Below the pieces are notes generated by a model. The model was given only the letters and a program-made list of their open reading frames with translations, made no database searches and was not told the DNA's origin. Source: Halarchaeum acidiphilum MH1-52-1 (GTDB lineage: Archaea > Halobacteriota > Halobacteria > Halobacteriales > Halobacteriaceae). From it: a stretch of DNA of 64,000 nucleotides. Position numbers and translations under genes: made by a program. The number at the start of each line of letters is the position of its first letter. Position 1 is the first letter of the stretch. Below are positions 1 through 64,000 of the stretch, piece after piece. The stretch spans positions 1 to 64,000 of the forward strand of contig NZ_BATA01000001.1 in assembly GCF_000474235.1 (NCBI RefSeq), given 5' to 3'.

Positions 1-47
1 GGCGCGCCCGACCGCGTCGCTACGTCTCGGCGTCCCGGTCGTGGCGA

Positions 48-608
48 TCACACGAACTGGAAGCCGACCCACATCGCCGCCGCGGCGACGATCGGGATGG
101 TGAGGTTGTCGTCGATCACGTGCCCGCGGACCGTCGGCGTCACGCCGTCCGCGAGGGTCGCGCCGAGCGCGCCGAGACCGGCGGGGAGCGGCGGGACGCC
201 GGTCGTGAGCGCGATCACGAGGCAGAGACCGAACGTCGCGAGCATCACCGGGAGGGGCTTGCGCCCGAGACCGCCCGCGTAGAGCATCCCGCTGAACGGG
301 TCGGCGAGCGCGAGCAGCAACATCGCGGGCGCGGCGACGAGCGGCGGGAAGCAGAGACCGGTGACGGTCATCCCGACGGCGTAGAGGAAGTAGCCCGCGG
401 GCTTCTCGCGCTCGTACTCGCGGGTGAGTTCGTCGTAGATTCGCCACTCCGCGCGCCCGGTGAGGCGGAGGGATTCGAGGACGACGCCGAGGGCGAGGCC
501 CCCGCAGAGGAACCACTCGACCCAGCGCCACGGCGCGAGGCCGAGGAGCCACGCGAGCGGGATGGCCGCGCCGAGCGCGTGGACGCCGCGCCGCCCGATT
601 TCCGGCAT
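48..608 (-). CDS. Dolichol/phytol kinase-like membrane protein (SEC59/VTE5-type CTP-dependent kinase)
   Basis: This is a 186-residue polytopic membrane protein with about five or six hydrophobic segments. The conserved central part (about residues 95-120) has the acidic-plus-glycine pattern ADPFSGMLYAGGLGRKPL that resembles the nucleotide-binding region of the dolichol/phytol kinase and CDP-alcohol kinase group. Family members phosphorylate polyprenols or phytol using CTP. The likely substrate here is dolichol or a geranylgeranyl alcohol, which is inferred. The gene starts immediately after the stop of glyS (no gap), so it is the last gene of the CBS-glyS operon. The assignment is by family pattern only. 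Confidence 0.7.
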   Translation of the reverse strand: MPEIGRRGVHALGAAIPLAWLLGLAPWRWVEWFLCGGLALGVVLESLRLTGRAEWRIYDELTREYEREKPAGYFLYAVGMTVTGLCFPPLVAAPAMLLLALADPFSGMLYAGGLGRKPLPVMLATFGLCLVIALTTGVPPLPAGLGALGATLADGVTPTVRGHVIDDNLTIPIVAAAAMWVGFQFV

Positions 609-2348
609 CTACAGGTCGTCGAAGGTCGTCTCGCCCGCGCGCAGCGCCTCCAGCACCGAGCCGAGATCGTCGGTCTCGACGCGCACCTGCGCCGTGCTGT
701 CGCGCTCGCGGAGGGTCACCGTCTCCGGGTCCTCCTCGACGCTCTCGTAGTCCACGGTGACGCAGAAGGGCGTCCCGACCTCGTCCTGTCGCCGGTAGCG
801 CCGCCCGATGTTGCCCGAGTCATCGTAGGTGACGTCGTACCCCTCGCTGCGGAGGTCGGCGGCGAGGTCTTGCGCGCGCTCGCCCATCCCGTCCTTGTCC
901 ATCAGCGGGAAGACGGCGACGCCGGTCGGCGCGACGGTCGGCGTGAGTCGGAGGACGGTGCGCTCGCCCTCGTCCACCTCGTCCTCGTCGTAGGCGTGCG
1001 CGAGCACGGTGTAGACGGTGCGGTCGATGCCGATGGAGGGTTCGACGACGTGCGGCGTGACGTGGCGGCCGGCCTCCGTCTCCGCCGCGACCTCGAAGCC
1101 CGTCTTCTCGGTAGGCATCTCGTACGCCTCGCCGTCCACCTCGACGGTGACCGACTCGCCCTCGAAGGCCGCGCGATCGCGTTCCGCGAGCGTCTGGAGA
1201 GCGTCCGCGACGGCGCCGGCCGCTCCGCCGAACTCGGGACCGAGGTAGGCCATGTCGGGATCGACGCTCGCGCGCTCGACCGTCTTCGGCTCGTCGTACT
1301 GCTTGAAGACGGTGAAGGAGTCGTCGGCGTGCTCGCCGTGCTTCGAGAGGTCGTAGTCGCCCCGGTAGGCGTAGCCCGCGATCTCGATCCACTCGGGGTC
1401 CTCGCCCGCCGCGGAGACGTCCGCCTCCGCGTCCCAGCAGTCGCTGGCGTAGTGCGCGCGCTCGCCCGGTTGGTGCTGGCGATAGCGGAAGCGCTCGAAG
1501 TCCACGCCGATCGTCTCGTACCACTCCGTCGCGACGCCGAGGTAGTAGGCGACCCACGGATCGACGATCCCCTCCGTGACTGCCTCGCCGACCGTCGTCT
1601 CGACGTATTCGCCGTCGGGTTGGTTCTCCGCGGGGTAGAGCGTCACCTCGACGTCCGCGACCGGCGTGACGTCCGGGTCGTTTCCGGCAGGGTCGACGAA
1701 CAGTTCGAGTTCGGCCTGCGTGAACTCCCGAGTGCGGACGAGCGCGTTGCGGGGACTGATCTCGTTTCGATACGATTTCCCGACCTGCGTGACGCCGAAG
1801 GGGAGTTGGCCGCGGGCGTACTCCTTGAGGCGCGGGAACTCGACGAAGATCCCCTGCGCGGTCTCCGGGCGGAGGTAGCCGGTCTGGCTCGTCCCCGGCC
1901 CGATGTTCGTCTCGAACATGAGGTTGAACTCGTCGACGGGCCGGCCGGCGAGCGGCGCGCCGCAACTCGGGCACTCGATGTCGTGGGCGTCGAGGAGCGC
2001 CGCGACCTCGTCCGTCGGGAGGCTCTCGGCCTCCTCAATGTCCGTCGCGTCCTCGATGAGGTGGTCGGCGCGGTGGCTCTCGCCGCACGCCGCGCACTCG
2101 ACGAGCATGTCGTCGAATCCGTCGAGGTGCCCGGAGGCCTCGAAGACGGGTTCGGGCATCACGGTGGGTGCGTCGATCTGCATGTGGCCCTCCGCGACGG
2201 CGAAGCGCTCGCGCCACGTCTCCTCGACGCGCTCCTTCAGCGACGCGCCCTGCGGACCGTATGTGTAGAACCCGGAGACGCCGCCGTAGGTCTCGCTCGA
2301 CTGGAAGAAGAACCCGCGGCGCTTCGCGAGTTCGGTGAGCGCCGTCAT
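609..2348 (-). CDS. glyS: Glycyl-tRNA synthetase (class II)
   Basis: The 579-residue protein charges tRNA-Gly. It opens with MTALTELAKRRGFFF and has the class II motif TSQTGYLRPETAQG near residue 155, a motif-2 region around SYRNEISPRNAL, and an anticodon-binding domain at the C-terminus (starting near VAPTGVAVFPLM). Two Cys pairs (CAACG at about 85 and CPSCG at about 126) form the zinc-binding insertion seen in archaeal/eukaryotic-type GlyRS. The ATG overlaps the stop of the upstream CBS gene as ATGA, which fixes the start inside a longer open frame. It is translationally coupled to both neighbours. Confidence 0.97.
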   Translation of the reverse strand: MTALTELAKRRGFFFQSSETYGGVSGFYTYGPQGASLKERVEETWRERFAVAEGHMQIDAPTVMPEPVFEASGHLDGFDDMLVECAACGESHRADHLIEDATDIEEAESLPTDEVAALLDAHDIECPSCGAPLAGRPVDEFNLMFETNIGPGTSQTGYLRPETAQGIFVEFPRLKEYARGQLPFGVTQVGKSYRNEISPRNALVRTREFTQAELELFVDPAGNDPDVTPVADVEVTLYPAENQPDGEYVETTVGEAVTEGIVDPWVAYYLGVATEWYETIGVDFERFRYRQHQPGERAHYASDCWDAEADVSAAGEDPEWIEIAGYAYRGDYDLSKHGEHADDSFTVFKQYDEPKTVERASVDPDMAYLGPEFGGAAGAVADALQTLAERDRAAFEGESVTVEVDGEAYEMPTEKTGFEVAAETEAGRHVTPHVVEPSIGIDRTVYTVLAHAYDEDEVDEGERTVLRLTPTVAPTGVAVFPLMDKDGMGERAQDLAADLRSEGYDVTYDDSGNIGRRYRRQDEVGTPFCVTVDYESVEEDPETVTLRERDSTAQVRVETDDLGSVLEALRAGETTFDDL

Positions 2349-3193
2349 AGCGAGGCGACGAGGTCGACGTCTCGAACGATGCCCGCGAGGTCGTCGCCGC
2401 TGACGAGCGGGAGTTGTTCGACGTCGTGTTCGAGCATCCGCTGGGCGGCCTCCCGCGCCGTGCGGCGCTTCGTCAGCGTCACGGGATCGCTCGTCATGAA
2501 CTCGCGGACCGGCTCGCTCGGGATCTCGACGTTCCGCGTCGGGAAGTAGCGATTGCCCGTAGCCTTGATCCCCTCCCACATCCATTCGTCGTCCTCACCG
2601 GCGACGCTCGCGCCGACGTCGTCCTCGCCTTCGACGACGCGCGCGACGTCGATGACGTCGGGTTCGGTGAGGATCCCGGTCATCTCGGCCTCGTCGTCGA
2701 GCACGACGGCGTAGGGAACGTCCGCGTAGCCGATCTCGCGCTCCGCGACCGTCAGCGGCGTCTCGACGTACGTGGTGTTCACGTCGCGGCGTGCGAGGTC
2801 ACCGCACGTCGCGTCGCCGTCCGCGTCACCGTCCGCGATGGCGCGCACGACGTCGGTGACGGTGACGATGCCCGCGAGCGCGTCGTTATCGACGACGGGG
2901 ACGCGTCGGGCGCCCTCGGCGACCATCAGGTGCGCGACGTCGACGATGTCGGTGTCGCCGGTCGTCGTGGGGACCTCGCGCAGCAGCAGCGCGAGTTGGT
3001 CTTCGTCCGGGTTCTCGATCAGGTCGGATCGAGAGACGAGACCCCGATAGACCTCCTCTCCGTCCTCGTCCTTCACGACGGGGACGGCGGAGAAGCGCCG
3101 TTCTTGGAGGTACTCCAGCACGTCGTCGCGGGTGCCCGGGAGCGAGACGGTGACCACGTCCGCTCGCGGCGTCATGACGTCGGCGACCTTCAT
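2345..3193 (-). CDS. CBS-domain protein (four CBS motifs)
   Basis: The 282-residue cytosolic protein begins MKVADVMTPRADVVTV and consists of two Bateman modules, that is four CBS motifs. Repeated hallmarks are VMTPR near residue 5, a second unit around residues 70-120, and a C-terminal VREFMTSDPVTLTKRRTA followed by LAGIVRDVDLVASL. CBS pairs bind adenine nucleotides and regulate partners. No catalytic domain is fused here. The start was chosen at the Met that gives the VMTP motif its usual near-N-terminal place; the open frame extends further upstream with non-coding character. It is first in the operon with glyS. Confidence 0.9.
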   Translation of the reverse strand: MKVADVMTPRADVVTVSLPGTRDDVLEYLQERRFSAVPVVKDEDGEEVYRGLVSRSDLIENPDEDQLALLLREVPTTTGDTDIVDVAHLMVAEGARRVPVVDNDALAGIVTVTDVVRAIADGDADGDATCGDLARRDVNTTYVETPLTVAEREIGYADVPYAVVLDDEAEMTGILTEPDVIDVARVVEGEDDVGASVAGEDDEWMWEGIKATGNRYFPTRNVEIPSEPVREFMTSDPVTLTKRRTAREAAQRMLEHDVEQLPLVSGDDLAGIVRDVDLVASL

Positions 3194-3239
3194 GGCGCGG
3201 GTTAGGACCGGGGCGCATTTGTAGGCTACGCACCGTGTC

Positions 3240-3386
3240 TCCCCTCCTCGCCCCAATCGTGGGGGCGAGCGGGGAGACACCCGCGGTAGATTAGCAATCG
3301 CGCGGTGCGGAAAATTCCCCTCCTCGCCCCAATCGTGGGGGCGAGCGGGGAGACACCCGCGGTAGACTAGCAATCGCGCGGTGCGG
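3240..3386. repeat. Two tandem 71-bp direct repeats, each containing a hairpin
   Basis: The stretches 3240-3310 and 3316-3386 are identical except for one T/C difference (3291 versus 3367), separated by 5 bp. Each contains an inverted repeat of the form CTCGCCCC-loop-GGGGCGAG. They lie in the divergent promoter region between the CBS gene (leftward, start 3193) and the small gene at 3605 (rightward). No open frame accounts for them. The rest of the gap (3387-3604) is AT-rich promoter DNA. Confidence 0.9.
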
Positions 3387-3604
3387 GACGTCCGCTCGCC
3401 CGCCCCGTATTCTAAATGGTCATTCATTCGGGTAATGTGACTATTTCGGTACACACACATCACATTTAGATTCCGATATAGCACGATATCGAATTTCTTT
3501 GCCGGAGAATATTGTGGACGTCCACGTTTCTCACCCAAACATGCCAGAGTCACGGAGAACCATCGATGGGCTTAAGTAAGTGGTGTCACCTCGTATCATA
3601 CGAC

Positions 3605-3778
3605 ATGGCATCCGATACGACCGTCGTGCCGAGCGCTGACGGCAGCGCCGGTGAGGTCATGGCCGCCGTCGACGAGGACGGCGGCGTGGAGCGTTACGTC
3701 ATCGCCGACGTCGAACGCGACGAGGCTTGGCTCGCCGCACCCACCGCGGACGCGGCGATGCTCCACGAGATGCGCTAA
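3605..3778 (+). CDS. Small conserved haloarchaeal protein (DUF7556-like)
   Basis: The 57-residue acidic protein starts MASDTTVVPSADGSAGEVMA and ends in LHEMR. The central GEVMAAVDEDGGVERYVIAD resembles a short uncharacterised haloarchaeal family that I remember as DUF7556. That name is from memory and was not searched. No signal peptide, membrane segment or metal site is visible. A TATA-like CTTAAGTA lies about 30 bp before the ATG, fitting a leaderless or nearly leaderless transcript. A PPC-domain gene follows on the same strand 40 bp downstream. Confidence 0.7.
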   Translation: MASDTTVVPSADGSAGEVMAAVDEDGGVERYVIADVERDEAWLAAPTADAAMLHEMR

Positions 3779-3818
3779 CCCCACTCCTTTTTCTCGTCTG
3801 CCCGCCACCCACCCGAAC

Positions 3819-4238
3819 ATGGACGCACGGGAGGTCACGGGCGATCGCGAGTTCGTCGCCCGCCTCGACTACGGCGAGGAGTGGTGTGCCGAGATCGAGT
3901 CGTTCGTCGCCGCGGCGGACGTCGAAGCCGGGTGGTTCCACGCGACGGGCGCCGTCGAGGACGCCGAACTCGCCTACTACGATCAGGACGCCTTCGCGTA
4001 CGAGACGGTCCGCTATGACGAACCCCTCGAAGTCACATCGTGTACGGGGACGATCGCGTTGCGGGACGACGAACCCGAGATCTCCGTGCACGCCGTCCTC
4101 TCGCGGCCCTCCGGGCAGGCCGTCGCGGGCGCGCTCGAACGCGCGACCGTGTTCGACGGCGAACTCTACTGCCGGACCTTCGACGACTACCTGACCCGCG
4201 ACGTCGATCCCGCGGGTGGCCGGGCGCTGTGGGAGTGA
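3819..4238 (+). CDS. PPC-domain (DUF296) protein
   Basis: The 139-residue protein matches the PPC/DUF296 fold: N-terminal REFVARLDYGEEWCAEIESF, central AGWFHATGAVEDAELAYYD, then the family's histidine-containing strand EISVHAVLSRPSG and a C-terminal beta region. PPC domains form trimers. They are called DNA-binding by analogy with plant AT-hook proteins, but the archaeal single-domain forms have no AT-hook, so DNA binding is uncertain here. It sits just upstream of the PolD large-subunit gene on the same strand. The start is the only Met that leaves the domain intact. Confidence 0.88.
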   Translation: MDAREVTGDREFVARLDYGEEWCAEIESFVAAADVEAGWFHATGAVEDAELAYYDQDAFAYETVRYDEPLEVTSCTGTIALRDDEPEISVHAVLSRPSGQAVAGALERATVFDGELYCRTFDDYLTRDVDPAGGRALWE

Positions 4239-4278
4239 CGTGGCGGCGGAGCCGCCACGAAGACACGAGCGTGGAGTG

Positions 4279-4397
4279 GAACGACCCGTGAGCAGCGCGG
4301 GGCCGAGCGGAGCGAGGGCCCGTGAGCAGCGCGGGGCCGAGCGGAGCGAGGGCCCGCGATAGTGCGAACGAGGAGGAACGACCCGTGAGCAGCGCGG
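4279..4397. repeat. 34-bp tandem repeat with an outlying partial copy
   Basis: A 34-bp unit beginning CCCGTGAGCAGCGCGGGG occurs twice head-to-tail (4285-4318, 4319-4352). Its first part, preceded by GAACGA, returns at 4376-4397, and the same GAACGA flank precedes the first copy (from 4279). The unit contains a short palindrome (GCCGAGCGGAGCGAGGGC). It fills the gap between the PPC gene and the polymerase gene and does not appear coding. Confidence 0.85.
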
Positions 4398-4477
4398 AAA
4401 TCGGCGACACCGATCGTCCGCCGCGACGACGCGAGCACAACCCTCAATAGCCTCAGCGCTGTACCGTTCGTGAACTG

Positions 4478-7400
4478 ATGCGCCCGGTAGACGACGCCTA
4501 CTTCGAGGGTCTCGAATCGCGCCTCGATGAGGCCTTCGACGTCGCGGAGGAGGCGAAGACCCGCGGGGAGGATCCCGAACCCGAGGTCGAGATTCCGGTC
4601 GCGCGCGACATGGCGGACCGGGTCGAGAACATTCTCGGGATCGACGGCGTCGCCGAGCGCGTCCGCGATCTCGAGGGCGAGATGGGGCGCGAGGAGGCCG
4701 CGCTCGCGCTCGTCGAGGACTTCGTCGAGGGGACGGTCGGCGACTACGACACGCGCGCCGGCAAGATCGAGGGCGCGGTCCGCACCGCGGTCGCGCTCCT
4801 CACCGAGGGCGTCGTCGCCGCCCCGATCGAGGGCATCGATCGCGTCGAACTCCTCCAGAACGACGACGGCACGGAGTTCGTGAACGTCTACTACGCGGGC
4901 CCGATCCGCTCGGCGGGCGGGACCGCCCAAGCCCTCTCCGTGCTCGTCGCGGACTACGCGCGCTCGCTCCTCGGCATCGAGGAGTTTCGGGCCCGCTCGG
5001 ACGAGGTCGAGCGCTACGCCGAGGAGGTCGCGCTCTACGACGGCGAGACGGGTCTCCAGTATTCGCCGAAGGACACGGAAACGAAGTTCATCGCGAAGCA
5101 CATGCCGATCATGCTGGACGGCGAGGCCACCGGCGACGAGGAGGTCTCGGGGTTCCGTGACTTAGAGCGCGTGGACACGAACTCCGCGCGCGGCGGGATG
5201 TGTCTCGTCCTCGCCGAGGGGATCGCGCTGAAGGCCCCGAAGATCCAGCGCTACACCCGACAGCTCGACGAGGTGGAGTGGCCGTGGCTCCAAGACCTCA
5301 TCGATGGCGCGTACTACGACGACGGTGGCGACGAGGACGCCGAGGCGGGCGACGACGAGGCGGGTGCGGGAGACGCCGGGGGCGATGCGGATGACGATGC
5401 CGACGCGGAGGACACCGCCCCCGGCGGGCCGCCGCGCGTCGATCCCTCGACGAAGTACCTCCGCGACTTGATCGCGGGCCGGCCGGTGTTCGGCCACCCC
5501 TCGGAGGCGGGCGGCTTCCGACTCCGATACGGGCGCGCGCGAAACCACGGCTTCGCGACCGCCGGCGTGCATCCGGCGACGATGCACGTCGTGGACGACT
5601 TCCTCGCGACGGGCACGCAGATCAAGACCGAGCGCCCGGGGAAGGCGGGCGGCGTCGTCCCCGTGGACTCGATCGAAGGCCCGACGGTGAAGCTCGCGAA
5701 CGGCGACGTCCGGCGGATCGACGACCCCGCGGAGGCCCGCGAGGTGCAAAACGGCGTCGTCGAGATCCTCGATCTGGGCGAGTACCTCGTGAACTACGGC
5801 GAGTTCGTGGAGAACAACCATCCGCTCGCGCCCGCCGGCTGGACGGTCGAGTGGTGGGAGCAGGCGTTCGCGGCCGACGGCGCGGACGTGCAGGCCCTCC
5901 GCGACTCGCCGTACGTCGATCTCGCCGATCCGGACGCCGAGCAGGCCCTCGCGTGGGCCGAGGACTACGACGCGGCGCTCCACCCGAAATACACCTACAC
6001 GTGGCACGATCTCGCGCTCGGCGACCTGTGCGCGCTCGCGGACGCGATCGACGGCGCGGCCGTTCAGGACGGCGCGCTCCGGATCCCGAACACCGACGGC
6101 GCTCGCGACGCCCTCGAACGCCTCCTCGTCGAGCACATGCAGGGCGACGCGACGCTCACCGTGCCCGATTGGCGCCCGCTCGTTCGCACGCTCGGGTTCG
6201 ACGACGATCTCGAGCGTGACTGGTCGGCCGACGACCTGAGCGACGACGCCCGCGAGTGGCCGAACGCGATGCGGGCCGTCGAGGCGCTCGCGCCGTTCGC
6301 CGTGCGCGAGCGCGCCCCGACGCGCATCGGCAACCGGATGGGTCGTCCCGAGAAGTCCGAATCACGCGACCTCTCGCCCGCCGTTCACACGCTCTTCCCG
6401 ATCGGCGACGCCGGCGGCCCACAGCGTTCCTTCCGCGACGCCGCCGACTACGCGCCCGACATGCGCGCCGAACAGGGTCTCGTTGACGTCCAGATCGGCG
6501 AGCGCGTCTGCCCGGACTGCGGCGAACACACCTACAAGCCCCGCTGTGAGGCTTGTGGCGGGTGGACGGACCCGTACTACGAGTGTGACGACTGTGGCGT
6601 CGTCGCCCACCCCGACGAGTCCGGACGCGTGGAGTGCCCGCGCTGCGAGCGCGAACTCGACAACGTCGAGCGACAGACGGTAGACATTCGCTCAGCCTAC
6701 CGTGACGCTCTCCAAGCCGTCGGCGAGCGCGAGAACGCCTACGACATCCTCAAAGGCGTCAAGGGGCTCACCTCCACCGAGAAGATCCCCGAACCCATCG
6801 AGAAGGGCGTCCTCCGGGCGAAACACGGCGTCACGACGTTCAAGGACGGTACCGTCCGCTACGACATGACGGACCTCCCAGTCACGTCCGTCCGCCCCGC
6901 CGAACTCGACGTCACGGTCGAACAGTTCCGCGAACTCGGCTACGACGAGGACATCGAGGGGCGCCCGCTCGAACACGACGACCAGCTCGTCGAACTGCGC
7001 GTACAGGATATCGTCCTCCCCGATGGGGCCGCCGAGCACATGCTCAAGACCGCGGATTTCGTCGACGACCTCCTCAGCGACTACTACGGCTTAGAGCCCT
7101 TCTACGAGGTCGAGGAGCGCGACGATCTGGTCGGCGAACTCGTCTTCGGGATGGCGCCACACACCTCCGCCGCGGTCGTCGGGCGCGTCGTCGGCTTCAC
7201 GTCGGCGGCGGTCGGCTACGCGCATCCGTACTTCCACGCCGCGAAGCGGCGGAACTGCTTCCACCCCGAGACGAAGGTCTGGTTCGAGGACGAGTCGGGT
7301 GAGACGCGCTACGAGGAAATCGAGACGCTCGTCGAGGACCGACTCGACCCCGAGAGCGCCGACACAGACGATTTCGGGACGCTCGTGCAGGACCTCGACG

Positions 7401-8538
7401 GCGACGTCCACGTCCCGTCGGTCGATCGCGACGGAAACGTCGTCCGCAAGCCCGTCAGCGCGGTGTCGAAGCACCGCGCGCCCGACCACATGGTGCACGT
7501 CGGGACGCGGAGCGGGCGGGAGATCACGGTCACGCCCGACCACGAATTGCTCTGCTGGCGTGGCGGAGAAATCGAGCGCGTCGCGGCCCGCGATCTCGAC
7601 GGTGGCGAGCGCGTCCCCGCGAAACCCGACGCGCCCGAGAGGACTCCCGCGGCAGCGGTCGCGGACGGTGGCGCGCTCGAACGCGACACCATCGAGACCG
7701 TAACGTATACGGAATCTGACGGGGAATACACGTACTGTCTGACCGTTGAAGACACTCACTCGCTATTCGCCGAAAACATGGCCGTCGCCCAGTGTGACGG
7801 CGACGAAGACTGCGTCATGCTCCTGCTGGACGGCCTGCTGAACTTCTCGAAGTCATATTTACCCGACAAACGTGGTGGTCGTATGGACGCGCCCTTGGTG
7901 ATGTCCTCGCGCATCGACCCCACGGAGATCGACGACGAGGCCCACAACATGGACGTCGTGGAGCAGTACCCCGTGGAGTTCTACGAGGCGACGCGCGAGA
8001 TGGCGGACCCGGAGGACGTCGACATCGCGATCGCGGAGGACTCCCTCGGCACCGATTCGGAGTACACGGGCTTCTCGCACACGCACGACACGAGCGACAT
8101 CGCGCTCGGGCCAGACCTGTCGGCGTACAAGACGCTCGGTTCGATGATGGAGAAGATGGACGCGCAGCTCGAACTCGCGCGAAAGCTCCGCGCCGTCGAC
8201 GAGACCGACGTCGCGGAACGCGTCATCGAGGGCCACTTCCTCCCCGACCTCATCGGCAACCTCCGCGCCTTCTCGCGTCAGGAGACGCGCTGTCTCGACT
8301 GCGGGGAGAAATACCGCCGAATGCCACTCAGCGGGGAGTGTCGCGAGTGCGGCGGGCGCGTCAACCTCACCGTCCACGAGGGGTCCGTGAACAAGTACAT
8401 GGACACCGCGATTCAGGTCGCGGAGGAGTACGACTGCCGCGAGTACACGAAACAGCGCCTCGAAGTCTTGGAGCCTCCCTCGAATCCGTCTTCGAGGACG
8501 ACCACAACAAGCAGAGCGGTATTGCCGACTTCATGTAG
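4478..8538 (+). CDS. polC: DNA polymerase D large (DP2, catalytic) subunit, intein-containing, apparent frameshift near 8472
   Basis: This encodes the catalytic subunit of the replicative archaeal family-D polymerase. The N-terminal PIRSAGGTAQALSVL and DTNSARGGMCLV blocks, zinc ribbons (CPDCGEHTYKPRCEACGG near residue 684), and the active-site motif NCDGDED are all present. An intein (7256-7792) splits that motif between Asn and Cys. The normal C-terminus is out of frame: after LEVLE the annotated frame runs on as junk to 8899, while the adjacent frame reads ASLESVFEDDHNKQSGIADF and stops at 8538. One extra G near 8471-8473 would restore it. The lost tail includes QSGIADFM, which fits a PCNA-interacting (PIP) motif. 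The shift is probably a sequencing error. The small subunit DP1 is not in this window. Confidence 0.95.
7256..7792 (+). other. Mini-intein in the PolD large subunit (179 residues)
   Basis: The splicing element occupies residues 927-1105 of the precursor. Block A starts with Cys1 (CFHPETKVWFEDES). Block B is ITVTPDHELLCW with the TxxH motif. Blocks F and G are YTYCLTVEDTHSLFAEN and MAVAQ, followed by the +1 Cys. There is no room for a homing endonuclease, so this is a mini-intein. The last residue is Gln rather than Asn and the penultimate is Ala rather than His. Gln-terminated inteins are known in archaeal PolII genes and are reported to splice. Excision would rejoin RRN with CDGDED and restore the polymerase catalytic motif. 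Confidence 0.93.
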
Positions 8539-8543
8539 GACTT

Positions 8544-8584
8544 TTTTGCCGTTCGGGTGCGCTCCGCGCACCCGAACGGCAAAA
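8544..8584. terminator. Perfect 19-bp hairpin between convergent genes
   Basis: The arms 8544-8562 and 8566-8584 are perfectly complementary with a 3-nt loop. They are bracketed by TTTTGCC on the left and GGCAAAA on the right. An outer inverted repeat GGACTTT / AAAGTCC encloses it, and a second hairpin (8601-8609 with 8613-8621) follows. It sits between polC (+) and the decarboxylase gene (-), so a two-way terminator is plausible. The same TTTTGC-hairpin-GCAAAA layout recurs downstream of rnpB and beside valS. Confidence 0.6.
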
Positions 8585-8667
8585 CCTCCACTAGAAAGTC
8601 CCGCGCGGCGACGCCGCGCGGTGGGTACGGGTCCGCGTGCGCCGCTGCACGCACTCGCACTTCCTTC

Positions 8668-10146
8668 TCAGGCCGTTAGCGTCCCGACATCCACGTCCTC
8701 GGCCACGTCGCGGAGCGCGTCGAGCGTCTCGGCGACGTCGTCCAGCGTCGTCAGCGGGTTCATCAGCGTCAGCTTCAGCGCTTCGACGCCGTCGACTTCG
8801 GTGCGGGCGATGACGGCGCGCCCGTCGCGGACGAGGGCTTCGCGAGCGGCCGTGTTCAGCGCGTCGAGTTCGGCGTCGTCCAGCTCCGCGGGTTCGTAGC
8901 GGAAGACGACGGTGTTGAGCGACGGCTCGGCGAGGAGCGCGAAGTCCGGGGCGGAGTCGAGCAGCGTCGCGACGCGGTTCGCGGTCGTGAGCACCGTCTC
9001 GACGACGTCGGCGACGCCCTCGCGGCCGAGCGCGCGGAACGTCAGATAGGGTTTGAGCGCGTCGAAGCGCCGCGTCGTCTGCGTCGACTTCCAGACGAGG
9101 TTCGGGAGCGCGGAGTCCGCGGGGTTGAGGTAGTCGTCGTTGCGCGCGGCGTAGCCGAAGTCCGCGCGGTCGGCGACGAGGAGCGCGCCGCAGCTGATCG
9201 GCTGGAAGAACAGCTTGTGGAAGTCCACGGAGACGGAGTCAGCGCGCTCGACGCCCGCGAGTCGATCGGCGTCGTCGGTGAGCGCGAGCGCCCCGCCGAA
9301 GGCGGCGTCCACGTGGAACCACGCGTCGTGCGCGGCCGCGCGGTCGGCGAGCGCGTCGAGCGGGTCGATCGCCCCGAAGTCCGTCGTCCCGGCGGTGCCG
9401 ACGACGGCGAAGACGTGCTCGCCCGCCTCCTCGAGACGTTCGAGCGTCGCGTCGAGCTTCTCCGCGTCCATCCGATGCTCGTCGTCCGTCTCGACGGTGA
9501 CGACGGCGTCGTGACCGAGACCGAGATGGTGGGCGGACTGCTCGGCCGTGAAGTGCGCGTCCGCGGAGCAGACGACCCGGAGGTCGCCGGCCTCGGGCGG
9601 CAGCCCATCGCGCTGGACGTCGTGGTCGAAGTGTTCCAGACAGTAGCGATCGCGCGCGAGCAGGAGCGCTTGGAAGTTCGACTGCGTGCCGCCGCTGGTG
9701 ACGACGCCGTCGGTCTCGTCGCCGAGGTCGAAGAGGCCGCCGAGCGTCTCGACGAGGCGTTCCTCGACGACCGTCGCGGCGCCGCTCTGGTCGTAGGAGT
9801 CGAGCGACTGGTTCGTCGCGGACACCAGCGCCTCCGCGGCGAGGCCGGGCACCATCGGCGGGCAGTGGAGGTGCGCGGCCGTCCGCGGGTGCGAGACGTT
9901 GACGCTGTCCGCGAGGACGTCCTCGGCGACCTCGTCGATGGCGGCGTCGAGACCGATCCCCGACTCGGGGAGGACGTCGTCGGGCAGCGCCTCGCGGATC
10001 GCCTCGGGCTTGATCCCGGAGAACGGGTCGTCGGTGTCGGTCGCGTCGATCGCGGCCTCGGTCGCGCGCCCGAGCGCGTCGCGGTACGCCTCGGCGCCGC
10101 GCTCGGTGCCGAGGAAGTGCGAGTCGACGTCGCCGTCGTCGCTCAT
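8668..10146 (-). CDS. ddc: PLP-dependent group II decarboxylase, probably L-2,4-diaminobutyrate decarboxylase
   Basis: The 492-residue enzyme belongs to the aromatic-amino-acid/glutamate decarboxylase fold. It has the cofactor motif VDAAFGGALAL and the Schiff-base lysine in SVDFHKLFFQPISCG. Paired with the upstream diaminobutyrate aminotransferase (ATGA overlap), it most likely decarboxylates L-2,4-diaminobutyrate to 1,3-diaminopropane, as in bacterial dat-ddc pairs. That substrate assignment is from context. In many haloarchaea this pair feeds hydroxamate siderophore synthesis, but no IucA/IucC-type genes are present here. The start codon is set by the 4-bp overlap. Confidence 0.88.
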   Translation of the reverse strand: MSDDGDVDSHFLGTERGAEAYRDALGRATEAAIDATDTDDPFSGIKPEAIREALPDDVLPESGIGLDAAIDEVAEDVLADSVNVSHPRTAAHLHCPPMVPGLAAEALVSATNQSLDSYDQSGAATVVEERLVETLGGLFDLGDETDGVVTSGGTQSNFQALLLARDRYCLEHFDHDVQRDGLPPEAGDLRVVCSADAHFTAEQSAHHLGLGHDAVVTVETDDEHRMDAEKLDATLERLEEAGEHVFAVVGTAGTTDFGAIDPLDALADRAAAHDAWFHVDAAFGGALALTDDADRLAGVERADSVSVDFHKLFFQPISCGALLVADRADFGYAARNDDYLNPADSALPNLVWKSTQTTRRFDALKPYLTFRALGREGVADVVETVLTTANRVATLLDSAPDFALLAEPSLNTVVFRYEPAELDDAELDALNTAAREALVRDGRAVIARTEVDGVEALKLTLMNPLTTLDDVAETLDALRDVAEDVDVGTLTA

Positions 10147-11501
10147 TCGTCGCCCTCCGCGTTCACGGCGGCCGCGACGGCCTCCGCGAAGATGCTCGCG
10201 ATCTCGTCGACCTCGGACTCGTCGACGACGAGCGGCGGGAGGAAGCGCGCGGTCGAGCCGCCGCGCCCGCCGAGTTCGATGACGAGGCCGCGCTCGAAGC
10301 ACTCGGTGCGCACGCGGTCGGCGAGGTCCTCGTCCGCCGGGCGCGCGCCCGCGTCGTCGGGTTCGGCGTCGCCGTCGACGAACTCCACGCCGAGCATGAG
10401 TCCGCGGCCGCGGACGTCGCCGACGGCGTCGTAGCGCGCGGCGAGGTCGTCGAGGGAATCCCGGAGGCGCGCGCCCATCCGCTCGGCGTGGTCGTCGAGG
10501 TCGTGTTCGAGCACGTAGTCGATGGTGGCCTCGCCGGCCGCCATCGCGAGCTGGTTCCCTCTGAACGTGCCGGCGTGCGCGCCCGGCTCCCAGACGTCGA
10601 GGGACTCGTCGTAGACGACGACTGCGAGCGGGAGACCGCCGCCGACGGCCTTCGAGAGCGTGACGGCGTCCGGCGTGATGTCCGCGTGCTCGAACGCGTA
10701 CGTCTCGCCGGTGCGCCCGAGGCCGGACTGGATCTCGTCGACGACCATCGGAATGTCGCGCTCGCGGGTGATGCGACGGATCTCGCGCGTCCACTCGTCC
10801 GGGGCGGGCACCGCACCGCCCTCGCCCTGCACGAGTTCGACGAAGAGGCCCGCGGGGTCGCTGAAGCCGCGGCCGGGATCGTCGAGGAAGCGCTCGACGT
10901 AGCGCGCGGCCCGCGCCCCGTCGTCGTCGCCCGCGTCGCCGAACGGGCTCCGGTATCGGTAGGGATAGGGGAGGTGGTGCACGCCGGGCATGAGGGTCGA
11001 CAGCTCGTCCTTGGCGTGCGTGTCGCCCATCATCGACAGCGCGCCGTTCGTCATCCCGTGGTACGCGCCGCGGAACGCGAGGACGTCGTCGTTCCCGGTC
11101 GCGGTCTTCACGAGCTTCAGCGCGGCCTCGACGGCGTCCGTGCCGGCAGGGCTACAGAACTGCACCTTCGCGGTCTCGGAGAAGTCGTCCGGGAGGCTCG
11201 CCATGAGCGAGTCGACGAAGCGCTCCTTCGCCGGCGTCGTGATGTCGAGCGTGTGGATCGGCCGGTCGTTTTCGAGCGCCGTCTCCATCGCCTCGTTCAC
11301 GACGGGGTGGTTGTGCCCGAGCGCGAGCGTGCCCGCGCCCGCGAGGCAGTCGTAGTACGTGTTCCCGTCCATGTCGGTCAACTCGACGCCTTTCGCTTCG
11401 CGGATGGCGAACGGGAGGTGGCGCGGATAGGTGCGGGCGCTCGACTCGCGCGACGCCTGCTGCTCCAATAGGTCCGCGTTCCCGATGTCCTCGTCCGTCA
11501 C
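10143..11501 (-). CDS. dat: Class III aminotransferase, probably diaminobutyrate--2-oxoglutarate aminotransferase
   Basis: The 452-residue class III PLP aminotransferase has FRGAYHGMTNGALSMMG, the PLP-contacting Asp in PMVVDEIQSGLGRTG, and the lysine in VTLSKAVGGGLPLA. The N-terminal ESSARTYPRHLPFAI fits the diaminobutyrate aminotransferase subgroup, which makes L-2,4-diaminobutyrate from aspartate semialdehyde. The overlapping decarboxylase gene supports this over ornithine or GABA aminotransferase. It is transcribed first in the two-gene operon. No iron box was seen upstream. Confidence 0.87.
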   Translation of the reverse strand: MTDEDIGNADLLEQQASRESSARTYPRHLPFAIREAKGVELTDMDGNTYYDCLAGAGTLALGHNHPVVNEAMETALENDRPIHTLDITTPAKERFVDSLMASLPDDFSETAKVQFCSPAGTDAVEAALKLVKTATGNDDVLAFRGAYHGMTNGALSMMGDTHAKDELSTLMPGVHHLPYPYRYRSPFGDAGDDDGARAARYVERFLDDPGRGFSDPAGLFVELVQGEGGAVPAPDEWTREIRRITRERDIPMVVDEIQSGLGRTGETYAFEHADITPDAVTLSKAVGGGLPLAVVVYDESLDVWEPGAHAGTFRGNQLAMAAGEATIDYVLEHDLDDHAERMGARLRDSLDDLAARYDAVGDVRGRGLMLGVEFVDGDAEPDDAGARPADEDLADRVRTECFERGLVIELGGRGGSTARFLPPLVVDESEVDEIASIFAEAVAAAVNAEGDE

Positions 11502-11679
11502 CGCCCGACCCCCCGCGTCCGTCGTTCCGTCGATCGCACCGTCTCAATCACGCCACCATCTATCGGATACGGCGGTAGTACGGTGTCGGATGTCGAACTC
11601 GTTGCCTACTGTGGTGTGGGTCCGTCCCACATTCTTTCGGCGGTTGGCTTTAAGGGACGACCCGGCGAACGTCCCCTGC

Positions 11680-11967
11680 ATGAGTGACGACTCAGCGGTG
11701 AAGATCGGAACCGCGGTGTACGACGAGGACGGAAACGAGATCGGTACCGTCCGCGGCTTCAATTCGGACGGGTTCTTCGTCACGACTCGGACGGGCGTCG
11801 CCTCCCTCTCCGTGGAGCACGAGCACACGCCCCACGATCTCGGCGAGGCCGAACTCCTCTGGCGCTGCTCCGACTGCGGCGAACTCGGCGACATCGCGGA
11901 CATCCCGGACAGCTGTCCGGAGTGTGGCGCGCCGCGCGAACACCTCTACTACTGGACGGAGGACTGA
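11680..11967 (+). CDS. Rubredoxin-like zinc-ribbon protein (PRC-barrel-like N-terminus)
   Basis: The 95-residue protein has two parts. Residues 1-55 resemble a small PRC-like beta barrel (KIGTAVYDEDGNEIGTVRGF). Residues 60-88 carry two Cys pairs in CSDCGELGDI and CPECGAPRE, typical of rubredoxin-like or zinc-ribbon domains. The second knuckle, CPECGAPREHLYYW, matches a widespread haloarchaeal family (DUF7130-like, by memory). An electron-transfer or structural metal role cannot be told apart from sequence. The ATG comes about 20 bp after a TTTAAG TATA-like element. Confidence 0.85.
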   Translation: MSDDSAVKIGTAVYDEDGNEIGTVRGFNSDGFFVTTRTGVASLSVEHEHTPHDLGEAELLWRCSDCGELGDIADIPDSCPECGAPREHLYYWTED

Positions 11968-12030
11968 GCGACACCGCTCACGGCCGGCGCCGTCGCTACG
12001 CGACGTGCAAAAACGGGGAGAAGTCGGTTC

Positions 12031-12384
12031 TCAGAACGGGGCCTGCGGGCCTTCGTCGTCCTCGGCGCCGTCGTCGGACGTCTCGCCGGGGAAGGAGGGA
12101 CTCATGCCACCGGAGTGGCCACCGTCCATCCCGGTGTCGGCGTTGACCGTCTCGATCTCCGGGATCTCCTGCGTCATGCGGGCCTTGATGGCCTGAATCG
12201 TCATCGGAGAGATGCCACACCCCGAGCAGGCACCGCTCAGCTGAATGTCGACCTCGCCGGTCTCTCGATCGATGTTCGTGATCGAAGCGCTCCCGCCGTG
12301 CATCTGGATCTGCGGGAAGTTCCGACGGAGGAAGCTCGCGACGCGGTCCTCGAGGTCGTCCCCGGACTGGCTCTCGGTGCTCAT
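12031..12384 (-). CDS. NifU C-terminal-domain protein (Fe-S cluster scaffold)
   Basis: The 117-residue protein holds a Nfu-type domain at about residues 8-85. The cluster-binding CxxC is in GACSGCGISPMTIQAI. Nfu proteins assemble or carry [4Fe-4S] clusters for delivery to apo-enzymes in the cytosol. The C-terminal 35 residues are a Gly/Ser/Asp-rich low-complexity tail without recognisable domains. It stands alone on the minus strand, 25 bp after the DUF5783 gene, so the two may be cotranscribed. Confidence 0.92.
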   Translation of the reverse strand: MSTESQSGDDLEDRVASFLRRNFPQIQMHGGSASITNIDRETGEVDIQLSGACSGCGISPMTIQAIKARMTQEIPEIETVNADTGMDGGHSGGMSPSFPGETSDDGAEDDEGPQAPF

Positions 12385-12409
12385 ATCGACTAGTAGGTGA
12401 TTCGCGGCC

Positions 12410-12754
12410 TTAGGCTTTTGGTTGCCCGTCGTCCTCGTCCGCGAAATCGAAGACGACGCGCAGTTGGTGTTCGATCCCCGCGACGTACAGATCGAGGAGT
12501 TCGCGAGCCTTCTCCGTCTCGACGACGCCCTCCAGTCGGTCCATCGGGTCGTCCGGGAGTTCGACGCTGAACTCGCCGTCGCCCTCGTAGTGGGGTTCGC
12601 TCTCGTTGAGCACCTGCTGGTCGAGCGAGTGGACGAGCGAGCTGTCGTACTCCGCGTTGAGTTCGTTGAACGCGCGCTTGTACGCGGTCTGGAGCTGCGG
12701 GAAGTAATCCGTGTACTTGCCCTCCTCGAACTCCTCCGGCGTGAAGTCGGCCAT
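12410..12754 (-). CDS. DUF5783 family protein
   Basis: The 114-residue soluble, predominantly helical acidic protein starts MADFTPEEFEEGKYTDYFPQ. The pattern YFPQLQTAYKRAFNELN followed by VHSLDQQVLNESEP is that of the haloarchaeal DUF5783 family, whose function is unknown. The family name is recalled, not searched. There is no signal peptide or membrane segment. It is immediately upstream of the Nfu-type gene in the same direction. Confidence 0.8.
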   Translation of the reverse strand: MADFTPEEFEEGKYTDYFPQLQTAYKRAFNELNAEYDSSLVHSLDQQVLNESEPHYEGDGEFSVELPDDPMDRLEGVVETEKARELLDLYVAGIEHQLRVVFDFADEDDGQPKA

Positions 12755-12821
12755 GCCCGGATTTCGATGCCGAGGCGCTAAAAGCCGGACGGTCCGACTC
12801 GATACATCGCATGTCGCGATA

Positions 12822-13334
12822 TCAAATGTCGCGCGCCATCGTCAGCTCGACGCCGCCCCGCCGGACGATCGCGAAGTCGAAACGCCGATAGAGCGCGCGA
12901 GCGCGGCGGTTCGACGACTCGACGGCGAGCCAAACGCGACCGCCGCCGCGGTCCCGGTGCGCACCGAGAAGCCCACAGAGGAGGGCAGTGCCGACGCCGA
13001 CACCGCGCGCGTCCGGGGCGACGAAGACGGCGAGTTCGTGGGCGTCGCCGGCACCGAGGAGTGCGGCGTGACCGACGATACGGCCGTCTCGCCGCGCGAC
13101 GGCGTTCCGCGCGTCGAGCAGCGTCTCGATCCACTCCCGCCGATCCTCGGGGCGTGCCGGCGGGAGACCTTGCGTGCGATCGGCCGGCGGGAACGCGTCG
13201 TACATCGCGGCCAGCGCCGCCGCGTCGCCGTCGTCGGCGGTGTCGATACGCACTCGGCCGCCGTCGGCGGCGGTGCGGCAGAAGGGTGTGTCGCGAAGCG
13301 GGTCGTCCATCGCTCGGGTCGCGTCCTCGGTCAT
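12822..13334 (-). CDS. GNAT-family N-acetyltransferase
   Basis: The 170-residue protein has the GNAT acetyl-CoA site VFVAPDARGVGVGTALLCGL (R/Q-x-x-G-x-G/A type) at about residues 110-130 and the motif B region VWLAVESSNRRARALYRRFDF. The substrate is unknown. The start was placed at MTEDATRAMDDP because the upstream part of the open frame is Arg-rich and out of character; MDDPLRDTP, nine codons in, is an alternative. It lies between DUF5783 and the RecJ-like gene, all leftward. Confidence 0.87.
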   Translation of the reverse strand: MTEDATRAMDDPLRDTPFCRTAADGGRVRIDTADDGDAAALAAMYDAFPPADRTQGLPPARPEDRREWIETLLDARNAVARRDGRIVGHAALLGAGDAHELAVFVAPDARGVGVGTALLCGLLGAHRDRGGGRVWLAVESSNRRARALYRRFDFAIVRRGGVELTMARDI

Positions 13335-13471
13335 ATCGGGGGCGTGCGCTGTGGCGGTCGCTCGATCGGGTCGGTGGGAGTACGAGTCGCGTCGCGGGTC
13401 GTGCTCGCGTGGGGTACTGCTGCGGCCATATCGGGATTCGGGATCCCCGGCCACAAAAACATAACGGTCGT

Positions 13472-14902
13472 TTATGATATATCCAGTTGGTCGCCAACGG
13501 CCGCGTCGGCGGCCGCGACGAAGGCCTCCTCGCGGCCCGCCGGCACCGTCGCGCCCGCCGCGACCTCGTGGCCGCCGCCGTCCCCGCCGACCGCGCTCGC
13601 GGCCTCCGACGCCACCGCGGAGAGATCGAGTCCCCGCTCGACGAGCCGCGGCGTCCCGCGCATCGACACCTTCACGGACGGTTCGCCATCGGACTCACCG
13701 GCGTCTCCCTTCGCCGCGAACGCCACGATCGGGACGCCCGCGTCCACGCCGTCCTCACCCATCGCCATCCCGGCGACGATCCCGACGACGGTCTCGGGGA
13801 GTCGATCGCCGACGTGGAACCACTGGACGTTGTCCTCGCGCTCGACGCCGACCTCTCGCACCACGTTCACGCCCGTCGCCAGCGTCCGGCGGTGTTCGCG
13901 CAGCAGTTCACGCGCCGCGTCGAGGGGCGCGCCGCGCTCGCCGCGACAGACCGCGAGTCCGACCGCCGCCCGATCGTAGCGCGCCGTCGCGTTCAGGAGG
14001 GTGGAGAACTCGCTCGCGTCCCGAAGCTCCGTACCGGGTTCCTCCTCGAGCAGCGTGTACGTCGTCCCCACGAGCGCCTCCACCTCCTCGACGTCGACGC
14101 CCGTACGAACCGCGCGCTGGACGAGCGCGCTCACGACCGTCCGGCGCTCCGCGACGTCGAGGTCGGCCCACGTCTTCCACTCGCCGTCCGCGCGCAACTC
14201 GGCGTCCAGCGCGTCGAGGAACCGCAGCGCCCCGTTCCGATCGCCCGTGATTCCCGGAATCGGCACGTCGCTCGCGTACGCGAGGAGCTTCGGGAGCGGG
14301 CGCGTCTGCGTCCCGAACACCGCGAGATCCCTCGTCGCGTCGAGCACGCCCGCGTCCACGCCCTCCGCGACGATGCCGGTGTTCGCGCCGACGAGTTCGC
14401 CATCCACGACCTGCATGTCGCCGACCGCACCAACGACCGCGAGCGCCGCCAGATCGCGATTGTCGCCTCGCTCGCCTTCCAGCGCCCGCGCCACGCAGTA
14501 GCTCGCGCCCGCGCCCGAAAGCTCGCTCCCCCCATCGATCCCTTCGAGGAGGGGATTGAGGTGGGACTCGACGTCCGCGTCCGCCGGCTGGTGGTGGTCG
14601 GCGACCACCGGCGTGAACGCGTCGTACTCGGTGATGACGTCGAGCTGACCGCTCCCGAAGTCAGTGAAGAACGCGGTGTCGTAGCTCGCGTCGGCGTAGC
14701 GTTCGATCGCCGCGCGATCGAGTTGCTTCTCGAAGACGACGTCGTGCGCGATGCCGGCGCGTTCGAGCGCCGTACTGGCGATCCCGGCGCTCGTCAAGCC
14801 GTCGGCGTCGATGTGCGACGCGAGCAGGAGGTCGTCGGCCTCGCGGAGCCGATCAGCGCACCGCGCGGCCCGTCGAGCGAGTTCGGGGACGGGGGCGTCC
14901 AT
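13472..14902 (-). CDS. DHH-family phosphoesterase/single-strand exonuclease (archaeal RecJ/GAN type)
   Basis: The 476-residue protein has the DHH motifs LASHIDADGLTSAG (about residue 27), TDFGSGQLD, and the signature DHHQPAD (about 101). The C-terminal DHHA1 motif GGDGGGHEVAAG is also present. This architecture is that of archaeal RecJ homologues, one of which (GAN) binds GINS in the replisome. Haloarchaea have several paralogues, so which one this is cannot be decided. It needs Mn2+ or Mg2+ at the DHH site. It is monocistronic by spacing (57 bp downstream of hemD's end in reverse orientation). Confidence 0.9.
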   Translation of the reverse strand: MDAPVPELARRAARCADRLREADDLLLASHIDADGLTSAGIASTALERAGIAHDVVFEKQLDRAAIERYADASYDTAFFTDFGSGQLDVITEYDAFTPVVADHHQPADADVESHLNPLLEGIDGGSELSGAGASYCVARALEGERGDNRDLAALAVVGAVGDMQVVDGELVGANTGIVAEGVDAGVLDATRDLAVFGTQTRPLPKLLAYASDVPIPGITGDRNGALRFLDALDAELRADGEWKTWADLDVAERRTVVSALVQRAVRTGVDVEEVEALVGTTYTLLEEEPGTELRDASEFSTLLNATARYDRAAVGLAVCRGERGAPLDAARELLREHRRTLATGVNVVREVGVEREDNVQWFHVGDRLPETVVGIVAGMAMGEDGVDAGVPIVAFAAKGDAGESDGEPSVKVSMRGTPRLVERGLDLSAVASEAASAVGGDGGGHEVAAGATVPAGREEAFVAAADAAVGDQLDIS

Positions 14903-14958
14903 CGCCTCTCCCTACGCGCGCGCCCGCCGATAAACTCCCGTCTTCGTCCCGTCTTCGA

Positions 14959-15705
14959 CTAGTCGTGACGACTCGGCGCCGCTTCCTCGACGACCGCGGC
15001 CGCGAGCGCGTCGAACGACGCCTCGTCCGGGACGACGTCCACGTCGACGCCGTGGCGCTCCGCCGTCCGCGCCGTCGGCTCGCCGATACAGCCGACGACG
15101 GCGTCGTTCAGGCCCGCGATCGCGTCCTCGCGGACGCCGCGCGCCGTCGCGGCCTCGAGGAAGTGCTCGACGGTGAGCGAGGAGGTGAACAGCGCGGCCT
15201 CCAGTTCGCCATCGGCCGCGCGCTCCGCCGAGACGCCGGCTTCGGGCGGCCGGACGAGCCGGTAGAGCACCGTCTCGTGGACGTACGCGCCCGCGTCTTC
15301 GAGACCGTCCGTCAGCACCGCCGAACCGTGATCCGAGCGCGCCACCTCGACGCGCGCGCCGTCCACCGCGTCCGTGAGCGCCCCAACGAGGCCCTTACTG
15401 GAGAACTCCGCGGGAACGAGATCGACCTCGTATCCGTGTTCGCGGAGCGCGTCCGCCGTGCTCTCGCCGATCGCGCAGACGGACACCCCTGTCCTATCCC
15501 ACCCGGTCTCCGCGACGAGTTCGACGCCGGTCTTGCTCGTCAGGATCGCGTAGTCGGCGTCCTCGCGCGCCGCGTTCCCCGTGGGTTCGACGGCGAGCAT
15601 CGCGTCCCGCACCGGCGTCGCACCGAGCGATTCCAGCAGCTCGACCGCGTCGTCGAGGCGGCCGTCGTCCGGACGGAAGACCGCCGCGCGCACCCGCTGC
15701 GTCAT
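14959..15705 (-). CDS. hemD: Uroporphyrinogen-III synthase
   Basis: The 248-residue protein fits the two-lobed HemD fold: an N-lobe beginning RVRAAVFRPDDGRLDDAVEL, a linker, and a C-lobe with ALFTSSLTVEHFLEAA and VVGCIGEPTARTAERHGVDV. It cyclises hydroxymethylbilane to uroporphyrinogen III. HemD proteins are poorly conserved, and the call rests on this pattern plus its 4-bp ATGA overlap with cobA in the hemL-hemC-cobA-hemD operon. It is the last gene of that operon. Confidence 0.93.
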   Translation of the reverse strand: MTQRVRAAVFRPDDGRLDDAVELLESLGATPVRDAMLAVEPTGNAAREDADYAILTSKTGVELVAETGWDRTGVSVCAIGESTADALREHGYEVDLVPAEFSSKGLVGALTDAVDGARVEVARSDHGSAVLTDGLEDAGAYVHETVLYRLVRPPEAGVSAERAADGELEAALFTSSLTVEHFLEAATARGVREDAIAGLNDAVVGCIGEPTARTAERHGVDVDVVPDEASFDALAAAVVEEAAPSRHD

Positions 15706-16460
15706 CGGAGGAACGCCTCCAGTTCGTCGCGGACGCCGGCGACGCCGCCGATCACGGTCACGGCGGGCGGTTCGATGCCGGCCTCGTCGCGCGCGTCGAC
15801 GATGGTGTCGAGCGTGCCCGTCGCGACCGCCTGATTCGGACGCGTCCCGCGCGAGACGAGCGCGACGGGCGTCTCGGGATCCATGCCCGCCTCGACGAGC
15901 GCCGCCGTGTACTCGGGGAGCCGCGTGACGCCCATCAGGACGACGATGGTACCACCGGCGTCCGCGAGCGCCGCCCAGTCCACGCTCGACTCCGGTTTCG
16001 TCGGGTCCTCGTGGCCGGTGACGAACGTCACCGACGAGGCGTGATCGCGGTGCGTCACCGGGATGCCCGCGACGCCGGGCGCGGCCACCGGCGAGGTGAC
16101 GCCCGGCACGACCTCGAAGGCGATCTCGTGTGCGGCGAGGTATTCGGCCTCCTCGCCGCCGCGCCCGAAGACGAACGGATCGCCCCCCTTCAGGCGCACC
16201 ACGCTCTTCCCCTCGCGCGCGTACTCGACGAGGCGCTCGTTGATCTCCGCCTGCGACGTCCGTTTATCACTGTGCGCGCGCTTGCCGACGTCCTCCGCGT
16301 TCCCCTCGGGGATGCGATCGAGGATCTCCGGGCCGGGAAGCCTGTCGTGGAGGACGACGTCCGCGCTCTCGAGGAGGTCGCGGGCCTTCACCGTCAGCAG
16401 GTCGGGATCGCCCGGTCCGCTGCCGACGAGGTAGACGGTACCGGCCTCGGCGGTCGTCAT
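15702..16460 (-). CDS. cobA: Uroporphyrinogen-III C-methyltransferase (SUMT)
   Basis: The 252-residue enzyme uses S-adenosylmethionine to make precorrin-2. Family signatures are VYLVGSGPGDPDLLTVKA at residues 9-26, VVRLKGGDPFVFGRGGEEAE near residue 85, and VPGVTSPVAAPGVAGIPVTH near 120. Being a single domain, it lacks the CysG dehydrogenase/ferrochelatase part. It diverts uroporphyrinogen III towards cobalamin, sirohaem and, in archaea, haem through the siroheme route. It overlaps hemC upstream and hemD downstream by 4 bp each. Confidence 0.96.
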   Translation of the reverse strand: MTTAEAGTVYLVGSGPGDPDLLTVKARDLLESADVVLHDRLPGPEILDRIPEGNAEDVGKRAHSDKRTSQAEINERLVEYAREGKSVVRLKGGDPFVFGRGGEEAEYLAAHEIAFEVVPGVTSPVAAPGVAGIPVTHRDHASSVTFVTGHEDPTKPESSVDWAALADAGGTIVVLMGVTRLPEYTAALVEAGMDPETPVALVSRGTRPNQAVATGTLDTIVDARDEAGIEPPAVTVIGGVAGVRDELEAFLR

Positions 16461-17569
16461 CCCTCCGTCGCCTCCGCGATGAGGTCCGCGGCGCCCGCGT
16501 CCGCGAGGTCCGCGGCGAGTTCGCGCGCTTCGCGCGCGTAGTCGTCGAGGTCGAGTTCGCGCGTCTCCGACACCGCGCTCGCGCCGTCCGCCGAGTAGAC
16601 CTGCACGTCCGTCCGGACGACCTCGCCCCGCAGGAAGGCGTGGACGCCGATCGGCGCGATGCAGCCGCCGCCGAGTTCTTCGAGGACGACGCGCTCGACG
16701 GTCGTCTCGACGCGCGAACGCGGGTGATCGAGCGCCTGCTGGATCCGCTCCGCGACCTCGCTCCCCTCGCGCGCCGTCACCGCGAGCGCGCCCTGCCCCG
16801 GTGCGGGGACGAACTCGCCCGTCGGCAGATCGACGAGGTCGACGCCGTGCGCGAGTCCGGAGCGTTCGAGACCCGCCCGCGCGAGGACGATCGCGTCGTA
16901 TTCGATCTCAACCTCGCGGCCCAACGCCTGCTTCTCCAACTCGGAGAGCGATTCGAACCACGCCTCGACCGTCTCGCCGTATTCGCGCTCGACCGCGTTC
17001 GGCTCCCCATCGTCGCCCGTCTCGGCGCGCTCGCGCGCCTCCTGATACGCCTCCTCGGCCTCCTGACGTGCTTCGTGTTCGGCCTGCAAGTGCGACGCCA
17101 ACAGCTTCTCGACGCGCGTGTCGACGTTGCCGCGGAGATCAGTGACGGTCAGGTCGGGGCGGTGCGCGCGTACTTGTGCGCCCCGGCGCATGCTCGACGT
17201 ACCGACGACGCCCCCCTCGGGGAGCTCGTCGAACTCGATCCCGCCGGGGGTCACGAGAGCGTCGCCGGCGCTCGCGCGCCGCGGGACCGCCGCGACCACG
17301 AGGTCGTCCGGCATCTCCGTCGGGACGTCCTTCATCGAGTGGACCGCGGCGTCCACGTCACCGTCCAGCACGCGTTCGTCGAGCGCGCGGACGAACGCGC
17401 CCGTCCGTCCGAGGTCCGCGATGCGCTCGTCGGTGATTCGATCGCCCTCGGTCTCGACCTCCACGAGCTCGACGTCGTGGCGTCGCTCCTCCAATGCGGC
17501 CTCGATCTCGCCCGCCTGCCGCAGCGCCAGCGACGACCCCCGCGTCGCCAGCTGAATGGACTCTCGCAT
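16457..17569 (-). CDS. hemC: Porphobilinogen deaminase (hydroxymethylbilane synthase) with an insertion
   Basis: The 370-residue protein starts MRESIQLATRGSSLALRQAG, the family N-terminus. It carries the substrate-binding SMKDVPTEMPDDLVV region, SSMRRGAQVRAHRPDLTV, and the dipyrromethane cofactor cysteine in LGGGCIAPIGVHAFL. It is about 60 residues longer than the usual 300-315. The excess is a charged, Glu/Ala-rich insertion at about residues 155-205 (QAEHEARQEAEEAYQEARE), which looks like an extra helical segment. I remember similar insertions in other haloarchaeal HemC proteins. It is the second gene in the tetrapyrrole operon. Confidence 0.95.
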   Translation of the reverse strand: MRESIQLATRGSSLALRQAGEIEAALEERRHDVELVEVETEGDRITDERIADLGRTGAFVRALDERVLDGDVDAAVHSMKDVPTEMPDDLVVAAVPRRASAGDALVTPGGIEFDELPEGGVVGTSSMRRGAQVRAHRPDLTVTDLRGNVDTRVEKLLASHLQAEHEARQEAEEAYQEARERAETGDDGEPNAVEREYGETVEAWFESLSELEKQALGREVEIEYDAIVLARAGLERSGLAHGVDLVDLPTGEFVPAPGQGALAVTAREGSEVAERIQQALDHPRSRVETTVERVVLEELGGGCIAPIGVHAFLRGEVVRTDVQVYSADGASAVSETRELDLDDYAREARELAADLADAGAADLIAEATEG

Positions 17570-17615
17570 ACCGTGTCCTCCGACTCGCGTCTTGAAACCC
17601 CCTTCGGACCGCCGA

Positions 17616-18890
17616 TCAGAGCGCGTCTCGGTAGGCCTCGATCGTCTCCTCGACGTCGGTCTCGGTGTGGCTCGCGGAGACGAACTGCGATTCGAACTGG
17701 TTCTGCGAGAGCATGATTCCCGCCTCACGCATCTCCGGGCGGAAGACGCGGTTCCACCGCTGGACGTTCGCGCGCCCGACGTCCGCGCCGTTCCGCGGGG
17801 CCTCCCCGTCGCGCGTGAAGACGACCTTGAACAGCGAGTCCGTCCCGACGACGCTGTACGCCGGCGCGCGCTCCGCGACGACGTCTCGGAGACCGTCGCG
17901 CAGACGCTCGCCGAGCGAGTTCACGTGCTCGTAGACGTCGTTCTCCGCGGCGTAGGTGAGCGTCTCCAGTCCCGCGGCCATCGTCACCGGGTGCCCGGAG
18001 AACGTCCCCGCCTGAAAGACGTCGCCCGACGGCGTGAACTCCTCCATGATCTCCGTCCGACCGCCGATGGCGCCGATCGGGAACCCGCCGCCGATGACCT
18101 TCCCGAACGTCGTGAGGTCGGGCGTGATCCCGTACTCCCCCTGCGCGCAGGAGAGACCGCCGACGCGGAAGCCCGTGATGACCTCGTCGAAGACGAGCAG
18201 CGCGCCGTGGTCCTCGGTGAGGTCGCGCAGCGTCTCGTGGTAGCCCGCCTCCGGCTCGACGATGCCCTTGTTCGCGAGGATCGGCTCGACGAGGACGGCC
18301 GCGATGTCGTCGCCGTGCTCCGCGAAGACCTCGGACGCAGCCTCCTCGTCGTTGAACGGAACCGTCAGGGTGTGCTCGGCGAAGGACTCGGGGATGCCGG
18401 GCGAGGACGGCGTCGCGCCCTCGCCGCCGCCCTCGACGAGCGTCGACTCCTGCGCGCCGTGATAGCCGCTCTCCATCACGACGATCTTGTCACGGCCCGT
18501 GTAGCCGCGCGCGAGGCGCACGGCGGAGACGGTGGCCTCCGTCCCGGAGTTGACGAAGCGCACCATCTCGACGCTCGGGACGTGGCGCGCGATGAACTCC
18601 GCGTGCTCGACCTCGACCTCCGTCGGCATCCCGTACATGGGACCCTCGCTCGCCCGGCGCTGGATCGCCGACTGGACGGACTCCGGGACGTCGTGGCCGA
18701 GGAGGAGCGGCCCGAGACCCATCACCCAGTCGACGTACTTGTTCCCGTCCGCGTCGACGACGCGGCCGGCATCGCCCTTCCGCACGAACGTCGGATACGG
18801 CTGCGGCGCCGCGCGCACCGAGGAGTTCACGCCGCCCGGCAGCACGCCGAGCGCCCGGTCGTAGAGATCGCGCGAAGTGTCGCGGTTCAT
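17616..18890 (-). CDS. hemL: Glutamate-1-semialdehyde 2,1-aminomutase
   Basis: The 424-residue PLP enzyme forms 5-aminolevulinate in the C5 pathway. Diagnostic segments are [20 protein letters not shown] at the N-terminus, [34 protein letters not shown], and [18 protein letters not shown] with the Schiff-base Lys. One family-typical stretch, normally EPVAGNMG, reads EPILANKG here. It leads the operon hemL-hemC-cobA-hemD, with 46 bp before hemC. The glutamyl-tRNA reductase gene is not in the window. Confidence 0.97.
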
Positions 18891-18938
18891 GCGCGAAACG
18901 AGTACTGCCAGCGGGAAAGACCTTGCTGAGCGGTCGCG

Positions 18939-20600
18939 CTACACCGCCTCAAGGCCGGTCTTCCCGGTCCGGATCTGCGTCGCCGCGCTCACCGGGAGGA
19001 CGAACACCTTCCCATCGCCCTTGTTACCCGTCTTCGCGCCCTCGCAGATGGCGTCGACGACGTCGTCGGTGGGGGTGTCCGCGACGACGCACTCGACCTT
19101 CACCTTCTGGTGGAGATCGACGACGTACTCCTCGCCGCGCCACTGTCCGGTCGACGCGGGCTGGCTCCCCCGACCCGAGACGTCGGTGACGGTGAGCGAC
19201 GGCGCGCCGACCTCGGCGAGTTCGGCCTTCACGTCACCGAGCTTGTCCGGCCGGATGTACGCCATGACGAGTTCGATGTCGCTCGCCGGGCGACCCCCGT
19301 CCGCGACGGTGCCGCCGTCCGGGATGCTGACTGTGTCGTGCTCGCCGAACTCGGGATAGGTCTCGACGCCGTGCATCGTGACGTCGAGTCCCTCGTACTC
19401 GGATTCGGAGTCGACGCGTGCCCAGTTCACGCCGCGCGCGATCGTGAACAGGACGGCGGTGACGCCCGCGCTCAGCGCGCAGACGACGGCGACGCCGAGC
19501 ACCTGCACGCCGAACGCGGCGAACCGCGAGCCATCGATCGAGGCGGCGACGAAGGGGAACGCGAGCGTCCCGATGATGCCCGCCGTCCCGTGGACGGGGA
19601 AGACCGCGCAGACGTCGTCGACGTGCAGGCGGTGCTCGACGACGTCGAAGACGATGGGGAGCTGTGCGCCCGCGATCAGACCGAGGACGATCGCGCCCGG
19701 CCACGACGCGACGTCCGCGACCGGCGTGACGCAAACGAGACCCGCGAGGAGACCGTTGGCGAGGTAGAGCGTGTCGAGCTTCCGGGTGCGATACCACGCG
19801 AGAGCACCCGCGCCGACGCCGCCGAAGGCCATCCCGAGCGTCGTGTCGAGGGCGACCCGACCGACGTAGGTGAAGTTGTCGAGGACGATGTGGCCGCCGT
19901 TCATCGCGAAGACGGAGGCGGCGGTGCCGACGTTGAATCCGTACCACCCGAAACAGAGGATGAGCGTGCCGAGGACGGCGAGCGTGATGGAGTGACCGGG
20001 CATCACGTTCGGCGTGCCGTCGGCGTCGTAGCGCCCGCTTCGCGGCCCGATGAGGTACGCGCCGACGAGCGCGCTCACGCCACCGAGGCCGTGGACGATC
20101 GCGCCGCCAGCGAAGTCGTGGAAGCCGAGCTGCGCGAGCCACCCGCCCGACCAGACGAGCCCGTCCGCGATCGGATAGACGACGCCCGCGATGACCGCCG
20201 TGTAGACGACGTACATCCGCGGCCGGGTACGGCCCGCGACCGCGCCGGAGACGACGTTCGCCGCGGCGATGGCGAAGACGCCGCCGAAGAGCCAGTGCGT
20301 CCACGCGCCCGTCTCGTTCGCCGGCGCGTAGACGCCGCCGAACGCGCCGGCGACGTCGAGAGCGCCGCCACCCGTCACCTCGCCGACGATCGCGGCGATC
20401 GCCGCGCCGACCGCGAAGTAGACGATGAGGCCGACGACCAGCGTGATGATCGTCTGAGTGAGCTGATTGGCGACGTTCTTCGCGCGCACCTGCCCGGCCT
20501 CCAGCATCGCGAACCCCGCCTTCATGAAGAAGATGAGGAACGTGGCGAGGAGCAGCCAGACGAGGTTGACGCCCGTCATGACGGTCGAGAGGTCGCTCAC
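18939..20600 (-). CDS. amt: Ammonium transporter fused to a P-II (GlnK) domain, copy 1
   Basis: The 553-residue protein has an Amt channel (about residues 1-415, 11 membrane segments) with [40 protein letters not shown] and the pore histidine in [14 protein letters not shown] linker with [13 protein letters not shown] leads to a full P-II domain at about residues 440-553. The T-loop has [20 protein letters not shown]. In most prokaryotes GlnK is separate and plugs Amt when nitrogen is plentiful; here the regulator is covalently attached. A second fusion lies upstream at 21404-23200. The region 20601-21121 upstream holds no gene I can support. Confidence 0.95.
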
Positions 20601-21121
20601 GCCGTCTCACCTCGGATTCGGCCGTCCGTCCGTCCGTTCGCCGGCGCGACGGGGTTCACGGCGCGCCCCCCGCATCGCTACCCGTACTCGTATCGTGCTC
20701 AGTCACGGGGGAGCGCAGGGTGTCAACCGATAAAAGCCCTCGCTTAAAATAACCGCCCTATATCCGATTCAGGTAGCCATACGTCCAATTGTTGAAGAAG
20801 TATAATGTGTATAAGGAGACCAACGGCCGAGTCGACGGGCGGAAATCGCCGGAACAGTGGACGTGCGTCCACCCCACCGGCGGCCCGAACAGCGAACCTA
20901 CGTGGCGGCGCGCGACGGCGCCGCCGAGTCGACGAAGTGACTGAGTACGACGAGCGTGGCCGTCGACCAAAGCCACGGATACGCGACTCAGGGTGCGACG
21001 ATCACCCCCGAGTCTGGCGGCCGCGCGGCACGCGACCGACCGCGACCTCTCCCGACGCCGGGGCGAGCGGGGCCCGTCCCCGGGGCGATCCACGTCGCCG
21101 CGTCGACGCCGGGGGTCACGC
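20601..21121. other. Non-coding gap upstream of amt copy 1
   Basis: About 520 bp separate the copy-1 start from the GlnK remnant. The part next to the gene (20740-20830) is AT-rich and contains TATA-like stretches, so it probably carries the amt promoter. The remainder is GC-rich, with overlapping open frames on both strands that show no family resemblance. I see no defined element beyond the promoter region. Confidence 0.6.
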
Positions 21122-21198
21122 TCAGATCGCCTCGGGAGCGGGCTTACCGGTGCGAATCTGGAGGGCCTCCTCCACGTCGATGATGAAGCCCTTGCCAG
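21122..21198 (-). pseudogene. Remnant of a third P-II (GlnK) C-terminus
   Basis: The last 24 codons of an open frame here read [16 protein letters not shown] followed by GKPAPEAI. This is nearly identical to the C-terminus of copy 2, whose end at 21404-21480 has the same bases at roughly nine in ten positions. The rest of a P-II domain is missing. Upstream of the fragment the frame continues only through the tandem repeat at 21245-21369. This is best explained as the end of a former third copy, or a partial duplication, left between the two intact fusions. Confidence 0.85.
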
Positions 21199-21244
21199 CG
21201 GCGGACCGCTTCGCGGCCCGACTGGCCCGCGAGACGGCGGTCGT

Positions 21245-21369
21245 CTCGCGGATATCGCTGGGAGCGATGCTCCCAGCTGACCACGCGAGGGCCGTGCTCT
21301 CGCGGATATCGCCGGAAGCGATGCTCCCAGCTGACCACGCGAGAGCCGTGCTCTCGCGGATATCGCCGG
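21245..21369. repeat. 54-bp tandem repeat (2.3 copies) containing a hairpin
   Basis: Units start at 21245, 21299 and 21353 (partial), spaced exactly 54 bp. A more degenerate copy may precede them. Each unit has CTCGCGGATATCGC, and the first contains a perfect 9-bp stem (21257-21265 with 21269-21277). Because 54 is divisible by three, an open frame passes through as repeats of DIRESTALAWSAGSIA joined to the GlnK remnant. I regard translation as unlikely. Confidence 0.88.
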
Positions 21370-21403
21370 GTTCGTAGGCCGCACTGGATCGGGTCATCCC
21401 CCC

Positions 21404-23200
21404 TCAGACCGCCTCGGGACCAGTCTTACCGGTGCGAATCTGGAGGGCTTCCTCCACGTCGATGATGAAGACCTTGCCGTCGCCGGGTTCGCCGGTCTTC
21501 GCGCCCTCCCGAATGGCGTCCGCGACGTCCGCCGCGGGGATGTCGGCGACGACGCACTCGATCTTCACCTTCTGGTGGAGGTCGACGACGTACTCCTCGC
21601 CGCGCCACTGCTCGGTCGTCGAGGGCTGGCTCCCCCGACCCGAGACGTTCGTCACGGTGAGCGACGGCGCGCCGACCTCCGCCAGCGACTTCTTCACTTC
21701 GCCGAGCCGGTCCGGACGGATGTACGCCATGACCAGCTTGATCTCGCTGTCGTCCTCGCCGCCGTCGGTGCGGAGTTCGCGCTCCTGTTCCTCGACGTCT
21801 CTGCCACCGTCCGTACGGATTTCCGTAGTATCCATGACTTCGCCGCCGTCCGTGCGAACCTCGTGCTCGCCGCCGTCCGTGCGTGCCTGATTGCGCTCGC
21901 CGCCGTCCGTGACGACGCCCTCGTCGACGAACTCGGGGTAGGCTTCGATGCCGTGCTCGCCGCGGTCGAGTCCGATCTCCTCCTCGTGCTCCTCGACGCG
22001 GAGACCCCAGATGCCGTCCGCGATCTTCAGCGCGATGGCCGTCGTGACGATCGTCCAGATCGCGATGACGATGACGCCCGCGATCTGCATCGCGAGCTGC
22101 GAGCCGAAGTTCGCGTAGCCGCTCGCGGCGAACACCGGGATCAGGATGGTCCCGATGGCGCCCGCGCTCCCGTGGACCGCGAAGACGCCGCAGACGTCGT
22201 CGATCTTGAGGCTCTCGACGACCCAGCGGTAGACGATCGGCGTCTGCACGCCGCCGACGAGGCCGATGATCAGCGCGCCCCACCACGTGACGTGGGCGCA
22301 CGCGCCCGTGATCGCGACGAGACCGGCGAGCAGGCCGTTCGCCGCGAAGAGCGGGTCGGGCTTGCCCTCCTGCATCGTCGTGACGATGGTCGATCCGACC
22401 GCGCCGATACCCATCGCGAGCGTCGTGTTCAGCGCGACGCGACCGAGCGCGCCGCCGTTGAACGTCAGAGTCCCCGCGTCGACGTTCGCGGTCAGGACGC
22501 TCGCCTGCGTCCCGACGTTGAAGCCGTACCAGCCGAACGCGAGGATCAACGTCCCGATGACGGCGAAGACGACGGAGTGGCCCGGAATCGGCCGCGGGTT
22601 CCCCTCGCTGTCGAAGCGCCCGCGGCGCGGCCCGACCATGTAGGCCGCGACGAGGCCGGCGATGCCGCCGAGCATGTGAACGACCGTCGCACCCGCGAAG
22701 TCCTCGTAGCCGGCGCCGATGATCTGGCCGAGGAAGCCGCTCCCGGCGAGCAGACCGCCGCTCCACGCGAACCCCTGAATGACGGGGTAGATGATCGCCG
22801 TGAGGCAGATGGCCATGAACACGTACGCGGAGAACTTGATGCGCTCCGCGACCGCGCCCGAGACGATGGTCGCGGCCGTCATCGCGAACACCGCGCCGAA
22901 GAGCCAACTGACCCAACTCCCCGAGGAGCTGATGTACGAGAAGGCGCTCGCGAAGCTGAGCGCCTGCCCGCTCGTCAGCATCGCGGCGACCGACGCGATG
23001 CCCGCCCCGACGAGGAAGTACACGAGGACGCCGAGCGCCCAGTCCATCATGTTCTTCATGACGACGTTGCCCGCGTTCTTCGCGCGCACCTGCCCGGCTT
23101 CGAGCAGCGCGAAGCCCGGCTGCATGAAGAAGATGAGGAAGGTGACGATGAGCACCCACACCGTGTTGACGCCGCTGGCGATGCTGGCGACGTCTACCAT
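21404..23200 (-). CDS. amt: Ammonium transporter fused to a P-II (GlnK) domain, copy 2
   Basis: The 598-residue protein has an Amt domain at residues 1-420 ([58 protein letters not shown]). An unusual linker at about residues 425-485 contains five TDGG motifs. A P-II domain follows (about 486-598) with [20 protein letters not shown], a T-loop [20 protein letters not shown] and the C-terminal [19 protein letters not shown]. The P-II part is close to that of copy 1, but the channel parts differ more. It probably imports ammonium with built-in nitrogen/energy sensing. The upstream gap 23201-23505 is AT-rich and likely holds its promoter. Confidence 0.95.
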
Positions 23201-23505
23201 TCCTCTCCCCCGTCGGTGCGACCCTGCATTAGACGACCGTGGACCTGAATCGGCGAGTTGCGTGAAATCATCTTGCTAATCTACGAGAGAACCGCAGGGA
23301 ATGGCTAAACATAACCTTTTGCTTTAAGAACGGGGAATAATGAGAAGTCAACTGTGCGTATGACCGATATTTATTCGGGTATCTACTGTATAAGGATGTA
23401 TTATATCCAATTCCTCGTCAAATATCGGCTCAAAACCGTCCGCACGTAGTGCGTTTCAGTTGTCAGTATCGCCGCTCTCGGCGTGAAATCCCGGGCCCGC
23501 GCCGG
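23201..23505. promoter_or_regulatory. AT-rich intergenic region upstream of amt copy 2
   Basis: The stretch has AT-rich runs such as CATAACCTTTTGCTTTAAGA near 23310 and TATTTATTCGGGTATC near 23370, clearly different from the flanking GC-rich DNA. It lies before the leftward amt gene, and the 3' end of hemB (also leftward) is at its far edge. It probably contains the amt promoter with TATA/BRE elements and nitrogen-control sites. No recognised operator was identified. Confidence 0.5.
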
Positions 23506-24519
23506 CTACTCCAGCGCCGCCGCGATGTCCTCCGCGAAGTAGGTGATGATCAGATCGGCGCCCGCGCGCTTGATCGAGAGCACCGACTCGTACGCGCTCT
23601 CGGTGACGTCCAACCACCCCATCTCGCCGGCCGCCTGCAGCATCGCGTACTCGCCCGAGACGTTGTACGCCGCCACGGGGTGGTCGAACTCCCGGCGGAC
23701 GTCCGCCACGACGTCGAGGTACGGGAGCGCCGGCTTCACCATCAGCACGTCCGCGCCCTCCTCGGCGTCGCGCGCGGCCATCCGCATCGCCTCGCGCCGG
23801 TTGGCCGGGTCCATCTGGTAGTGGCGCCGGTCGCCGAACGCCGGCGCGCCGTCCGCCGCGTCGCGGAACGGTCCGTAGAACGCCGAGGCGTACTTCACCG
23901 CGTACGCCATCACCGGCACGTTCTCGTGGCCCGCGTCGTCGAGCGCCTCCCGAATCGCGCCCACCTGCCCGTCCGACATCGCGGACGGCGCGACCATGTC
24001 CGCGCCCGCCTCGACGTGCGAGACCGCCGTCCGCGCGAGCAGGTCGAGCGTCTCGTCGTTCTTCACCGTCAGTCCGTCGCCGTCGCCATCGTGGGCGCCC
24101 CCTTCCCAGCGCTCCCTCGCCTCGCTCGCGAGGACCCCGCAGTGGCCGTGGTCCGTGTACTCACAGAGACAGACGTCGGTGATCACGTACGCGTCCGTCT
24201 CCGCGCTGATCCGCCGAACCGCCTCCTGCACGACGCCGTCCTGTGCCCACGCGCGCGACCCGCGCTCGTCCTTCGACTCGGGGATCCCGAAGACGAGAAC
24301 GGCCTCGACGCCCGTCGCCAGCACCTCCTCGACGCGCGCCACCGCCTCCGAGATCGGCACGCGCTCGTGTCCCGGCATCGACTCGATGGGCACGCGCTCC
24401 TCGGTCGTCGCGTCCACGAATATGGGCGCGACGAGGTCGCTCGCGTCCAGACTCGTCTCACTCACCAGCCCGCGCACACCGTCCCCGCGGAGCCGTCGCG
24501 GGCGTCGCGTCAAGTCCAT
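23506..24519 (-). CDS. hemB: Porphobilinogen synthase (5-aminolevulinate dehydratase)
   Basis: The 337-residue enzyme condenses two 5-aminolevulinate molecules. It has the zinc-type metal site [14 protein letters not shown] near residue 117 and the two active-site lysines in [19 protein letters not shown] and [12 protein letters not shown]. The cysteine-rich site indicates a Zn-dependent enzyme rather than the Mg-dependent Asp type. It sits apart from hemL-C-cobA-D, separated by the two amt genes, and has its own promoter region at 24520-24640. Confidence 0.97.
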
Positions 24520-24663
24520 ACGGGTACGTGGGCCGCCGCCCGCTTATCGTTCCCGGAGGCGTCACGGCGTAGCAGAGAGACCACTGCGCAACGCAGACGG
24601 CGTGAACCTCTGCGATCAAAACGGGCTCTTGGATCATCCCGAGAACCGGCCTCGAACAGCGCA

Positions 24664-24718
24664 GGTGGGGTCACCCCACCACAGCGGGTTCTATATCCCG
24701 ACATGGGATTTATGTCGG
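24664..24718. promoter_or_regulatory. Two palindromes upstream of the 24767 gene
   Basis: First, 24664-24680 is an 8-bp inverted repeat around one base (GGTGGGGT-C-ACCCCACC). Second, CCGACAT at 24698-24704 pairs with ATGTCGG at 24712-24718 across 7 bp. A TATA-like CTATATCC at 24691 lies between them. The position 50-100 bp before the rightward gene suggests operator sites, but the regulator is unknown. Confidence 0.4.
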
Positions 24719-24766
24719 TTCGGCTGGCGGACAACTATTTCCGTGACAGTCGCACACACTGACGCG

Positions 24767-25141
24767 ATGACGGCCATCGCACTCGATGCGACCGGCGACT
24801 GGGGTGAGGAACTCCTCCACGCGTACTACGCGGCGCGTCAGGGCAAGAAGCGCCGCCTCCGGCCGGACGAGAAGTGGAGCGAACCCGAGGCGACGCCCGG
24901 GTTCCAGCTGGGGCTCGAGTACCTCGGCGAGCGCCCCTACGTCGAGGCCGTCGTCCCCGACGACCTCGGCGCGTGCCTCGATGGCTACGATGAAACGGTC
25001 TCCGGCGACACGCTCGCCGCCCTCGTCGACGACCTCCGCGACGCGGCCCCCGACGAGCGAGCGTTCGACGTCGAGACGGGCCCGGTCGCCGTCTGCGAGT
25101 TCGCCGCGGAGAACGGCCTCGCCGTGGAACTTCGCGACTGA
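24767..25141 (+). CDS. Uncharacterised conserved-looking haloarchaeal protein
   Basis: The 124-residue soluble acidic protein begins MTAIALDATGDWGEELLHAY. I do not recognise the family. Visible features are a basic patch KKRRLRPDEKW near residue 27, a central FQLGLEYLGERPYVEAVVPD, and no Cys cluster, signal peptide or membrane helix. The codon composition is typical of the surrounding genes. It precedes the MFS gene by 90 bp on the same strand. A small alpha/beta protein is likely; function is unknown. Confidence 0.65.
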   Translation: MTAIALDATGDWGEELLHAYYAARQGKKRRLRPDEKWSEPEATPGFQLGLEYLGERPYVEAVVPDDLGACLDGYDETVSGDTLAALVDDLRDAAPDERAFDVETGPVAVCEFAAENGLAVELRD

Positions 25142-25231
25142 CCATGAACGCTCCGACGGTGCCAAGCGCCGCTCGCCCGTCGTCACCCTGAAGACGTAAC
25201 GCGTTTCTCCCTTCTCTCAGTTCGTGTAGTC

Positions 25232-26494
25232 GTGACCGCCACCGACACCGGACGGCGCACGCAATTCCTCGCGCTCCACCTCGTTCGTTTCGCGGGGCGT
25301 TTCGGGTTCTCGGCGCTCGTCGTCCTCCTCCCCTACTACGTCAACCGCCTCGACGCATCGGGCTTGACGACCGGTCTCTTCTACACGGGATTCACCGCCG
25401 CGCAGCTCGTCGCCGTCGTTCCGATCGCGTGGGCCGGCGACCGCTACGACAAACGTCTCGTCCTCCTCGGAGCGCTCGGCTTCGGGGGGGTCGTCTACGC
25501 GCTGTTCACGCTCGTCGAGACGCCCGCCGCGCTCGTCGGTATCCGCGCTCTCCAAGGGATCGTCGTCGTCGCCGTCAGCCTCCTCACGCTCGCGTTCGTC
25601 GGCGAGCTCGCGACGCCGGAGACGCGCGCGAACGAGATCGGCAAGTCCAACGCGGCGCGCTTCGCCGCCGCCATCGCCGGCAGCATCGCCGTCGGGCTTC
25701 TCTATCCCGTGGTCGGCTTCGCGCCGATCTTCTGGATCCTCGTCGCGTTCTACGCCGTCACCTTCCTCGCGGTCGTCTTCGTCCTTCAGTCCGACACCAC
25801 GACGATTCGCGGCTTCCCGTTCTCCGGGCTGGCGTTCAACGAACGCATCCGCACGCTCAGCGTCTTCCGCGCCCAGTACGCCGTCGCCGTCACCCTCGTC
25901 CGCACGTGGGTTCCGCTGTTCGCGGGCGTCGTCGCCGCGCGCGGCGGTCTCGGAATGGTCACGCTCGCCGTCAGCCTCGTCGTCGTCGCCGAGAAGCTCA
26001 TGAACCTCGTCCTCCAGCCAGCCATCGGATCGCTCTCCGATCGCTACGGTCGCGCGCTCTTCGTCTTCATCGGGGGAGGCTTCTACGGCGTCGTCGCGCT
26101 CGCGATCCCGTTCACGCCCGCGATCGGCACCGCACTCTCCCTCCCCGAGACCATCCCCGGCGTCGGCTACGTCTCGGCCGCCTTCCTCCCGCTCCTCGCT
26201 CTCAACGCCCTCCTCGGCGTCACCGAAGCCTTCCGCGAACCCGCGAGCATGGCGCTGTTCGCCGATGAGGGCAGTAGCGACGAGACCAGCGGCGTGGCCG
26301 CAAGCTTCGGCGTCCGAGACCTCGTCTGGCGTCCCGGCAGTCTCCTCGCGCCCATCGTCGGCGGCTGGCTCATGGGATCCGTCGGAATGGACTGGGTGTT
26401 CTACCTCGGGGGACTCGCCGCGCTCGTCGGCGTCACCTCGTTCCTCCTCGTCCTCGTGCGCGCCCACGGACGCGGCGCCCTCACCGAGTGGTGA
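25232..26494 (+). CDS. MFS transporter
   Basis: The 420-residue protein has about 12 hydrophobic segments in two halves. The MFS loop 2-3 motif is present as IAWAGDRYDKRLVLLGALGF (residues 65-84), and the matching loop 8-9 motif in the second half is IGSLSDRYGRALFVF. It starts with GTG. The substrate is unknown; drug or metabolite export is usual for this type. Its end overlaps the convergent ecfT gene by 14 bp. Confidence 0.9.
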   Translation: MTATDTGRRTQFLALHLVRFAGRFGFSALVVLLPYYVNRLDASGLTTGLFYTGFTAAQLVAVVPIAWAGDRYDKRLVLLGALGFGGVVYALFTLVETPAALVGIRALQGIVVVAVSLLTLAFVGELATPETRANEIGKSNAARFAAAIAGSIAVGLLYPVVGFAPIFWILVAFYAVTFLAVVFVLQSDTTTIRGFPFSGLAFNERIRTLSVFRAQYAVAVTLVRTWVPLFAGVVAARGGLGMVTLAVSLVVVAEKLMNLVLQPAIGSLSDRYGRALFVFIGGGFYGVVALAIPFTPAIGTALSLPETIPGVGYVSAAFLPLLALNALLGVTEAFREPASMALFADEGSSDETSGVAASFGVRDLVWRPGSLLAPIVGGWLMGSVGMDWVFYLGGLAALVGVTSFLLVLVRAHGRGALTEW

Positions 26495-27200
26495 GCGACA
26501 ACGCGGCCGCGGCGACGATCCCGGCCGCGACGCAGAGAACGGCGTAATCCCGCCACTCGAACGCGAGCGCGGGCGGGGTCGGATTCCACGAGAGGCAGCG
26601 TGCCCGGAGCGCGAGCGCGAGCGCGTCCGCGCGACGAAACGCCCGCGCGAGCGCCCCGATCGCGAGATGCGCCACGCGCCGATCGACGCGGCGCTCGTCG
26701 CCCAACCGGACCCACGACGCCGCGCGGAGCCGTCGCAGGTCGGACTGGAGGAGCGGGAGGAACCGGAAGACGAGCGAGACGCCGAGCGCGCAGTAGCGCC
26801 CGACGGTCCCGGGGAGGAGCCACGCGACCGCCGCCCGCGAGTCCCGCGGCGGCGTCGTGTGGACGTACGCGGCCGCGAGCGCGAGGAGGAGGAGCGTCCG
26901 ATAGACCGAGAGCAGGGGATCGATCGCCGCCGCGGGATCGACCCACGGCGGGCCGAGTCGGAGCGCACCGAGGAGCGGCGCGACGAGGAGGAAGGGGAGA
27001 ACGCCGCGGTACTCCGCGAGCGCCGCCGGCACCGACAGTCCGCAGCCGCGGAGCGCGAGCAGGCAGACGACGGTGAGCGCGAGCAGCCACCGGGGCGTCG
27101 CGTGTGCGAGCGCGACCGCCGCGACGACGGCCTGCACCGCCAGTTTCGTTCGCGGATCGAGGCGGTGGCCGAGGGTATCCCCCGGCTCGTGGCTCAACAC
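26481..27200 (-). CDS. ecfT: ECF transporter transmembrane component (EcfT/BioN/CbiQ type)
   Basis: The 239-residue membrane protein has about five to six hydrophobic segments. N-terminal LGHRLDPRTKLAVQAVVAAV is the typical EcfT opening. The coupling region near LVFRFLPLLQSDLRRLRAAS and RAFRRADALALALRARC carries the A-R-G-like motifs that contact the ATPase. It follows bioY and ecfA and overlaps ecfA by 7 bp, which indicates a dedicated biotin importer. Confidence 0.9.
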   Translation of the reverse strand: MLSHEPGDTLGHRLDPRTKLAVQAVVAAVALAHATPRWLLALTVVCLLALRGCGLSVPAALAEYRGVLPFLLVAPLLGALRLGPPWVDPAAAIDPLLSVYRTLLLLALAAAYVHTTPPRDSRAAVAWLLPGTVGRYCALGVSLVFRFLPLLQSDLRRLRAASWVRLGDERRVDRRVAHLAIGALARAFRRADALALALRARCLSWNPTPPALAFEWRDYAVLCVAAGIVAAAALSLTTR

Positions 27201-27895
27201 GGCCGCTCAACCGGGAGACCGTCCAGTCGCTCGATAGCGTTCGCGGGGGTGTCGTCCACGACGATCGATCCGTCGGCGAGCACGACCAGACGATCCGCCG
27301 GCGCCAGCACGTCGCGGAGGTCGTGCGTCACGACGACGACGCTCGTCCCCGACGCGTCGAGCGCGCGAAGCCTGTCCAGCACGCTCTCGCGGGCGGGCGC
27401 GTCCAGCCCCGTGAACGGCTCGTCGAGCACGAGGTGGTCGGGACGCATCGCCAGCGCCGCCGCGATCGCGACGCGCTCGCGTTCCCCACCGGAGAGCGCG
27501 TCGATGCGCGCCGCCGTCCGCCCGTCGAGGTTCACCGCCGCGAGGGCATCCGTCACGCGCGCCTCGATCTCCTCGCGCGACAGGCCGAGGTTCTCCGGGC
27601 CGAACGCGACGTCCTCGCCGACCGTCGGCGCGACGAACCCGTCGCGGGGTTCCTGAAACACCATCCCGACCGCCGTCCGCGCGGCGACGAGGTCCGCGTC
27701 CACCCGCGTACCGTTCACCCGCACCGCGCCCGCGTCGGGTTCGAGCAGCCCGTTCCAGTGGCGCACGAGCGTCGTCTTCCCCGATCCGTTCGCGCCCGCG
27801 ATGACGACGAACTCGCCGTCGTCGATGGTCAGAGACACGCCGTCGAGTGCCGTCGCCTCGCCGTACCGGTGGACGAGGCCGTCCGTCTCGATCAC
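27194..27895 (-). CDS. ecfA: ECF transporter ATPase (EcfA/BioM)
   Basis: The 233-residue ABC ATPase has Walker A GANGSGKTTLVRHW (about 33-46), a Q-loop in VGMVFQEPRDGFVAP, signature LSGGERERVAIAAAL, Walker B HLVLDEPFTGLD, and the H-loop histidine in VVVVTHDLRDVL. It hydrolyses ATP to power the BioY/EcfT module. Only one ATPase gene is present, so the complex would use a homodimer. It lies between bioY and ecfT with tight spacing. Confidence 0.95.
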   Translation of the reverse strand: MIETDGLVHRYGEATALDGVSLTIDDGEFVVIAGANGSGKTTLVRHWNGLLEPDAGAVRVNGTRVDADLVAARTAVGMVFQEPRDGFVAPTVGEDVAFGPENLGLSREEIEARVTDALAAVNLDGRTAARIDALSGGERERVAIAAALAMRPDHLVLDEPFTGLDAPARESVLDRLRALDASGTSVVVVTHDLRDVLAPADRLVVLADGSIVVDDTPANAIERLDGLPVERPC

Positions 27896-27898
27896 GCG

Positions 27899-28480
27899 CT
27901 ACGCCGCCCGCAGTCGGTCGCTACGCGCGGCGAGCGCCGCGACGACGCCCTTCAGGATCTCGCCGGGGACGAACGGCACGGCGGCGGCCAGCACCGCGGC
28001 GCCGAGTCCCACGCCCGCGAAGACGGCGTACCCGACCGTCCCGAACGCGTAGATCACGACGGTCGCGCCCCCGAGTCCCGCCGCGAGGCGCCACAGCGGG
28101 ATCTCGCCCGTCGGCGTCAGCCCGTCGCGGCCGTGCGCGACGTACCCGAGCAACCCCGCCGCGAACGGATACGACCAGAGGTAGCCCCCCCACGGACTGA
28201 ACAGTTGGCCGACGCCGCTCGCGCCGTACGCGTACACCGGCGCGCCGACCGCGCCCGCGACGACGTAGAGCGCGAGCGACGCGAATCCCCACGTCGGCCC
28301 GAGGAAGACCCCGGCGAGGAAGACGCCGAGCACCTGTAAGGTGTAGGGGACCGGCGAGACCGGTAGCTGGAAGCTCACGTACGACAGCACGCCCGTCAGC
28401 GCCGCGAACAGCGCCGCCCGGACGACGTTCGCCACCGCCTCGTCGGCGACGAGAGCGACTCCCTCGGTGTCCGTGCTCAT
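27899..28480 (-). CDS. bioY: Biotin transporter substrate-binding component BioY
   Basis: The 193-residue membrane protein has six hydrophobic segments and BioY hallmarks: FQLPVSPVPYTLQVLGVFLA near residue 40, GAPVYAYGASGVGQLFSPWGG and GYLWSYPFAAGLLGY. It binds biotin in the membrane and works with EcfA and EcfT. The Met at 28480 was chosen because the alternative at 28507 lies inside a palindromic operator-like site (28489-28531). That site resembles the BirA-binding consensus, fitting biotin-repressed expression. Confidence 0.94.
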   Translation of the reverse strand: MSTDTEGVALVADEAVANVVRAALFAALTGVLSYVSFQLPVSPVPYTLQVLGVFLAGVFLGPTWGFASLALYVVAGAVGAPVYAYGASGVGQLFSPWGGYLWSYPFAAGLLGYVAHGRDGLTPTGEIPLWRLAAGLGGATVVIYAFGTVGYAVFAGVGLGAAVLAAAVPFVPGEILKGVVAALAARSDRLRAA

Positions 28481-28488
28481 GTACCCAC

Positions 28489-28531
28489 CACAGTCGTCAA
28501 CCACCATGAAGACTAGTGGTTTACGACAGTG
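28489..28531. promoter_or_regulatory. BirA-like biotin operator upstream of bioY
   Basis: GTCGTCAACC at 28493-28502 faces GGTTTACGAC at 28518-28527 across a 15-bp spacer. Nine of ten positions are complementary, and the symmetry extends outward with two mismatches. The published BirA signal has GTAAACC half-sites separated by 14-15 bp, which this matches. It lies just before bioY (-), and also 54 bp before the divergent Cmi4-like gene, though the latter may be unaffected. Confidence 0.7.
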
Positions 28532-28580
28532 TCACGGTACCCGACAAGCCTATATCCGTCTAGGGGGAAGCTCCGTCGAT

Positions 28581-29180
28581 ATGGACGAGAAGACCCGCGA
28601 ACTCCGCGATATCTTCGTCGACGTCACCGAGGGGGAGACCGTGACCGAGACGCAGGAGGAAGGCCACGGGTCGCTCGCCACCGACACCGAGATCGACGAC
28701 CGGCTCCGCGATGCCGTCGCGGCCATGCGCGAGCGCCTCGACTTCCGCACCGACCTCGACGACGAGGCGCTCGCCCGGATCGTCCGGGGGGTCTACGCCG
28801 GCGACGACGACGCCGCGCTCGCCGCCGATCTCGGCGTCGATGAGGGCGACGTGACCGAGGCCCGCCGCGACCTCCACCTCGTACAGCCCGACGTCGAGGA
28901 TCCCTCGCTCGACCTCGACGCCCTCCGGCGCGCCATCGAGACCGGCGACCCGAGCGAGGAGGAACTCGTAGACGAACTCGGAAGCGATCCCGCGACGGTC
29001 CGCGAATACCGGCGCGTCGCCCGGATCCAAGAGGAGATCCGGCGCGTCAACGACCGCTACCGCGCCGAGTTCGAGAACGTCATTCAGGACCGCGAGCTCG
29101 CTGAGCGCCTCACCACCGCCGCCCGCGAGGACGGTCTCGACGAGGCGACGGAAGGACAGGAGACGAACACCAACCTCTAG
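28581..29180 (+). CDS. Conditioned medium-induced protein 4 (Cmi4)-like
   Basis: The 199-residue acidic, helical protein starts MDEKTRELRDIFVDVTEGET. The pattern DIFVDVTEGETVTETQEEGHG near the start, then RLDFRTDLDDEALARIVRG and VREYRRVARIQEEIRRVNDR, resembles a haloarchaeal family annotated as conditioned medium-induced protein 4. That name is recalled from other genomes and not verified. A HTH-like region may lie near residues 90-130 (DAALAADLGVDEGDVTEARR), so a regulatory role is possible. A TATA-like CTATATCC sits about 30 bp upstream. Confidence 0.75.
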   Translation: MDEKTRELRDIFVDVTEGETVTETQEEGHGSLATDTEIDDRLRDAVAAMRERLDFRTDLDDEALARIVRGVYAGDDDAALAADLGVDEGDVTEARRDLHLVQPDVEDPSLDLDALRRAIETGDPSEEELVDELGSDPATVREYRRVARIQEEIRRVNDRYRAEFENVIQDRELAERLTTAAREDGLDEATEGQETNTNL

Positions 29181-29369
29181 CAAGCCCTTTTCGGGCGCTC
29201 CGTGAGCGCACGAACGCATCGTGCGGTCAGGGGACCGCACCGCGACCAAACTATCCCGTCCCACATCCCCCCGCAACCGACCGATCACCGCACCGCCACC
29301 ATACGACTCCCGCTCCCGCCCCGTCCACCGTCCGCGACTTCTTGACCCATCGCGGCGCCACCGTGGTGC

Positions 29370-30014
29370 GTGTCCGACCTCGTCGCCTTCTCCGACCTCG
29401 CGTCGGCCGCGTACTGCCCGCGACAGCTCTACTACCGGCGGAAGGAGGGCGCACGCGACCTCCCGGCGTCCGTCGCGCGCGTCCGCGAACTCGCGGATCG
29501 GTATCCGACGCTCGTCGAGGCGAGCGACGCCGCACTCAAGAATACCGTGCCCGTCGAACCGGCGACGTATCGCGCCCGCCTCGGCGCCGTCCTGACGCGC
29601 TATCCGGGTCTCGCGACGCCCGAGGAGACGGACGTCCTCCTCACCGGGAAGGACTGCCGGGGGCGGGTGGCGAAGGTCGTCTCGCCGCTCGCGCCGACGA
29701 TCGTCTCGCCGGGCGACCCCCCGGAGCGGGGCGTGTGGGAGCCGCAAAAAGTGCGGGCGGTCGCGGCCGCGAAGGCGCTCGCGTGGCGCGAGCGCGCCCC
29801 CGTCGAGTACGCGTACGTCGAGTACCCGCGCCACGGCGTCGTCCGCGAGGTGGCGATCACGACGCGCGCGAAGGCGACGTATCGGCGCGTACTGCGGACG
29901 GTGCGGGGAATGGACGGCCCGCCGTCGCGTCTCAACGACGGGGCCAAGTGCGGCGCGTGCGACTACCGCGATCGGTGCGGCGTCCGCACGCGCTCGCTCT
30001 CCTCGCTCCTCTGA
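29370..30014 (+). CDS. Cas4/Dna2-like protein with conserved cysteines but no clear nuclease motif
   Basis: The 214-residue protein has the Cas4-type N-terminal segment LASAAYCPRQLYYRRKEG with one Cys and the C-terminal cluster KCGACDYRDRCG with three. Together they suit a [4Fe-4S] cluster. The middle should supply the GxxD and ExK metal-binding residues, but the corresponding stretch reads GRVAKVVSPL, then PGDPPERGVWEPQKV, and I cannot find the canonical set. It is a solo gene without CRISPR arrays or cas genes nearby. It starts with GTG. A related conserved haloarchaeal family exists, by memory, with the same substitutions. Confidence 0.75.
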   Translation: MSDLVAFSDLASAAYCPRQLYYRRKEGARDLPASVARVRELADRYPTLVEASDAALKNTVPVEPATYRARLGAVLTRYPGLATPEETDVLLTGKDCRGRVAKVVSPLAPTIVSPGDPPERGVWEPQKVRAVAAAKALAWRERAPVEYAYVEYPRHGVVREVAITTRAKATYRRVLRTVRGMDGPPSRLNDGAKCGACDYRDRCGVRTRSLSSLL

Positions 30015-30023
30015 ACGGCAGCC

Positions 30024-30617
30024 TCAGCGCTCGTCCAGCCACTCCGCGATGGCGGCGGCGTTCGCGCCCTCGCGGAGGATCTCGTCGTTCGCGACGTCGA
30101 CGACGGTGCTCTCGACGCCGCCGGTCTCGCCGCCGTCGAGGACGACCGCAACGTCATCGAGGAAGCCGGGGTCGAGGTCGGCGGCGCGACGGACGCTCCC
30201 CGTGCCGCTCACGTTCGCCGACGTCGCGGTGACGGGCGCGACGCGCTCCAAGAGAGCGAGCGCGACCTCGTGGTCGGGAACGCGGACGCCGACGCGCTCG
30301 CGCCCGCCCGTGAGAGCGTCCGGGACGGCGTCGCGCTTCTCGCAGACGACCGTGACGGGACCGGGGAGGAACGCGCGCATGAACGCCCGCTCGCGCTCGC
30401 CGGCGACGACGTAGTCGCTCGCCGTCTCGACGTCCGGGACGCCGAGGCTCATCGGCTTCGAGCGCTCGCGTCCCTTCGCGGCGTAGGCGCGTTCGATCGC
30501 CTCGGAGTCGAGCGCGTCCGCGCCGAGACCGTAGACGGTCTCCGTCGGGTAGACGACGAGGTCGCCGTCGCGGATCGCGTCGGCCGCCGCGTCCAGTCGG
30601 GGATCTGCGACGTTCAC
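30024..30617 (-). CDS. sua5: Threonylcarbamoyl-AMP synthase (Sua5/YciO/YrdC family)
   Basis: The 197-residue protein makes threonylcarbamoyl-AMP for tRNA t6A modification. Family motifs are VVYPTETVYGLGADALDSEA at residues 21-40, KGRERSKPMSLGV, LPGPVTVVCEK, and the nucleotide-binding VTATSANVSGTG. The start is a GTG that overlaps the upstream redoxin gene's stop as GTGA. It is the third gene of the small leftward operon glutaredoxin-like, redoxin, sua5. The C-terminal Sua5 extension domain is absent, so it is the short YrdC type. Confidence 0.93.
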   Translation of the reverse strand: MNVADPRLDAAADAIRDGDLVVYPTETVYGLGADALDSEAIERAYAAKGRERSKPMSLGVPDVETASDYVVAGERERAFMRAFLPGPVTVVCEKRDAVPDALTGGRERVGVRVPDHEVALALLERVAPVTATSANVSGTGSVRRAADLDPGFLDDVAVVLDGGETGGVESTVVDVANDEILREGANAAAIAEWLDER

Positions 30618-31123
30618 AGGTCCGCGACGGCCGCCTCGATCGCGTCGTAGTCCGGGAAGTCCGGCCACTCCTGTGCCGTCCACGCGTACGCGACCGTCCG
30701 GTCGGATTCGAGCAGGAAGACGGAGGGCCGGGGTTCGGAGACACCGGTCATCCCGTCGAGATCGTGGCTGATCCCGTACTCCTCGGCGACACCGTTCTGC
30801 GGATCGCTGAAGAGGCGATAGCCGGCCTCGTCGAGACCGCGCTCCTCGATCGCCGTCGCGTGCTCGTACGGCGTGGAGATCGAGCAGCCGACGACCTGCA
30901 CGTCGAGGTCGCGCTCGACGAGTTCCTGCCACACGTACGTCGTCGGGAACGCGCCGTCCATCGGGTGGAAGACGAGGAGAACCGGTCCCTCCGCGCAGAG
31001 ATCGGAGAGCGCGGCGTCCTCCCAGAACTCGCCGTTCACGAGCGGGCGCGTGAAGTCGGGCGCCGTCTCGCCGATCGCGGGGTGGTCGGCCTCGGGGAGC
31101 CGTGAGACATCGAAATCGGGCAT
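30614..31123 (-). CDS. Redoxin/AhpC-TSA-fold protein lacking the peroxidatic cysteine
   Basis: The 169-residue protein has the thioredoxin-like peroxiredoxin layout: GETAPDFTRPLVNGEFW, then GPVLLVFHPMDGAFPTTYVW, VVGCSISTPYEHATAI, and a C-terminal SVFLLESDRTVAYAWTA. In true peroxiredoxins the segment after FHP-MD contains T-x-x-C; here the equivalent is TTYVW without Cys. One Cys occurs later (VVGCS). So it may be a redox-inactive or differently acting family member. It is coupled to the glutaredoxin-like gene (1-bp overlap) and to sua5 (4-bp overlap). Confidence 0.85.
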   Translation of the reverse strand: MPDFDVSRLPEADHPAIGETAPDFTRPLVNGEFWEDAALSDLCAEGPVLLVFHPMDGAFPTTYVWQELVERDLDVQVVGCSISTPYEHATAIEERGLDEAGYRLFSDPQNGVAEEYGISHDLDGMTGVSEPRPSVFLLESDRTVAYAWTAQEWPDFPDYDAIEAAVADL

Positions 31124-31434
31124 CACTCGCTCACCTCCGCGCCCTCGCCGTACGTCGTTTCGAGGTAGCGCACGACGTTCGCGGACTCGGCCATCGCGAC
31201 GCCGGTGTTCTCGTCGACGATCGCGGGGACGGTCCGCGCGCCGACGAGGCGCTTGACGACGTCGCGCTCCGAGTGCATCGGCTCGACGAAGCGGGAGTGG
31301 TAGTCGAGACCGAGGTCGTTCAGCACGCGCACGACGCGCTCGCAGTAGGGACACGCCTGCAAGCGGTACAGGGTGATGGCCGCATCCTGACTCTCCGGGT
31401 TCGGTGGGGCGCTCGTCGCGCTCATACTCGACAT
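31123..31434 (-). CDS. Glutaredoxin/GST-N-type thiol protein with CPYC
   Basis: The 103-residue single-domain protein contains the active-site CPYC in YRLQACPYCERVVRVLNDLG (about residues 23-42), the cis-Pro loop RTVPAIVDENTG and the C-terminal AESANVVRYLETTYG, as in glutathione S-transferase N-domains. Haloarchaea use gamma-glutamylcysteine rather than glutathione, so the partner thiol may differ. The start may be Met1 or Met4. It leads the operon with the redoxin gene. Confidence 0.88.
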   Translation of the reverse strand: MSSMSATSAPPNPESQDAAITLYRLQACPYCERVVRVLNDLGLDYHSRFVEPMHSERDVVKRLVGARTVPAIVDENTGVAMAESANVVRYLETTYGEGAEVSE

Positions 31435-31522
31435 ATCGGTCGAATACGGGGTAAACGCTTCGCCCGCGGCGGGAGCGTGCAGAAACGCTTAATCCCCGCC
31501 GGCCGGAACCCACAGTACCAGA

Positions 31523-32887
31523 ATGGGCGCACCCGACCTCCTGCTCGCGACGGCGCCGGCAGCACTGCGGCTCGATCGGCCGACGATAACGGCGCTCGGG
31601 GTGGTGGCGCTCGTCGTGCTGATGGGGCTTTCGGCGTTCTTCTCCTCCTCGGAACTCGCGTTGTTCTCGCTCGCCCGCCATCGCATCGAATCGCTCGCGG
31701 ACGAGGGCGTCCCCGGCGCGGAGGCGGTCGCGGAGCTGAAGGCCGACCCCCACCGCCTCCTCATCACGATCCTCGTCGGGAACAACCTCGTGAACATCGC
31801 GATGTCCTCCATCGGTACCGCCCTCTTCGGTCTCTACCTCTCGCAGGGGCAGGCCGTCGTCGCCGCGACCATCGGGATCACCACGCTCGTGCTCCTCTTC
31901 GGCGAGAGCGCGCCGAAGTCGTACGCCGTCGAGAACACCGCGTCGTGGTCGCTCCGCATCGCCCGCCCGCTCCAGATCACGGAGCGCATCCTCTTTCCGC
32001 TGATCGTCCTCTTCGATCACCTCACCCGCGTCGTGAACCGCCTCACGGGTGGTGGCGCGGCCATCGAGTCCTCCTACGTCTCGCGCGACGAGATTCAGGA
32101 GATGATCCGCACGGGCGAGCGCGAGGGCGTCATCGAGGAGGACGAACGCGAGATGCTCCAGCGCATCTTCCGGTTCAACAACACGATCGCGAAGGAGGTG
32201 ATGACGCCGCGCCTCGACGTCGACGCGGTCTCGACCGACGCCACGATCGAGGAGGCCATCGAGACCTGCGTGCAGTCCGGACACGAACTCCTCCCGGTCT
32301 ACGAGGGGAGCCTCGACAACGTCGTCGGCGTCGTCAGCCTCCGCGACCTCATCCGCCAGCACCAGTACGGCGAGCGCGACGGCGTCGACCTCGACGACCT
32401 GATGGAGCCGACGCTCCACGTGCCCGAGTCGAAGAACGTGGACGAACTCCTCCAAGAGATGCAAGAGGAGCGCGTCGGTCTCGTCGTCGTCCTCGACGAG
32501 TTCGGCACGACGGAGGGGCTCATCACGACCGAGGACCTCATCGAGGAGATCGTCGGCGAGATCCTCGAGGGCGAGGAGGAGCGCCCGCTCACGTTCATCG
32601 ACGAGAACACCGTCGTCGTCCGCGGCGAGGTGAACGTGGACGAGGTGAACGAGGCGCTCGGCATCGAGCTTCCCGAGGGCGAGGAGTTCGAGACCATCGC
32701 GGGCTTCATCTTCAACCGCGCGGGGCGGCTCGTCGAGGTCGGCGAGACGTTCCGCTACGAGAACGTCGAACTGCGCGTCGAACAGGTCGAGAACACCCGG
32801 ATCATGAAGGCGCGCGTGACGAAGCGCGACGGGAGCGAGACGGCGAACGCGGACGTGGCGGACGACGCCGAGTCGCTCGACGCCTAG
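31523..32887 (+). CDS. CNNM/CorC (TlyC) family membrane protein with CBS pair
   Basis: The 454-residue protein has an N-terminal DUF21/CNNM transmembrane domain (about 20-170, with GLSAFFSSSELALFSLARHR), a CBS pair (about 220-340, starting KEVMTPRLDVDAVSTDAT), and a C-terminal CorC/HlyC domain (about 350-440, RGEVNVDEVNEALGIELPEG). Members are linked to Mg2+ efflux or homeostasis, and some are called haemolysin-like without toxin activity. Its last codon overlaps the end of the convergent phosphate permease gene through a shared CTAG. Confidence 0.93.
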   Translation: MGAPDLLLATAPAALRLDRPTITALGVVALVVLMGLSAFFSSSELALFSLARHRIESLADEGVPGAEAVAELKADPHRLLITILVGNNLVNIAMSSIGTALFGLYLSQGQAVVAATIGITTLVLLFGESAPKSYAVENTASWSLRIARPLQITERILFPLIVLFDHLTRVVNRLTGGGAAIESSYVSRDEIQEMIRTGEREGVIEEDEREMLQRIFRFNNTIAKEVMTPRLDVDAVSTDATIEEAIETCVQSGHELLPVYEGSLDNVVGVVSLRDLIRQHQYGERDGVDLDDLMEPTLHVPESKNVDELLQEMQEERVGLVVVLDEFGTTEGLITTEDLIEEIVGEILEGEEERPLTFIDENTVVVRGEVNVDEVNEALGIELPEGEEFETIAGFIFNRAGRLVEVGETFRYENVELRVEQVENTRIMKARVTKRDGSETANADVADDAESLDA

Positions 32888-34068
32888 GCGAGGCGTTCGA
32901 CGGCGCTGAAGACGGCGTAGCTGGCACCGAACGCGATCGCGAGCGAACCCGCCCACGCGGCGACGGTCTTCACCATCTTCTCGCGGCTGACGCCGCCGCC
33001 GGCGCTCCCGGCCGCGTAGCCGCCGCCGACGATAGCGGAGACGATTATCTCGTTGAAGGAGACGGGAACGCCGAAGAAGACGGCGGCCTGCGCGATCGCG
33101 AAGCTGGGAATGAGCGCCGCGATCGAGCGGCGCGGCCCGAGGCTGGAGTAGTCCTGCGCGAGCGCCTTGATCATCCGCGGCGCGCCCGTCCACGACCCGA
33201 CGAGCAGGCCGAGACCGCCGCCGACGAGGACGTACGTCGTGGGCACGCTGTCGCCGACGAGCGGGAGGAGCGGCCCGACCGCCAGACCGACTTGACTGCC
33301 GCCCGCGGAGAACGCGACGAGACCGCCGAGCGCGAGGAGGAAGTGGCGATTGCCCGCCTCGCCGTGTTCGACGACGTCCCAGCGGACGACGGCGGCGACG
33401 GCGAGCGCGAGGGCGACGGTGGCCCCGCCGACGGCGAGCGCGTGGGGAAGGTCGGGCAGCGCCGTCGCGACCGTCGCGGCGATCGACTGGCCGATTCCGG
33501 GCGGTCCGAGGAGGACGAACTTCACGTTCGCGACGAGCGCGCCGACGACGGCGGCGAGCGCGGGCACGAGCAGTGCGTCGCGGTCGATCTCGCGCAGGCC
33601 GTACGCGGTGGCGAAGGACGCGAATCCGCCGACGAACGGGACGAGCACCCAGAGCGTCGCGATCTGCGTGTACTTATCCCACGCCGGCGCGCCACCCATG
33701 GCGAGACCGGTGCCGACGACGGCGCCCGTGACGGTGAACGCCGTCGCGATCGGATAGCCGGTGAAGACGCCGATCGCGACGAGCGTCGCCGCGGTGAGGA
33801 GGGCGACGATGACCGCCACGGAGGAGAGGGTCGCGCCCGCGACGAGCCCGCGTCCGACAGCCTGCGAGACGTTCGCGCCCTGCAGGACCGCGCCGAGGAA
33901 GCCCAGTAAGCCGACGTAGAAGCCCGCGCGCATCACGGGAATCGCGTTCGCGCCGACGGCGGGAGCGAACGGCGTCGATCCGCTCGATCCGGCCCCGATC
34001 GTCCACGCCATGAACATGCTGGCGAGCGCGGCGACGAGGAGGGTCGCGGCGGCGGCGACGGTGACCAT
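32884..34068 (-). CDS. pit: Inorganic phosphate transporter (PiT family)
   Basis: The 394-residue membrane protein has about ten hydrophobic segments. The PiT signature appears as MAWTIGAGSSGSTPFAPAVG near residue 20 and as LVAFSAGGSQVGLAVGPLLP in the second half, consistent with inverted-repeat topology. It moves phosphate, probably with H+ or Na+ (family knowledge). The start is at MVTVAAAATLL; the longer frame upstream is Arg/Ser-rich noise. It is followed by a DUF5828 gene 43 bp upstream in the same direction. Confidence 0.9.
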   Translation of the reverse strand: MVTVAAAATLLVAALASMFMAWTIGAGSSGSTPFAPAVGANAIPVMRAGFYVGLLGFLGAVLQGANVSQAVGRGLVAGATLSSVAVIVALLTAATLVAIGVFTGYPIATAFTVTGAVVGTGLAMGGAPAWDKYTQIATLWVLVPFVGGFASFATAYGLREIDRDALLVPALAAVVGALVANVKFVLLGPPGIGQSIAATVATALPDLPHALAVGGATVALALAVAAVVRWDVVEHGEAGNRHFLLALGGLVAFSAGGSQVGLAVGPLLPLVGDSVPTTYVLVGGGLGLLVGSWTGAPRMIKALAQDYSSLGPRRSIAALIPSFAIAQAAVFFGVPVSFNEIIVSAIVGGGYAAGSAGGGVSREKMVKTVAAWAGSLAIAFGASYAVFSAVERLA

Positions 34069-34111
34069 TCGTCTGTCCCACCACAGGGGGCGCCGAGAAA
34101 GACCTATCGGA

Positions 34112-34801
34112 TCAGTTCGTTGAGGGCTTCGACTCGCCGCCGGTCGACGGCGCCTCGACGCCCTCGGCGGCCGCGGCGGCGTCCGTCTCCTTCTCCGTGT
34201 CGACGTGCCAGCGCTCGACGTCGTCCTCGTACTCGTGGAGGACGTTCCGGACATCGTCGCGTCGGTCGTCGTCGTTCACCCGGACCTCGAAGACGAACGT
34301 GTCGTCCTCGCCGCGCACGCGCCGGATGTTCGCGGAGATCAGATCGTTGTCGAAGTAGTAGGGTGCGACCTGCGTCATCACGCGCTTGTAGACGGTGTTC
34401 TCGACCCTCCGGAGGACGCGCCGACCGGCGGTGTCGGCGGCGCGCGCGACGTGGCCGATGGACTCACCCCACTTCTCGACGGCGCCCTCCGCGTCGTCGT
34501 CCTCCAGTTTCTCGTAGGACTCGCTGAGGCGCTCGCCGGCCGTCTGGAGGTCGTCGTCGACGTCCTCGCCGGCCCGCTCGCCCTCGCCCTCGCCGACGCT
34601 CGCCTGCGCGGCGGTCTTCTCGTTGACGTCCTCGCTGAGGCGCTCGTGGGTCTTCGGGCGCCAGTCGTCCCACTCCTCGTACGCCTCCCGGTAGGACCTG
34701 TCGGCGTCGACCTCCCGCAGCGCCGACGTGATGCGCTCGCCGTGTTCGACGACGTCGCCCCACGTCCCGCGCACGCGGAAGCCCGAGATGCTCTCGTCCA
34801 T
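34112..34801 (-). CDS. DUF5828 family protein
   Basis: The 229-residue acidic protein starts MDESISGFRVRGTWGDVVEH and has a charged central region with repeated Glu/Asp and a compact C-terminal part (YYFDNDLISANIRRVRGED). The pattern resembles the haloarchaeal DUF5828 family, whose function is unknown; the number is recalled, not searched. The C-terminal tail (from about 205) is Ala/Ser-rich and likely disordered. It is the upstream partner of the PiT gene. Confidence 0.8.
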   Translation of the reverse strand: MDESISGFRVRGTWGDVVEHGERITSALREVDADRSYREAYEEWDDWRPKTHERLSEDVNEKTAAQASVGEGEGERAGEDVDDDLQTAGERLSESYEKLEDDDAEGAVEKWGESIGHVARAADTAGRRVLRRVENTVYKRVMTQVAPYYFDNDLISANIRRVRGEDDTFVFEVRVNDDDRRDDVRNVLHEYEDDVERWHVDTEKETDAAAAAEGVEAPSTGGESKPSTN

Positions 34802-34865
34802 CGCTTACGTCGCTCGCTACGCCGTCATCGCCCTTACGTCTTCCCGGTGACCGGATGACACGCGT

Positions 34866-35096
34866 CTAGCGCCCGTAGGTGAACTCGCTCGCCCACGCGT
34901 TCAATCGCGCCTTGAGGCGCCCGAGCGCGACGACGTGCGCGGAGACGGCGCGCAGTTCGCCCTCGTCCACCTCGATGACGTCCTCGCCCGCGAAGGGGCT
35001 TCGGCCGTCCGTGAGATCGGCCGCGCTCGACATCGCGCACCGGCCGCAGGCCTCGACCGCGTCCTTCGCTCCCATACGCCACGCTTCGTGCGCCAC
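34866..35096 (-). CDS. Small uncharacterised protein with a CxxC pair
   Basis: The 76-residue protein starts MAHEAWRMGAKDAVEACGRC. One CxxC (EACGRCAM) is near residue 17, and the C-terminus LKARLNAWASEFTYGR looks helical. I do not recognise it. No Cys partner pair exists in the chain, so a metal site would require a dimer. Composition matches neighbours and the gap is otherwise empty, supporting a real gene. It is followed leftward by the DUF5828 gene. Confidence 0.6.
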   Translation of the reverse strand: MAHEAWRMGAKDAVEACGRCAMSSAADLTDGRSPFAGEDVIEVDEGELRAVSAHVVALGRLKARLNAWASEFTYGR

Positions 35097-35176
35097 CGAC
35101 TTGGACCTTACGCGGCCGTTCGGGGCGCGACGCCGACGACCGTGGCCTTTTCTCCCTCGGACACGAGTACGTCCGT

Positions 35177-35551
35177 ATGGGATATCACACGATCGACCCG
35201 GACGAACTCGATCCGACGCCCGAGCGGCCCTGCGATCAGCGCTCGATCACCGACGCGGCCGGTCTCGATAACTTCGCGCTCAACGTCTACACCGCTCGGC
35301 CCGGCGAATCCATCCCGCTGGCCTACCACGTCCACGAGGAGCAAGAGGAGGCATTCTACGTCCTCTCGGGCGACCTCCACGTCGAGACGCCGGAGGGGGA
35401 GTTCGTCGTCGGCGCGGGCGAGGCGTTCGTCGCCGAACCCCGGAGCCCGCACTTCGCGTCCGTCCCCGAGGACGCCGACGAACCGGTGCGAGCGGTCGCC
35501 GTCGGCGCGCCGAACGTCGACGACGTCTCGCCGTACGAGGCGGATGAGTGA
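35177..35551 (+). CDS. Cupin-domain protein
   Basis: The 124-residue single-domain cupin has motif 1 in YHVHEEQEEAFYVLSGDLHV (residues 54-73, with metal-ligand His and Glu) and motif 2 around GEAFVAEPRSPHFASVP with the final His. Single cupins bind a metal and include isomerases, dioxygenases and sensors, so the reaction is unknown. Its stop overlaps the next gene's start, so the pair is cotranscribed. Confidence 0.88.
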   Translation: MGYHTIDPDELDPTPERPCDQRSITDAAGLDNFALNVYTARPGESIPLAYHVHEEQEEAFYVLSGDLHVETPEGEFVVGAGEAFVAEPRSPHFASVPEDADEPVRAVAVGAPNVDDVSPYEADE

Positions 35552-36182
35552 GGGGGCGGACGGGACGGACGCCGTCGGAGCGGGTGCGAGCGAGACCGCC
35601 GCGCCCGCCGACGAGGCTCCGTCCCGCCCCGTCTGGGAGGACGACTACCTCGACGAGGTCGCAGCGCGCCTCCAGTACTCCTTCGACCTCGAACGCGACG
35701 TCACCGTCGAGGGCGAGACGTGGCCGCTTTACGGGCAGTTGAACCTCGAACGCGAGAAGTACTTCCTCCACCCGTCGATCTCGTACGGACGGCACGACTC
35801 CGACGAACACCTCTTCGCCCGGCGCGCCGCCGACCTCGACACCGACGACCTCGATTCCCTCGTCGAACGCGGCCACCGACTCGCGGACGAGCGGATCACG
35901 CCGAACGAGCGCCACTACAGCACGGAGTTCACGTTCGCGCTCGTCGTGCCCGAGATCGACGCGGCGGTCCGCGACTACGTCTCGGACTTTCGCGAGCGCA
36001 CCCTCCTCAAGTACGGCTACTACGGCCACTACGAGGTGAACCTGATCGTCGTCGCGCCCGAGCGCGAGGCGTGCGTCGCGAGCGAGGAAGCGGACGTCGC
36101 GGACGCGTTCCGGACGTGGGACGCGCCGGCGACGCGCGATCGCGGGCTGTTCGGGCGGGTCGCGGACGCGATCTTCGGCTAG
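35544..36182 (+). CDS. Uncharacterised haloarchaeal protein, cupin-gene partner
   Basis: The 212-residue soluble protein starts MSEGADGTDAVGAGASETAA, an acidic Ala-rich tail before the folded part at about residue 32. Recognisable order: VAARLQYSFDLERDVTVEGE, then LNLEREKYFLHPSISYGRHD, then RHYSTEFTFALVVPEIDAAV. No family was identified. It overlaps the cupin gene by 8 bp, so a related role is likely. There are no Cys clusters or membrane helices. Confidence 0.7.
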   Translation: MSEGADGTDAVGAGASETAAPADEAPSRPVWEDDYLDEVAARLQYSFDLERDVTVEGETWPLYGQLNLEREKYFLHPSISYGRHDSDEHLFARRAADLDTDDLDSLVERGHRLADERITPNERHYSTEFTFALVVPEIDAAVRDYVSDFRERTLLKYGYYGHYEVNLIVVAPEREACVASEEADVADAFRTWDAPATRDRGLFGRVADAIFG

Positions 36183-36224
36183 CGAGGCGGAGACGACGCG
36201 GGAAAACGGGGACTGGGCGCTACG

Positions 36225-37951
36225 TCACTCCTCGACGCCGCCGTCGGTCGCCGCGGGCCGCCGCCCGCGCGCTTCCTGCACGTTCCCGATGCCCTTGCGA
36301 AGCAAGAGGAGCGCGAGCACGATGAGGATCGTCCCGATGACGATCTGGAGGGCGAGCGACCACGCCGCACTGGAGGTGTGCCCGAGGATCAGCCCCTGAT
36401 AGAGGTTCTGATAGTATTCGAGGTAGAGGAGCGCGCAGACGGTGACGACGCTCATGAGCGCCATCGGTACGCCGGTGCTGACGAGCTGTTTCTTCTCGTT
36501 CCGATTGGCGAGCCAGACGGTGCCGGTGAGGAGCGCGAGCGCCGCGAGCAGCTGATTCGCGCTGCCGAAGAGCTGCCAGAGCGGCGTCCACGTCCCGGAG
36601 GCGATGAGGACGTACGCGACGACGCACTGCCCGAAGCTGTTGACGTAGCGATTCGAGGCGACCTCTTGGGCCTGCGTCTCGGGCGTGCCGACGATCTCCT
36701 CGAAGAGATAGCGGCCGAGCCGGAGCGCGGTGTCCGTGGAGGTGAGCAGGAAGCTCACCATGACGAGGGCCATGAACGGCGCGCCGAAGGAGGCCGGGAT
36801 GCCGAGGCTGCTGAGGAAGATGCCGCCGCCCTTCGCGAACTTCGGGAGGGCGAGGCCGACGCCGCCCGTCGCGTCGCTCGCGGTGACGCCGACGACGGCG
36901 ACCGCGGAGAGCGAGAGCGTGGCGAGCAGCCCCTCGCCGAGCATGCCGCCGTAGCCGATGAGGCGGGCGTCCGTCTCCTTGTTGAGCTGCTTCGACGTCG
37001 TACCGGAGGAGACGAGCGAGTGGAAGCCGCTGATCGTTCCGCAGGCGATGGTGACGAACAGCATCGGGAACAGCGGGCTGAACACGCCGAGGGTCTGGTT
37101 CCCGCCGAAGGAGGTGAACGCCGGGATGTTCGTCACGAGCGGCTCGCTCGACGTCGCGAAGATCGTCCCGACGATGACGGCGATGAGCGCGCCGCCGACG
37201 CAGCGTAGAGCAGGAACGAGGAGAGGTAGTCGCGCGGCTGGAGGAGCGTCCAGACGGGGAGGACGCTCGCGATGAGCGAGTAGAGCAGCACGATGGGGAT
37301 CCACTGCTGTTGAGTGAGTTGGATCGGGTATTTGAGCCCGACGAAGACGCTCACGAACGTCAGCGCGACGAAGACGACCGTCCCCGGGATGAAGGGGAGG
37401 TCGAGCTGGTAGAGATAGACGCCGAAGCAGAGCGCGAGCGCGATGTAGAGGATGCTCGCGGTCGCGGCGCTCGGGTACTTCTGGAAGACGAGACCGACGA
37501 CGAACGCGAAGACGGCGACGACGAGGATGATGGTGAGGAAGGCGAACCAGAGCAGGAGGGTCTTCCCCTCCTCGCCCACGTACTCGCCGATGATGTAGCC
37601 GATCGAGCGCCCCTCGTGCTTGAGGCTCGCGCTCAGGGAGACGAAGTCGTGGACCGCGCCCATCAGGGGGTTCCCGATGGCGATCCAGAGGACTGCGGGG
37701 AGCCACCCCCAGAGGAGACCGGCGGTGATCGGCCCGACGATCGGGGCCCCACCGGCGATGCTCGAATAGTGATGCCCGAGGAGCACCGGCTTCTTCGCCG
37801 GCACGTACTCCTGTCCGTCCTCGTACTTGTGAGCCGGCGTCTCCGCGTCCTCGTCGAGACCCACGAACCGCGCGAGGTACTTCGAGTACGTGAGGTACCC
37901 GACGCTGAAGAGGATCAGGACGCCGACGACCAGCCAGAGTAACGCGACCAT
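36225..37951 (-). CDS. cstA: Carbon starvation protein A (CstA) family, apparent frameshift near 37201
   Basis: The protein is split between two frames. The first (37951 down to about 37201) begins MVALLWLVVGVLILFSVGYL and includes HHYSSIAGGAPIVGPITAGL, a CstA hallmark. The second continues as VGGALIAVIVGTIFATSSEP and runs to a proper stop at 36225. One G added near 37201-37202 (GCTGCG to GCTGGCG) joins them as YAGVGGALIA. Full length would be about 575 residues with some 16 membrane segments. CstA members take up pyruvate or peptides. The lesion resembles those in polC and the CDF gene and is probably a sequencing error. Confidence 0.9.
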
Positions 37952-38026
37952 ACCACCCGAGAAACACTCACGAATATATATAACTGTTTCTCGTGGGGAT
38001 GGCCGCGTCTATCGATCGGGGGCGCC

Positions 38027-38992
38027 TCAGGGCGTCGCGGCGACGTCGATCGCGAGTTCGTCCGCCACCTCGCCGAGGACATCGCCCTTCACCTCGCCCG
38101 TCCGCGACGCGATGCGCGCCACGAGGGGGACGGGAATCGTCTCCTCCGTCTCCGCGATCCGCTCGCGCTCGCGGGCGCAGCGCTCTCGCAGGTAGCGCGC
38201 GCCCCGTCCGTTCTCGTCGTCGTCCGGTTCGGGCGTCACCTTGTTGACGACCAGCCCGCGGACGTCGAGGTCGTGCTCGCCGAGGTGCTCGACCGCGCGA
38301 CGGGTCTCCGCGACGGAGAGGTCGTCCGGGTTCAACACGAGGTAGAACGACGACTCCTCGCGGAGGATCCGGCCCGCGAACTCGAATTTCTCCTCGCGCT
38401 CGCGCAGCCGGTGGATAATGGGGTCGTTCGCGGCCGTCTTACGGGGTTCGTCCGTCCCGATCGCCGCCTTCTCGTAGAGATCGAGGCTCTTCTCGCGCTT
38501 CTCGATGAGCCGATCCACCCAGTCGCCGAGGAACTCGGGGAGCGAGAGCAAGCGCAGGGTGTTGCCGGTCGGCGCGGTGTCGAAGACGACGCGGTCGTAG
38601 TCGTCGGCCTCCTCGCGCATCACACGGATCAGCCGGTCGAAGAGCGCGGCCTCGTACGCTCCCGGCGTCTCGTGGGCCATCTCGATCTGCTTGTCGATCT
38701 CGTTGACGACGACCTGACTCACCTGTTTTTCCATCTCGCGACGGATGTCCATCATGTGCGCCTCGACCTCGGCCTCGGGGTCGATCTCCATCGCCGAGAG
38801 ACCGTCGCGGCCCTCGACGGACGTCGGATCGTCGTCGAAGGACTGCTCGAAGACGTCCGAGGTGCTGTGCGCGGGATCCGTCGAGACGATGAGCGTCTCC
38901 TCGCCGGCGTCCGCACACCGCAGCGCGTACGCCGCCGAGACGGTGGTCTTACCGACGCCGCCCTTCCCGCCGAAGAAGGTGAAGCGGGCCAT
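38027..38992 (-). CDS. ArsA/Get3-type ATPase
   Basis: The 321-residue single-half ATPase has the deviant Walker A FFGGKGGVGKTTVSAA at residues 6-21, the switch I DPAHSTSDVFEQ near residue 39, and the switch II motif DTAPTGNTLRLLSLP. Get3 inserts tail-anchored membrane proteins and ArsA drives arsenite export. The single-half form without neighbouring arsB/arsenite genes favours a Get3-like role, an inference. The start overlaps the stop of a small upstream gene by 1 bp. Confidence 0.9.
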   Translation of the reverse strand: MARFTFFGGKGGVGKTTVSAAYALRCADAGEETLIVSTDPAHSTSDVFEQSFDDDPTSVEGRDGLSAMEIDPEAEVEAHMMDIRREMEKQVSQVVVNEIDKQIEMAHETPGAYEAALFDRLIRVMREEADDYDRVVFDTAPTGNTLRLLSLPEFLGDWVDRLIEKREKSLDLYEKAAIGTDEPRKTAANDPIIHRLREREEKFEFAGRILREESSFYLVLNPDDLSVAETRRAVEHLGEHDLDVRGLVVNKVTPEPDDDENGRGARYLRERCARERERIAETEETIPVPLVARIASRTGEVKGDVLGEVADELAIDVAATP

Positions 38993-39294
38993 CAGAAGTG
39001 GAAGTGGCCCTTCCAGTCGAGCACGCTCTCGCGGTCCCACATCCGGCGCTCCCACGACTCGAAGTCCCCCGCGAGGTACGGAAGGAGTTCGGCGGTGTAG
39101 TACGAGACGGGACTCGGGATCCCGAAGGCGTCCGCGAAGCACGCGAAGAAGAACGCGTCCTCCTGATCCATCGCCTCGTCCTCGATCTGCTCGAACGCCG
39201 GGTGCTCGATCATCCCGTGGTAGAGACCGTGGAGCACCTCCGCCGCCTGCTCACGCGCCCTCGCGAACTGCTCGTGGATCGTCACACCACACAT
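38992..39294 (-). CDS. Small conserved protein upstream of the ArsA/Get3-like gene
   Basis: The 100-residue protein starts [20 protein letters not shown]. It appears helical, with many aromatic residues ([20 protein letters not shown]), and ends [16 protein letters not shown] do not recognise it. The 1-bp overlap (TGATG) with the ATPase gene indicates translational coupling, so it may act with the ATPase. The start is the Met just after the low-complexity part of the frame. Confidence 0.7.
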
Positions 39295-39391
39295 GAGGGA
39301 CCGTGAGGGTTTAACGTCTCCGACGCGCGTCGTCAGTCCCATCCGTCGCCGGATCGGTACATTCACCCCGCGCGCGACCCGTTTCACACGC

Positions 39392-40069
39392 ATGCCCATC
39401 GAGGATCGAGACGACGCGCACGTCATCACGCACGCCCTCGCGAAGGACACGCTCTCGACGCTCCGGGACAGACACACCACGCAGGTCGCCTTCCGCAAGG
39501 GGCTCGTGAAACTCGGCCGCATCGCCGGCTACGAGGTCATCGACGGCGCGATGGAGACCGAGTTCGTCTCCATCGAGACGCCGCTCACCGAGACGACCGG
39601 CGAGCGCGTGAAGGGACTCGACGACGTCGTCATCATCAACGTCCTGCGCGCCGCGACACCGTTCGTCGAGGGTCTCCTGAAGGCCTTCCCGCGCGCGAAA
39701 CAGGGCGTCATCTCCGCGGGCCGCGACGAGGAGGCCGGGATGAACGAGCGCGGCGAGTTCCCCATCACCGTCGACTACGTGAAGCTCCCCGACATCCACG
39801 AGGACGACACCGTCATCGTCGCCGACCCGATGCTCGCCACCGGCTCGACGATGTGCACCGTCCTCGAGGCCGTCCTCGACGACCAGCCGAATCCCGAGAA
39901 CCTCTTCGTCCTCTCCGCCGTCTCCGCGCCCGACGGGCTGCTCCGCGTCAGCGACGAGTACCCCGAAGCCGACCTCCTCACCGTCTCCATCGACGACCAC
40001 CTCGACGAGAACGGCTACATCATCCCCGGACTCGGCGACGCCGGCGATCGCGCCTTCCGCACCGACTGA
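39392..40069 (+). CDS. upp: Uracil phosphoribosyltransferase
   Basis: The 225-residue enzyme salvages uracil with PRPP to UMP. It has the PRPP-binding loop [20 protein letters not shown] (about 138-157), N-terminal [20 protein letters not shown], and the uracil-binding [18 protein letters not shown] at the C-terminus. Length and motifs fit the family. It is monocistronic by spacing: the divergent ArsA operon is upstream and the pot ATPase converges downstream. The gap 40070-40186 is empty. Confidence 0.97.
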
Positions 40070-40186
40070 CCGTCCTCATCTTTCAGCTCGAGAACGGAAC
40101 GCCGGTGGGACAGCCAACACGACCGACCAGCCGAAGCGTCTCCCGGAGACGGATCCTCTCAGCTAGTCGCAACCTCTGTTCGACCG

Positions 40187-41239
40187 TCAGTTTTCGAAGA
40201 CGACGGGTGCATCCGGTTGCACCCTGAATCCTCCAGTCTCGCCCTGCTCGACGGGCGTCTCGCGCCCTTGCATCACAACGGTGACCTCCGGCAGGGAGTC
40301 CTCCGTCGGCGCGACGACGTACTGCGTCTGGTCGCCCTGGAAATATCGATCGACGACTTCACCCGTGAAATCCGGATCCACGTCAACGACGTCGATATCC
40401 TCGGGACGCACGGAAACCTCGACATCGTCGGCCGCCGCGTCGTAGTCGAAAGCGAACCCGTCCGCGCCGCCGACACGAACCACACCGTCCGTGACAACGC
40501 CGTCGAAGAGATTGGTGTCGCCGATGAAGTCCGCGACGAACGGAGTCGCCGGCTCACGGTAGATCTCCTCGGGAGGTCCGACCTGCTCGACGCGGCCGTC
40601 GTTCAGCACCGCCATCCGATCGGAGAGCGTCATCGCCACCTCCTGATCGTGAGTCACGTAGAAGAACGACCCCTCGACCTGCTCGTGGATCTCGCGAAGC
40701 TCCTTTTGCATCTGCTTTCGGAGCTTCCGGTCGAGGCTGGAAAGTGGCTCGTCGAAGAGGAGGACGCTCGGCTCGTTGACGAGCGCTCGGGCGAGCGCGA
40801 CGCGTTGCTGCTGGCCGCCGGAGAGCGCCGTCGGCTTGCGGTCGTAGTAGCCCGCGAGGTCGACGAGCGCGAGATACTCCTCGGCCTTCTCGCGGCGCGC
40901 AGACCCGTCGACTCCCGCTTTCTTCAGTCCGTATTCGACGTTCTTCCCGACGCTCATGTGCGGGAAGAGCGAGAGGTGCTGGAACACGAGATTCGTATCG
41001 CGTTCGTTCGGCGGGACGTCATGCGCGTCGGCACCGTTCAGTCGGACGGTCCCCGACGTCGGTTGCTCGAATCCGGAGATCATCCGAAGCGTCGTCGTTT
41101 TCCCGCATCCGGAGGGACCGACGAGCGAGAAGAACTCGCCGCGCTTGATGTCGAAGCTAACACCGTCTACGGCCGTAACGTCGCCGTATTCCTTCCGGAC
41201 ATCGTCGAGTTCGACGAGGGACTGCGCGCCGTCTGTCAT
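40187..41239 (-). CDS. potA: ABC importer ATPase, Pot/spermidine-putrescine type
   Basis: The 350-residue ATPase has Walker [19 protein letters not shown], signature [15 protein letters not shown], Walker [12 protein letters not shown] and a C-terminal TOBE domain (about 270-350). The order of genes (potA leftward, potDBC rightward) shares one promoter region at 41249-41393. ATG at 41239 is preferred to 41248 because a TTTATA element sits about 30 bp before it, fitting a leaderless transcript. Polyamine specificity is inferred from the family; other cations or amino acids are possible. Confidence 0.9.
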
Positions 41240-41393
41240 ACTCCTCATATAGGCGGATACGTCGTATAAACCGTTTGGATACGACCGTCAGGGACTGCCC
41301 AATCAGCCGTCTATTCGCGTCACGAGTACGCGATTCCAGCGGCCATTCCCGATGTCCGACAGTCTTTTGCACCCCTAGCAGCGTATATTCTGT

Positions 41394-42524
41394 GTGCCTC
41401 TAGAGAACCATTCACAGACGGACCGCCGTCGTTTCCTGAAAGCTACTGGCGCGGTCGGCGCCGCGGGTCTCGCAGGTCTCGCCGGCTGTACGGGCGGCGG
41501 TAGCAATGGGAGCGGTACGCCGACGATCAACATTCTCACGTGGGAAGAGTACGCGGACCTGAAGGACGAGATCGAATCCAACCTTGACGTGAACGTGCAG
41601 TTCACGAAGTCCACCTCCTCCTCGAAGATGTTCTCGTCTTGGCAGGCAGGACAGGACACCCAATACGACATCGCCGTCCCGAACAACAACTACGTCCCGA
41701 AAATGATGGATGCGGGACTCGTCGACACCGTCCCGAAAGACGTCATCTCGAACTACGGCGACGTCTACGACACCTTTCAGGGGTTCGCCTCCAACCAGTT
41801 CACGCAGGACGGAAGCCTTTACGGCGTCCCGATCCGCTTCGGCTGGTACGGCTACTCGTACAACTCCGATACCGTCCCGGATCACGAGCAGTCCTATGAG
41901 GCCCTCTTCGATCCGCAATACACCGGTGCGGATCTCAGCGGGAAGCTCATCATGTACGACGACCACTTCAAGGCGATGAGCGCCGCGGCGCTCTACCTCG
42001 GCTACAGCGACGCCTTCGAGGGTGCGAAGATCACGCTCAGCAAGGATCAGATCAGCAAGGTCAAGCAAACGATGATCGACCAGAAGGACATCCTTCAGGG
42101 GTACATCGCCGCAGATCCGACCTACATCAAGTCGTTCAAGCAAGGGAACTTCGCGCTCGGGCAGTCCGGCCGAAACGAGATCGTTGAACTCTGGACGGAG
42201 GGCGTCGACTCCGCGACGATGGCGACGCCGAAGGAAGGGTCGCTCGCGTGGTTCGAGTCTGCCGTCGTCTCGAAGAAGTCCGATCACAAGGATATGGCCT
42301 GGAAAGTCATCAACCAGTTCATCGCGCCGAAGCTCGGCGCAAAGCTGGCGAAGGCGGGCTATTCGCCCTCGTGCAACCCGAAGACCCAACAGAACCTCAC
42401 GGATCACGAGAACGAGATGTACGGGTCGATCGATCCCTCCCGCCTCCAGAACATGATCCCGTTCAAGGCCGTCGAGAACGAGGACGCATGGATCACTGCC
42501 TGGGAGGACGTCAAGTCGGCGTAA
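41394..42524 (+). CDS. potD: Substrate-binding lipoprotein, PotD type (Tat-exported)
   Basis: The 376-residue protein begins with a twin-arginine signal QTDRRRFLKATGAVGAAGLA and the lipobox LAGC near residue 32, so it is Tat-exported and lipid-anchored. The folded part (INILTWEEYADLKDEIESN, then AVPNNNYVPKMMDAGLVDTV) fits PotD/spermidine-putrescine binding proteins. It starts at a GTG. The gene leads a tight operon with two permeases, with a 3-bp gap before potB. Confidence 0.92.
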   Translation: MPLENHSQTDRRRFLKATGAVGAAGLAGLAGCTGGGSNGSGTPTINILTWEEYADLKDEIESNLDVNVQFTKSTSSSKMFSSWQAGQDTQYDIAVPNNNYVPKMMDAGLVDTVPKDVISNYGDVYDTFQGFASNQFTQDGSLYGVPIRFGWYGYSYNSDTVPDHEQSYEALFDPQYTGADLSGKLIMYDDHFKAMSAAALYLGYSDAFEGAKITLSKDQISKVKQTMIDQKDILQGYIAADPTYIKSFKQGNFALGQSGRNEIVELWTEGVDSATMATPKEGSLAWFESAVVSKKSDHKDMAWKVINQFIAPKLGAKLAKAGYSPSCNPKTQQNLTDHENEMYGSIDPSRLQNMIPFKAVENEDAWITAWEDVKSA

Positions 42525-42527
42525 GCG

Positions 42528-43460
42528 ATGGCGCCCGACCCCCAGTCCTCGTCCGGTCTCGCCGCGGACGTCCGAGTCCTTCTTCGAGACACGCGCGTCC
42601 GTCTCGGTCTCACAGTTGGACCAAGCGTCATTTGGCTCGCCCTCTTGTTGCTCGCCCCGCTCACGTTCGTCGTAACGGTGAGCTTCCTACAGGTCAACGA
42701 CGCCTATCAGGTCGTCTGGCAGCACGCATCGCTGGCGAACTATCAGGCTCTCTTCGCCGGTGACGGGCCGTTCTGGACGACATCGTTCTTCCGGAGTCTC
42801 GTACTCTCATACAAGATCGCAGCTACCACCACCATCGTGTGTCTCGCGCTCGCCTTCCCCATGGCGTATCTGCTCGCGACCCACAGCGGCCGGGTATTTA
42901 AGATCGTGATCTTCCTCGTACTCCTCCCGTTCTTCACGATGTATCTCGTCCGCGCGTACTCGTGGTATCTGATGTTCGGCCCGCACGGAGTCATCAACGC
43001 GACGCTACTCAATCTCGGGATCACGGACTCGCCGCTCGCCCTCTTCGGCTACGGACAGGGCGCGGTCGTCGTCGGTCTCGTCCACGCCTACTTCCCGTAC
43101 ATGCTCCTCTCACTCTATGCGAGCCTCGACGGCGTCGACTTCACGCTTGTCGAGGCCGCACGCGACCTTGGGGCCGGGAAGATCGGCGCCCTCAAGGACG
43201 TCGTGATCCCCCTCACGCTCCCCGGAATCATCTCTGGGGCACTGTTCGTCTTCGTCCCCAGCCTCGGCGCGTTCGTCACGCCGCGCTTCCTCGCACAGGG
43301 GAAGATCCAGATGATCGGACAGCTCATCGAGGAGCGCATCAACACCCTGTACGCGATCGACTACGGGAGCGCCGCGTCGATGTTCATCGTCCTCACCATC
43401 GTCGTGCTCTTCCTCCTCGCGTTCCGCTACGTGAGCATCGAGGATCTGGGGGGGATCTGA
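42528..43460 (+). CDS. potB: ABC permease, PotB type
   Basis: The 310-residue membrane protein has six transmembrane segments and the EAA-loop VEAARDLGAGKIGALKDVVI near residue 208 that contacts PotA. N-terminal residues 1-25 are soluble. It pairs with the next gene to form the channel. The start lies 3 bp after the potD stop. Confidence 0.93.
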   Translation: MAPDPQSSSGLAADVRVLLRDTRVRLGLTVGPSVIWLALLLLAPLTFVVTVSFLQVNDAYQVVWQHASLANYQALFAGDGPFWTTSFFRSLVLSYKIAATTTIVCLALAFPMAYLLATHSGRVFKIVIFLVLLPFFTMYLVRAYSWYLMFGPHGVINATLLNLGITDSPLALFGYGQGAVVVGLVHAYFPYMLLSLYASLDGVDFTLVEAARDLGAGKIGALKDVVIPLTLPGIISGALFVFVPSLGAFVTPRFLAQGKIQMIGQLIEERINTLYAIDYGSAASMFIVLTIVVLFLLAFRYVSIEDLGGI

Positions 43461-43461
43461 G

Positions 43462-44274
43462 ATGGCCGAACGCACCCGCGGGCAGTACGCCCTCTACGCC
43501 GTCGCAGTCCTGACGCTCGTCTTCCTCTGGGCGCCGCTGCTCGTCATGATCTTCCTCTCCTTTGCCACCAACTCGTCGACGGTGTTCCCCTTCGAGGGAT
43601 TCACCCTCTCGAACTACGCACAGACACTCGCGGACACCGGCCTGCTTACGGCGGTGTTCCACAGCGTCGAGATCGCGACTATCGCGGCCGCCATCGCGAC
43701 CGTTCTCGGCGTCCTCGGTGCGTTCGGCCTCGCACGCATCGATTTCCGTCTGAAGGAGTTCTATCGGACCTTCGGGATCCTCCCGATGGTCGTTCCCGGT
43801 GTCGTCCTCGGAATGGCGCTCCTGATCTACTTCCGCACCATCATCGGGGTCACCACGGGATTCTGGACGGTCGTGGCGACGCACAGTCTCTACGGGCTTC
43901 CGTTCGTCCTCCTCCCCGTCACCGCGCGCCTCTACTCCTTCGATCGGAGCCTCGAAGAGGCTGCGCGTGACCTCGGGAGCGGCACGCTCGCGACGTTCGC
44001 GGAGGTCACCCTCCCGATCATCGGTCCGTCAGTCGCCGCCGGGTTCATGTTCGCGTGGATCCGCTCTTTCGAGGACTTCATTCGCGTCTACTTCGTCAAG
44101 GGGACCTTCGACGTCCTCACGACGGCGATGTACTCCATGATCAAGTACGGGAGTGCCCCAGAGATGAACGCCATCTCCAGCCTCCTCGTCTTCGCCATCG
44201 CCGTCCTCCTCGCCGTCGCCATGGTCGGCGGGGACGTCACCGGCTACGTCGCTGGCAGCGAAGACGGGGAGTGA
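43462..44274 (+). CDS. potC: ABC permease, PotC type
   Basis: The 270-residue membrane protein has six hydrophobic segments and the EAA loop LEEAARDLGSGTLATFAEVT near residue 170. It is the second permease of the Pot-type importer. It starts just after the potB stop (GA-ATG spacing), so the potDBC order is complete. The convergent IMPACT-family gene ends 3 bp beyond. Confidence 0.93.
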   Translation: MAERTRGQYALYAVAVLTLVFLWAPLLVMIFLSFATNSSTVFPFEGFTLSNYAQTLADTGLLTAVFHSVEIATIAAAIATVLGVLGAFGLARIDFRLKEFYRTFGILPMVVPGVVLGMALLIYFRTIIGVTTGFWTVVATHSLYGLPFVLLPVTARLYSFDRSLEEAARDLGSGTLATFAEVTLPIIGPSVAAGFMFAWIRSFEDFIRVYFVKGTFDVLTTAMYSMIKYGSAPEMNAISSLLVFAIAVLLAVAMVGGDVTGYVAGSEDGE

Positions 44275-44277
44275 CTC

Positions 44278-44907
44278 TCACTCGATCTCGACGCGCCCGG
44301 ACGTCGCGTTCCGTAACCGTTCTTTCAGGTCCGGCGCGTCGTCGCGAGCGCACGACACGGCGAACGACACGCGCTCCTCGTACGTCGCCTCGAACTCGCA
44401 GTCCGCGGATTCGAGGATCCCGCGGATCGTCCCCGAGTCGTCGTAGTCCACGGTGGCATCGAAGGCCGTCCGAGGCTTGCGCGTGACCACGTCCGCGTCG
44501 TCGATCGCCTCCTTCGTCGCTCGCGAGTACGCCCGCGCGAGACCGCCGACGCCCAACTCGGTCCCGCCGAAGTAGCGCGTCACCACGACGACCGCGTTCT
44601 CGACGTCGCGCTGCTGGAGCACGTTCAGCGCGGGCTTCCCCGACGAACCCGACGGCTCGCCGTCGTCGCTCTGATACTCGCGGAGCAGGTGTCCTCCGTG
44701 GGACCGTCCGGTCCCGGATTCGACTCTGACCCGATAGCAGGGCACGTTGTGGCTCGCGTCCGCGTAGCGCGCCTGCACCTCGTCGACGAACGCCTCCGCG
44801 TCGGCGACCGTCTCGACGGGGCGCGCGCGGCCGACGAACTCCGATCCCCTGATCTCGAAGCGCGCCTCGCCGGGTCCCGCGAGGGTGTCGTAGGTCTCGT
44901 CCGCCAT
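44278..44907 (-). CDS. IMPACT/YigZ family protein
   Basis: The 209-residue protein has the family's N-terminal domain with YADASHNVPCYRVRVESGTG and the hallmark YQSDDGEPSGSSGKPALNVL followed by VVVVTRYFGGTELGVGGLAR. YigZ/IMPACT proteins are linked to translation control in eukaryotes, but archaeal function is unknown. Its start follows the ACT-domain gene stop with no gap, so the two are cotranscribed. Confidence 0.9.
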   Translation of the reverse strand: MADETYDTLAGPGEARFEIRGSEFVGRARPVETVADAEAFVDEVQARYADASHNVPCYRVRVESGTGRSHGGHLLREYQSDDGEPSGSSGKPALNVLQQRDVENAVVVVTRYFGGTELGVGGLARAYSRATKEAIDDADVVTRKPRTAFDATVDYDDSGTIRGILESADCEFEATYEERVSFAVSCARDDAPDLKERLRNATSGRVEIE

Positions 44908-45411
44908 CTACGAGAGCTCCACCGAGCGGACGAACGGGAGCGCCATCAGCGTCGTGACGACCTCGCCGGGGAGTTCGTCGTCCACGACGAGGTAGAGCTT
45001 CGCCTCGTCCGTGAACTCGGGGTCCTCGCTGATCGTCTGCCGGATGCTGATGTCGTGCGCGGCGAGCACGCCCGTCACCTCCGCGACGAGACCGGGCTCG
45101 TCGGCGTCGTGGACCGCGATCGTCACCACCGTCAGGTCGAGGACGGGCGCGAGATCCATCAGGCTCGGAATCTGGCTGATGTTCTGGAAGATGCGCCGTA
45201 GCTCCCGGTCCGCGAGAATGGCGTCCGTCGTCGAATCCACGACCCGCCGATCGACGCCGACCTCCTGTGCGACCTGCGTGTTCGGGATCTCGATGTCGCC
45301 CGAGACCACCCGCCCCTCGTCGTTCACCGAGAATCCGCGTTCGAGGAGAAGTCGGATGACGGCCTGCTGACCGGGACTCCCCTCGAACTTTCGCATGATG
45401 TCCTCGAACAT
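44908..45411 (-). CDS. ACT-domain regulator with winged-helix-like N-terminus
   Basis: The 167-residue protein has an N-terminal helix-turn-helix-like part (PNTQVAQEVGVDRRVVDSTT, about 43-62) and a C-terminal ACT domain (about 94-160, TVVTIAVHDADEPGLVAEVT). ACT domains bind amino acids, so this is likely an amino-acid-responsive transcription regulator of the kind found in haloarchaea and methanogens. The Met at 45411 was preferred to the one at 45471, which adds a stretch without conserved character. Confidence 0.85.
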   Translation of the reverse strand: MFEDIMRKFEGSPGQQAVIRLLLERGFSVNDEGRVVSGDIEIPNTQVAQEVGVDRRVVDSTTDAILADRELRRIFQNISQIPSLMDLAPVLDLTVVTIAVHDADEPGLVAEVTGVLAAHDISIRQTISEDPEFTDEAKLYLVVDDELPGEVVTTLMALPFVRSVELS

Positions 45412-45566
45412 CCCTTTCGACGGGGTACGCGACGCGTCGTGAAATCCTGTTGGGTCCGCCGTCGTGACCACTCACCCGACGCACGCACCAGTCTCCGTCG
45501 GCGACACTCGTCCGTCGTATCGCCCGGACACCAGCCTTTTTCGCTCCCCCGACGGTAGCCGGAGGT

Positions 45567-46733
45567 ATGCCACGAGACGCGTCGTCGGACGACGCCCCCT
45601 TCGACATCGTGCCGGTCGACGCCATCCGAGACGGGCGAGCGACGGACGCCTACTTCGATCGCACGGCCACGACGCTCGATCACGCCGGGAAGAACCCCCG
45701 CGTCGTCGCCGAGGTCACCGCCGACCAGTTCCCGACCGGCGAGTTCGAACTCCTCGCCGGCGTGAAGGACGCCGCGCACCTCCTCGAGGGACTCCCGATC
45801 GACGTCGACGCGATGCGCGAGGGCAGGCTCTTCGACGGCGGTCCCGTCATGCGCATCGAGGGCGACTACCTGGATTTCGCGCGCTACGAGACCAGCCTCC
45901 TCGGCTTCCTCTCGCACGCGAGCGGGTGTGCGAGCGCGGCGCTCGACGTCCGGCGAGCCGCCCCGGACAGCCGAGTGTTGAGCTTCGGCGCGCGCCACGT
46001 CCACCCCTCGATCGCCGCGATGGTCGAGCGCGCGGCGCTCGTCGCCGGTCTCGACGGCATCAGTCACGTCGCCGGCGGCGAGGTCATCGACCGCGAGGCG
46101 AGCGGGACGATGCCGCACGCGCTCGTCATCGCGTTCGGCCGCGGCCACCAAGAGGAGGCGTGGCGGGCGTTCGACGAAGCGGTGGCGCCCGACGTCCCGC
46201 GCGTCGCCCTCGTCGACACCTACTCGGACGAGAAAGACGAGGCGCTGCGCGCCGCCGAGACGCTCGGCGACCGCCTCGATAGCGTCCGCCTCGACACCAC
46301 GGGATCGCGCCGCGGGAACTTCCGCCACATCGTCGAGGAGGTCCGCTGGGAACTCGACCTGCGGGGGTACGACGACGTCGGGGTCTTCGTCAGCGGTGGT
46401 CTCGGACCCGCCGAACTCCGCGACCTCCGGGACGTCGTCGAGGGGTTCGGCGTCGGCGGCTACGTCTCGAACGCCGATCCCGTGGACTTCGCGCTCGACA
46501 TCGTCGAACGCGACGGCGAGCCGTGCGCGAAGCGCGGGAAGCTCTCGGGTGCGAAGCAGGTCTACCGGACGCCGGACGGCGCACACCACGTCGGACTCGA
46601 GAGCCGCCCCGGCCCGACGGACGGCGAGGCGCTCCTAGAGCCGCTGCTGCGCGACGGTGAGCTCGTCAGGGAGTTCGACATCGACGAGGCGGCGATGCGC
46701 GCGAACGCGGACGCCGAGAACGCGGATTTCTAG
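45567..46733 (+). CDS. pncB: Nicotinate phosphoribosyltransferase
   Basis: The 388-residue enzyme makes nicotinate mononucleotide for NAD salvage. The PRTase alpha/beta-barrel motifs are present: VLSFGARHVHPSIAAMVERA, GTMPHALVIAFGRGHQEEAW, VFVSGGLGPAELRDLRDVVE and the C-terminal AKRGKLSGAKQVYRTPDGAH. The archaeal-type length fits. Two short stretches separate it from the divergent ACT gene and the convergent AMMECR1 gene (3 bp). Confidence 0.93.
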   Translation: MPRDASSDDAPFDIVPVDAIRDGRATDAYFDRTATTLDHAGKNPRVVAEVTADQFPTGEFELLAGVKDAAHLLEGLPIDVDAMREGRLFDGGPVMRIEGDYLDFARYETSLLGFLSHASGCASAALDVRRAAPDSRVLSFGARHVHPSIAAMVERAALVAGLDGISHVAGGEVIDREASGTMPHALVIAFGRGHQEEAWRAFDEAVAPDVPRVALVDTYSDEKDEALRAAETLGDRLDSVRLDTTGSRRGNFRHIVEEVRWELDLRGYDDVGVFVSGGLGPAELRDLRDVVEGFGVGGYVSNADPVDFALDIVERDGEPCAKRGKLSGAKQVYRTPDGAHHVGLESRPGPTDGEALLEPLLRDGELVREFDIDEAAMRANADAENADF

Positions 46734-46736
46734 GCC

Positions 46737-47363
46737 CTAGGCGCGGATATCGATCTCGCCGTTCGGCTCCGTCTCCTCGAAGACCTGACCGTCGAAGAGC
46801 GTGACGACGACGTCGTCGTCCTCCCACGCGCCGTTCGGGAGACCCGCCTTCCGGCAGGTCCGATCGAGGTACTCGAAGACGCTCCAGTCGTTCTCGACGG
46901 GGACGGTCGGGTACATCCAGCCGTACTCGCCGTGGCCGTCGACGATGACGCCGTGCGTTCCGAGTTCGATGTCGGCGACGGGGTCGTCGGTGAGGAGGAG
47001 GTTCGAGACGGTACAGACGGAGACGCGGATGGTGTCGAGTTCGGCAGGCTCGACCTCCGATCCGCAAGAGGAGTCGCTGGCCGCCTTGATGGCGGCCTCG
47101 ACGATCGCGTGGCCCAACTGTTTCGACTCGTTTCCGAGGTCGCGGACGGAGTCGTGCGCGCCCGAGCAACCGCGGAGGCGTCCTCGACCCCGCGTCGATT
47201 TGAGGCGGACGAACGCGCCCGTTCGGTTGTAGAACGCATCGCGCATACTCCCGGGCTGTTCGCGCTGTCCGTTACGAACGAACGCTTCGACCGAGTCACG
47301 CGCGAGTTCGACGGCCCGTGTGCCGTCGTCCTCAGAAAGGTGTATCGACTGGGCCTCCGACAT
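46737..47363 (-). CDS. AMMECR1-domain protein
   Basis: The 208-residue protein matches the AMMECR1/TIGR00296 fold with RGCSGAHDSVRDLGNESKQL (the LRGCxG-type motif) near residue 64, IRVSVCTVSNLLLTDDPV, and GTHGVIVDGHGEYGWMYPTV. Function is not firmly established in archaea. The start was set at MSEAQSIHLSED, since upstream residues look like read-through. Confidence 0.9.
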   Translation of the reverse strand: MSEAQSIHLSEDDGTRAVELARDSVEAFVRNGQREQPGSMRDAFYNRTGAFVRLKSTRGRGRLRGCSGAHDSVRDLGNESKQLGHAIVEAAIKAASDSSCGSEVEPAELDTIRVSVCTVSNLLLTDDPVADIELGTHGVIVDGHGEYGWMYPTVPVENDWSVFEYLDRTCRKAGLPNGAWEDDDVVVTLFDGQVFEETEPNGEIDIRA

Positions 47364-47580
47364 TACGCATACATATAGGGTCCGTTCGGACTTCAATCCT
47401 TCCCTAGCTGTGTGGAACCATGAGATATCACGGAAGACGCCTCATCACGAGAACGACAGGCTCACGGACGCGAACGCGCCTCTCGCGACCATTTCTCGAC
47501 GCCACAAGGTACTTATATGATGTGTGCCGGTCGTTGACATGCCAGATCACCGAACGCCTTAACCGCGTCAGGGTGGTACG

Positions 47581-47923
47581 AGACGACGAGTAGCGGGAGC
47601 CCGGCCCCCGTGCGCGGCGTCGCCGTGCATGAGGAAAGTCCCCCCACCAGTCGGGCAGGCGACCGGGCACACGCCCGGGGCGGGAGACCGTCGGCACTGG
47701 AACAGAGACGACACGTCTCCGTCCGACCGATGCGGTGCGCGAACCCGCGGCGAGAAAGGCCGCGGGGAGTCAACCCACCGAGGGATGAGGACGGAGGAGC
47801 GATGGAACGGCCACCCTCGCCGGTGCAAGTCCGCGCACAGGAAGGTAGCCCGACGGACCGCGCGGACGCTCAGCCGAATGCCGGAAGAACAGAAGGGGGC
47901 TTACTCCCCGCAACTCTTCGACC
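47581..47923 (+). ncRNA. rnpB: RNase P RNA
   Basis: The catalytic RNA that trims tRNA 5' ends is recognised by its universally conserved P4 partners: GAGGAAAGTC at 47631-47640 and ACAGAAGGGGGC at 47889-47900. Helix P1 is formed by about 47584-47599 pairing with 47904-47920, which sets the ends. The layout suits archaeal type A. A TTAA element near 47560 and an ACTTATATGA near 47515 give possible promoters. Open frames crossing the region are chance. Ends are good to about 5-10 nt. Confidence 0.93.
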
Positions 47924-47978
47924 GTTTGCTGAGCGCCAGCTACGCTGGCGCGTGCAAAAGCTCGGACAAAAGCGCTGC

Positions 47979-47996
47979 ACACCCCCTCGGGGGTGT
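47979..47996 (+). terminator. Hairpin and T-run downstream of rnpB
   Basis: ACACCCCC at 47979-47986 pairs with GGGGGTGT at 47989-47996, loop TC, followed by TT. It lies about 60 nt past the RNase P RNA. Preceding DNA also holds a CCAGC-TAC-GCTGG hairpin bracketed by TTTGC and GCAAAAG. The remainder to 48225 is AT-mixed promoter DNA for the CDF gene. Confidence 0.6.
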
Positions 47997-48225
47997 TTGC
48001 GCCTCGCGATTTCGCCGCGAGCGAACCGCGACCCTTCCGGGTCCTACGGACCGCTCGGGTCGCGGTTGCTAGCCCCGCGGTTCGTCCGGCCGGCAGTCCC
48101 GGTGGTCCGTCTCCGCTCCCGCCGGATTATTAACTCAGACCTTCGAAGTAGCAATATATACCACTCTACGGCGGGTATCTGGCAGGGGAGTTAATAAGAC
48201 AGGGGCGATTAGCTCTCGATACCGG

Positions 48226-49193
48226 ATGAGCGAGCACGGGCACGGCCATGACCACGACGGCGAGGGGCACGACCACGATCACGGGGATCACGGCCACTCG
48301 CACGACCACACGGGCGGGAGCCAGCGCGCGCTCCTGATCGCGCTCCTCATCAACACGGCGTTCTTCGTCGTCGAACTCGCCGGCGCGCTCTACGCGAACT
48401 CCCTCACGCTGCTCGCGGACGCCGCGCACATGCTCACCGACAGCGGGAGCCTCGCGCTCGCGCTCCTCGCCGCCTACGTCGCCCGGCGCGCCGCCGACCG
48501 CCTGCGGACGTACGGCTACCAGCGCGTCGAAATACTCGGCGCCCTCGTCAACGGCGTCGTCCTCCTCGCCATCGTCGTCTACGTCGCCTACGAGGCCGTC
48601 CTCCGCCTCGGTAATCCCGAGCCGATCAAGCCGCTCCCGACCGTCGCCGTCGGCCTCGTCGGCCTCCTCGCCAATCTCGCCGGCGCGTACGTCCTCCACG
48701 GCGGCACCGAGAACCTCAACGTCCGCGGGGCCTACCTCCACCTCCTCGCCGACGCCGCCGGCAGCCTCGCCGCCGTCGTCCTCGGCGTCGCCCTCTACGT
48801 CACCGACCTCTACGCCCTCGACGCCGTCTTCTCCCTCCTCATCGCCGCGCTCGTCCTCTACTCCGCGAAAGACCTCCTCCGCGACAGCGTCAACGTCCTC
48901 TTGCAGGGCGCGCCCAGCGACGTCCCCGTCGACGAAGTGGCCGACGCCCTCGCCGGCATCGACGCGTCCGCGACGTCCACGACGTCCACGTCTGGGTGCT
49001 CACCTCCGGGCAGTACGCCTGCAGCGCCCACCTCGTCGTCGAATCCGACACCGACCGCGACGCCGTCCTCGAACGCGCCCGGCACGTCCTCGGCGAGGGA
49101 TACGGCATCGACCACGCCACCATCCAAGTCGAGGCCGAGATCGGCGAATGCACCAGCACCGAACTCGACTGCTACCCCGCCGGCGACGACTGA
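48226..49193 (+). CDS. Cation diffusion facilitator (Zn/Co/Cd efflux), apparent frameshift near 48964
   Basis: The His-rich N-terminus (HGHGHDHDGEGHDHDHGDHG) precedes six membrane segments with metal-site motifs LLADAAHMLTDS and LLADAAGSLAAV. After ALAGID the frame shifts; the next frame restores GVRDVHDVHVWVLTSGQYAC and a normal CDF C-terminal domain ending at 49193. One G added to GACGCGTC (to GACGGCGTC) fixes it. The family exports Zn2+ or related ions. Intact, it would be about 320 residues. The lesion type matches those in polC and cstA and may be a sequencing error. Confidence 0.92.
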
Positions 49194-49243
49194 CGCGCGC
49201 TCGGTCATCCGCCGCACGCGAAGCGACGCACCGCGCGCCGTCG

Positions 49244-50353
49244 CTATCGCTCCGGGCCTCCCGCCTCGAACCAGAACGTCCCGTCCTCCTGTATCACCTC
49301 GCCGTCCACCTCGATGCGCGAGTCCTCGCTCATATCGGTGATGAGGTCGACGTGCACGGCGGACTCGTTCGCCTCGTCCTCGCGGCCCGCGGGGAAGTTC
49401 GACTCGTACGCGCGCCCGAGCGCGAGATGCACCGTATCGCCCATCTTCTCGTCGAAGAGGATGTTGTCCGTCACGCGGTCGATCCCGCGGTTCATCCCGA
49501 TGCCGAGTTCGCCGAGGCGGCGCGCGCCGTCGTCCGTCTCCAGCACCTCCGTGATGGCCTCCTCGCCCTGCGCGGCCGCGTGCTCGACGACGCGGCCGCC
49601 CTCGAATCGCAGGTGCGCGTCCGTCACCTGACGGCCGTTGATCGTCATCGGGACGTCGAAGACCACCTCGCCCTCCGCGGCGGACGGCGCGGTGAACACC
49701 TCACCGGACGGGAGGTTGTGCGAGTCGTAGTCGACGCTCGCCGCGGAGTTCACCGCGACGCGCCCCTCGACCGACATCGTCAGGTCCGTCCCGTCCCCCG
49801 AGACGATGCGCACCTCTCTCGCGTCGTCCAGTGCGTCCTTCACCCGCGACTGTTTCTCCGCCTGCGCCTCCCAGTCGCGATTGATCGCGTCGTAGACGAA
49901 TTTCTGGTACGCCTCGTAGCTCATCCCCGCCTGCTGGGCGAGCGCTCGCGTCGGGTGCTCCGTCAACACCCACTTCGTGTCGAGACGCGCTTTCCGAACG
50001 TCCTGTCGCGCCCGATCGTACGCCTGCCGGCGCTCCCCGGGGACGTCCGCCGTCGCCGCCGTGTTCCGCCCGCCGCCGAGCGTCAACACCGCGTCCGCGT
50101 TCGCGAGGAGCGCGCGCTCGTACTCGGGGTCCTCCTCGAAGTCGCCGTCGTGCGCGCGCAGATACGCGCGCGTGACCTCGCCCGACGCGTACGTCGTCAC
50201 GACGTTCGCCCCGCGCTCCCCCGACACCTCCGCGACCGCCACCGCGAGGTCGTGTGCGTCCGGCCCGACGCGAACGACGACGTCGTCGCCCGCCTCGATC
50301 CGCGCGCTCCAATCGATCAGGGTCCGTGCGTGCTCGCGAACGCGTTCGTCCAT
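49244..50353 (-). CDS. M29-type metallo-aminopeptidase
   Basis: The 369-residue protein fits the M29 (AmpS/PepS) family: NLPSGEVFTAPSAAEGEVVF, then LGELGIGMNRGIDRVTDNIL, DEKMGDTVHLALGRAYESN, and late SAVHVDLITDM. The metal-ligand Glu/His set appears within these segments (family knowledge). It removes N-terminal amino acids. The start at 50353 was chosen because the upstream in-frame sequence has a low-complexity, Arg-rich character. Confidence 0.9.
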   Translation of the reverse strand: MDERVREHARTLIDWSARIEAGDDVVVRVGPDAHDLAVAVAEVSGERGANVVTTYASGEVTRAYLRAHDGDFEEDPEYERALLANADAVLTLGGGRNTAATADVPGERRQAYDRARQDVRKARLDTKWVLTEHPTRALAQQAGMSYEAYQKFVYDAINRDWEAQAEKQSRVKDALDDAREVRIVSGDGTDLTMSVEGRVAVNSAASVDYDSHNLPSGEVFTAPSAAEGEVVFDVPMTINGRQVTDAHLRFEGGRVVEHAAAQGEEAITEVLETDDGARRLGELGIGMNRGIDRVTDNILFDEKMGDTVHLALGRAYESNFPAGREDEANESAVHVDLITDMSEDSRIEVDGEVIQEDGTFWFEAGGPER

Positions 50354-50561
50354 GTCCACGCCCTCGCGCGGACGGGAGAAAAAGCCGACCGCTCCGCGAA
50401 CCGCGCCCGGACGCGGACGCGACCACTCCGCGACCGACGCCACCGACACCTGCGCTTCGATGAGATCCGCGATCGCGTCGGACGCGAACGCGTCCGACTG
50501 GCCCGCGGATCGCGCGGCGATTCGTGCACGCCGCCCACCCCCTCACCGAGGCGGATTCGGC

Positions 50562-50987
50562 TCAGACCTGCGCTTCGATGAGATCCGCGATATCGCCCAT
50601 CTCCTCGCCGAGGAGGACGAGGACGTCGTCGAGCGAGACGACGCTCACCGGGTCGCCGTCATCGTCGACGACGAGGACACGTCGGATCTCCTCGAGTTTC
50701 ATCTGCTGGAGGATCCGGAGGACGTCCATGTCCCGATCGACCGTCACGAGATCGGGCGTCATGAGTTCGTTCGCGGTCGTCGACGACGGGTCCGCCTCGT
50801 TCCGCAACGAGAGAGCGACCTGTCGGTCGGTGAGCGCGCCGGCGGGTTCCCCCTCGTGCGTGACGACGAGGAAGCCGACGTCCTCCGAGTACATCGTCTC
50901 CGCGACCTGATCGAGCGGGGCGTTCCCGGGAATACTCACGACGTCTCGCGATACGTCCTCGACGGGAAGCGACTGGCCCTGTGCCAT
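50562..50987 (-). CDS. CBS-domain pair protein
   Basis: The 141-residue protein is a single Bateman module. CBS1 is at about 5-62 and CBS2 at about 70-138, with ANELMTPDLVTVDRDMDVLR and RRVLVVDDDGDPVSVVSLDD. It binds adenine nucleotides by family knowledge; the partner is unknown. The last 26 bp are repeated upstream of the M29 gene at 50448-50473. Confidence 0.9.
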   Translation of the reverse strand: MAQGQSLPVEDVSRDVVSIPGNAPLDQVAETMYSEDVGFLVVTHEGEPAGALTDRQVALSLRNEADPSSTTANELMTPDLVTVDRDMDVLRILQQMKLEEIRRVLVVDDDGDPVSVVSLDDVLVLLGEEMGDIADLIEAQV

Positions 50988-51262
50988 ATCGAGAACGGGA
51001 CGCGGCGACCACCTAAACTTCGTGGCCCATCTTTTCCCGGGTCGGATGCGCCTCCGGCTCACCGTCCTCGCAAAACACGGTCCGCGCGAGCGGAGCGAGC
51101 GTGGGATCAGCGAGAACGGAGTTCTCGCAGAGGTGAAAAAGGCCGGTCGCCGAAAGCGACCGGTGAAACGCGGCGCAGAGCACCGCATACGCTTGACCGC
51201 CGACGGTGGACAGAAGCTGGCGATCGTTCATCCGGCCGACGTGGAGGAATCACCGAACGTGC

Positions 51263-51367
51263 TCAATCGCTCCAAAATAGCTTGTAGATGACGTATGCGA
51301 CTATCAGAACGCCGATGAGGAGTATCAGCGTCAACTGAGCCTGACCACCGAACGCGAGTGGTAGCAT
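51263..51367 (-). CDS. Small single-span membrane protein (34 aa)
   Basis: A 35-codon frame encodes MLPLAFGGQAQLTLILLIGV, continuing LIVAYVIYKLFWSD before the stop. It predicts one strongly hydrophobic helix (about residues 11-32) with a short charged C-terminal end. A TATAG element about 28 bp before the ATG suits a leaderless haloarchaeal transcript. The clean frame, helix and promoter make it a plausible small protein, though 34-aa frames also arise by chance. Function is unknown. Confidence 0.55.
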   Translation of the reverse strand: MLPLAFGGQAQLTLILLIGVLIVAYVIYKLFWSD

Positions 51368-51429
51368 ACTGTTACAGATGGTATAGGTATCTATATGCTT
51401 TGTCGCGTTCGGCTAGCTCGTCCCCTGTT

Positions 51430-51820
51430 CCACATCGAGAGGTGCCAAAGTGCCAAAATCAATACCACGGTAGCGTCCGCGCACCGAGCGGTTGACGAGA
51501 CGGCAGAGCCGTCTCGTTCGCCAATCGGAAATCTCCGATTTCCGATGACGGCTCGGTAGAGCCCGGAAGTGGCGTGGGAGCGACGCCCCCACTGACCCAC
51601 ACCCGGCCTGCCGGCCTCGTGTGGAGTCGCGCGGTTCACTCGCGCGCTATCGCGAGGGCAAGCGGCGACTACCGCGGCCGAAGGCCGCGACGGGGGGTGG
51701 TTCGAAAGGCGCGGTGCGCCTTTCGTCATCACGAGAGAGCAAAGCTCTCTCGAACGACGCGCAGGCTTTGGTGAAGCTTTTGCCAGCGAGCGGCCTTCGG
51801 CCGCTCGCGCGGCAAACGGT
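51430..51820. other. Hairpin-rich non-coding block downstream of valS
   Basis: No gene is apparent across 390 bp. At least five inverted repeats occur: GACGGC-AGA-GCCGTC (about 51503), ATCGGAAAT-ATTTCCGAT (about 51523), GAAAGGCGC-GCGCCTTTC (about 51706), GAGAGAG-CTCTCTC (about 51733), and GAGCGGCC-GGCCGCTC near 51790 bracketed by TTTTGCC and CGGCAAA. Conserved-looking linkers separate hairpins with unrelated arms. It may be a mosaic of a repetitive intergenic family, perhaps with terminator activity for valS (leftward), whose stop lies at its right edge. Confidence 0.6.
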
Positions 51821-54469
51821 TCAGGGGTAGACGAGGACCGTCCCGAATTCGGTCTCGACGACGGCGACCTCCTCGCCGCCCTCGGCGCGGTATTCCTCTT
51901 CGACGGTGACCCAGTCGGCGTCGAGTTCGTACTCCTCGCCGTCGGCTTCGAGGGTGATCGTGTCTCCGGAGTTCTTCTGGGCCTGAATGACCGCGGGATC
52001 GGCTTCGTTCAGGGCTTGGAGGACGATGCCGGCGTCGCCGCGGAACTCGGGACCGATCTCCGAGTCGTCGCCGTCGACGTCGACGGGGACGAGTTCGACG
52101 TTCGGTCGTCCCTCGCGGACGCGAGCGGGCGCGTTGATGGTCTCGGAGAGGTCGTAGGTGTCGACGTTCTCGACCTCGCTCCCGGGGTCGAAGTAGAGTT
52201 CGACATCGTCGAGGTCGGCGTTGAGCGGATAGCCGTTCGCGGACTTCCACGCCCGGATCTCGCGGGTGGCCTCGGCGATGACCTCGCCGCGGGCCTCCAC
52301 GTCCTCGTCGTAGGCGTCGAGGGCGGGCCAGTCGGCGGTGTGAACACTCCCCTCGGTGCCGGGGAGGTACTGCCAGATCTCGTCGGCGAGGTGGGGGCTG
52401 AACGGCGCGAGCATCCGGGTGACGGCGGAGACGACGTCGTAGAGCGTCTTGCGCGCGGCGTCCCGCTCGCCGGGTCGGCCGTTGTACAGCCGCCCCTTCG
52501 CGAGTTCGACGTAGTCGTCCGCGAGGTCGTTCCACGCGAACTCCCGCAGCTCGCGGAGCGCGGCGTCGAAGCGGTAGGCCTCCATCTCGGCCTCGACGTC
52601 GCTCGCGACGCGCGTCGCCTTCGAGCGGATCCAGTCGTCGGCGTCGCGATAGGCCGGGTCCGCGATGTCCGGGGTGTCCTCGTCGAAGTGGCCGGCGGCG
52701 AACTTGACGATGTTCCAGAGTTTCGTGAGGAACCGGGAGGCGGATTTGACCTCCTTCCACTGGAACTGGACGTCGCTGCCGGGTTGGCCGCCGAGCGCGA
52801 GCGCCTGTCGGGCGGCGTCCGCGCTGTACTCCTCGACGGCCTCCTCGGGGCTGACCGTGTTGCCTCGGCTCTTGCTCATCTTGTTGCCGTCGGGACCGAA
52901 CACCATGCCGTTGATGAGGATGTTCTCCCACGGCTTCTCGCCGGTGAGTTCGCCGGTGCGCAGGAGGGTGTAGAACGCCCACGTCCGGATGATGTCGTGG
53001 CCCTGCGGGCGGAGGCTGACGGGTTCGAACTCATCGAGATCGATGTCGAGCGGCCACCCGGAGAGGTGCATCGGGGTGATGGAGGAGTCCATCCACGTGT
53101 CCATGACGTCGGTCTCGCCGGTCCAGTCGTCGCTCCCGCACTCGGGGCACGCGCCGACCGCGGGGGGTTCCTCGGTGGGGTCGACGGGCGTCTCGTCGGC
53201 GGTGGCGATGTGCCGATGCCCACAGTCAGCGCACTCCCACGCGGGGATCGGCGTCGCGAAGACGCGCTGGCGACTGATGACCCAGTCCCAGTCCATTCCC
53301 TCGGTCCACTCGACGAGGCGCTGGTGCATGTGCTCGGGAATCCACTCGACCTCCTCGGCGCGTTCGAGGATGGCCTCCTTGTCCACCTCGACGAACCACT
53401 GTTCCTTCGAGAGGATCTCGATCGGGGTGTCGCAGCGCCAGCACGCGCCGACGGACTGCTCGGTGGGTTCGGTGTCGTTCAGGTAGCCCTCCGCGTCGAG
53501 GTCGTCGGCGACGGCCTCCTTCGCTTCGTCGATGGTGAGACCGGCGTAGTCGCCCGCCTCCCCGTTCAGATGGCCGTCCTCGGTGAAGACGGCGCGCAGG
53601 TCGAGGTCGTGCTCGGCCCACCACGTCACGTCCTGTTTGTCCCCGAACGTACAGATCATGACGGCGCCGCTCCCGAACTCCTGATCGACGTCCTCGTCCT
53701 CGACCACCTCGACCTCGTGGCCGAAGAGCGGCACCTCGAAGGTGTCGTCCTCGCGCCCGTCGTAACGCTCGTCGTCCGGGTGGACGGCCATCGCGACACA
53801 GGCCGCGAGCAGTTCGGGACGGGTCGTCGCGATCTCGATGTCGTCGTTGTCCACGCCGGGGAAGGTGACGTAGTGGAGCGTGCCCTCGCGATCGATGGGT
53901 TCGACCTCGGCGTCCGCGATGGCGGTGCCACAGCGCGGACACCAGTTAACGGGGTGCTCGTCGCGGTAGACGAGGTCGTCGTCCGCCATCTCGACGAAGG
54001 ACTGCTGCGTTTTGCCCCAGTATTCGGGGTCCATCGTGCGGAACTCGGCGTTCCAGTCCTGACTGAAGCCGAGTTCGCGCATCGTCTCCTTCATCGAGTC
54101 GATCTGGTGGCGGGTGTGCTCGACGCACATCTCGCGGAACTCGTCGCGCGGGACGTCCGTCCGCTGGATGCCCTCGTTCTCCTCGACCTTCACTTCGGTC
54201 GGGAGACCGTGGCAGTCCCATCCCTGCGGGAAGAGGACGTCGTCGCCCTGCAGGCGGTGGAAGCGCGCGGCGAAGTCCATGTACGACCAGTTGAGCGCGT
54301 GCCCGATGTGGAGTTCGCCCGTCGGGTACGGCGGCGGCGTGTCCACGACGTACGCCGTGTCGGGGTCGTTCGCGTCGCCGTCGAACCGATACGTTTCCTC
54401 GTCCAGCCAGCGCTGCTGGAGGCGGGACTCTACCTCCGCGGGATCGTAGTCGTCTGGGAACTGGGTCAT
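51821..54469 (-). CDS. valS: Valyl-tRNA synthetase
   Basis: The 882-residue class I enzyme has the HIGH motif in [16 protein letters not shown] near residue 51 and the KMSKS motif in [15 protein letters not shown] near residue 540. A large editing domain lies between, plus zinc-like [10 protein letters not shown] and [11 protein letters not shown]. The C-terminal anticodon-binding part ends in FGTVLVYP. The length fits archaeal ValRS. It is transcribed alone. Confidence 0.97.
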
Positions 54470-54630
54470 GGCTCTGGAGTCGTCGCTGTCGATTCGCCCT
54501 GACGCGCGCCAGAAACGGGTCGGCACCTACCGACGTACTACGGCGACAGCGACGCGCATACCGATGCGGACGACTGCGCTTCGTAAAAAGGTTCCCGTCG
54601 CCGCCGCACCGTACCGACGGCCTTTTGTGT

Positions 54631-54646
54631 TTTAGGCTGGCCTAAA
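54631..54646. promoter_or_regulatory. DtxR-type iron box upstream of the iron-siderophore binding protein
   Basis: TTTAGGC-TG-GCCTAAA is a 7-bp inverted repeat with a 2-bp centre that resembles the DtxR/IdeR consensus core TTAGG-n-CCTAA. It touches the ATG at 54646, the position expected for repression of a leaderless transcript. A second box with the same spacing precedes the permease gene. Confidence 0.75.
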
Positions 54647-55767
54647 TGCATGTGGACCGAAGAACGTTCCTCGGCGTCGGCGGGACGGCGCTCGGCGCGA
54701 CGCTCGCGGGCTGTACCGGGACCGGGGACACCGACAGGGACGCGACGTCGGCGACGACCGATTCGTCCGGTGGATCGTACACCGTCTCGATGGCACCGAT
54801 GGGCGACGTGACCTTCGATTCCGTCCCCGAGACGTGGGTCGCGAACAACGGGAGCTACGCCGACATGGGTCTCGCGCTCGGTCTGGACGAGCCGAGAGCG
54901 CTCTGGCTCGCCAATCGATGGCACACGAACTACTACGACGACATCGACGGCGTCTCGGCCGACAAGAGCGACACGATTTCGCTCTATCAGGACGGCGTCT
55001 CGAAGGAGCGCTTCTACTCGCTCGGCGCCGACGTCCACGTCATGGACCCGAACTTCCTCGCCAATCGCTTCAAGGGGTGGAGCCGGTCCGACGTCGACGA
55101 CATCGCAGAGAGCGTCGCGCCGTTCTTCGGGAACTCCATCTTCTCGCACACCTACGCGTGGCACGACAGCTATCGGTATTACACCCTCTACGAGGCCTTC
55201 GAGACGGTCGCGGGTCTCTTCCAGCGCGAGGAGCGATACGAGGCGTTCGCGACCCTCCACGAGGAGTTCCAGTCGAAGCTCGAGTCGGTCGCGCCGACGA
55301 AGCACGCGGAGCGCCCGCGGGTGGCCATCGTCTGGGCGGACGGGAATCAGCCGACCTCGTTCTCCCCGTATCTCGTGGGCGAGGGGACGAGCGTCAAGCA
55401 GTGGCGCGACCTGAACGTCCGGGACGCGTTCGCGGAGACGGACGTGCGGGACTTCCACGCCTCGCGCGGGCACGTCGACTACGAGACGCTGCTCAAGATC
55501 GACCCCGACTACCTGCTCTGTCGCGGCCACGAGTCCCAGAGCGCCGAGGAGTTCGAGAACACCGTCGTCTCGTTCATGGAGGACCACCCGACGGCGAGCG
55601 AACTCACCGCCGTCCGGAACGGGAACGTCTACCGGGGCGGCCCCCTCTATCAGGGTCCCATCAGCAACCTCGTGCTCACCGAGCGCGGTGCACGGCAGCT
55701 CTACGACCGCGACGAGGCGCTGTTCGATCGGGAACGCGTCGCGGACATCGTCGCCGGATCACTCTGA
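54646..55767 (+). CDS. Iron-chelate ABC transporter substrate-binding lipoprotein
   Basis: The 373-residue protein starts MHVDRRTFLGVGGTALGATL, a twin-arginine signal followed by the lipobox LAGC at residues 19-22, so it is Tat-exported and membrane-anchored. The body fits FepB/BtuF-type binding proteins: VDYETLLKIDPDYLLCRGHE, then TAVRNGNVYRGGPLYQGPIS. The adjoining permease and ATPase, and the two iron boxes, indicate ferric-siderophore or haem-type iron uptake. The exact ligand is unknown. The GTG two codons downstream is an alternative start. Confidence 0.9.
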   Translation: MHVDRRTFLGVGGTALGATLAGCTGTGDTDRDATSATTDSSGGSYTVSMAPMGDVTFDSVPETWVANNGSYADMGLALGLDEPRALWLANRWHTNYYDDIDGVSADKSDTISLYQDGVSKERFYSLGADVHVMDPNFLANRFKGWSRSDVDDIAESVAPFFGNSIFSHTYAWHDSYRYYTLYEAFETVAGLFQREERYEAFATLHEEFQSKLESVAPTKHAERPRVAIVWADGNQPTSFSPYLVGEGTSVKQWRDLNVRDAFAETDVRDFHASRGHVDYETLLKIDPDYLLCRGHESQSAEEFENTVVSFMEDHPTASELTAVRNGNVYRGGPLYQGPISNLVLTERGARQLYDRDEALFDRERVADIVAGSL

Positions 55768-55782
55768 TCCCATCGCAATAGA

Positions 55783-55798
55783 TTTAGGGTTCCCTAAA
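55783..55798. promoter_or_regulatory. Second DtxR-type iron box, upstream of the permease gene
   Basis: TTTAGGG-TT-CCCTAAA is a 7-bp inverted repeat with a 2-bp centre, the same spacing and outer bases as the box at 54631. It lies 14 bp before the permease ATG, so the permease and ATPase may have their own iron-regulated promoter in addition to read-through from the binding-protein gene. Confidence 0.75.
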
Positions 55799-55811
55799 CA
55801 AAACGGAGGTA

Positions 55812-56915
55812 ATGGACGTGTCGTCGCGGTCGGTGGAGGCGTACGCCCGACTCGACTCTCGCGATCGGCGGTTGGCATCCCTCGTCGTGGGAAGCGTCGT
55901 CGTCGCCTTCGTCGCCGCGTTCGTCCAGGTCTCTCAGGGGTCGTACCCGACGCCGTTCGGCGTGACGTTCGACGTCCTGACCGATCCACACATCCTCTTC
56001 AACGCGCGCGTCTGGGCGGCGATCCTCACCGGGAGCGACCTCCCGGAATGGCTCTCGCGGTCCGCGGTCATCATCTGGAGTCTGCGAATGCCGCGCGTCT
56101 TCGTCGCGGCGCTCGTCGGCGTGAACCTCGCCGTCTCCGGCGCCGTCTTTCAGGCCGTCACGCGCAACGAACTCGCCAGCCCCTACATCCTCGGCGTCAG
56201 CGGCGGGGCCGGTCTCGCCGTCCTCCTCACGCTCGTCTTCTTCGCGGGCGCGACGTTCGTCCTCCCGTTCGCCGCCGCGGCCGGCGGGCTGATCGCCTTC
56301 TCGCTCGTCTACGCCATCGCGTGGCAGGGCGGGACGAACCCCGTGCGCCTCGTGCTCGCGGGCGTCGTCGTCGCCACCGTCTTCCAGTCCCTCCAGACGG
56401 GACTGTTCTACTTCCTCGATAGCTCCGCCGCGATGAAGACCGCGATCGCGTGGACGACCGGCTCGCTCACCGGCGTCGGCTGGCCGCAGTTCCGCCTCGC
56501 GATCCTCCCGACGATCGTCGTCGTCCCGATCCTCCTCCTCGCCTCCCGGCACCTGAACGTGCTCCTGCTCGGCGAGGAGACGGCGCGCTCGCTCGGCATG
56601 CCGGTCGAGTACGTCCGCTTCGGACTCTCCGCGCTCGCCATTCTCGCCGCGGCGACCGCGGTCGCCGTCGCCGGTCTCGTGGGGTTCGTCGGTCTCGTCG
56701 TCCCGCACGCCGTCCGCACCGTGGTCGGGAGCGACTACCGACGCCTCGTCGTCGGCTCGCTCTTCCTCGGGCCGGCGCTCGTCCTCGTCGCCGACGTCAT
56801 CGCGCGCCTCGCACTCATGCCGATCCAAGTGCCCGTCGGCGTCGTCACCGGCATCATCGGCGGTCCGTACTTCCTCTACTTGATGCGTCGACACGGCGAC
56901 TTCAGCGAGTTCTGA
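55812..56915 (+). CDS. Iron-chelate ABC permease (FecCD/BtuC family)
   Basis: The 367-residue membrane protein has about ten segments and the FecCD hallmarks: RMPRVFVAALVGVNLAVSGA, then FQAVTRNELASPYILGVSGG, and GLVGFVGLVVPHAVRTVVGS. It transports ferric siderophore-like substrates across the membrane with the next ATPase. A GGAGGT ribosome-binding site lies 6 bp before the ATG. Confidence 0.93.
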   Translation: MDVSSRSVEAYARLDSRDRRLASLVVGSVVVAFVAAFVQVSQGSYPTPFGVTFDVLTDPHILFNARVWAAILTGSDLPEWLSRSAVIIWSLRMPRVFVAALVGVNLAVSGAVFQAVTRNELASPYILGVSGGAGLAVLLTLVFFAGATFVLPFAAAAGGLIAFSLVYAIAWQGGTNPVRLVLAGVVVATVFQSLQTGLFYFLDSSAAMKTAIAWTTGSLTGVGWPQFRLAILPTIVVVPILLLASRHLNVLLLGEETARSLGMPVEYVRFGLSALAILAAATAVAVAGLVGFVGLVVPHAVRTVVGSDYRRLVVGSLFLGPALVLVADVIARLALMPIQVPVGVVTGIIGGPYFLYLMRRHGDFSEF

Positions 56916-56918
56916 ACG

Positions 56919-57773
56919 ATGTCCAAGATCGATACCACACCGCAGACGTCCGATGAGACCGACGGCAGCGAGCGCACGACCGACCCCGACGCGAAGATCC
57001 ACGCGAGCGACCTCCGCGTCGGCTACCCCGGACTCGACGAGCCGGTCGTCGACACCGAGACCCTCGTCGTCCCCGAGGGGGAGGTGACGGCGCTCGTCGG
57101 CCCGAACGGGAGCGGGAAGAGCACACTGCTGAAGGCGCTCGCCCGCCACCTCGACGCCGACACCGGCGACGTCCTCATCGACGGCCGCGAGATCGCGGCG
57201 TACGGCTCGAAGGAGTTCGCGCGCGAACTCGGAATGCTCTCCCAGCACGGCTCGACGCCGGAGGGCATCATGGTCGAGGAGCTCGTCGGCCACGGGCGCT
57301 ACCCCCACAAGGGGTTCCTCGAAGGCCAAACGGAGGAAGACCGCGAGGCGATCGATCGCGCCATCGATCTCGCGGGCATCGAACACCTCCGCGAGACGGA
57401 CGTCAGCAGCCTCAGCGGCGGCCAGCGCCAGCTCGTCCGCATCGCGATGGCGCTCGCACAGGAGACCGACACGCTCCTGCTCGACGAGCCGACGACGTAC
57501 CTCGACCTCCGCCACCAGCTGCGCGTGATGGACGTCATCCGGACCCTCAACGAGGAGCGCGGCGTCACCGTCTGCATCGTCCTCCACGACCTCACGCAGG
57601 CCGCGCGCTTCGCCGACTACCTCGTCGCGCTCCGCGACGGCGACATCTACGACTGGGGGCGCCCCGAGGACGTCGTGACCGAGGGGCTTCTCGCGGAGGT
57701 CTTCGGCGTCGAGGCCAGCGTCGAGTACGGCACCGAACCCCGGATCATCCCGAAGCGCGCGCTCGACGAGTGA
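56919..57773 (+). CDS. Iron-chelate ABC ATPase (FepC/BtuD family)
   Basis: The 284-residue ATPase has Walker A GPNGSGKSTLLKALARHL, signature LSGGQRQLVRIAMALAQ, Walker B LLLDEPTTYLDLRHQ and an H-loop in CIVLHDLTQAARFADY. Residues 1-25 are an acidic tail. It starts 3 bp past the permease stop and completes the importer. The gap 57774-57920 has no gene; a TATA-like GAGTTATCCC lies near 57867. Confidence 0.95.
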   Translation: MSKIDTTPQTSDETDGSERTTDPDAKIHASDLRVGYPGLDEPVVDTETLVVPEGEVTALVGPNGSGKSTLLKALARHLDADTGDVLIDGREIAAYGSKEFARELGMLSQHGSTPEGIMVEELVGHGRYPHKGFLEGQTEEDREAIDRAIDLAGIEHLRETDVSSLSGGQRQLVRIAMALAQETDTLLLDEPTTYLDLRHQLRVMDVIRTLNEERGVTVCIVLHDLTQAARFADYLVALRDGDIYDWGRPEDVVTEGLLAEVFGVEASVEYGTEPRIIPKRALDE

Positions 57774-57920
57774 CCGCGCGGACATCGACGGCGAAGACGA
57801 ACTCCGGGTAGCCGCCGCTCCACGGCTCGCGACGGGACGCGACGGGGATCGGGAACGCCCCGGCCACACGAGTTATCCCCGTGGCTCGACAACCCGGACC
57901 CAGTACCCTCTCCGCCCCCC

Positions 57921-59195
57921 ATGGCCGAAGTATCCATCACGCACGTCATCCTCTTCATCGCGGCCATCTCGCTGAGCACGATCGTCGGCGGCACCGCCAC
58001 GAACATCGCGGGCGACGTCGGCCACGCCATCGAGCACGTCGGGTCGGACTACGCCGAGCAGGTCTCGCACAGCGTCACCGTCATCAGCGATCCCGGTGCG
58101 ACCCTCTACGACGCGAACACGGACACGCTGACGCTCCTCGCGAAGAACACGGGGGAGAGCAGGCTCCCGACCGATCGGGGATCCCTGCTCGTCCTCGTCG
58201 ACGGCGAGCCGGTGAACGTCACGAACGTCTCCGTCGCCGACGGCTCGTACTGGCGGCCCGGACACGTCGCGCGAATCCGGGCGAATACGAGCCTCGACGG
58301 CGGCGCCCACCGCGTCGTCGTCTCCGTCGACGAGTCGCGGGACTACTTCTCGTTCCCGTACCGAGGCGGGTCGAGCGAGCCGCTGAGGGACGGCGTCGTC
58401 GTGTACACGACGGGGTCGTCGCTGAACACCATCCCGTACGACCGGGGGAACGTGACGACGCAGCTGGACAGCTCGCCCCCGGTCATCGGTCCCGCGTCGG
58501 TCGACTTCGACGGCGACGGCGCGTACGACAGCCCGTACATCGAGAACGGGACGATCCACCTCGTCTACGGCGGCGGCGGGCGCACGAAGACCCTCGGCGG
58601 GAATCCGCCGGCCCCGTCGAACACGAAAACGCGCATCGGGGTGGGGACGTGGAACGGAAGCGACACGTCCGTCTTCTACTCGAACGCCACGAACAAGGAC
58701 ATCTATCGGGTCTCACCGGAGACCGGACCCACCCACGTTCTCAGCGTCGCCTCGAAGGCCGTCGTCGGCGTCGCGGACTTCGACGGCGATTCCGCGGACG
58801 AACTGATCTACCTCGGTACTAGCGCCGACGTCAAGTACGCGGATCCGGACGGAACGACCCACGACACGGGGATCTCCCCCGGATCGAACGTCAGATCGGT
58901 CGGGACGCCCGCGGACTTCGACGGCGATGGTGTCGCCCGCGTCCCGTACGTCACCGGCAGCAACAACGTCAAGCTCGTGGACGACGACGGGGAGATGACG
59001 AAATTCACGTCCCCCAGCGCCGTGAAGACCGGCGTTTCCGTCGACGACGTCGATCGCGACGGCGATCCCGAAATCGTGTACGTCGGGTCGAACAAGAAGT
59101 ACCTCCGGTACCTGAATCTCGACGGGACCACCGGCTACGTGCACGACTCGGCCGGTGACAAGATCCCGGTCGACACGACCGCCGGCACGGCCTGA
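57921..59195 (+). CDS. FlaG-like archaellum protein extended by FG-GAP-like repeats
   Basis: The 424-residue protein begins MAEVSITHVILFIAAISLST, one N-terminal membrane helix. The next part, VISDPGATLYDANTDTLTLL with LLAKNTGESRLPTDRGSLLV, is the FlaG/ArlG beta-sandwich pattern (about residues 50-140). FlaG is normally about 150 residues and anchors the archaellum to the S-layer. Here about 270 residues follow with four aspartate-rich motifs at about 194, 286, 332 and 375 (DFDGDGAYDS, DFDGDSADEL, DFDGDGVARV, DDVDRDGDPE), typical of FG-GAP/VCBS-like Ca-binding repeats of a beta-propeller. The archaellin follows; FlaCE is 4 kb downstream. A surface adhesion or anchor role is inferred. Confidence 0.8.
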   Translation: MAEVSITHVILFIAAISLSTIVGGTATNIAGDVGHAIEHVGSDYAEQVSHSVTVISDPGATLYDANTDTLTLLAKNTGESRLPTDRGSLLVLVDGEPVNVTNVSVADGSYWRPGHVARIRANTSLDGGAHRVVVSVDESRDYFSFPYRGGSSEPLRDGVVVYTTGSSLNTIPYDRGNVTTQLDSSPPVIGPASVDFDGDGAYDSPYIENGTIHLVYGGGGRTKTLGGNPPAPSNTKTRIGVGTWNGSDTSVFYSNATNKDIYRVSPETGPTHVLSVASKAVVGVADFDGDSADELIYLGTSADVKYADPDGTTHDTGISPGSNVRSVGTPADFDGDGVARVPYVTGSNNVKLVDDDGEMTKFTSPSAVKTGVSVDDVDRDGDPEIVYVGSNKKYLRYLNLDGTTGYVHDSAGDKIPVDTTAGTA

Positions 59196-59462
59196 CGGTC
59201 ACGGCGACTCGCTCACGCTGTGCCGCCGCCGCGGTTCGAGACCGTTCGAGTGCCGAACGCGTGGCCGGCCGCGACGCCGCGTGCGCGCGCCGTCCGAGCC
59301 ACCGGTTCACTCGTCGTTCTCGACACGCGCGACTCCCGATCGCGCTTACCCGCGGTTGGCGTCCGGAAAACCCTACTGGCCAGCACAGCGGTCCACGCTC
59401 GCCTCTCGGGCCTGACGGCCACCATTCTTTTTCAGTCAGGGTTCTTGCACTCTCGTGTCGCA

Positions 59463-60083
59463 ATGGAACTCAGCCTCCCAGACTTCGACTACGAACGCGG
59501 TCAGGTCGGTATCGAGACCTTGGTCGTGTTCATCGCGATGGTTCTCGTCGCAGCCATCGCGGCGACGGTACTGATCAACACGACCGGATTCCTGCAGAAC
59601 AAGGCGTCCGCAACGAGTCACGACTCCGCCAATCAGGTGTCGAATCAGGTGAACGTGATCTCGGCTACCGGTGAAGTGAGTGGGACCAACACCATTAACG
59701 AGGTCAATCTGACGGTGATGCAGTCACCGGGTGCCGACGCGATCGACCTCAGCGGGGCGTCGGTGAAGTGGACCGGGCCAGACGGTGCGAAGACCCTGAC
59801 GTACGCGGGTGATAACGAATCCGCATCGGCGACAAATGCAGAGTTCGGTGTGTCTAAGATTAAGGACAACGACAGCTCCATCCCGGTTCTGAACTCGAGG
59901 ACGGACCGGATGAAGATCAACATCGCGCTGGATCAGAGTGGCACGACCGCGCTCAAGCCGCTCGCTCCGGGTGAGGAGTCGACGATCCAGATCGTGACGC
60001 AGTCCGGAAGCCAGTACACGTACGTGGCGTCCGTTCCGCAGACGCTCAGCTCGCAGGACGAGGGCGGCGCCGTCTCCCTGTAA
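59463..60083 (+). CDS. Archaellin (archaellum filament protein)
   Basis: The 206-residue protein carries a prepilin-type signal: a charged leader ending YERGQ followed by [20 protein letters not shown], with cleavage expected after the glycine at the RGQ site. The rest is beta-rich and Asn/Ser/Thr-rich with several N-glycosylation sequons (for example NLT and NES), as in haloarchaeal archaellins. It is exported by the ArlIJ machinery outside the window. The promoter is probably within 59400-59462. The gap 59196-59462 is otherwise empty. Confidence 0.95.
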
Positions 60084-60144
60084 CGCGGCTCCGACTTCCG
60101 AACGCTCCTCGCTTTTTCGCGCGTCGCTACCCGCGTAGCGGCGG

Positions 60145-60636
60145 CTACGACTCGACGTCGAGATCCGACTGCTCCAGCAGGAGCGAGACGACTTCCTCGG
60201 GCGGGAGCGAGTCGTCGACCTGCCCGGCGTACCACCGGAGCGCCTCCTCGAACACCTCGACGATGTTGTTCGAGGTGGCGACGGTCGTCTCGGTCCCGCT
60301 GTCGGTCTTCGCCGACAGGGCGATCCCGTACGCTTCGTCGACGCGTTCGAGCGCGCCCCCGTGGTCGCGTCCATCGCCGGGTTCGTCCCGCGCGTCGCGT
60401 GCGTCGCCGTTCGGGAGATCGGTCCCGGGGGGCGTTTCCGTCGCCTCGCCGTTCGTCGAGACGACGTAGCGGCCCTCGCCGCGCTCGCGTACCCCGTCGC
60501 GCCTCGCGATGTCGAGGTCCGCGGGGTCGATCGCGTCCGCGTCCCCGGAGTCGCTCTCGCTGCGCAGTTCGGCGACGCGCTCGGCGTGCTCCGCGGCCAG
60601 CTGGCGGTCGTCGTCCGGCTCGCTCTCGTCGGCCAT
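60145..60636 (-). CDS. Acidic protein next to the archaellin gene
   Basis: The 163-residue protein starts MADESEPDDDRQLAAEHAER. It has IDPADLDIARRDGVRERGEG, then GRYVVSTNGE, and a helical C-terminal part (NNIVEVFEEALRWYAGQVDD). The last ends with PPEEVVSLLLEQSDLDVES. It may belong to a haloarchaeal DUF (DUF7500-like, low certainty) seen near archaellum genes. No membrane helix. Antisense to the small membrane gene's upstream area. Confidence 0.6.
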   Translation of the reverse strand: MADESEPDDDRQLAAEHAERVAELRSESDSGDADAIDPADLDIARRDGVRERGEGRYVVSTNGEATETPPGTDLPNGDARDARDEPGDGRDHGGALERVDEAYGIALSAKTDSGTETTVATSNNIVEVFEEALRWYAGQVDDSLPPEEVVSLLLEQSDLDVES

Positions 60637-60732
60637 GTCGGCCCGTTGGGCCACGAGCCACAAAACGTTCCCGCGCCGCGGCGCTCGCGCTGGCCACAAG
60701 CGTTGTCCCCCGCGGTGCCCAATCCGCGGCCG

Positions 60733-60912
60733 ATGGTCTCCTTCGCAGCGCTCGTGGCGGGCGCCGGCATCGTCATCGCGTCCACCGCGTTCTTCCGATT
60801 GGCCGACAGCGACGAGACGGAGTTGACCCACCTCGTCCTCGTCGAGTACGGCTTCGCCGGTCTCCTGTTGCTCGTCGGTCTCGGCGTCGTCGCCTACGGC
60901 CTGCTCGGTTGA
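60733..60912 (+). CDS. Small membrane protein (59 aa)
   Basis: Starting MVSFAALVAGAGIVIASTAF, it has two hydrophobic spans (about 2-20 and 38-58) with an acidic loop (DSDETELTHLVLVEYGFAGL). I do not recognise it. The position between the acidic protein and the Tat lipoprotein gene, with ordinary codon bias, supports a genuine gene. Confidence 0.6.
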   Translation: MVSFAALVAGAGIVIASTAFFRLADSDETELTHLVLVEYGFAGLLLLVGLGVVAYGLLG

Positions 60913-60970
60913 TCGGGACCCGGGTCCGCGGGGCCGTCATCCTCTTGCGAGTCGAGGTCCGACGTGAAGT

Positions 60971-61558
60971 GTGACCTCTCGACGCTCAGTGCTGGCGCTC
61001 GCCGGCACCGCGGCGGTGGGTGCCCTCGCGGGGTGCACCGGCGGCGGTTCGTCGTCCCCGGACGGCCACACCGTCACGGCCGCGAAACCGGACGGCGACG
61101 GGTCGGCGACACCCGGTGAACTGCGATGGCTCCTCACGCACGGTGACGGCGCGCTCGACGTCCGGGGGATGCGCGTCGACGGCGACGACATCGACGTGAC
61201 GTTCGCCTCGGACGCGAGCGATCTCACGGCGTTCCTCCAAGAGATCGGAAAAGTGCTCAACGGCTACGCGCGTTACGTGCGAAGCGGCGGGACCGCGACG
61301 CGACTCGTCGGCCACGTCGCCGACCGGGCGAGGACCGACTACGAGGGCGGCGGGAAACGCGGGCAAGCGGATCGGTTCCATGTGAAGCGCGAGTGGGCGC
61401 AGAAGTTCAACGATGGGGCGCTCTCGAAGCGCGAGTATCTCCAGAAGGCGATCAACACCCGCGCGTACGTTCGGACGGTCGCGGCCGGGAACGCGACGAG
61501 CACGACGTCGGCGACGACGGCATCGACGAGCGGGAACGCCACATCGGGTGACGCGTGA
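60971..61558 (+). CDS. Tat-exported lipoprotein of unknown function
   Basis: The 195-residue protein starts at GTG with MTSRRSVLALAGTAAVGALA and the lipobox LAGC at residues 19-22. The folded part is residues 45-170 (LRWLLTHGDGALDVRGMRVD), followed by a Thr/Ser-rich tail ASTSGNATSGDA. It has no recognised domain. A second small membrane protein follows 2 bp after its stop, suggesting an operon. Confidence 0.75.
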   Translation: MTSRRSVLALAGTAAVGALAGCTGGGSSSPDGHTVTAAKPDGDGSATPGELRWLLTHGDGALDVRGMRVDGDDIDVTFASDASDLTAFLQEIGKVLNGYARYVRSGGTATRLVGHVADRARTDYEGGGKRGQADRFHVKREWAQKFNDGALSKREYLQKAINTRAYVRTVAAGNATSTTSATTASTSGNATSGDA

Positions 61559-61560
61559 CG

Positions 61561-61668
61561 ATGTCCGAACGCACCGATCGGGGGAACGTCCCGCAGAACG
61601 TGATCCCGCTCCTCCTCGTGGCGCTCATCGTCTTCGTCCTCGCCGTGCTCGCGGCGGGGACGCTGTGA
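61561..61668 (+). CDS. Small single-span membrane protein (35 aa)
   Basis: The frame starts MSERTDRGNVPQNVIPLLLV and continues as ALIVFVLAVLAAGTL. It has a hydrophilic N-terminus (about 14 residues) and one transmembrane helix. It begins 2 bp after the lipoprotein gene stop, so it is probably translated from the same mRNA. Too short for a family call; the coupling supports reality. Confidence 0.6.
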   Translation: MSERTDRGNVPQNVIPLLLVALIVFVLAVLAAGTL

Positions 61669-62135
61669 CCCACCCCACCCCACTCGCTCGCTCCCGCCTT
61701 GCGGCGGTGGGTCACCCCGTGAGGGCGGGGCGTTCCCGCACCGACATTGTCCCCCGCGACCCCACGCTCGGGCGCGACCCGACTTCCTGATACCGTCCAC
61801 GCTTCGGGCGGGGGCTTTCAGGCCTCCTTCGACCGTCCGCGTGGATTGTCCCGTCGATGTACGTCCCGGTGTGGTCAGAGACCGACGGTTTCCGACTGCG
61901 ACCCGGAACGCGAGCGTTCCGGTGACGTTCTCGTGGCTCCTCCCGACGCCGACGTGTGCGAGGACGGCAGTACCATGGGGGACGTCGCAGGTGCTGTTAC
62001 ATCCATGCGAACGTCCGCCCGCCCGTTCGCTCGCTTCGCTCGCGCTTGCGGACGGTGGCTCCGCGCTACCGCGTGCTGAAGCGCGCTCGCGAGAGGGCCA
62101 CCAGCGTTTTGACGCGAGCGGACGCACGCACCGGC
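61669..62135 (-). other. Gene-free gap, possibly a decayed IS200/IS605-like right end
   Basis: No coding region is supported. Read leftward, part of the stretch ends in a GC-rich GCGGGAACGCCCCGCCCTCA block near 61720-61740 and a hairpin (CCGCCTTGCGGCGG at 61697-61710), reminiscent of right ends of haloarchaeal TnpB-type elements. No transposase remains, so this is a weak assignment. Confidence 0.25.
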
Positions 62136-62507
62136 ATGTCAGAACAAGGCGGCTCGATCGGCGATCTCCTCTCCGAGGAGTCCGGAGGACTATCCCTCTC
62201 GTCGTCGCCGGGCGTCTCCGCGCTACTCGCCGTCCTCGGCGTCATCGTCGCGGCGTTGGTGCTCGCCGGCATCGGCTACGGACTGGGCTTCCACCGGGGC
62301 GACGTGGTCGTCGCCGTCGTCACGCTCGCCGTCCTGCTCTTCCTCGCCATCGGCTACGCGCTCTTCCGCGCGATGCTCGCGGCGGCGGATCGGGACGAGT
62401 CGTCCGGCAGCGCGGCGTTCCACCCCGCGTTCCTCGTCCTCTTCGTCTTCCTCGCGGTCCTCGTCGCCGTCTACTTCGCCTTCCTCTACAGCCACTTCCT
62501 CTTGTGA
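62136..62507 (+). CDS. Multi-span membrane protein of unknown function
   Basis: The 123-residue protein starts MSEQGGSIGDLLSEESGGLS and has about three hydrophobic segments (about 28-50, 56-76 and 98-122), ending FLYSHFLL. It is not recognised. It converges on the next gene with the stops abutting (62507/62508). No signal peptide cleavage site. Confidence 0.7.
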   Translation: MSEQGGSIGDLLSEESGGLSLSSSPGVSALLAVLGVIVAALVLAGIGYGLGFHRGDVVVAVVTLAVLLFLAIGYALFRAMLAAADRDESSGSAAFHPAFLVLFVFLAVLVAVYFAFLYSHFLL

Positions 62508-63119
62508 TCATACCGCGACGAGCTCGCGGAGCAGCGTGAGGAGGGCAGCGAGCGCGGTGACGACGAGCAGCGTGACGGTGGGATCGAAGGCGTTCACCAG
62601 CGAGGGGGCCTTGAGCTCCGCGATGATCGCGAGTTCGAGACCGATGACGACGGCGAGGAACGCCACGATCGCCTCGCCGAACCGCCAGAACCGGACCGGC
62701 CACGGGCTTCCCTCGTCGAGGACCGCCTCGTCACCGGTCTCGTTGCGGACGAAGCGGACGTCCTCGATGCCGTGACCGAGGAGGTGGTTCTTCGCCTTCC
62801 CGATGCGCCAGCGATCGAGGTCGTCGTTCGGGAGGTCGTAACCGTAGCAGACGAGGTAGTCGTATTCGCGGGAGAAATGATCGCCACGAGTCCGGAGGTC
62901 GGTGGCCGCGGAGCGCCCGTAATCCGTGAAGACGATGATGCCGATCGAGCCGACGGCGAGGTCACACGGCGCGCTGTCGGCGCGGCGGACGACCGGCGGA
63001 GCGAGGACGTCGTCGAGGTGGCGGCGGAGCGCGCCGACGAGATCACGGCGGTACTCGGCGTCGCTCCGCCACTCCGCGAGCGCGTCGACGATCCGTTCGT
63101 ATCGCTCCCGTTCCGACAT
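62508..63119 (-). CDS. Uncharacterised protein: possible nuclease-fold domain plus two membrane helices
   Basis: The 203-residue protein starts MSERERYERIVDALAEWRSD. Residues 45-130 (DLAVGSIGIIVFTDYGRS, then FSREYDYLVCYGYDLPNDDL and IEDVRFVRNE) resemble in order the DVAVG-x-IGIE-x-K pattern of PD-(D/E)XK-type endonuclease-like domains, but the ExK is replaced by VFT. This is a tentative inference. Residues about 145-203 form two transmembrane helices. Function is unknown. Confidence 0.65.
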   Translation of the reverse strand: MSERERYERIVDALAEWRSDAEYRRDLVGALRRHLDDVLAPPVVRRADSAPCDLAVGSIGIIVFTDYGRSAATDLRTRGDHFSREYDYLVCYGYDLPNDDLDRWRIGKAKNHLLGHGIEDVRFVRNETGDEAVLDEGSPWPVRFWRFGEAIVAFLAVVIGLELAIIAELKAPSLVNAFDPTVTLLVVTALAALLTLLRELVAV

Positions 63120-63272
63120 CGCTCCTCACGATCATGACTACGAGCCGAGACAAAAGAAACTAGGCACGTTTCGCCCGCCCGGTCTCGCCCGGCAGTCTCC
63201 GGTGGAGGCGGGGGTTCTCGCGCCGCGACGGCCGAAACGCCCTTGAGCGGTTGGCGTCAAACGTGTGCGTGA

Positions 63273-64000
63273 ATGAACGCCCGTGATGTCGTCGACGAGC
63301 TCGGTCTGAGCGCGTTCGTGGGCGAATCAGATGCCGACGAGTCGGACACGTCCACCCGGACCGAGAGGGGTGACGCGGCCGCGGAGACGGACGCCGAGAC
63401 GTCGAACGACGCCGCGGTGCGGGGGGACACGGCCGTCGAGCAGTCGGGCGAGACCGTCGAGGAGACGGGGGGAGCGACGAGCGTCGACGACGACGACCTC
63501 GACGACATTCGCTATCGGATCGACGAGCTCGAGTCGGACGTCGAGGACAACGAGTCGGCCATCGACGAGGTCCGACAGAGTCGCGAGGGCCTCGAAGAGC
63601 GCCTCGATCACCTCGAGGACAACCACGCGACGATGCTCGGCGTCTACGATCAGCTCGTCGAGGACGTCAACCCCTTCTCGGGCGACAGCGAGTTCGATCG
63701 GTCCGAGCGGGACGGGCCGTACGGCGTCACGGACCCGTCGAGCGGCGGGAACGAGGACGACGTCGTCAGCTTCGACGACGTGAAGCGGTCCGCGGAGTCG
63801 GCCGACGGCGGCGGCTCGGACGCGGGCGCGGAAGGCGACGAGCAGGCAGTCGAGACCGACGGGGCGCGAACGACCGAGCACGCCTCGACGGCACCGGATC
63901 AGGCGACGGAATCGGCCACGTCGACGCCGGTCGCGGACGGCGACGCATATCTCAGCGGGCTCTCGTCGACGTACGCGACGGACATCCTCCTCCTCCGGTG
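63273..64000 (+). CDS. FlaCE (ArlCE) archaellum accessory protein, 3' end outside the window
   Basis: About 242 residues are visible. The N-terminus MNARDVVDELGLSAFVGESD precedes a long acidic disordered part. A coiled-coil lies near residues 75-115 (IRYRIDELESDVEDNESAID, then LEERLDHLEDN), followed by VYDQLVEDVNPFSG. The last visible part, YLSGLSSTYATDILLL, is the start of the FlaC/E domain. In haloarchaea FlaCE links the archaellum motor to chemotaxis. FlaF, FlaG, FlaH, FlaI and FlaJ would normally follow to the right. The ORF is cut by the end of the window. Confidence 0.85.
   Translation, partial: MNARDVVDELGLSAFVGESDADESDTSTRTERGDAAAETDAETSNDAAVRGDTAVEQSGETVEETGGATSVDDDDLDDIRYRIDELESDVEDNESAIDEVRQSREGLEERLDHLEDNHATMLGVYDQLVEDVNPFSGDSEFDRSERDGPYGVTDPSSGGNEDDVVSFDDVKRSAESADGGGSDAGAEGDEQAVETDGARTTEHASTAPDQATESATSTPVADGDAYLSGLSSTYATDILLLR

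Follow-up and report, generated by a model that had tools for sequence, protein, structure and literature searches.

An additional ArlG joined to a predicted FG-GAP-type beta-propeller beside the archaellin gene of Halarchaeum acidiphilum

Locus and gene architecture

The window, the whole 64,000-nucleotide stretch of Halarchaeum acidiphilum DNA that we analyzed, sits on contig C165 of its own genome (G000) and contains an intact ORF with an ATG start, in whose product a full ArlG domain is connected by a short linker to a propeller module of ~265 residues (Table 1). The gene is separated by 147 bases from an ABC-transporter gene upstream and by 267 bases from an archaellin gene downstream. 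Its product is 63, 45, 37, and 37% identical to full-length versions in four other assemblies, and because of these full-length relatives we ruled out an assembly artefact or frameshift as the source of the fusion.

Table 1 Features of the fusion gene and its surroundings (window positions; residues are those of the fusion protein).
Feature	Position	Strand	Basis
ArlG-propeller fusion gene, 424 aa	57921..59195	+	Profile matches; full-length relatives in four other genomes
ArlG domain, residues 1-148 (N-terminal helix 5-49, beta-sandwich ~52-147)	57921..58364	+	NF052591, model, conserved columns
Short linker, residues 149-157	58365..58391	+	Low model confidence
FG-GAP-type beta-propeller (predicted), residues 158-424, six blades by strand count	58392..59192	+	FG-GAP_3, model, PDB matches
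Asp loop DFDGDGA, residue 195	58503..58523	+	Motif scan
Asp loop DFDGDSA, residue 286	58776..58796	+	Motif scan
Asp loop DFDGDGV, residue 332	58914..58934	+	Motif scan
Asp loop DVDRDGD, residue 376	59046..59066	+	Motif scan
Upstream block GGCCACACGAGTTATCCCCGTGG, 23 bases	57862..57884	+	Identical in H. rubridurum, spacer around it diverged
Archaellin, downstream neighbor of the fusion in Halarchaeum and G010	59463..60083	+	Arch_flagellin, 128.4 bits
arlCE, first gene of the canonical arl cluster, truncated by the window end	63273..64000	+	FlaC_arch, 44.7 bits
arlF (outside the window)	64239-64682		Between arlCE and canonical arlG

The place after arlF is held by a canonical arlG of 151 aa (G000:C165:64683-65138, 683 bases beyond the window end, after arlCE-arlF), so the fusion is classed as a paralogue and not as the stator ArlG. 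arlH, arlI, and arlJ come after the canonical gene, likewise outside the window, with ArlJ at C165:67597-69351. A replacement of the canonical ArlG by the fusion was ruled out, as both genes are present in the same genome. The initial annotation had proposed an ArlG-propeller fusion that might be an extra paralogue outside the flaCE-flaF-flaG order, next to the archaellin, and had suggested looking for a second, short flaG after flaCE; the canonical arlG is that short gene, and the paralogue claim held. The fusion claim held as well, on the curated ArlG profile, an FG-GAP_3 match, the structural model and the relatives.

The fusion-archaellin pair is kept in a genome of a neighboring genus (G010), where the upstream genes differ, whereas the Halobacterium fusions lie outside the arl cluster. 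The conserved 23-base block upstream of the gene suggests, without proving it, that the fusion may have its own promoter. In Halarchaeum, the archaellin and arlCE are separated by a DUF7500 gene (60145-60831, minus strand), and G010 contains a gene resembling it (L038:8776-9228). Another genome of the same genus (G001, locus L047) has a divergent arl cluster with an ArlJ of 50% identity, two archaellins and no fusion, and this cluster looks as if it might have been exchanged.

The N-terminal ArlG domain

The NCBIfam equivalog profile for ArlG (NF052591) matches residues 1-145 along model positions 1-148 at 129 bits, above its cut-off of 110, while the ArlF profile reaches only 36 bits on the N-terminal part and Pfam Arch_flagellin scores 67.5 bits on the fusion. 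The conserved ArlG columns are kept at 17 of 18 positions. In the model, a single N-terminal helix (residues 5-49) is followed by one beta-sandwich (strands 52-147), and the domain modeled alone reached a pLDDT of 83.8. A fold search with this domain returned generic Ig-like sandwiches, with the solved ArlG outside the best 50 listed matches; the identity of the domain therefore rests on sequence. The assignment of the N-terminal third to FlaG/ArlG in the initial annotation is upheld by the curated profile, with only non-specific matches by fold. Searching PDB sequences with the ArlG profile found archaellins only, which we did not use as proof.

At 424 aa, the protein departs from the ArlG norm of ~150 aa ending after the sandwich. 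Neither the Class_IIIsignal nor the arch_flag_Nterm profile matched the fusion, while the archaellin does match arch_flag_Nterm; without a class III signal peptide match, the fusion protein need not enter a pilus-like polymer.

The C-terminal propeller module

FG-GAP_3 matches the fusion at 27.6 bits against a cut-off of 26.9, over three stretches of which the best spans residues 286-338, and in some relatives the FG-GAP profile falls below the gathering score. The starts of the four Asp loops are separated by 91, 46, and 44 residues, in agreement with the initial annotation, which had described four Asp-rich motifs ~45-90 residues apart; the blade count is corrected here to six. Counting overlapping DxDxD matches, we observed five where 0.37 were expected, a number found in 1 of 5000 shuffles. 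The 91-residue gap conceals a degenerate second blade around W244, where relatives have the expected fifth loop as DWDGDG.

The AlphaFold2 model of the fusion, built from 23 sequences, has a mean pLDDT of 77.1 and a pTM of 0.58, with most of the sandwich at 84-96 and part of residues 150-186 below 50. On our reading of its strand list, strands in 158-182 and one C-terminal strand make a sixth blade around the five repeats, and the predicted propeller is thus best counted as six blades, four of them with an Asp motif. All five fusions have a C-terminal G-x-A, as do many relatives in which the module is the last part of the protein, and this is consistent with a closing strand. Most of the top PDB fold matches of the fusion were propellers, including LRP6, LDL-receptor, and TolB domains, with low TM-scores for a two-domain query; the propeller domains of these three proteins are six-bladed. 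Given the pTM, we consider the predicted closed propeller fold supported with moderate confidence, and the propeller claim of the initial annotation held as a prediction. Its suggestions of binding to Ca2+, the S-layer or a surface are plausible in the absence of binding data. A sequence search of the propeller against the PDB gave only weak summed scores to designed repeat propellers and was not used as proof.

The propeller module is mobile, as it also follows type IV pilin or DUF7261-type N-termini and is present on secreted PKD proteins. A 597-aa protein (L050:4971-6764, minus strand, C121 of the window's genome) combines a DUF7261-type pilin-like N-terminus with the same module, and a 1343-aa secreted-type protein (L051:4806-8837, plus strand, C160 of the window's genome) begins with the module, followed by repeated domains and a hydrophobic anchor at the end. 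Archaeal type IV pilin-like proteins of ~417-435 aa at L171, L174, L177, L178, and L187 have the propeller as C-terminal module and are candidate archaeal modular pilins.

Divergence between Halarchaeum species

We compared the locus of H. acidiphilum with that of H. rubridurum (G003). The ArlG half of the fusion is 89% identical (pN 0.068, pS 0.23), while the propeller, at 49% (pN 0.335, pS 0.38), is the most divergent piece of the locus. For reference, canonical ArlG is 81% identical (pN 0.095), ArlF 78%, and all other compared neighbor genes 70-100%. Fast propeller divergence would be expected for an exposed recognition surface, one possibility among others, as relaxed constraint or recombination may also explain it; pS is raised too, so recombination may contribute. 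The contrast between the two halves is absent between the two Halobacterium fusions (57 and 53%), as it is in other pairs.

Distribution of extra ArlGs

The initial annotation had proposed a survey of haloarchaea for the same fusion; we found it in five genomes, and other modules on extra ArlGs in Natrialbaceae. Within the fusion's own family, 22 of 26 genomes have an ArlG, 11 of these 22 have a second one, and 5 of the 11 second copies are full-length propeller fusions, in Halarchaeum, the neighboring genus and two Halobacterium. In six Halobacterium genomes the second ArlG is unfused, at ~150 aa. ArlJ was present in all five fusion genomes; it is missing, as is the fusion, from the four family genomes that lack ArlG.

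A second ArlG was found in none of the 108 genomes with ArlG among 129 of family f5, where the gene is always single. Two ArlGs occur in family f4 only in genus g33, as a tandem pair; in g33 genomes G065, G072, G086, G156, G245, and G299, two adjacent genes are both over the ArlG cut-off, and the arlF position may there hold an ArlG-like gene. Family f8, which we take to be Natrialbaceae from named relatives such as Natrinema, has ArlG matches in 85 of 125 genomes. By our tabulated count, 29 of these combine canonical ArlG with a clearly non-canonical one and three have a non-canonical copy only; apart from both groups, G400 contains two short copies whose status is ambiguous. One of the three is G110, a genome without canonical ArlG in which the extra copy is a fragment cut by a TAG stop (G110:C1:249120-249431), apparently decaying after archaellum loss.

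These distributions bear on one alternative, that the fusion has dropped out of archaellum work and become a surface protein or a minor subunit resembling a pilin, with the ArlG domain as a mere membrane anchor and stalk. In its favor, G322 and G401, both Natrialbaceae, keep an extra ArlG without a canonical one, and G322 also lacks ArlJ; the copies of Halobacterium and Natrialbaceae are found away from archaellum loci; and the propeller also occurs on type IV pilin-like proteins. Against it, the Halarchaeum and G010 fusions lie beside the archaellin, and in Natrialbaceae an extra ArlG accompanies a canonical one in 29 of 82 genomes, compared with 3 of 43 genomes without (P = 0.0004, Fisher's test, relatedness ignored). 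We consider this alternative unlikely.

Domain trees and exchanged C-terminal modules

The fusion groups to be tested were named from architecture before tree building. A single clade was rejected both for the ArlG domains of the five fusions (p-AU 0.005) and for their propellers (p-AU 0.006), which excludes one inherited fusion for all five and points to repeated joining: ArlG and propeller were joined twice, or once and then reshuffled. Independent joining is the simplest account; loss and domain exchange after a single joining remain possible. For the extra Halobacteriaceae ArlG domains as a whole, fused and short alike, a common origin was not rejected (p-AU 0.36).

The main Natrialbaceae extra ArlGs form one clade apart from canonical ArlG, with a conserved non-archaellum locus in the three loci read, and the beta-helix copies of g67 form another. 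Extra ArlG genes of Natrialbaceae whose C-terminal modules have been exchanged were noted at L086, L088, L103, L119-L148, and L191-L201. LamG C-termini are found in L103, L121, and twice in L122, and L129 (616 aa) ends in a PQQ-type propeller. L139, a close relative of L129, lacks this propeller, and tblastn detected no such sequence downstream of it. Many copies of 244-268 aa have Ig-like C-termini with weak profile matches; L191 combines beta-helix, Big_1-like and carboxypeptidase-regulatory-like regions, with a beta-helix also in L192; and others have no C-terminal addition. Our search of the open-licence literature found no paper describing ArlG fused to other domains.

A further alternative is that the fusion is a redundant duplicate, without a selected role for the C-terminal addition. 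The fast divergence of the propeller and the six Halobacterium genomes that manage with a short second ArlG are compatible with this. However, five widely diverged genomes all keep an intact ORF, the ArlG half shows good conservation, with pN far below pS, and several kinds of exodomain have been added to separate extra ArlG lineages, all of which makes this explanation very unlikely.

Proposed role

We lean toward reading the gene as a modular ArlG-type subunit, a stator fold carrying a binding module, with the caveat that no ligand, localization or expression data exist. It has been proposed that ArlF and ArlG connect the membrane to the S-layer, through a thread that ArlG is able to form and that ArlF caps at the S-layer (PMC8667602, PMC12024892), and the Streptococcus sanguinis modular pilins PilB and PilC have been shown to mediate adhesion or to bind glycans (PMC8179133, PMC9934059). 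We favor display or binding through an ArlG-type anchor because the short linker would place the propeller near the S-layer and because of this modular-pilin precedent. On this reading, the N-terminal helix would lie in the membrane and the beta-sandwich in the pseudoperiplasm, joining or capping the ArlG/ArlF thread. The propeller, presumably stiffened by Ca2+ in its Asp loops, would be held at or beyond the S-layer on its short linker and may bind a partner, whether a surface, a polymer or another cell. By analogy with bacterial modular pilins, where the pilin is the carrier, a binding module would here be mounted on the fold of a stator subunit.

A position upstream of the archaellin kept in Halarchaeum and G010, despite differing genes on the other side of the fusion, supports a link to the archaellum. 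The support for this link is good in these two and weaker elsewhere, as the extra ArlG of G322 and G401 stands without a canonical copy. Counting against the modular-ArlG reading as a whole are these two genomes, the Halobacterium fusions off the arl cluster, the moderate quality of the propeller model and the lack of a class III match, and the evidence does not decide between service in the archaellum stator and a separate surface role.

A third alternative keeps the protein in the motor, as a strengthened stator subunit whose propeller is an additional S-layer clamp with an ArlF-like cap function and no outside ligand. It is consistent with the proposed bridging by ArlF/ArlG (PMC12024892, PMC8667602), with the Halarchaeum-type fusion adjoining the archaellin and arl cluster and with its absence from family genomes without ArlG. 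It is at odds with the Halobacterium fusions away from the arl cluster, with the lectin-like LamG and other modules on other extra ArlGs, which look more like varied binding than one clamp, and with a propeller whose divergence far outpaces that of ArlF in the comparison of the two Halarchaeum species. We therefore judge the clamp, too, to be unlikely, and retain the modular subunit with a binding module as our preferred reading.

A bolder reading, for which the balance of evidence currently falls slightly short, is that haloarchaea repeatedly make a duplicated stator subunit into a surface-display scaffold with interchangeable modules: two FG-GAP propeller lineages, LamG, a PQQ propeller, Ig-like domains, and beta-helices. 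If this were true, the motor's anchoring thread would double as an adhesion or sensing device.

Comparison with known systems

FlaG was described as single copy in a 2016 census (PMC4858521), and ArlG as a single-copy archaellum stator subunit (PMC4858521, PMC12024892), whereas additional copies are common in two families of haloarchaea, with different exodomains attached repeatedly. The fusion resembles ArlG/FlaG (NF052591; filament, PMC8667602) in its N-terminal helix and beta-sandwich, full-length profile match and conserved columns, and differs in being a second copy off the arlF-arlG position, far longer than ~150 aa, with a propeller attached. These proteins are natural variants for testing ArlG location, ArlF co-polymerization and the reach of the stator outside the cell.

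Its C-terminal module shares the repeat profile and Asp-loop pattern of FG-GAP beta-propellers (PF13517, PF01839), but is a haloarchaeal, predicted six-blade module with one degenerate loop and relatives mostly below family cut-offs. PilY1-type tip adhesins (PMC8833165, PMC11891296) likewise present a propeller with Asp-rich loops, Ca2+-dependent in their case, in a type IV filament context; PilY1 is, however, a separate large protein, whereas the propeller here is part of the subunit itself, and we claim likeness, not homology.

The nearest parallel in layout is with bacterial modular type IV pilins, in which a binding-type module lies C-terminal to a small pilin-fold subunit on a short linker, an arrangement met here by residues ~149-157 between sandwich and propeller. 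Varied modules are also seen in S. sanguinis PilB (vWA) and PilC (Ig-like plus lectin module), including a ConA-like lectin (PMC8179133, PMC9934059). Unlike in those pilins, the module is here carried by a paralogue of an archaellum stator protein that has no class III signal match and for which adhesion is only inferred; the fusion may work like a modular type IV pilin without being classed as one. The modular-pilin idea would then extend from bacteria to archaea and to a part of a motor.
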